A stretch of DNA of 30,527 nt, taken from the IMG/VR virus record IMGVR_UViG_3300006921_000080, positions 1 through 30,527 of that record; one strand, 5' to 3'. The translations under genes were made by a program, and so were the position numbers. How positions within the stretch are numbered: the first letter of the stretch is position 1; the number at the start of each line of letters is the position of its first letter. Under the pieces are notes generated by a model. That model made no database searches, was not told where the DNA came from, and saw nothing but the letters and a program-made list of their open reading frames with translations. The DNA is from a virus. Shown in pieces: positions 1-30,527 of this stretch.

Positions 1-7570: not shown

Positions 7571-8211
7571 TGGCTAATGGAAATGTAAACTGGCAAGATC
7601 TGGGTTGGACTGGGCAAGTTGCAGGTTCAACTGGATTACAAGATTTATTAGGAGATTTCTTTGCAGATCCTGCTGCTCAAATGAAATTCTTTGAAGATTA
7701 TGATCCTTCTAAAGAACAAGCAGCTACACAACAAATGCAACTCGGACAACAACAAGCTCAAGAACAAGCAAGAGGTTCTTTATGGCAACAGTTTGAAGCA
7801 GGTAGACAGGGTAAGGGTGGTTTTGGTGGAGCAGGTAGAGCAAGACAAGCAGCTATGGGTGGAATACATAAAGGTTTAGCACAAGGTAGAGAGCAAGCTC
7901 AACTAGGATTACAACAAGATATATCAGGATTAAGAGAAGCTTATAGAGGAGATGTACTTGGACAGGTTGGAAGTTTGCTTGCAAGTGGTGCTGAGGCTGG
8001 TATGGCTGCAGATAATGTAGGAACAACATCAAATACACAACAGGAATATACTGGCTCAGATGCATCAGGACTGGGAATTTCTGGTCCTATAGAATTAGAT
8101 TTTGATTATGATCCAGATGCTTTTAATTTAAATTTTTCAAATGTAGATATGAATCTTGTATGTAGCAATCAAGGTCTTCAATGGAATGCTGAAACTAACA
8201 GTTGTCAATAA
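7570..8211 (+). CDS. Probable internal virion protein, Gln-rich, 213 aa
   Basis: No firm family. The region from about 50 to 135 is rich in Gln, Ala and Arg (for example QQMQLGQQQAQEQARG and GRARQAAMGG), giving a long basic helical tract. The C-terminal 60 residues are acidic (ELDFDYDPDAF) and end with two cysteines. This composition and its place in the cassette resemble small internal core proteins of podoviruses. It starts inside the stop codon of the preceding gene (TAATG) and is followed by 16 non-coding bases. Confidence 0.6.
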   Translation: MANGNVNWQDLGWTGQVAGSTGLQDLLGDFFADPAAQMKFFEDYDPSKEQAATQQMQLGQQQAQEQARGSLWQQFEAGRQGKGGFGGAGRARQAAMGGIHKGLAQGREQAQLGLQQDISGLREAYRGDVLGQVGSLLASGAEAGMAADNVGTTSNTQQEYTGSDASGLGISGPIELDFDYDPDAFNLNFSNVDMNLVCSNQGLQWNAETNSCQ

Positions 8212-8227
8212 TTTAAAGGAAATATAA

Positions 8228-9811
8228 ATGGCTTTAAAAAGAGCAACATACGAACAATCACCAGTAGCTTTATTTTTAGACTTTCAGTTACCTCAAATGA
8301 TTGCAGATAATCAGGCAAGAGAAAGAGCTATGCAACATGAAATAGCTATGGAAGATAAAAGAGCTGAAAGACAAATGAATCTTGAAGCTTATAGAGCTAA
8401 TGAACAAAGACTTACTAACTTGCAAGACCAGTTTGTTGAAAAAGGTTTAAAAGTAAAACCTGAGTTTCAAACAAGTGGTTATGCAAATCTTTCAGAGCAA
8501 GTATTAAATAGTACAAAAGAAAAATCACAATCATTGTTAGATACTATACAGCAAGGTGATAGCCAAATAGCTTGGATGGAAAATCAATTAGCTGACTTAA
8601 AATCAGGTGAATTATTTGCTCAAAGAATGGAAGATGAATATGGAAGTTCTATAGCTGCAACTGAAAATGAAGCAGTTAAGAATTATATGCTTGAAGGTAA
8701 TCTTCAGCAAGATGAATCAGGTAAATGGACAGGAACTAAAGAACTTGCTAATATGTTTGCAAAATTAAGTGATGAAGAAAAAGTAAACTTTACAAGCAAT
8801 ACTTTTAGACAAGGCTTTATGCAAGGTAGAAAAACTGAATCTATGGCTAAGGAAATGTATCAAATAGATCAAACTCTTGCATTGACTGATATAGAAATAG
8901 CAAATGCTCAATATACAAAAGATACAAATAGATTAGATGATGCTGAAACTGCATTGCAATTATCAATGAAAAACTATGGTAATACATATGCTGGTAAGCT
9001 AACTCTTGGTGACACATCTTATGGAATGATAGAGTTGCTTGAAGTAGATGATCAAGTAGATGTATTTAATAAATTTAAAGATATGTATGATAATGGAGAA
9101 GTTACAGGGAGTGTTTACAATGAAGTGTATAATGGAATATCTGCTTTAAGAACAGCTGCTAAGTCTAATGATCCATATCCTGAAAGATATTTTATTCAAA
9201 TGGCTTCTCAAGCTCATGATGACATACAAGCTTATACTATAAAAAATGCTCAATATTTAGAAAATCCTTCTTTAAAAGAAGATCCTGATTTTATGACTGA
9301 ATATTTAGCTCTTCAAAGTAAATGGATTTCTTGGAACAAAGTAGGTTTAGGAGATATGGGCTCCTTATCTAAGGCTAAACAATTAAACCAAACTTTCAAT
9401 AAAGTACAGGATGCTAAATTAGATTTAATATTAAATGAAGTAGAAGTTGCAGATCAAACAAATACTATAAGTCCAGAATTAGAAACAGAACTGCTAGATG
9501 CTTTAAATAAAAAGAATCAAACTAAACAAATGGAAATAGAGCAAGAAGCTACACTTGGTGATTACTTTTCAACTATAGGTGCTACACCTTCTAGCTTTGT
9601 TGAAGGAACTGGAGATATATTGACAAATATTCTTGGCATGGATATGGGTCAAGAGACTTATGAAAATATAGATTATTTATTTAACACTCCTTTAAGTCAA
9701 ATTAATTCAGAAGACTTAAAAAGAAGATACACAGAAACAATGAATGCTTTGCCTGGAATAGGACTTATACATAAACCCTTAGATGAACTTATCAAATCCT
9801 TAAGCGAATAA
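8228..9811 (+). CDS. Probable internal virion/ejection protein, helical, 527 aa
   Basis: The ATG has AAAGGA upstream. Nearly the whole protein is predicted helix, rich in Gln, Glu, Lys and Ala. A coiled coil spans about 30-130 (ARERAMQHEIAMEDKRAERQ and following), a middle region resembles a helical repeat, and a short hydrophobic part lies near the C-terminus (about 450-480: GDYFSTIGATPSSFVEGTGD). No catalytic motif was seen. Length and composition fit the medium ejection protein of podoviruses, a class with T7 gp15-like roles, but I see no direct sequence homology. Confidence 0.6.
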   Translation: MALKRATYEQSPVALFLDFQLPQMIADNQARERAMQHEIAMEDKRAERQMNLEAYRANEQRLTNLQDQFVEKGLKVKPEFQTSGYANLSEQVLNSTKEKSQSLLDTIQQGDSQIAWMENQLADLKSGELFAQRMEDEYGSSIAATENEAVKNYMLEGNLQQDESGKWTGTKELANMFAKLSDEEKVNFTSNTFRQGFMQGRKTESMAKEMYQIDQTLALTDIEIANAQYTKDTNRLDDAETALQLSMKNYGNTYAGKLTLGDTSYGMIELLEVDDQVDVFNKFKDMYDNGEVTGSVYNEVYNGISALRTAAKSNDPYPERYFIQMASQAHDDIQAYTIKNAQYLENPSLKEDPDFMTEYLALQSKWISWNKVGLGDMGSLSKAKQLNQTFNKVQDAKLDLILNEVEVADQTNTISPELETELLDALNKKNQTKQMEIEQEATLGDYFSTIGATPSSFVEGTGDILTNILGMDMGQETYENIDYLFNTPLSQINSEDLKRRYTETMNALPGIGLIHKPLDELIKSLSE

Positions 9812-9820
9812 AGGAACTAA

Positions 9821-12800
9821 ATGGCTACACTTACTGAAAGAGAAAGAGTAAGGCAGGTATTATATCAAAAAGGAATAACTAACTGGTCTAATTCTGATAT
9901 AGATGCTTTTATTGAAAACAATAGAGATAAAATAAATCCTGCACAACCTAGTCCTCAGATAGCAACACCAACAGCTCCTCAACCTGTATCTCCAGGTATG
10001 TTAGCTCCAAGTAGAGCTTTAAGACAACAACCTATTCCTGGACAACAACCAACTCCTCCTTTGGGTACAGCTCCAAGTGAGTATGATGCATTCATGCAGG
10101 CAAATCAAAGAAAACAAAGAAATTCTGTAGCAGACTTTGTAGGTAATACATTGTGGAGTGGATTAGATTCTGCAACTTTTGGTGTCTTAGGTTGGATGGA
10201 TAAAAATGATTCTTTAGAGGATGCATTAACTGGTGGTGGTCCTACTACTACAGCTGGTAGTATAGGTGCTGGATTAGGTAGTCTTCTTGGATTCTTAGGT
10301 GGTCCTGTAAGTTTAGTTAAAGGTGCAGGTAGATTAGCAACACAAGGTTTAATTAAAGGTGGTGTAAAAGATGTTGCTCAAAATCTTGTATATACTTCAG
10401 GTAAAAGCTCTAAAGCATTTAAAACTTTACAAAAGAAATCTAAAGCTTGGAGAAATTTAAGTAATGAGCAGAAAGATCAATTCTTCAAACCTTGGACTGA
10501 ACAAATTACAAAACAAATACCTAGACTTCGTACTAATGTGCAAAGAGATGCATTTGCTAAAAACTTTAAACCTGCAACTGAAGCTGCATTAAAAGAAAAG
10601 CTAAATGAAATAGGTGTAAGAAATATAAGTAAAGAAAGTATTTCTAAAATAGCCGATGATATAGTAGATGCAGTTGGTATTAAAGCTGGAAAAGCATTAC
10701 CTGCACATGATTTAGAAAGGCTTATAGCTAATAAATTAACAACTACACTACCAAGATTAACTGGTGGAGCATTAGGTGCTAAAAGTGCTGAAATAGGTGC
10801 AGTAGTATTAGAAGAAGCAGTTGTTTTGGCTGCAGCAGAATCTGTTTCTAATGTTGTTCATAATTTAAGAGAGAATAAAGAATGGAATGAAAATATGGGT
10901 GGCACTTTAATGCATGCATTTGGTGTTGGTGCTGCATTTGGTTCATTCTCTCAGTTCGTTCCTGGTGGTAAAGATATACCTATATTAAGAACTGCAGCTA
11001 AAAGACTTCAAGATAGCTGGAAGAAAAAGAAGCCTTATGGTTCTTATAATCTTACAAAAGAATCAGATAGAGAATTATTAGGTGGTTGGGCTCATGCATT
11101 ATGGAGAGCATCAGAAAGAAACAAACAGGGTGCAAAAATCTTTACAGATTTAGGAATGCAATTAAATGGTAAGCCTATTAAAAGAGCTTCTGATATAACA
11201 AAGTTAGTACAAAATGGTTTAAATGGTAAAGGTACAGAGTCTGATAAAATAGCAGGTGCTAAAATAGTTAGAGATTTCTTACAAAAAGTTGAAAATAACT
11301 GGAATAAAAACTGGTGGGGAGAATTTGTAAAAGAAGCAGGTTCTGATTTATGGGGATCTATTCCAAGAATGGCAATGGGTTCAATGGTAATGAATTGGGA
11401 TATGAATGCTCCTGCTGGTCAAATGATTTTAAGAGATGATATTCCATTAGCTGATAAAGTATTTCATGTAGCAGTAGGTGCTTTCATGGGTAAAAGAGGT
11501 AGAGAAGTTCAATACTTAGATGCAGCTGGAAACAGACAAACTATGGAATGGACTAAGAGAGCTCCTTTAGGTGAAGATTATAAAAGAGCAAGTCAGTTTA
11601 TGGATATGCTTGGAATGGATAATGATCAACTTATATTTAGTGGTATACTTCAAGATTCTTATTTAAAAAGCAAGTATATGAAAGTTGATAATGAGCATTC
11701 TGATATTGTAGAAATAAAACGGATACTTGAAGAAGAAGGTATTATAGTTGATGAAAGTTATGAATTTAAAAGCACACCTGATGATAATAAAACTCAACAA
11801 ACTATAATAAATAAAATTGTAAGAACTAAAACTTCTCCAGATGGAAAGAAAACTTTCGATACAGATGATGAAGTTACAGCTTTTGTTCAAAGTGCTGAAG
11901 GTAAAAGGCAGATTAATGAAAGGCTTTTCAAGATAAAGTCTAACAGAGGAAAAGGTGTTGAAGGTCAGCATGATGTTTATGAACAGTTAGAAATGGTTTC
12001 TCACTTGCTATTAGGTAGTGGTGATAGAATGCTTTCTGTTTCTGAAATGAGTCCTAAACAATTATATAGAATAGAACAAAAATTAAAAAATGGTAACTAT
12101 GAAAGTATAGATAAGCTTCAAACAATATCAGATGTAGATGATATAATGCTTTCTGCAAATGATTCTAAAATGGAAGAGCTTATTACAAATATAGAAAGTA
12201 GTGTTAGTGATTTATATACATCACTTACTGGGCAATCACCTTCACCTGCTGGTATAGATTCTAAAATGTTAAGATTTGCAGATACAAGAATAGATCCAGA
12301 AAACTTAAGAAGATTAACAGCAGAACAACAAAACATGTTGGCAGAGTTTGAAAGAGCAAAAGACTTGCTTGTTCAAATAGGTAGAGCAAAAGTTATAGAC
12401 ACTAGAGGTGAAAAACTATTTGTTAAAGATGAGCAATTAGCAAAGCTTAAAGAAAATTTTGAAAGAATTAATAATGATTTAAATAAAGTAGTTAATAAAA
12501 CTGAAAATGTATCCAAAGAACATCAAGTATCTCTTGGTGATAGCTGGATGCTAGATTTAATTGAAGGTCAATCATTCTTTAAATCATACAGAAATATGTA
12601 TGAAATGCTAAATGATGCTACTAATAGTAAAGGTGCTTGGAAATCTAATCTTAAAGGTGAAAGTAATGCAAGAGAAGCACATGAGTTACTATCTGCAATG
12701 CTTAAAGATTCTGATGGCAAACTTGCTAATAGTTGGAAAATAGAAGGTGGCAATAAAGAACTGAATGAAAAAGATTTATATATGCTTAAATCTTTAAAGA

Positions 12801-15800
12801 GAATGATGGAAAAAATGGAAAACCATGTTCCTGCTCTTCATTCAGGTACTGAAGGACTAATAGAGACAAGACCTGTAGAAGTTACACAAAATCAATTAAA
12901 GAATTTAAAGAAATACTTTTCAGATAATGGAATGAATATTTTTGCATATGGAGACAATGCTCATACAGAAACATTTGTTAGAGCTGTAGAGAATTTTGGT
13001 ATAGATAAGTTTATTAAAAAATCTACAAAGATTAATTCTGATGGTACAGTTTCTACATTAAGTGGTCCTGACAGAGCTAAGATAGCATATTTATTAAAAG
13101 AAGGTATAGCAGATTATTCAGGAAATATACTTGACTTAGATGTTTACAATCCATTTAAAGCAGTTGTTAGTACAAACTTATTAAATCTTATTGAGTCTAA
13201 ATCTTTAGACAGAGGTTACAAAGCTTATGTATATGGTGATTTTGTAGGAAGTAATTCTAAGTTTAATGTTGAAGATTTAAATGAAGATTTAAGACTTAAT
13301 ATAGAAAAAGTTCTTAGAGATAGAGGTGTCTTGCAATCAAATATGAATGATGAGATAGCAAAGACATTTGGTAAGATGGTAATACAGTATCAAGAACATA
13401 TACAGCCTTATATTAAAACTGATAAAGGTGGTGTCTTTACTCCTGTAACTAGAGTTAATGCTGTTACAGACTATTCAAATATAGCAGAACTAATATCTCA
13501 ATTAGATATGCTTGAGATGACAAATAGTAAGTTTTCTCATGATCAATTATTAGAAGCAGTTAATGATAGCATGGGTTCTGATGGTTTATCAAAAGATAAA
13601 AAAGAACTATTAAGAAGTGTATATAATAAATTTTACTATGGTCAAGCTCCTTCTAATGGGCTTATAAAAGTTTTAAATGAATTAGGCTTATATAAGGATG
13701 GTAAGTTTGACTTTAATGATGCACCTGAGCATAGAGAAATGTCTCTTCAAGATAGAATACAAGTTGCTATTAGAGAAGCAGAGCTAACTATACCTGGTGG
13801 TTCAACAGAAGCAAATATAAATCAAAGAATAAAAGAAATTTCAGACAGATATGAAAAGGTATATGAAACTGATACTTTTAAATCAATGACTGAAAATCAA
13901 TTTACTGAAAAGTATGGAATCTTTCCTGAGCAAATGAAAGTAAGTATGAACTTTCAAGGTGATGATGTTATAGCAAATCTTATGCAAAATGCTAGATTAG
14001 TAGACGAACAAGGAAAGACTACTTATTATGCTGAAATGACTAAAGATCAGCAGTATCAACTATTGCAGGATTCTATTGCAATGATGATGACAAAACATAA
14101 TGGTATATCTGTTAAGAGATTATATGCTGATGAACAAGCTGGTGTTATGATTGATGCAGAACAAATTGTGTTTAAAAATCCAATGATGAATTTCTTAAAA
14201 GATTTTATTGGTGCTGATGGAGAGATGACAATTATAGATCCAAATGTATCTACTGTTAATGGTCCAAGAAATGCAAGATCAGATGCTTCTGCTATGAAGA
14301 TTCTTACAGCTAAAATGGCAGGTGAAGCATCAGGTTTAAGCCCTACAAAAGGATTGTTAAGAGGAGATGATGGACTTCCTTTAGGTAGATTAGATAGTGA
14401 CTATCTTCCTTTGTTTTTTGGTGATGTAAACTTTGCAGTTGGTGTTCCTTATAATGATGCAGTGTTAAATAAAATAGCACAACAGTTTGGCGACTATGTT
14501 CAAAAAGTAAAAAATCAATATACTGAAGCAGAATTTAAGACTATTAGAGAAGAGTTAAATAGTTTAGTTGGGTTGAAATTAGAATCCAAAATGAATAAAA
14601 TTAAAGATGCCGAAGGTAATGATGTAGAAGTTAAAACTTATTCATTTAAACGCTCTACAGCAGAGCCAGATAGACAAGCAGTAAATCTAATGCTTACACA
14701 TTTGTTTATGGATAAAAGTTTTGGAACTGACTATTGGGTTAATAAAGCAAATAAAACAGGTGAAAGTGGTGCTAAGTTTGCAAAAAGAATTAGAATGGTA
14801 CTTAACCCTTCAGCTAAAAAAATAGATCCATTTGTATTAGATAGTGCTATAAAAGGTTACGAAAGATTAGTACAAACAAATGAAATGCCTGAAGTACAGG
14901 AATCTTTAGATGCATTAAGAGCTTTAAAAACAGGTGTAAAATATGTACAAATTTCAGATGAAGCACCTGGTGCAGCTCAAAATCTAAATAAATTATTTTC
15001 CACATTTGATAAGATAGAAGAACAAATGAGAAAAGAAGGATACTCTGAAGATGAAATAGCTGACTGGAGAGCTAATGTAAAAAGAGATGATGTTTCTCTT
15101 GCCGATTCTTATACAGCTGTATCTCCAAGAATGTGGAAAGCATTGAAAGCTTTAGTGGGTTCTGAGAATATAGAAGGTATTGGTGGTATAAAACCTGTTA
15201 TAACAAGAGTTGGTAATAAAGAAGGCATCATGCTTGGTAAGACAGCATTTGTTCCAGATAAAAGAATGGAAAAGTTTTTTGAAAACAATCAAGATATAGA
15301 TATGGTTATAATGGGTTCTGCTGAAAAAAGTGGTAATCCTAACTTAAAAACTATAGATGCAAATATGTTTGTAGATAATGATGGTAATGCAGACTGGTCA
15401 GCTTTTGAAAACATGAGAGTAGGAGATGAATTTAATAATCTTGATGCTGAAGATATAAATCTTGCATCAGTAGTAAATTCTACTAAAGATGGAACTGTAT
15501 CATATCAGGTTGCAAATGAATTAAGTGCTAGTGCTAATAATTCATTCTATGATTGGTTAGTTAGACCTCAAATTGAAACATATCAAAAAGATGTTCCTGG
15601 TTATTTTAATGCAAGATCTCCTGAAGATGCTGTAGGGTATGCTAGATATAAATTACATGAAGATGGTAAAGGTTTAGATGGTGCTTATCAAAAATGGTTA
15701 GGACTTGCAAATGGTATACCTTTTACTCAAGCTTTCTTGCCTACATATAAATCTCAAATTAAAAAATCTTTTATAGATGATGGAATAATATCTTTAAAAA

Positions 15801-18799
15801 CAAAGTTTGGAAATCAGAGTGTACTAAGTCCTGGGTTAGATGTTAGTGATTTAAGAAATACTTTATTTAAAAAAGCTGCTGATGGTTCTAATGAAATATT
15901 TACTATAGGTCAAGTAGAAATAGCTCATACAAATAGAAATAAAAATGTACAGTTTGATAGACTTCATATTATAGAGCATAATGCAAATGGTTCTGCTAAA
16001 GATAATATACTTACTTGGGATGAATTTAAAAAGAAGGCTAAAAAAGAAACTGGTATTACTAAATTTAAAGAAAATGCAATGCCTACTCTTGGAAATCTTT
16101 TTGATACTATAGAGCAGTTAGTAAATACAAAGCTTGATGGTAAAAGATATGAGATTGCTATAGCTGGATGGAGACCTCCAAGTGCTAAACCAAGTGATAA
16201 AGTTATATCAGGATTAAAAGGTTTTGCTGATAAGGCTGATGGTAATCAATCAAGACTTAATGTTTCTGACTTAATGCTTAGAATTGAAGGAGACTTTGAT
16301 GTTGATAAATATAATTATTGGTGGGATACACCTACAGATATTATAAATGAATGGAATGGAAATTCAGGTAAAGTATTATCTACTCCTGTTGAAAGTAGTA
16401 TAAATAAACATACTGTAAAAGATTTTAGCTGGGGTAATGCAGAACAAGTTGAAGGTTACAATCTACATTCATCTACTGCAGGGAAACTCAGAGGAACTGT
16501 AGTTAAGACTAAAAGAATAATACAATTTTTAAATCATTATACTTCTCATCTTGAAAAAGGTAAAGGCTTTTCTATAATTACAGGCAATAATAGATTGATA
16601 AAGTTTGATCAAGATAAACTGTCAGAAGCAGAAGAAATAATAGCAAGAGATATACAAAATATAGTAGACTCTACAACAGGCTATAACAATACTGTTTATA
16701 ATGAAAAATGGTTTGAAAAATTCTTATTTGGTTCTCCAGACTTATTGTCTATGGATGGAAAAACTGCATGGGAAGGGTTGTTTAGTATATATAAAGGTGA
16801 AAAGTTTTTCAAAAAAGGTGAAGATGTAAGTACTCTGTCTGTGGAAAAATGGAGGCAAGCTAGAGTTTCTGATGCTAATATGAGATCAACCCAAATGAGA
16901 GTTGTTAGAGCTATGATAATGGATGTTGTTAGTGGGTATAGACATTTTCTACAATTAGGTTCAGATGTATATGATGCAGGGCAAGGTAAAAAACCTATCT
17001 ATGATGACATATTAAGCTATACAAGAGACTATGGCAAGCGTATGCAAAATTTAAATAGAGATGCTAAAAAAAGAATATTGAAAAAAAGACCTGAAGATAT
17101 ATCATACAAAGAATGGGAAGAAGAAGTAAATGCTGTATTTCAAAATATTCAAGGGAAAGATATAAGACCTTTCGGTGCATTCGGCTCAAATATAGATAAT
17201 GTAGATATGATGCTCCCATTTGATAGAGCTATGAAGGAAATAGCTGGAGTAGATGCAATGGCTATAGATTCTCCTACACAAATGTTTGGTAAGTCTCTTG
17301 CAAGATTTGAAGAAAGTTTCTCTGAATATGTAGACTCTAATAATAAATCAGAAATTATAAGTAAGTTAGTTGGTGACATAAAGAAAGATGTAAAGGTTAT
17401 AGGTCTTTTAAATTATTTAGATTATAAAATTAAAAAAAGTGCTGATGCTAAGTATAGTGCATTAAAAGAAAGAAGACAAGGGCTTGCAGATTATCATGAT
17501 AATGTTGCAAAAGAAAGTCAAGAATTAAAAAGTGAGCTAGAAAGTCAGCTTATAAATGAAAAGGGTACAGCTAAAAATATTAGAGAAGCTGCACAAAGAA
17601 GAATAGTATCTGAAGTTTATAAAAGATTAAACTGGAAAGGTAGAAGATTTTCTAACTTTAAAGAAGTAACTGAATGGTTAAAAAGTAAGGCAGGTAAAAA
17701 AGCTATTTCAGAAGAAGTCAATGCAAGACCTGTTAAGATTAAAGGTATAAGTAATCATGAATATCTTGATACAATGATATGGCATGAAATACTTGGTAAG
17801 TATAATGATATATATTTAGATCCACAAGGCTTGCATGGTAATGATCATATTGAATTTGAAAAAGATTTAAAAGAAATCATGAGCAAGAAGAATACTTTCT
17901 GGAAAAACTTTTTTGAAGATAAGAAAAGAGGAAAAAGAACTAGAACATATTTAGATGAGAATGCTATACACAATGAAATCACTGCACTATTTAATGCTAA
18001 GTTTGATAAATGGGAAGGTAAAGGTCAAGGCTTAGGCAGACTATTTTTATTTAGATTTATGGCTCCAAAAAAATCTATAGGTGAATATACTTATTTTAAT
18101 GGAAAACTTTTAGAAGGCTTTAAGAATACTTCTGCTTCAAATATAAAGTTTGGACTACGATGGTTAGCTGATCCACAAAATCATACAACAAGAGTAGGTG
18201 AGTTTGATGTAGACAATATGTTTAAAGAAATGGCTGCACAATATAATAATTTCTACAAAATGTATCATGGTCAAAGAATGGAAGTATTGAATGATGATGG
18301 TACAATAAATCTTGGAGTCTTTGAAAGTGAAGCTAAAGCTGCATTAGATAATATTACTATTGCAGAATCTATGCCACTTAAAGATGTATTTGGAACTGTA
18401 GCTGGTGATGGATTAGCTGGTGAGATTAATCCTATGCTAGGTTCTGTATTTGGATACAATACTAATGAAACAGTTGGATATATAATGGCACACAATCCTA
18501 TAGGACCAGAGTCTATAGCAAACTTAAAGAAAGCTGCACATCAAAACTTTTTACCTTCAGCTTATATACCTCAAGATTTTAATGGTGGTAGATTCGGTAT
18601 GATTAATGGCTGGTCTTCATACAATAAAGCAAGAATGAATAATGCAAGAACATTTCTTGGTAGTGCTGCTAACAAAGGAGCATTATATTATAAAAGCTTA
18701 CCTATGCAAAGAGTACCCTTTGAAGAATCAGGTACTAAATTAGAGTCTACTGAAAATTTAAAAGATCAATTAATAACAAGTATTACAGGAGAATGTTAA
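9821..18799 (+). CDS. Giant virion protein, 2992 aa, candidate two-barrel virion RNA polymerase
   Basis: The N-terminus is Pro/Gln-rich (40-85). A Gly-rich hydrophobic segment lies at about 144-170 and an Ala/Val-rich one at about 318-350, as in ejected proteins. Around 1790-1838 a barrel-like segment reads GGIKPVITRVGNKEG, LGKTAFV and IMGSAEKSG (Lys1807 and Lys1836 are candidate conserved lysines). At 2117-2120 WRPP precedes, by 40 residues, EGDFDVDKYNYWWDTP with DFDVD at 2158-2162. In two-barrel RNA polymerases the catalytic DxDxD loop follows an Arg-Pro element by a similar distance (E. coli beta-prime R425 and D460) and lies downstream of a Lys-bearing first barrel. crAss-like phages package such an enzyme. 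This makes a virion RNA polymerase for early genes plausible. The motif evidence is by eye only; the alternative is a giant structural ejection protein. Confidence 0.6.
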   Translation: MATLTERERVRQVLYQKGITNWSNSDIDAFIENNRDKINPAQPSPQIATPTAPQPVSPGMLAPSRALRQQPIPGQQPTPPLGTAPSEYDAFMQANQRKQRNSVADFVGNTLWSGLDSATFGVLGWMDKNDSLEDALTGGGPTTTAGSIGAGLGSLLGFLGGPVSLVKGAGRLATQGLIKGGVKDVAQNLVYTSGKSSKAFKTLQKKSKAWRNLSNEQKDQFFKPWTEQITKQIPRLRTNVQRDAFAKNFKPATEAALKEKLNEIGVRNISKESISKIADDIVDAVGIKAGKALPAHDLERLIANKLTTTLPRLTGGALGAKSAEIGAVVLEEAVVLAAAESVSNVVHNLRENKEWNENMGGTLMHAFGVGAAFGSFSQFVPGGKDIPILRTAAKRLQDSWKKKKPYGSYNLTKESDRELLGGWAHALWRASERNKQGAKIFTDLGMQLNGKPIKRASDITKLVQNGLNGKGTESDKIAGAKIVRDFLQKVENNWNKNWWGEFVKEAGSDLWGSIPRMAMGSMVMNWDMNAPAGQMILRDDIPLADKVFHVAVGAFMGKRGREVQYLDAAGNRQTMEWTKRAPLGEDYKRASQFMDMLGMDNDQLIFSGILQDSYLKSKYMKVDNEHSDIVEIKRILEEEGIIVDESYEFKSTPDDNKTQQTIINKIVRTKTSPDGKKTFDTDDEVTAFVQSAEGKRQINERLFKIKSNRGKGVEGQHDVYEQLEMVSHLLLGSGDRMLSVSEMSPKQLYRIEQKLKNGNYESIDKLQTISDVDDIMLSANDSKMEELITNIESSVSDLYTSLTGQSPSPAGIDSKMLRFADTRIDPENLRRLTAEQQNMLAEFERAKDLLVQIGRAKVIDTRGEKLFVKDEQLAKLKENFERINNDLNKVVNKTENVSKEHQVSLGDSWMLDLIEGQSFFKSYRNMYEMLNDATNSKGAWKSNLKGESNAREAHELLSAMLKDSDGKLANSWKIEGGNKELNEKDLYMLKSLKRMMEKMENHVPALHSGTEGLIETRPVEVTQNQLKNLKKYFSDNGMNIFAYGDNAHTETFVRAVENFGIDKFIKKSTKINSDGTVSTLSGPDRAKIAYLLKEGIADYSGNILDLDVYNPFKAVVSTNLLNLIESKSLDRGYKAYVYGDFVGSNSKFNVEDLNEDLRLNIEKVLRDRGVLQSNMNDEIAKTFGKMVIQYQEHIQPYIKTDKGGVFTPVTRVNAVTDYSNIAELISQLDMLEMTNSKFSHDQLLEAVNDSMGSDGLSKDKKELLRSVYNKFYYGQAPSNGLIKVLNELGLYKDGKFDFNDAPEHREMSLQDRIQVAIREAELTIPGGSTEANINQRIKEISDRYEKVYETDTFKSMTENQFTEKYGIFPEQMKVSMNFQGDDVIANLMQNARLVDEQGKTTYYAEMTKDQQYQLLQDSIAMMMTKHNGISVKRLYADEQAGVMIDAEQIVFKNPMMNFLKDFIGADGEMTIIDPNVSTVNGPRNARSDASAMKILTAKMAGEASGLSPTKGLLRGDDGLPLGRLDSDYLPLFFGDVNFAVGVPYNDAVLNKIAQQFGDYVQKVKNQYTEAEFKTIREELNSLVGLKLESKMNKIKDAEGNDVEVKTYSFKRSTAEPDRQAVNLMLTHLFMDKSFGTDYWVNKANKTGESGAKFAKRIRMVLNPSAKKIDPFVLDSAIKGYERLVQTNEMPEVQESLDALRALKTGVKYVQISDEAPGAAQNLNKLFSTFDKIEEQMRKEGYSEDEIADWRANVKRDDVSLADSYTAVSPRMWKALKALVGSENIEGIGGIKPVITRVGNKEGIMLGKTAFVPDKRMEKFFENNQDIDMVIMGSAEKSGNPNLKTIDANMFVDNDGNADWSAFENMRVGDEFNNLDAEDINLASVVNSTKDGTVSYQVANELSASANNSFYDWLVRPQIETYQKDVPGYFNARSPEDAVGYARYKLHEDGKGLDGAYQKWLGLANGIPFTQAFLPTYKSQIKKSFIDDGIISLKTKFGNQSVLSPGLDVSDLRNTLFKKAADGSNEIFTIGQVEIAHTNRNKNVQFDRLHIIEHNANGSAKDNILTWDEFKKKAKKETGITKFKENAMPTLGNLFDTIEQLVNTKLDGKRYEIAIAGWRPPSAKPSDKVISGLKGFADKADGNQSRLNVSDLMLRIEGDFDVDKYNYWWDTPTDIINEWNGNSGKVLSTPVESSINKHTVKDFSWGNAEQVEGYNLHSSTAGKLRGTVVKTKRIIQFLNHYTSHLEKGKGFSIITGNNRLIKFDQDKLSEAEEIIARDIQNIVDSTTGYNNTVYNEKWFEKFLFGSPDLLSMDGKTAWEGLFSIYKGEKFFKKGEDVSTLSVEKWRQARVSDANMRSTQMRVVRAMIMDVVSGYRHFLQLGSDVYDAGQGKKPIYDDILSYTRDYGKRMQNLNRDAKKRILKKRPEDISYKEWEEEVNAVFQNIQGKDIRPFGAFGSNIDNVDMMLPFDRAMKEIAGVDAMAIDSPTQMFGKSLARFEESFSEYVDSNNKSEIISKLVGDIKKDVKVIGLLNYLDYKIKKSADAKYSALKERRQGLADYHDNVAKESQELKSELESQLINEKGTAKNIREAAQRRIVSEVYKRLNWKGRRFSNFKEVTEWLKSKAGKKAISEEVNARPVKIKGISNHEYLDTMIWHEILGKYNDIYLDPQGLHGNDHIEFEKDLKEIMSKKNTFWKNFFEDKKRGKRTRTYLDENAIHNEITALFNAKFDKWEGKGQGLGRLFLFRFMAPKKSIGEYTYFNGKLLEGFKNTSASNIKFGLRWLADPQNHTTRVGEFDVDNMFKEMAAQYNNFYKMYHGQRMEVLNDDGTINLGVFESEAKAALDNITIAESMPLKDVFGTVAGDGLAGEINPMLGSVFGYNTNETVGYIMAHNPIGPESIANLKKAAHQNFLPSAYIPQDFNGGRFGMINGWSSYNKARMNNARTFLGSAANKGALYYKSLPMQRVPFEESGTKLESTENLKDQLITSITGEC

Positions 18800-21496
18800 A
18801 TGCCCAGTATTAGTGCATGTACTCCAGATCAACAAAAAAGAATCAGAGAATTGTCTAAAGCTATAGACACTTTTGAAGAAGCAAAAAGTACTCAGTTATT
18901 AGCTGAAGCTCAAGGTAAAGCACCAGCAATTTTGTTTAAAGATTTTTATAGAAATGTTACAGGGTTAGATTTTGATCTTGATACTAAGCCAGATTTAAAA
19001 ACTATAAATAAATTAAACAGAAGAATAAAACAATTAGATAAGAAATGGGTTAAGCCTAATAAGTTTAAAGAATTTTTCTATCTACCTGAAGTTATTATGA
19101 GTAAGAATCCTATAACTAAAAGAGTTTATGATGGCTTTGTAAAAGCAGGTAATTTCTACAGAGGTAATACTGAAAGATTTAGTAATAACTTAGGACATAT
19201 AGTTAGAAATATAGATATAGCTATAAAAGAAAAAGATGTATCTGCTAAATGGGGAAGTACTGCTCGCAATGCTGCATCCAGATTAAGACTTTTAGAAAAA
19301 AAATATCAGTTATTATTAAAAGAAAAAAAGTTTTCAGAAGCTGATCAATTTTATGATGATTTCTTAGCAGACTTAGGTTCAAGTAAAGATGTTCAATTAA
19401 AAACTTTAGATGATGCATATACATTATTTTCAGATCCTTCTAAGATAACACAAAAAGATAAGTATGGAACTGCATTAGTTGAGGCTGCAAGTGTATGGCA
19501 TGGTTCTAAAGGTAAAGAAGGAATGAAGGATAAGTTGTGGAATATACTTAAGTCTGGATTAGATGATTATGCAGCTGTTATAAGACTAAGTAAAAAAGAT
19601 GATTGGGGTTTTGAAGGTACAGAAAGAGCAATAGCAAAATTATTAGATGATTTTAAACCTCAAGATAATTATTTCCCAACACAAGTATTAGACATATTCC
19701 CTGTCATAAGTAAACTTAATGAAGGAATATTTAATAATACAAGTATAGATGGGAAAAGAGCATTTGATCCAGCTGAAGCTAAACAACATATTGATAATAT
19801 GATTAAAGAGATTAGCTCTAATTTAAAAAAGCCTGGAAATGTATATGCACAATCTGCTGTAAGTGTAAACAGACATTCTAAGAATGTGATAGATATTATA
19901 GATACATACACAAAGAATGTAGTCAAGTTTAATTACATGGCAAGAATGACTAGAAGAACTGCTGAAGGTTTAAAATCTTTAGGTGGAATGTATGGTAATG
20001 ATTTTGATAATCATTTAGACTTTATGAAAAATTATTTAAAAGATACACATGCTACAGCTACAGGGATTAACAGTGGAAACAGTGCTTTAAAATCTTTTTC
20101 AAGAGCAGCAACATCCTGGGGCTATCTTTCTAAATTAGGTCTTAATGTTAGGGGTGCTGCTAGAAATGCTACTCAATCTTTACAGAACTATATATGGTTT
20201 GGTAGAAAAGGTATATCTGATTCTTTGACTTACATTAAAGCAGAAAATTTAGAAGATCAACTTACTGAAGCTATGAAACAAGAAGGTGTATTCTTTGTTA
20301 ATATTGGTGAGTTAGCTGGTGATAATAAACTTTTTTCTGAAGTTATATTAAAAGATGGTAAGCCTACATTTGAAAATGATTCTTTTATGGATAGATTTAA
20401 TGAGAAGATGGAATCAGTAGCACAAAAAGTTTCTGATGTACCTGTTATAGGCATGCAGAGTGTTGAGAACTGGAACAGACAATTAACATTTAAGATTGCA
20501 TTTGCTCAAGAGTATAAAAGATTAATGTCTAATGATGCATTAGTAAAAGATGCATTAAGAAAGTCTGGTAAAATAACTGATGATACTAAAGCTTCTGAAG
20601 TTGCATCTCAAGTTAGAAAAAGAGTAGCTAAAAAAGCTCAAAGATTTGCATCAAATATGACTAATGAATTGCATTATGATTATAGCAGATATGCAAAGTC
20701 AAAAGCAGTTAGAGGTCCTATTGGATCTGTTTTAGGTCAGTTTACTACTTATAGTATGAACTTTATGAACTATCAAGTAAAGATAGCTAAAGCTGCAGGT
20801 AATTCTGCAATAGAAGGTAGTTGGAATAGTCCTGAAATGCAAAGAGCTATAAGATTAGGCATGACTTATATGATTATAGGTGCTATAATTGAGCCTTTAA
20901 CTAATACTACAATAACTAATCTTGTTCAGAATGATACTTATGATAGAATTGAAAACTTACATACTTGGTTATCTGGTGATGAAGATGAAAGAAAGAAAGC
21001 ATTCTTTGGTAAAGGTCCTTTATTAGGTACATTTGGTGGACCATTTATAGGAGACTTAATTAACATTGGAAATCTTGCTGGGTTTGTTAATATGGATGAA
21101 GGTTCTTTCTTATCTTATTTAGGTGCACATGAAAACTTACCAGACAATGTTAAAGATGAAAAGATGAAAGAGTTTATAAGAATATTAAATCCTCAAGTGC
21201 ATAGAACTTTTTATAATACTATACCTAGAATGATTAATGGAATGACTCTTGGCACAGCTGCATCTCAAGAATTAGCTTTATACAAAGACCCAGAGGCATC
21301 AAAAATAAAGAGAAAGTTTGCTAACTCTGCTGCTTTAAGAATGATGCCTGATCCTATGAGGGATTACCTTACACCCAAGGATGTGAAAGATGAAAGAGAA
21401 TCCAAAAGATCTGATTTCTGGGCTTATGGTAGTCAGCAAGACGACAATGGTAATCTTAATGATTTATTTAGAATGCTTCAAGAGAGACAAGACTAA
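18800..21496 (+). CDS. Large ejection/internal virion protein, 898 aa
   Basis: A GGAGA ribosome site precedes ATG 18800, which directly follows the TAA of the giant gene. The first 600 residues are helical and rich in Lys, Asp and Leu. Residues from about 620 contain a pattern common to podoviral ejection proteins: MTNELHYDYSRYAKSKAVRG, then FTTYSMNFMNYQVK. A membrane-like helix follows (about 687-709, YMIIGAIIEPLTNTTITNL), and then a Gly-rich hydrophobic stretch (about 737-763, KGPLLGTFGGPFIGDLINIG). It probably forms part of the transenvelope channel with its upstream neighbours. It is the last rightward gene, and its stop codon overlaps that of the convergent 57-aa gene by four bases. A DFDLD at about residue 57 lacks polymerase context. 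Confidence 0.65.
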   Translation: MPSISACTPDQQKRIRELSKAIDTFEEAKSTQLLAEAQGKAPAILFKDFYRNVTGLDFDLDTKPDLKTINKLNRRIKQLDKKWVKPNKFKEFFYLPEVIMSKNPITKRVYDGFVKAGNFYRGNTERFSNNLGHIVRNIDIAIKEKDVSAKWGSTARNAASRLRLLEKKYQLLLKEKKFSEADQFYDDFLADLGSSKDVQLKTLDDAYTLFSDPSKITQKDKYGTALVEAASVWHGSKGKEGMKDKLWNILKSGLDDYAAVIRLSKKDDWGFEGTERAIAKLLDDFKPQDNYFPTQVLDIFPVISKLNEGIFNNTSIDGKRAFDPAEAKQHIDNMIKEISSNLKKPGNVYAQSAVSVNRHSKNVIDIIDTYTKNVVKFNYMARMTRRTAEGLKSLGGMYGNDFDNHLDFMKNYLKDTHATATGINSGNSALKSFSRAATSWGYLSKLGLNVRGAARNATQSLQNYIWFGRKGISDSLTYIKAENLEDQLTEAMKQEGVFFVNIGELAGDNKLFSEVILKDGKPTFENDSFMDRFNEKMESVAQKVSDVPVIGMQSVENWNRQLTFKIAFAQEYKRLMSNDALVKDALRKSGKITDDTKASEVASQVRKRVAKKAQRFASNMTNELHYDYSRYAKSKAVRGPIGSVLGQFTTYSMNFMNYQVKIAKAAGNSAIEGSWNSPEMQRAIRLGMTYMIIGAIIEPLTNTTITNLVQNDTYDRIENLHTWLSGDEDERKKAFFGKGPLLGTFGGPFIGDLINIGNLAGFVNMDEGSFLSYLGAHENLPDNVKDEKMKEFIRILNPQVHRTFYNTIPRMINGMTLGTAASQELALYKDPEASKIKRKFANSAALRMMPDPMRDYLTPKDVKDERESKRSDFWAYGSQQDDNGNLNDLFRMLQERQD

Positions 21497-21666
21497 GCCT
21501 CACCTCTCTCACCATTAAACATTCCATTATGCTTTCTTACTTCTATCTCAGAAAGAAAGTAACTGATAACTTCAAACATATCTTCTAATTGTTCTTTAAA
21601 TTCTTTACTAAAGTTATCAACATTTATATTTTCTATTTGCTTCATTTGCTGTTTACTTAATGCCAT
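21493..21666 (-). CDS. Small hypothetical protein, 57 aa
   Basis: The reading frame starts at ATG 21666, one base after the nuclease gene stop, with AAAGGA at good spacing upstream. It runs to TAG at 21493-21495. The product is acidic and helical in the middle (ENINVDNFSKEFKEQLEDMF, then VISYFLSEIEV) with a short polar C-terminus (NGERGEA). No family recognised. Its stop overlaps the TAA of the convergent 898-aa gene, so the two transcription blocks meet with no gap. The start signal and spacing support a real gene despite its size. Confidence 0.65.
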   Translation of the reverse strand: MALSKQQMKQIENINVDNFSKEFKEQLEDMFEVISYFLSEIEVRKHNGMFNGERGEA

Positions 21667-21667
21667 T

Positions 21668-22021
21668 CTATTCCTTTATCATTTCTATAAATACATCTAA
21701 TGGTATTGCTACCATAGGATTTTTTCTATTTTTCTTAACTACTATTGCAGGTGTAATGCCTTCTTTGCAGTTAGCTTCACACTGCTCTACTGTCGCCCAA
21801 AAGCTTAGTCTTTCTACATTTTTACACTCAAAGCTATAAGGAATCTTCCTACGAGCAGCAGGAGAAAGAACAATGTCTTCCCCTGGCATACCCATAGTCT
21901 GGCTCTTTACATCATCTTCTTCGAGAGAAGGAAACGCTACTCTTAACTTATCTCTTAAAAGATTCTGTAATTTCCTCCCTTTAGCTTTTGAGTATCTTGG
22001 ATTAGAAGGGGAGCCCATCAT
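21668..22021 (-). CDS. PD-(D/E)XK nuclease, Holliday-junction-resolvase-like
   Basis: The sequence shows a short basic helix (YSKAKGRKLQNLLRDKLR), then MPGEDIVL with the candidate metal-binding Asp. Fourteen residues later comes SFECKN, giving the D...E-x-K signature of the PD-(D/E)XK fold. It is followed by a VEQC...A-CKEG-TPAIVVKK-R segment typical of small phage resolvase/VRR-NUC-like enzymes. Such proteins cut branched DNA during replication or packaging. The gene overlaps the upstream DUF736-like gene. AGGAGG immediately precedes two ATGs (22021 and 22018), and a GTG at 22039 is a longer alternative with a weaker site. Length (117-123 aa) suits the family. Confidence 0.7.
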   Translation of the reverse strand: MMGSPSNPRYSKAKGRKLQNLLRDKLRVAFPSLEEDDVKSQTMGMPGEDIVLSPAARRKIPYSFECKNVERLSFWATVEQCEANCKEGITPAIVVKKNRKNPMVAIPLDVFIEMIKE

Positions 22022-22307
22022 CCTCCTTCTTTCCTTCACTGAATAATTCTTCTAAACCTTTAGACTCTTTTTTCTTTCTTTGATGAGGTGGCATTTCTTC
22101 TTCTATTGGATCATCAAAAGCTATAGAAATCATTTGATTACCATTCTTATCTTTCTTAATCCAAGCAGCAAGCTCTATTTCATGTCCTCTGATTGTAGCT
22201 TTTCCTCTAAAGAAAGGCTCTTTATCTGTTTTCTTGTATTTATTCTTCCAAAGAACTCCACTACCTATGTTTTGAAATATCTTCTTTGGTTTATTCTCGT
22301 AATTCAT
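22002..22307 (-). CDS. DUF736-like small protein with SSB-type C-terminal tip, 101 aa
   Basis: Residues 12-67 read as one small beta domain: GSGVLWKN, then a charged loop, FFRGKATIRGHEIELAAWIK and NGNQMISIAFDDP. The W-K-...-G....I.-DDP pattern resembles DUF736. After a charged linker (PPHQRKKKESKGLEELFSEG) the protein ends KKEDDGLPF. That acidic tip with a terminal Pro-Phe closely matches the C-terminal peptide of bacterial SSB (ending DDDIPF), which recruits repair and replication proteins. A single-strand DNA-binding or replisome-bridging role is inferred. It sits directly upstream of the resolvase-like nuclease and overlaps it. Confidence 0.65.
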   Translation of the reverse strand: MNYENKPKKIFQNIGSGVLWKNKYKKTDKEPFFRGKATIRGHEIELAAWIKKDKNGNQMISIAFDDPIEEEMPPHQRKKKESKGLEELFSEGKKEDDGLPF

Positions 22308-22479
22308 CTTTGTCCTTTTTATCTATTATATTAATTAAGAGTGTTTCATCTTCTTTGTCATATCCAGAACTTGGATCTGTTCCTTCATCTCAGTTAGCTG
22401 CAAAGCCACAGTTATTGCATTTATAATGACATTGTAAAACTGCTACTTCAAAGCCACATATCATACAATTAGCTTTCAT
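22291..22479 (-). pseudogene. Zinc-ribbon small protein gene interrupted by in-frame TGA
   Basis: ATG at 22479 overlaps the HNH stop (ATGA). The first 29 residues carry CMIC, C17 and CNNC, a zinc-ribbon-like set, ending CGFAAN. A TGA then occurs at 22392-22390. Beyond it the same frame stays open for 32 codons of protein-like, acidic sequence (DEGTDPSSGYDKEDETLLIN) to TAA at 22293-22291, overlapping the start of the next gene as neighbouring genes do. Reading the TGA as Trp would give CGFAANWDEGTD, so a TGG-to-TGA change is likely. TGA also terminates neighbouring genes (HNH, the 85-aa protein), so a changed genetic code is unlikely. Alternatives are a functional 29-aa peptide or stop-codon readthrough. 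Confidence 0.55.
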
Positions 22480-22910
22480 TTTTTTCTTTCATGTTTTTTT
22501 CTTGAAAACTTTTTAACTAATTTACAAGAATCACATCTACAGCCTCTGTCATACCAAGCTCTACTTGGATAATGACCTTCTTCATCTTCTCTATTGCCTA
22601 TTCTTTTTTCATACTTAACTCTACCTAACTTAGTAGTTTGTCTTGCAGCTGCTGAATTACAAGCTCTATGAGAAAATGCAATATTACCCATATCCCAGAA
22701 TAGTCTGGTGTCTTCATCAAGCCAAGGCTTTTTATGTTCTATTGAGTAATCATCTACATCTACTATAAGCTTGTTACATTGATAGCATTCATCAAGTTTA
22801 AGTCTTTGAATAAGCATAAACATTATTTTTCTTTTTAGTCTATTTTGAGCTGTGGAATGGTTCATTCCAAGTTGGTCGCTTTTTTTCTTATTACTTTTAT
22901 CACTAGGCAT
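22476..22910 (-). CDS. HNH endonuclease, 144 aa
   Basis: A basic, Lys-rich N-terminus leads to HSTAQNRLKRKIMFMLIQRL (18-37), a segment typical of small phage HNH proteins. The nuclease core follows: CYQC (42-45), SIEHKKPW with His59, NIAFSHRACN with Asn76, His81 and Cys84. The His-Asn-His set and the flanking C-x2-C/C zinc pairs give a classic zinc-supported HNH. A C-terminal GCRCDSCK (123-130) and basic tail suggest a second metal site or a DNA-binding extension. It may be a homing-type nuclease or a packaging-associated nickase; the context does not decide. The ATG at 22910 lacks a Shine-Dalgarno and directly follows an inverted repeat. Its TGA overlaps the next ATG. Confidence 0.8.
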   Translation of the reverse strand: MPSDKSNKKKSDQLGMNHSTAQNRLKRKIMFMLIQRLKLDECYQCNKLIVDVDDYSIEHKKPWLDEDTRLFWDMGNIAFSHRACNSAAARQTTKLGRVKYEKRIGNREDEEGHYPSRAWYDRGCRCDSCKLVKKFSRKKHERKK

Positions 22911-22915
22911 ATATA

Positions 22916-22970
22916 GAGAGGTTAGCTATGAGGTAAATGGTATATGGTGTAGTGTGGGTGCCAACCTCTC
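22916..22970 (-). promoter_or_regulatory. Inverted repeat in leader of the HNH gene
   Basis: The arms GAGAGGTT (22916-22923) and AACCTCTC (22963-22970) pair perfectly over 8 bp around a 39-nt loop. AT-alternating flanks could extend the stem with one bulge. It fills most of the 75-bp gap between the DUF932 and HNH genes, and its 3' arm on the transcript ends five bases before the HNH start codon, which has no ribosome site. It lacks a T-run, so it does not look like a simple terminator. A translational operator or processing site is possible. Confidence 0.4.
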
Positions 22971-22985
22971 ATATATATATCTTTC

Positions 22986-23804
22986 TTAAGCTGCTATACT
23001 AATACAGCCATCAACCCATTGTTTATTATGGTTGAAGTCTGAAATAGTTTGTTTCTTATTATGCCAGAAAATATCTGTTCCAGCATTAAGAAGATCCCAA
23101 GCAGTTCGTTCATCGTATTTTTCATTGGTTAAGAAATTGTCAAAGGCTTTGCCAAAGACTCCTGTACCCATTGAAGAGAAGGTAGTTCTTCTGGCATTTG
23201 CTACATCACCTACTCTCACATAATGGTTAGGTAATTTACTACATTTGTCAGCAAAATCTTTAACACTTTCTTCAGCAGTATCTAAAACTTTCAAAGTCTT
23301 TTCAACTTCAAACTTCCAGTCTTTATTATTTATATCATGCTTGAAGATATATTCACCAAACTCATGCTTAGATGTCATACCATTTGTACAAGCTAATCTA
23401 TAAGCAAACAAAGCAAATCTTCCTGAAATGCTACCATCATATGAGTTCCACAATCCTACACCTATACCAAGATTGTCTCCTGCTACTACTTCAGCATCTA
23501 TTTCATCTGTACACTTCCAACTTTGAAAGAATTGCTTTCCATTCCAAAATTGTTTCTCTGGTTCAAACTCTAAAGTAGATCCAGCCATTACATCTTCAGC
23601 CATCTGCACCATAGTTTTATTAGGTACAAGAAGATATTCTGAAGATACTATCCCTACTTCTTTCCAAGCTGAGTTATTTGTATCATCTTCCCAGTCGGAT
23701 AAACCTTCTATTTTTACACCAAATGCTTTTGATGTCATTGTGTCTCCATATACTAATTGCTCTTTCTTTATATTTGCATATGGTGATATATTCTTTAAGT
23801 TCAT
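22986..23804 (-). CDS. DUF932-family phage/plasmid protein, 272 aa
   Basis: The central motif, DGSISGRFALFAYRLACTNGMT (about 124-145), is the hallmark of the DUF932 family, in which a strand rich in small and aromatic residues ends in CTNGM/L. The preceding FQSWKCTDEIDAEVV and GDNLGIGVGLWNSYDGS segments also fit. The molecular role of this family is unknown; in phages it is usually found with recombination and replication genes, as here. The start ATG overlaps the stop of the Gp157 gene (TAATG). Length is near the usual 250-350 aa. No nuclease or ATPase motif is visible. Confidence 0.75.
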   Translation of the reverse strand: MNLKNISPYANIKKEQLVYGDTMTSKAFGVKIEGLSDWEDDTNNSAWKEVGIVSSEYLLVPNKTMVQMAEDVMAGSTLEFEPEKQFWNGKQFFQSWKCTDEIDAEVVAGDNLGIGVGLWNSYDGSISGRFALFAYRLACTNGMTSKHEFGEYIFKHDINNKDWKFEVEKTLKVLDTAEESVKDFADKCSKLPNHYVRVGDVANARRTTFSSMGTGVFGKAFDNFLTNEKYDERTAWDLLNAGTDIFWHNKKQTISDFNHNKQWVDGCISIAA

Positions 23805-24295
23805 TATTTTAGTCCTCTTACATGTTGATTATTATTAATGTCTGCTCCAGGTATCTTCGTACCACTTTTCATAGCAGATAACATTTTCTTTTTATCTAGT
23901 TTTTTAGTTACAACTTCTACCCAATATTCATCAGGTATCTTGCTTTCATCTATTACATTTACAGAAGCAGTCTTTCCAATAGTTATTGGATTAAAGTCTG
24001 AATGCTTAGGTAGTTGTCCTATGGATTGATTAACATCTATAACCATATTCTTTATACTCTTTATAGCATTCTGTCTTATCTTTTTTTGTTTCTGTATCTT
24101 TGCAAGATATTTATCAGCAAGTTCTACATCCTGTTGAAATTTCTGGACTAAAGCCCAGATACCATCTTCTTTATGTTGAAGTTCTTGATAGAGCTCTCCC
24201 AACCTCTTTTCAATCTCTTCTTCATTAAGAAAAATATCTGAGCTAATAGTCGCAATATCAGTTGTAATATCAAATATAGATCTATTATTCTTCAT
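23804..24295 (-). CDS. Siphovirus Gp157-family protein, 163 aa
   Basis: The architecture is that of Gp157-like proteins: an N-terminal EEEIEKRLGELYQ helix, a conserved KEDGIWALVQKFQQDVELAD turn, and a Lys-rich coiled coil (KQKKIRQNAIKSIKNMVID). The C-terminal half carries the family's ITIGKTASVNVIDESKIPDEYW, then KKKMLSAMKSGTKIPGADI. The family was named for a phage-resistance association in streptococcal phages, but its biochemistry is unknown. It recurs beside recombinases and SSBs, which fits this location. It starts 11 nt inside the 3' end of the primase-helicase gene and is coupled to DUF932 by TAATG. Confidence 0.8.
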   Translation of the reverse strand: MKNNRSIFDITTDIATISSDIFLNEEEIEKRLGELYQELQHKEDGIWALVQKFQQDVELADKYLAKIQKQKKIRQNAIKSIKNMVIDVNQSIGQLPKHSDFNPITIGKTASVNVIDESKIPDEYWVEVVTKKLDKKKMLSAMKSGTKIPGADINNNQHVRGLK

Positions 24296-26084
24296 TAGTT
24301 ATTCCTTTATTTGATTTAATTAGTCTACAATTTTCTGGTTCGAGATGTACATACAAACTTTCTTTCTCTCTGTTAGCTACACAATCTAATATTAAATAAC
24401 TGATTTCTCCCTGTTCTCTGTATGCTTTTATTTGCAATACTTTATTTGCAGTATAACCTATTCTTGCACTACCTCTTGAGGCTGCAATAGCAGGTACTCC
24501 ATTCTTAGTATTCATTGACTCTTTAGTCATTTCAGAAACAGCAAATACAATCATGTTATTCTTTATAGCAACATCTCTAAGTGTAGCCATTATCTCTTCC
24601 ATCTTTGCATTCATATCATATTTATTACTTTCCATTAAACCTATATGATCAACAACAATTATTTCAGGTTTCTTTCTCATTAAGTCTATTCTTTTCTGCA
24701 ATTCAAATGGAAAGCAAGGCTTATAATCAATAGTTAGCCAATCAGAATCTTCTGAATAACTTATATCTCCATTTCTTAAGTCATTCTCTATTTCTTCATA
24801 GCTTTTACCACCTCTTATTTGCACATGTCTTATGTACATCTGTCTTGGTGACATTTCCATTTCAAGAAAGTATGTAGGCTTTTTGAAAGAAGCTATCCAA
24901 TTATGTATTAGCATAGTTTTCATAGACTTAGGTGGTGCTTGTACAATTACTAACTCTCCAGGATATATAGGAAAGTTTTCATTATATAGTTCACCTACAT
25001 CTACAGCTTTTATGCCACTTTGATAAAAGGTTACAGCTTGTTGAGCCATTTGCATGAAATCAATCATATTATTATCTTTTTTAGCACTAAATAATCTACA
25101 TGATTGCTTGCAGAATGAATCTCTTATTGAGTCATTACATCCATAATTGTTTCCACTACCATTATGACCAGAGTATGCAGATTCAACTATACCTTTCATT
25201 TCTTTCTTAGTGAAAGGTTTTTCTTCAGTCGAAACCTGCTTTCTCCAGTCTTCCATAATAAGTTTTACTATATGTTCTGGATACCTCCATCTAAACCATG
25301 CAGATAATCTAAGAGCTATCTGGTGTCTTTTTCCAAAGCCTGTCCATTTTAACATATCTTGTATACAAGGATAGTTTACTGGATCAGCATGTCTACCAAA
25401 GTCGTCTTTTGGTTTAGATATAGTAGGTTTTATTATAGATTTAGTCTTATTAGGTAATGCATCAAAGATTGGTTCCATCTCTTCTGGAAATCCATAAGTT
25501 GATATATCTTTAGCCTTAGCAGCATATTGTTTTATGTCTACTTTACTTATATCACTTATACTTATTTCATTCAATGTTAGTATTTCATCTAAATTAATTT
25601 TATATAAACCACTTTTACTATTTACAGTATTATTCAGTCTTATAATTCTAGTTTTATCAGTAACACTTACATCTGCAAAGTTAAATATACCCTTACTACT
25701 CAATGCATCTTTAACATAGTTATGAAGATCCACATGAGGTTCCCATTTAAAGGCTTGTTGAGGAATGGATATATGAAATCCTGTACCAGAAAAGAATATT
25801 TTGTGAGGAACATTTAGATCTTTAAGTAATTCAACCAAGTCTGCAGCTGAATCTCTTCCTTCTCCATATGTTTCTCCATCTACATCTATGATATGTTCTT
25901 TAGCTAAATATATCTTACCATTATACCCAGCTATCTTTCTTTTTTCTTTTACATATTTTAGAACATCTTCATCATAACAGAACAATGACATGAATCTATC
26001 TTTGCCATGTTTAACTTTATTAACTTCTAACTCATCAATAAAATTTCCTCTATTAGATAAAGATTGAGCATATTCTCTTAACAT
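24285..26084 (-). CDS. AEP-type primase fused to DnaB/RecA-like helicase, 599 aa
   Basis: N-terminal AEP-primase signatures (numbering from ATG 26084) are IIDVDG with the Asp pair 67/69, the FSGTGFHI motif with His104, and DKTRIIRLNNTVN followed by KSGLYKI. A PriCT-like part ends with YGCND, FCKQSC and RLF. The C-terminal RecA fold has P-loop QAPPKSMKT (382-390), Walker B EIIVVDHIGL (474-483), FAVSEMTKE and the arginine-finger region ASRGSARIGY. It should unwind DNA and synthesise primers at the phage fork. The P-loop is atypical (Ala for the first Gly, Met for the last). ATG 26084 has GGAG five bases upstream. An ATG at 26111 lies inside a terminator-like hairpin and is less likely. Confidence 0.85.
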   Translation of the reverse strand: MLREYAQSLSNRGNFIDELEVNKVKHGKDRFMSLFCYDEDVLKYVKEKRKIAGYNGKIYLAKEHIIDVDGETYGEGRDSAADLVELLKDLNVPHKIFFSGTGFHISIPQQAFKWEPHVDLHNYVKDALSSKGIFNFADVSVTDKTRIIRLNNTVNSKSGLYKINLDEILTLNEISISDISKVDIKQYAAKAKDISTYGFPEEMEPIFDALPNKTKSIIKPTISKPKDDFGRHADPVNYPCIQDMLKWTGFGKRHQIALRLSAWFRWRYPEHIVKLIMEDWRKQVSTEEKPFTKKEMKGIVESAYSGHNGSGNNYGCNDSIRDSFCKQSCRLFSAKKDNNMIDFMQMAQQAVTFYQSGIKAVDVGELYNENFPIYPGELVIVQAPPKSMKTMLIHNWIASFKKPTYFLEMEMSPRQMYIRHVQIRGGKSYEEIENDLRNGDISYSEDSDWLTIDYKPCFPFELQKRIDLMRKKPEIIVVDHIGLMESNKYDMNAKMEEIMATLRDVAIKNNMIVFAVSEMTKESMNTKNGVPAIAASRGSARIGYTANKVLQIKAYREQGEISYLILDCVANREKESLYVHLEPENCRLIKSNKGITNEE

Positions 26085-26098
26085 TTTTACTCCAGATG

Positions 26099-26129
26099 AA
26101 AAAGGGAGCATTGCAATAACACTCCCTTT
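26099..26129 (-). terminator. Terminator/attenuator-like hairpin between the SSB-like and primase-helicase genes
   Basis: On the leftward transcript, AAAGGGAG and CTCCCTTT pair over 8 bp around a 13-nt loop, followed by a five-T run (CTCCCTTTTTC). The short T-run and the position inside an operon argue for partial termination or mRNA processing rather than a strong stop. The hairpin lies 20 bases downstream of the SSB-like stop codon. On the rightward strand no T-run of four or more follows the hairpin. Confidence 0.5.
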
Positions 26130-26149
26130 AGTTTATTAAGTATTACTTT

Positions 26150-26713
26150 CTACCAGTCGTCTCCATAATCACTATTGTCAGAATCTACATCTGTATTTCC
26201 TTGACGAACAGGACCATGTACTTCATCTTGATTTGGAATATATGGTTTAATGTTATTCTTCAATGTATAAGATTTACTATCTTCAATCTTCTTTTCATCC
26301 CACTTCTCAATTTGATTCTCAAATGGTTCAGCTGGAAGAATATTATCAGATATATCAGTATAACCTTTCTGATTCTTGTAGAAATAAGCATTAATCTTAC
26401 AACCTATTAAGTGTTCTGGGTTAGTTTCAATCTCTACTCTATAATCACCTTCACTTTCTGCTATTTCTTTAATCCCTGAATTAGTATATCTGAAAGCTCT
26501 TGTAACACAAAACTCTTCTTTAGTAGTTTTATTAAACTTTTGATGAAGTCTTAGCTTTAAGTTTTCAGGATAACCTTCAAATCTGAGATCTATATATTTA
26601 GTAGCTTTCTCATTTTGATACTTACCTTTCTCAGCAGAGATTATAGTAAGTTCTTTCCAACCTGTCGAATAATCAGTGAAATCCTGATTCTTCTTTATTG
26701 TTATAACAGCCAT
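26150..26713 (-). CDS. Putative single-stranded DNA-binding protein with acidic tail, 187 aa
   Basis: The pattern WKELTIISAEKGKY, then KYIDLRFEGYPENLKLRL, FCVTRAFRYTNSGI, a GDYRVEIETNP segment and KINAYFYKNQKGYTDISDNILP resembles phage SSB-like/DUF669-type proteins predicted to have an OB fold. The last residues are acidic with a final aromatic (DSDNSDYGDDW), as in T7 gp2.5-like SSBs, whose tails bind polymerase and helicase-primase. It starts within the stop codon of the Sak4-like recombinase (TAATG). Sak4-type annealases are known to work with a cognate SSB, so the pairing supports the call. The family name is tentative; a ssDNA-binding role is fairly likely. Confidence 0.65.
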   Translation of the reverse strand: MAVITIKKNQDFTDYSTGWKELTIISAEKGKYQNEKATKYIDLRFEGYPENLKLRLHQKFNKTTKEEFCVTRAFRYTNSGIKEIAESEGDYRVEIETNPEHLIGCKINAYFYKNQKGYTDISDNILPAEPFENQIEKWDEKKIEDSKSYTLKNNIKPYIPNQDEVHGPVRQGNTDVDSDNSDYGDDW

Positions 26714-27468
26714 TATTTAGCTTCCTTATTTATTGTTTTTAAACTGAGTGTTTTACCTGAGCCTGGTGAACCTATGATTAGAATCTTTGCACCATCCCAG
26801 CCTTTCTTTTTAACAGCATCGAATACAAGTTGATAATCTTGTTCTATCTCAACATCTAATAATTGAGTTCTATCTTTTGCATTATCATATTTTTCTGTTC
26901 GACCTGTTCTCCAAAGGTATTGTGTTTCACCTTTCAGGTTTGTCTTTGCTATAGCATAGAATACAAAATCAAACCATTTAGATATATCCTCTTTAGTACT
27001 ACCATCAATGTAAGGTACAATTTTATTTGCACCATCATCCATAGTTTGTACTTTACCATGACAATTACATATTAATGTGCCAGGCAATAAAGTAATCATA
27101 TCTAAAAGCTTATCTAATGTATTCTTTAATGTAGACCAATCTGCTAATTGCATTTTATTTTGATTACCCATCAGACTTCTCATGTATTTCTTACTAAGTT
27201 CTGATACAGTATCAATTACAACTACATCTATTTCATTACCTTGATTAGCTACAACTTTCTTTAAGCTTTGTTTAACAGTAATATTACCTACTTTAACATC
27301 TTGTTCTACACTCTTTTTAGAGTATAGTTGTTGAATAATATTCTGAAACTCTTTAAAAGTTGCAGGCTCTAGTTCAGGGTAACCAAACATCTTTTGAATG
27401 TACTCTTTTGAGCCTAAACTTTGTGAACCATGTTCTAAATCAAAGAATAGTACTTTCTTTTTGAGCAT
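26713..27468 (-). CDS. Sak4-like RecA-fold recombinase ATPase, circularly permuted, 251 aa
   Basis: The protein opens with KKKVLFFDLEHGSQSLG (3-19), the element that in Sak4/AAA_24 ATPases follows the P-loop. It continues with Walker B DVVVIDTVSELSKKYMRSLM (81-100), a sensor-like TLICNCHGK (131-139) and the YLWRTGRTEKYDNAKDR segment (184-200). It ends with the P-loop itself, AKILIIGSPGSGKT (227-240), ten residues before the stop. Moving the last 25 residues in front of the first would restore the usual order. Both ends look genuine: AGGAG stands before the ATG, and the stop overlaps the next ATG. Sak4 proteins anneal single strands in phage recombination. The Sak4-like call is likely, and the permuted order is seen directly. 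Confidence 0.75.
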   Translation of the reverse strand: MLKKKVLFFDLEHGSQSLGSKEYIQKMFGYPELEPATFKEFQNIIQQLYSKKSVEQDVKVGNITVKQSLKKVVANQGNEIDVVVIDTVSELSKKYMRSLMGNQNKMQLADWSTLKNTLDKLLDMITLLPGTLICNCHGKVQTMDDGANKIVPYIDGSTKEDISKWFDFVFYAIAKTNLKGETQYLWRTGRTEKYDNAKDRTQLLDVEIEQDYQLVFDAVKKKGWDGAKILIIGSPGSGKTLSLKTINKEAK

Positions 27469-27469
27469 A

Positions 27470-27568
27470 TCATCTCCTGTTTTGTTTAAGGGTTAAATAA
27501 TGGAGAGCAGGATTTGTTTTAAGTCTGTTATTAAACTTATGATAGTGATAACACCATCTACACACCAC
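27470..27568 (-). CDS. Possible 32-aa Cys/His mini-protein (GTG start)
   Basis: In the 123-bp gap upstream of the recombinase, a frame from GTG 27568 (or GTG 27565) encodes VCRWCYHYHKFNNRL followed by TNPALHYLTLKQNRR. It stops at TGA inside the recombinase ribosome site, the tight packing seen elsewhere here. The C-x2-C-x-H-x-H pattern could bind zinc. There is no good Shine-Dalgarno, and a competing 28-codon frame exists, so this is only a candidate. Confidence 0.3.
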   Translation of the reverse strand: MVCRWCYHYHKFNNRLKTNPALHYLTLKQNRR

Positions 27569-27577
27569 CTGCTAACC

Positions 27578-27583
27578 ATTATA
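27578..27583 (-). promoter_or_regulatory. Possible -10 element (TATAAT) before the recombinase operon
   Basis: A perfect TATAAT stands on the leftward strand, 110 bp upstream of the recombinase ATG, at the start of the largest gap of the leftward block. I find only a weak -35 (TTCAGC, 16 bp upstream). In AT-rich DNA a lone hexamer is weak evidence, but the position is where a promoter for recombinase/SSB/primase genes would be expected. Confidence 0.3.
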
Positions 27584-27591
27584 ATTTACAA

Positions 27592-28161
27592 CTACTTAGG
27601 CTGAATTACAACCTCATTTAGCTCTTCAAGTAAAGGTTTTGCACCTCCATTTAAGAGTACATCTGCATTAAGAGATTTCATTACAGTTGAAAGTCCATCT
27701 AACAAATTCTTAGGAGTTGCTGAAGCATATACTGCATCCATTACATGCTTTCTCATTTCTTTTAACTCTTTAATCTGTTTACCTTCTTCTGTATTCTCTT
27801 CCCACCACTTATCAAAGCCTTTTAATATAAGCTTATCAAATTGCTCTTGGAAATCTCTAACACTACGAGGAGTATTATAACTATAGCTATATTTCTTATC
27901 TCCATCTTTATTTGCTTCACTAAACATAAAGTCTAAAGTTTTTAATAATTCATCATGAGCTTTTTCTTTCTCATCCATAGCTTTTTGATAATCTTGAAGC
28001 TTTCCTCTGATACCATTAGCATCATAGAACTCTGATCTTTTAGAATCTAAAGACTTTCTTTTATCTACAGATTGCTGTTCTCTTAAGTTTCTTACTCTAT
28101 CATCTATTACAGACTGGTATCTGTTAATCCAATGATCCATTACTCTTACTGGCATTGCCAT
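27592..28161 (-). CDS. Hypothetical coiled-coil protein, 189 aa
   Basis: Unrecognised. It is highly charged and helical: a basic coiled coil at about 15-65 (NLREQQSVDKRKSLDSKR and following), a Lys/Asp-rich turn, a Trp-containing acidic stretch (KGFDKWWEENTEEGK), and a C-terminal amphipathic part rich in Leu (NADVLLNGGAKPLLEELNEV). The first possible ATG (28170) overlaps the AAGGAG of the leader, so the ATG at 28161, nine bases after GGAG, is preferred. It overlaps nothing upstream and is followed by the gap that precedes the recombinase. Confidence 0.7.
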   Translation of the reverse strand: MAMPVRVMDHWINRYQSVIDDRVRNLREQQSVDKRKSLDSKRSEFYDANGIRGKLQDYQKAMDEKEKAHDELLKTLDFMFSEANKDGDKKYSYSYNTPRSVRDFQEQFDKLILKGFDKWWEENTEEGKQIKELKEMRKHVMDAVYASATPKNLLDGLSTVMKSLNADVLLNGGAKPLLEELNEVVIQPK

Positions 28162-28162
28162 A

Positions 28163-28474
28163 CTACACATCTCCTTTTTTTAGTTTTCTTAAATTGCTTT
28201 TAAGATTCTCTATCTGTGAAAATGCATGATCAATATAACCTTCTAATTCATCTGCATTGCATTCTATATCATCTAATGTACAATCTATATCTGTAGCTTG
28301 TACTCTTTCTTCCATCCTGATTCTGATTATATCCTTTAACTCTGCTGAATAATCATCAAGCTTTAAATGTTCAGCAGCTATTAAAACATGCTTTTGATTT
28401 AGTTCTCTTGCACATTTTTCTATTTCTTCAATTACATCTATTGCTCTTTTCCATGAAACATCTACTTCTCTCAT
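28163..28474 (-). CDS. Hypothetical acidic helical protein, 103 aa
   Basis: No family recognised. It is all-helical by composition, with heptad-like stretches (VIEEIEKCARELNQKH at 14-29; EGYIDHAFSQIENLKSNLRKLKK near the C-terminus) and an acidic middle containing two cysteines (DIDCTLDDIECNADEL). The ribosome site is GGAAGGA, spaced well before ATG 28474. Its TAG lies one base from the start of the next gene, so the pair is cotranscribed. Confidence 0.65.
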   Translation of the reverse strand: MREVDVSWKRAIDVIEEIEKCARELNQKHVLIAAEHLKLDDYSAELKDIIRIRMEERVQATDIDCTLDDIECNADELEGYIDHAFSQIENLKSNLRKLKKGDV

Positions 28475-28475
28475 A

Positions 28476-28724
28476 CTATCCTTCCCACTTTAATTCAGTT
28501 TCTAAAAGTTTCTTATTTGATACTACGAGTTCTATAGTATCCCATTCTTTACCACAGTTATCACACCATACCTCACTAAAAGCATCTGAATGACACCAAC
28601 TAATATGTCTTTCAGGTTCTATAAGACTGGCATTTATACTATTTAAGTCTGCTAATATATAACAGCTTATACTGCTGGTCTTACAGCATGGTGTTAGTAA
28701 TACATAGTCTTCATCTTTACTCAT
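28476..28724 (-). CDS. Hypothetical Cys-rich protein, possible zinc binder, 82 aa
   Basis: Six cysteines are arranged as PCCKTSSISC near the N-terminus, SWCHSD in the middle and WCDNCGKEW towards the C-terminus, suggesting a small zinc-binding fold. No family recognised. GAGGAG precedes ATG 28724 by five bases. That start overlaps the TGA of the upstream gene (TGATG), so it is preferred to the TTG three bases earlier. The product is encoded in a run of small, tightly overlapping early-type genes. Confidence 0.65.
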   Translation of the reverse strand: MSKDEDYVLLTPCCKTSSISCYILADLNSINASLIEPERHISWCHSDAFSEVWCDNCGKEWDTIELVVSNKKLLETELKWEG

Positions 28725-29020
28725 CAAAACTCCTCTATATCATCTATCTTAAAAGACATTGGCTTAACATTTTTATTATCATCAAAGTCTTCTATAAATT
28801 GACCAACATACTTTTTATCATCTTCAGAAATATTTATCCAAAACCATCTATCATCTGGAGAAGACATTTTAATACTATTACATGCTTCAACTTCTACATA
28901 GTCTATTTTATGTTTATATGCATCTGCTAAAGCCAATGCAATAGCACAGCGTTCTTTATCTTCACAAATTCCATGATGAATATTTTCTTGAGTAACATCT
29001 ATAGTTCTAGGTTTCAACAT
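28724..29020 (-). CDS. Conserved phage hypothetical protein, 98 aa
   Basis: The layout matches a small protein seen in many phages, where a Cys-x-IALAL helix (CAIALALADAYKHK) is followed by a beta segment (DYVEVEACNSIKM) and a C-terminal FIEDFDDNKNVKPMSFKIDD. Function is unknown; this type usually sits among early accessory genes. Its ATG overlaps the stop of the upstream gene (ATGTTGA), with GGAGG nine bases upstream. Confidence 0.7.
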   Translation of the reverse strand: MLKPRTIDVTQENIHHGICEDKERCAIALALADAYKHKIDYVEVEACNSIKMSSPDDRWFWINISEDDKKYVGQFIEDFDDNKNVKPMSFKIDDIEEF

Positions 29021-29505
29021 ATTTCAAAGCCTCCTGACTGCTCACAAAACTTACCAAACCACTCTAAGTTTTCTAAGTCAAAGCTATAACTTGCATTTGG
29101 TCCTTCAGATTCTTTAAGAGATTTCTCTCTTTCAAAAGCAAATTGTGCAGCATCACCATTCTTTATAAACAAGTCTATTCTTCCAGCTATAGCGATAGCT
29201 TTCTTCTCATTTATTTGATACCCACCATTACTATGACCATTATCATGATCTTCTTCACTAAGTATATCATGACATATTGTGCAAACATAATTCCATAAAG
29301 GTCGCCACCACCATACATTATTTCTAAAGTATCTACCTGGATTATCTTCTTCCCAAGCTTTTTGAACTGCTAAATACTCATCTAATTTATTATCTGCCTC
29401 AACAGCATCCCATTTTGTCCAGCCTTTATCATCTGTATACTGTATAAGTATCTCTGGTTTAGCAGTATTTCTTTTTGGATTTAATCCATATACATCCATG
29501 CCCAT
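29014..29505 (-). CDS. Conserved phage hypothetical protein (MGMDVYG...NNVWWWRPLW family), 163 aa
   Basis: The N-terminal MGMDVYGLNP and the central GRYFRNNVWWWRPLWNYVC are recognisable in a widespread phage protein family of unknown function. Downstream come CTICHDIL, a NGGYQINEKKAIAIAGRID helix, a charged helix (FAFEREKSLKES) and WFGKFCEQSGGFEIC at the end. The cysteine pattern suggests a metal-bound fold, but no catalytic role is established. The ATG has AGG seven bases upstream. It overlaps the next gene by seven bases. Confidence 0.75.
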   Translation of the reverse strand: MGMDVYGLNPKRNTAKPEILIQYTDDKGWTKWDAVEADNKLDEYLAVQKAWEEDNPGRYFRNNVWWWRPLWNYVCTICHDILSEEDHDNGHSNGGYQINEKKAIAIAGRIDLFIKNGDAAQFAFEREKSLKESEGPNASYSFDLENLEWFGKFCEQSGGFEIC

Positions 29506-29509
29506 AGCA

Positions 29510-29674
29510 TTACCTTTCTATTTTAATTATATTACCATAGTAGTTAGTAAGAGCAGGTTTCTTAGACCTGCCCTTATCCTTTACACCTCTAGCCATTAGC
29601 CAATCAACATGTTTCTGAAGTTTTAGCTTCTTAGCTTCTGACATTGGTTTAATCTTCTGTGAGTTCTTTGGCAT
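29510..29674 (-). CDS. Small basic hypothetical protein, 54 aa
   Basis: ATG 29674 follows a strong GGAGGG at five-base spacing and overlaps the end of the upstream 131-aa gene by 26 bases. The stop TAA is at 29512-29510, four bases before the next ATG. The product is basic (KKLKLQKHVDWLMARGVKDK), which could mean nucleic-acid binding, and ends NYYGNIIKIER. No family recognised. An 11-bp hairpin lies within its coding sequence. Confidence 0.65.
   Translation of the reverse strand: MPKNSQKIKPMSEAKKLKLQKHVDWLMARGVKDKGRSKKPALTNYYGNIIKIER
29548..29576 (-). other. Strong intragenic RNA hairpin (11 bp, 7-nt loop)
   Basis: On the leftward transcript TAAGGGCAGGT pairs with ACCTGCTCTTA over 11 consecutive pairs with one G-U wobble, around loop CTAAGAA. 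In this AT-rich genome such a GC-containing stem is conspicuous. There is no T-run after it, so it is not a canonical terminator. It could be an RNase-processing or mRNA-stability element between small early genes. Confidence 0.45.
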
Positions 29675-30044
29675 TTACACCCTCCACTTTTTCTTCTATC
29701 CAATCAGCTATACCTTTAAAGCTCATATTTAAACCATCATTCATGTCTATTATATGACCTATAAGATCTTGCTTATCATCTTTATGAAGGTCTCCAAAGT
29801 CTATAGAACACATATCACCATCTTCTTGTGCATCATATAGATCTTCTATTTCATTTAGCTGTGCAAGATATACTCCAGCAGCACAAAGACAAGGCTTACC
29901 ATTAGGTCCTTGTACATGCTCTATATAATGACCTGTTGTTTGATCATAATCTCCTGACCTTAGAGCATTTATAAATAGTTTCTTGTGTCCTTTAGACATT
30001 TTAAAGTTAGCTCTCTCTAACTCTTCTCTTGTAAACTTAGCCAT
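29649..30044 (-). CDS. Conserved phage hypothetical protein, 131 aa
   Basis: It follows a layout common in phages: LFINALRSGDYDQTTGHY (23-40), a Cys-x-Cys-AAGVYLAQLN segment (52-65), and LNMSFKGIADWIEEKV near the C-terminus. Relatives carry 'ALRSG-Y-Q--G-L' and 'F--IAD-IE' in the same order. Function is unknown. The start has GGAGA five bases upstream. It overlaps the downstream 54-aa gene by 26 bases. Confidence 0.75.
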   Translation of the reverse strand: MAKFTREELERANFKMSKGHKKLFINALRSGDYDQTTGHYIEHVQGPNGKPCLCAAGVYLAQLNEIEDLYDAQEDGDMCSIDFGDLHKDDKQDLIGHIIDMNDGLNMSFKGIADWIEEKVEGVNAKELTED

Positions 30045-30045
30045 T

Positions 30046-30300
30046 TCAATCTCCTATACTTAATACTGGTGCTAAGGATTCTTCTTTCCATCCTGTAAAC
30101 AGTGCTCCCCCATCATTACCCTCATCATCTGCTTGAGGTGATAGTATAGCTCCACTATCTAAATGGATCTGTATTGGTCTTTTATTCCAACCTAAATCTT
30201 CACATTCTTCATTAGTCATATAATCAACCTTGATTATCTTGCATCCTACTAAGAAGTTAAACTTCTCTGTCCATAGTTTAGTGTAATCTGTTTTACTCAT
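30046..30300 (-). CDS. Conserved small phage protein, 84 aa
   Basis: The sequence GWNKRPIQIHLDSGAILSPQ followed by DDEGNDGGALFTGW is a pattern seen in small phage proteins of unknown function, usually in early gene clusters. An N-terminal region with FLVGCKIIKVDY suggests a small beta barrel. Two ATGs lie in tandem (30303 and 30300); GAGGA is better spaced for the second. The start overlaps the end of the upstream gene, and the TGA lies next to the following ATG. Confidence 0.7.
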   Translation of the reverse strand: MSKTDYTKLWTEKFNFLVGCKIIKVDYMTNEECEDLGWNKRPIQIHLDSGAILSPQADDEGNDGGALFTGWKEESLAPVLSIGD

Positions 30301-30463
30301 CATCTTCCTCTATTTTATATTGTTTCATATCTTCCCATAAAAGCTTATCAAGTTCATGTATTCTACCTGTATTAAGTAAAAAAAGATATAAGCTTAACTT
30401 ATTAGGCTTATAACCTGCTATTAAGCCTCTTTTTTCATCTTTAATTTCTTTTTTACCTGACAT
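30293..30463 (-). CDS. Hypothetical protein, 56 aa
   Basis: Unrecognised. The proposed start ATG 30463 overlaps the TAA of a partial upstream gene and has GGAG eleven bases before it. A longer frame to 30508 would overlap that upstream gene fully and lacks a ribosome site. The product has a basic N-terminus (SGKKEIKDEKRG), a hydrophobic middle (NKLSLYLFLLNTG) and an acidic tail (IEEDDE). Confidence 0.6.
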   Translation of the reverse strand: MSGKKEIKDEKRGLIAGYKPNKLSLYLFLLNTGRIHELDKLLWEDMKQYKIEEDDE

Positions 30464-30527
30464 CTGGATTCCAACTCCTTTCTTTAAGATCGCTTTCTTG
30501 TGCTTCATCTAAGCTGTCATCTATTTC
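30453..30527 (-). CDS. C-terminal end of an upstream gene (partial)
   Basis: From the right window edge one leftward frame reads EIDDSLDEAQESDL, then KERSWNPDVR, and stops at TAA 30455-30453. The acidic, protein-like sequence and the overlap of its stop with the next ATG fit the gene packing of this block. It shows that the leftward operon continues beyond the window. Confidence 0.5.
   Translation of the reverse strand, partial: EIDDSLDEAQESDLKERSWNPDVR

Follow-up and report, generated by a model that had tools for sequence, protein, structure and literature searches.

The question raised by this locus is whether a protein of nearly three thousand residues, encoded in a virion gene cassette, carries an RNA polymerase (RNAP) in its middle part. 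The DNA analysed (the window) comprises 30,527 nt of the viral IMG/VR record IMGVR_UViG_3300006921_000080, positions 1 to 30,527. Our reading, to which we give a probability of roughly 0.86, is that this giant protein has a complete single-chain two-barrel RNAP as its middle part and is packaged, ejected and used to transcribe early genes. Virion-packaged two-barrel RNAPs are already known as a kind, and the single-chain type has been found in crAss-like and Thermus phages and, by sequence, in Flavobacterium phages such as Fpv1. What is apparently undescribed is the family and its setting, in which the core lies mid-way along a cassette protein of ~3000 aa, in phages with other terminase, portal and capsid genes and with a constant partner gene. 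No description of the family was found in open-licence PMC papers among the matches listed; the survey of viral two-barrel RNAPs in the supplement of PMC10770324 could include it. The features discussed are collected in Table 1.

Table 1. Features of the window. Coordinates are window positions; residues are those of the giant protein.
Feature	Coordinates	Strand	Basis or remark
939-aa tail protein	2109-4928	+	homologues upstream of giant gene in 7/14 loci
525-aa fibre-like protein	4928-6505	+	phrog_24210, E 4.8e-5
Candidate internal virion proteins of 241 and 213 aa	6845..8211	+	inferred from position and composition
527-aa candidate ejection protein	8228..9811	+	position; one blastp match (L026 neighbour, E 1.5e-9)
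Giant protein containing the predicted polymerase	9821..18799	+	2992 aa, open frame
Predicted two-barrel RNAP core, aa 1610-2330	14648..16810	+	AlphaFold2, Foldseek, VIA
GGIKPVIT, aa 1788-1795, first-barrel side	15182..15205	+	invariant K1791 (codon 15191-15193)
LGKTAFV, aa 1805-1811, first-barrel side	15233..15253	+	invariant K1807 (codon 15239-15241)
MGSAEKSG, aa 1831-1838, first-barrel side	15311..15334	+	invariant K1836 (codon 15326-15328)
WRPP, aa 2117-2120	16169..16180	+	invariant R2118 and P2120 (R-x-P)
EGDFDVDK, aa 2156-2163	16286..16309	+	catalytic-type DxDxD (D2158, D2160, D2162)
Partner protein, 898 aa, directly downstream of giant gene	18800..21496	+	homologue next in 14/14 loci

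Active-site motifs and their conservation

A preliminary description of the DNA had proposed a two-barrel active site from five motifs, and all five were located at the residues it named, each occurring once in the giant protein. In two-barrel RNAPs an R-x-P element stands about 35-40 residues before the catalytic Asp motif, and lysines of the first barrel also have a role. The spacing from R2118 to D2158 is 40 residues, in agreement with the interval of about 35-40 that had been claimed after an Arg-Pro element, and the conserved proline of WRPP is P2120 rather than P2119. Judged from the motifs, the first barrel would lie near aa 1760-1850, with the three lysines, and the second near aa 2090-2190, with R-x-P and DxDxD.

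DxDxD alone is weak evidence, because at least one copy occurred in 58.6% of 2000 shuffles of the giant protein. The pattern D[FYHWL]DxDK was present in 1.6% of 2000 shuffles, and DxDxD together with R-x-P within the stretch 33-44 residues upstream in 2.0%. The shuffled frequency of the bare motif would suit the idea that the triad is an accident in an unrelated giant structural protein, as would the plain sequence searches, which gave no family. The giant protein had no significant match in Pfam, PHROG or PDB, and tblastn against 50,697 phage records gave nothing at 1e-3; tblastn of the phage collection with the proteins of P0001, L040 and L028 retrieved no family member, and GTDB genomes, scanned twice, gave none either. 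Scans with peptide patterns, both of the entire giant protein and of its motif region, were likewise negative. When the giant-protein family was scanned, PHROG yielded no match and Pfam two, each to one member (0.0025 and 0.0047). The triad nevertheless stands above chance because it is conserved in relatives, and in view of this conservation and of the fold and profile results below, an accidental motif is hardly credible.

The first relatives were obtained by scanning IMG/VR with a DNA pattern for EGDFDxDK. Of the 23 loci found in this way, 5 encode clear homologues, with 25-36% identity in the best segments, and 18 are unrelated. With the core alignment as query, 16 loci were found in IMG/VR, and another core scan gave the identical 16 contigs. 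In the first family alignment (these 16 loci and the window), D2158, D2160 and D2162 were present in 17/17 sequences, as DFDVD (6), DHD[YL]D (9), DFDLD (1) or DYDID (1); K1791, K1807, K1836, R2118 and P2120 were found in 16/17, which are all the sequences covering those positions. One locus (L039) begins inside the core, and L037, 99% like L036, was omitted from alignments A3 and A4. K2163, W2167 and W2168 also looked conserved in these early alignments, but this was rejected as an artefact of the search, the query patterns having held EGDFDV or DK and WW.

This bias was removed by searching IMG/VR with the separate downstream partner protein of 898 aa. Of the 58 loci so obtained, 16 lie on the contigs from the core-alignment search, and the core profile located the giant protein in 47 (49 after one further round). 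In the resulting set, window included, the Asp triad was present in 47/47 sequences, R2118 and P2120 in 45/45 each, and K1791, K1807 and K1836 in 44/44 each. E2156 and D2150 were each kept in 47/47. Neighbouring positions varied, with Lys at 2163 in 25/47, Trp at 2167 in 25/47 and Trp at 2168 in 41/47. The sequences are not independent, and they represent 43 distinct motif contexts.

The core profile applied to the partner loci had been built from the first relatives, and the 11 loci without a profile match were therefore checked by eye. Three hold a giant frame with a triad and R-x-P upstream of it (DMDGD in L111, DHDGD in L121, DFDGD in L123), and eight end before the site. One further locus (L078) matches the profile and ends before the site; the rest of its contig is L014, in which the triad is present. 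The contigs or stored stretches that stop short of the site are those of L071, L078, L079, L087, L088, L106, L110, L112 and L113. All 49 loci that span the site have the triad (46 by core profile and 3 by eye).

Homologues lacking the three aspartates had been named beforehand as an observation that would speak against a polymerase; every sequence in the first alignment and in the partner-found set retains all three. The suggestion of functional first-barrel lysines is likewise upheld, in that each of the three motifs picked holds one of the invariant lysines. These data also bear on the view that the protein is an ejection protein descended from a polymerase, no longer catalytic and used just to translocate or bind DNA. 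Known ejection proteins of short-tailed phages are mostly structural, but in all 44-47 sequences the triad, R-x-P and three lysines are unchanged, and positions close by vary. Such invariance is what retained catalysis predicts, and we consider a loss of catalysis very unlikely.

Among the relatives, one locus (L071, IMG/VR contig 3300037585_002912) encodes a partner protein 100% identical to that of the window, and on this sequence its phage is the same as the window's or a very close one, in another metagenome. Another contig (3300030107_004732, 85 kb, loci L055-L059) holds its structural and replication modules twice, in related but differing versions that share 65-93% DNA identity and lie about 48-54 kb from each other, so that a chimera or tandem of two related phages is probable. 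In L012/L028, which are on the same contig, the N-terminal part of the giant protein is extended and includes HNNPGG. This extension is reminiscent of phage peptidoglycan-hydrolase domains; the Pfam scan of the giant-protein family gave no peptidoglycan-hydrolase match for it.

Predicted fold and remote homology

AlphaFold2 was run with relatives on aa 1430-2560 (first model, pLDDT 66.2, pTM 0.60) and on aa 1610-2330 (second model, pLDDT 70.5, pTM 0.70). Over aa 2090-2179 of the second model, which include R-x-P and the triad, the ten-residue means of pLDDT were 71-92. With both models, the first Foldseek match in the PDB was the virion-packaged RNAP of phage phi14:2 (6vr4; E 7.8e-10 and 8.1e-12), followed by QDE-1. 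The Foldseek superposition on the phi14:2 enzyme was loose (TM by query 0.38 and 0.36, rmsd 15.7 and 9.5 Å). The PDB matches listed (best 50 per list) were all RNA polymerases or complexes with one.

In VIA-align 2, the second model scored highest with the RNA-interference polymerases QDE-1 (2j7n_A, Z 17.1, 395 residues, 5.0 Å) and maize RDR2 (Z 16.1, 362 aligned, 5.1 Å), the best structural scores over both barrels. Phage enzymes followed, namely P74 gp62 (8f5m, Z 12.1), P32 gp64 (8f72, Z 11.7), the phi14:2 RNAP (Z 11.4, 454 residues, 5.2 Å) and P23-45 gp96 (8h2m, Z 10.6). The largest subunits of multisubunit RNAPs reached Z of at most 9.8 and were aligned only from model residue 342-385, i.e. 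over the second-barrel half. For the first model the values were about 12 for RDR2 and QDE-1 and 10.8 for phi14:2. QDE-1 and RDR2 are stand-alone eukaryotic enzymes. By sequence, no PDB chain is matched significantly by the giant protein.

A predicted structure without two double-psi beta barrels had also been named beforehand as an observation against a polymerase; the models match solved two-barrel RNA polymerases in both Foldseek and VIA, at the level of structural matches rather than of strand topology. The core is predicted to fold like the solved members across both barrels, with low TM-scores and moderate model confidence. A T7-like single-subunit fold was not found, the core being modelled as two-barrel and the Pfam scan of the giant protein being without RNA_pol. 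In BFVD, two unnamed viral proteins were matched, A0A516L9L2 (28% identity, E 5.8e-45) and A0A516M3R5 (17%, E 1.0e-24), and both are probably members of the giant-protein polymerase family. Lower BFVD matches were crAss-like phage proteins and more unnamed ones.

For the profile comparison, the template set covered the barrel region of phi14:2, crAss001, DAC15, cr55_1, crAss002, LMMB and Fpv1 (n = 7). Fpv1 is a non-crAss Flavobacterium phage and the other six are Crassvirales. The templates came from a search in which 139 records had a match, 8 of which were taken; cr6_1 (32 in-frame stops under table 11) was dropped, leaving 7. A 49-row profile of the core aligned with these phage RNAPs by hhalign with a probability of 95.7%, a score of 77.9 over 318 columns and E 8.4e-9 (one comparison), a sequence relation to the crAss-like RNAPs that is present and remote only. 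The best of 100 column-shuffled decoys scored 24.3 and the reversed profile 21.3. The alignment spans both barrels, with K1836, R-x-P and the Asp triad (DFDIDK of phi14:2) in register; K1791 and K1807 were not seen in register with the crAss-like RNAPs.

The smaller alignment A3 scored 51.8 against the phage RNAPs (best of 60 decoys, 21.6). With the first-barrel stretch alone, the score was 24.2 (best of 60 decoys 15.0, reversed 15.9), and K1836 again fell in register with the KVG lysine of the crAss-like RNAPs. For the long alignment A4, the hhalign probability was 0.1% at first and 68% once the template was trimmed and one option dropped. Single-sequence targets scored 17.5-31.1 (P23-45 gp64, 18.5), mostly near the controls of 19.1 and 19.8, and only the profile-profile comparison is therefore informative. 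That the core is related to the crAss-like virion RNAP and, as modelled, folds like QDE-1 is well supported by computation.

Gene neighbourhood and kind of phage

On the + strand of the window, the tail protein and fibre-like protein are followed by four proteins of small to medium size, and then by the giant protein and its partner. From 21668 the genes lie on the - strand; among them are a DnaB-type helicase with similarity to primases, a Sak4-like protein and one weak match to PDDEXK nucleases. The sign of the GC skew switches at this turnover from + to - genes, about 21668. The neighbour comparison summarised in Table 1 covered 14 loci, with L014 and L037 left out.

The giant gene and the partner nearly abut in most loci inspected, but L026 and L027 have about 200 bp between them. 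The conserved gene pair, like the fold, the homology and the conserved active site, is supported by computation. In tblastn of the phage collection, the partner protein had no match. Eight of 12 partners match phrog_11358, a profile of 3431 positions whose function is not given, the window protein doing so at 3070-3164; from this sequence match, a giant protein may elsewhere include the partner as its C-terminal part. Frames directly upstream of the partner (L071-L127, L039; window 18780-18830) end in Cys in 37/56 cases, a few of the 56 not being the giant gene, and several others have Cys among the last few residues. The partner itself has a Cys near its start, in column C7, that is invariant in 12/12. 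For these cysteines on either side of the junction, a disulphide or a processing signal is conceivable.

Upstream in the window, a 273-aa protein resembling class II aminoacyl-tRNA synthetases was found at 540-1361 (PF00152, E 3.3e-16; phrog_29758, E 4.4e-94), and near it a tRNA-Asn gene (anticodon gtt) at 1629-1715. The two are a possible tRNA-charging or asparagine-synthesis pair of the phage.

Terminase, portal and capsid genes were not seen in the window, and relatives were used because of this. Relative G003 has phrog_38 (terminase), phrog_156 (portal) and phrog_1328 (capsid), the last of which is also found in G001, whereas the corresponding families in phi14:2 are phrog_6681, phrog_6547 and phrog_11589. 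Because these PHROGs differ, and with no tblastn match at 1e-3 to phi14:2 from ORFs of the window and four relative records, the window's phage group is, by these sequence comparisons, not Crassvirales. Terminases like that of G003 occur in 479 phage records, and the best 25 of the 479 include N4-like phages and Vibrio ICP2. The start of the 939-aa protein, DFSGGIN, resembles tail-nozzle proteins, and from this likeness and the terminase, portal and capsid families we infer short-tailed phages. A search of 17 records with PF00940 for a T7-like RNAP gave no match, and the controls were silent too.

Proposed role in the virion and comparison with known systems

Packaging, ejection and early transcription are proposed by analogy with the crAss-like virion RNAPs and P23-45, and catalysis, template, promoters and coupling to DNA entry are likewise proposed. 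In crAss-like phages the virion RNAP goes into the cell together with the DNA and carries out early transcription (PMC7886860). P23-45 fuses a two-barrel enzyme to its tape measure, and transcription during DNA entry has been proposed (PMC10770324). In the window's phage, the giant protein would be packaged as one of the ejection proteins of a short-tailed particle and would reach the host cytoplasm side by side with the genome end that enters first. The polymerase domain would then transcribe early genes, probably those of the minus-strand arm, without the host RNA polymerase, and might pull DNA in while transcribing.

A real and active polymerase need not be a virion component; it could be made during infection, for late transcription or other RNA synthesis in the cell, in which case the gene order alone would point to a virion protein. 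P23-45 gp64 is such a non-virion two-barrel phage enzyme (PMC10770324). The giant gene, however, sits among tail-type genes on the same strand and has the same partner in 14/14 loci. Its frame is kept at about 2800-3100 aa in full-length homologues on IMG/VR contigs, as in known virion RNAPs, and we regard production during infection as unlikely.

Among the closest known systems is the virion RNAP of phi14:2 (gp077 in KC821624), which has a single-chain two-barrel core and is encoded among virion proteins. In phi14:2, R-x-P is followed 39 residues on by GSDFDIDK, and in the window 40 residues on by EGDFDVDK; the third first-barrel lysine is shared in register. The phi14:2 enzyme is a protein of 2180 aa, whereas the window core occupies aa 1610-2330 of 2992. 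In the Thermus phages, P23-45 gp96 is also a two-barrel polymerase fused to a giant virion protein, but it forms the N-terminal portion of a long-tail tape measure, whereas the window core lies mid-protein in a cassette that appears to be of short-tail type. P74 gp62 and P32 gp64 (named as in the PDB titles) are stand-alone two-barrel enzymes.

The N4 virion enzyme is a T7-like single-subunit polymerase, whereas the window core is predicted to have the two-barrel fold. Otherwise the N4-like (Schitoviridae) virion RNAP is similar, since there too a short-tailed phage has its polymerase inside a virion protein of very large size; size and gene position of the giant protein fit such an ejected giant virion protein. 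The polymerases of phiKZ-type jumbo phages have two barrels and are multisubunit, whereas that of the window is one chain. They are injected (PMC10612078). The N4-like virion RNAP of phage DEV has 3,398 aa (PMC10925440).

The evidence is about evenly balanced on a broader picture, in which a widespread set of uncultured phages, probably short-tailed and represented by at least 58 IMG/VR contigs, many of them 50-57 kb long, has its own virion-polymerase lineage, an N4-style giant ejection protein with a single-chain two-barrel engine. The injected proteins of short-tailed phages would then have acquired two unrelated polymerase folds on separate occasions, making early transcription, and possibly genome entry, independent of the host enzyme, and the terminal cysteines may link the giant protein and its partner in the virion. 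The two-barrel virion RNAP would be extended to phages with a different packaging and capsid module. The repeated recruitment of injected polymerases into ejection proteins, and transcription as an aid to genome entry, would become testable. The residue signature together with the partner gene offers annotators a means of recognising such enzymes when standard libraries give no match.

The window does not include the early promoter region. A conserved AT-rich element, approximately AAAATTGTnGnATTTTAGT, is shared by the divergent intergenic regions of G003 (two copies) and G005; it occurs at L056:5045, L058:16672 and L067:4013, one per region and before a presumed early operon. It is a candidate promoter, origin or regulator. 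As the enzyme's promoter it was considered and not adopted, because it had been picked post hoc from three sequences and because shuffled sequence yields about 7 hits per 252 kb when up to 3 mismatches are allowed.
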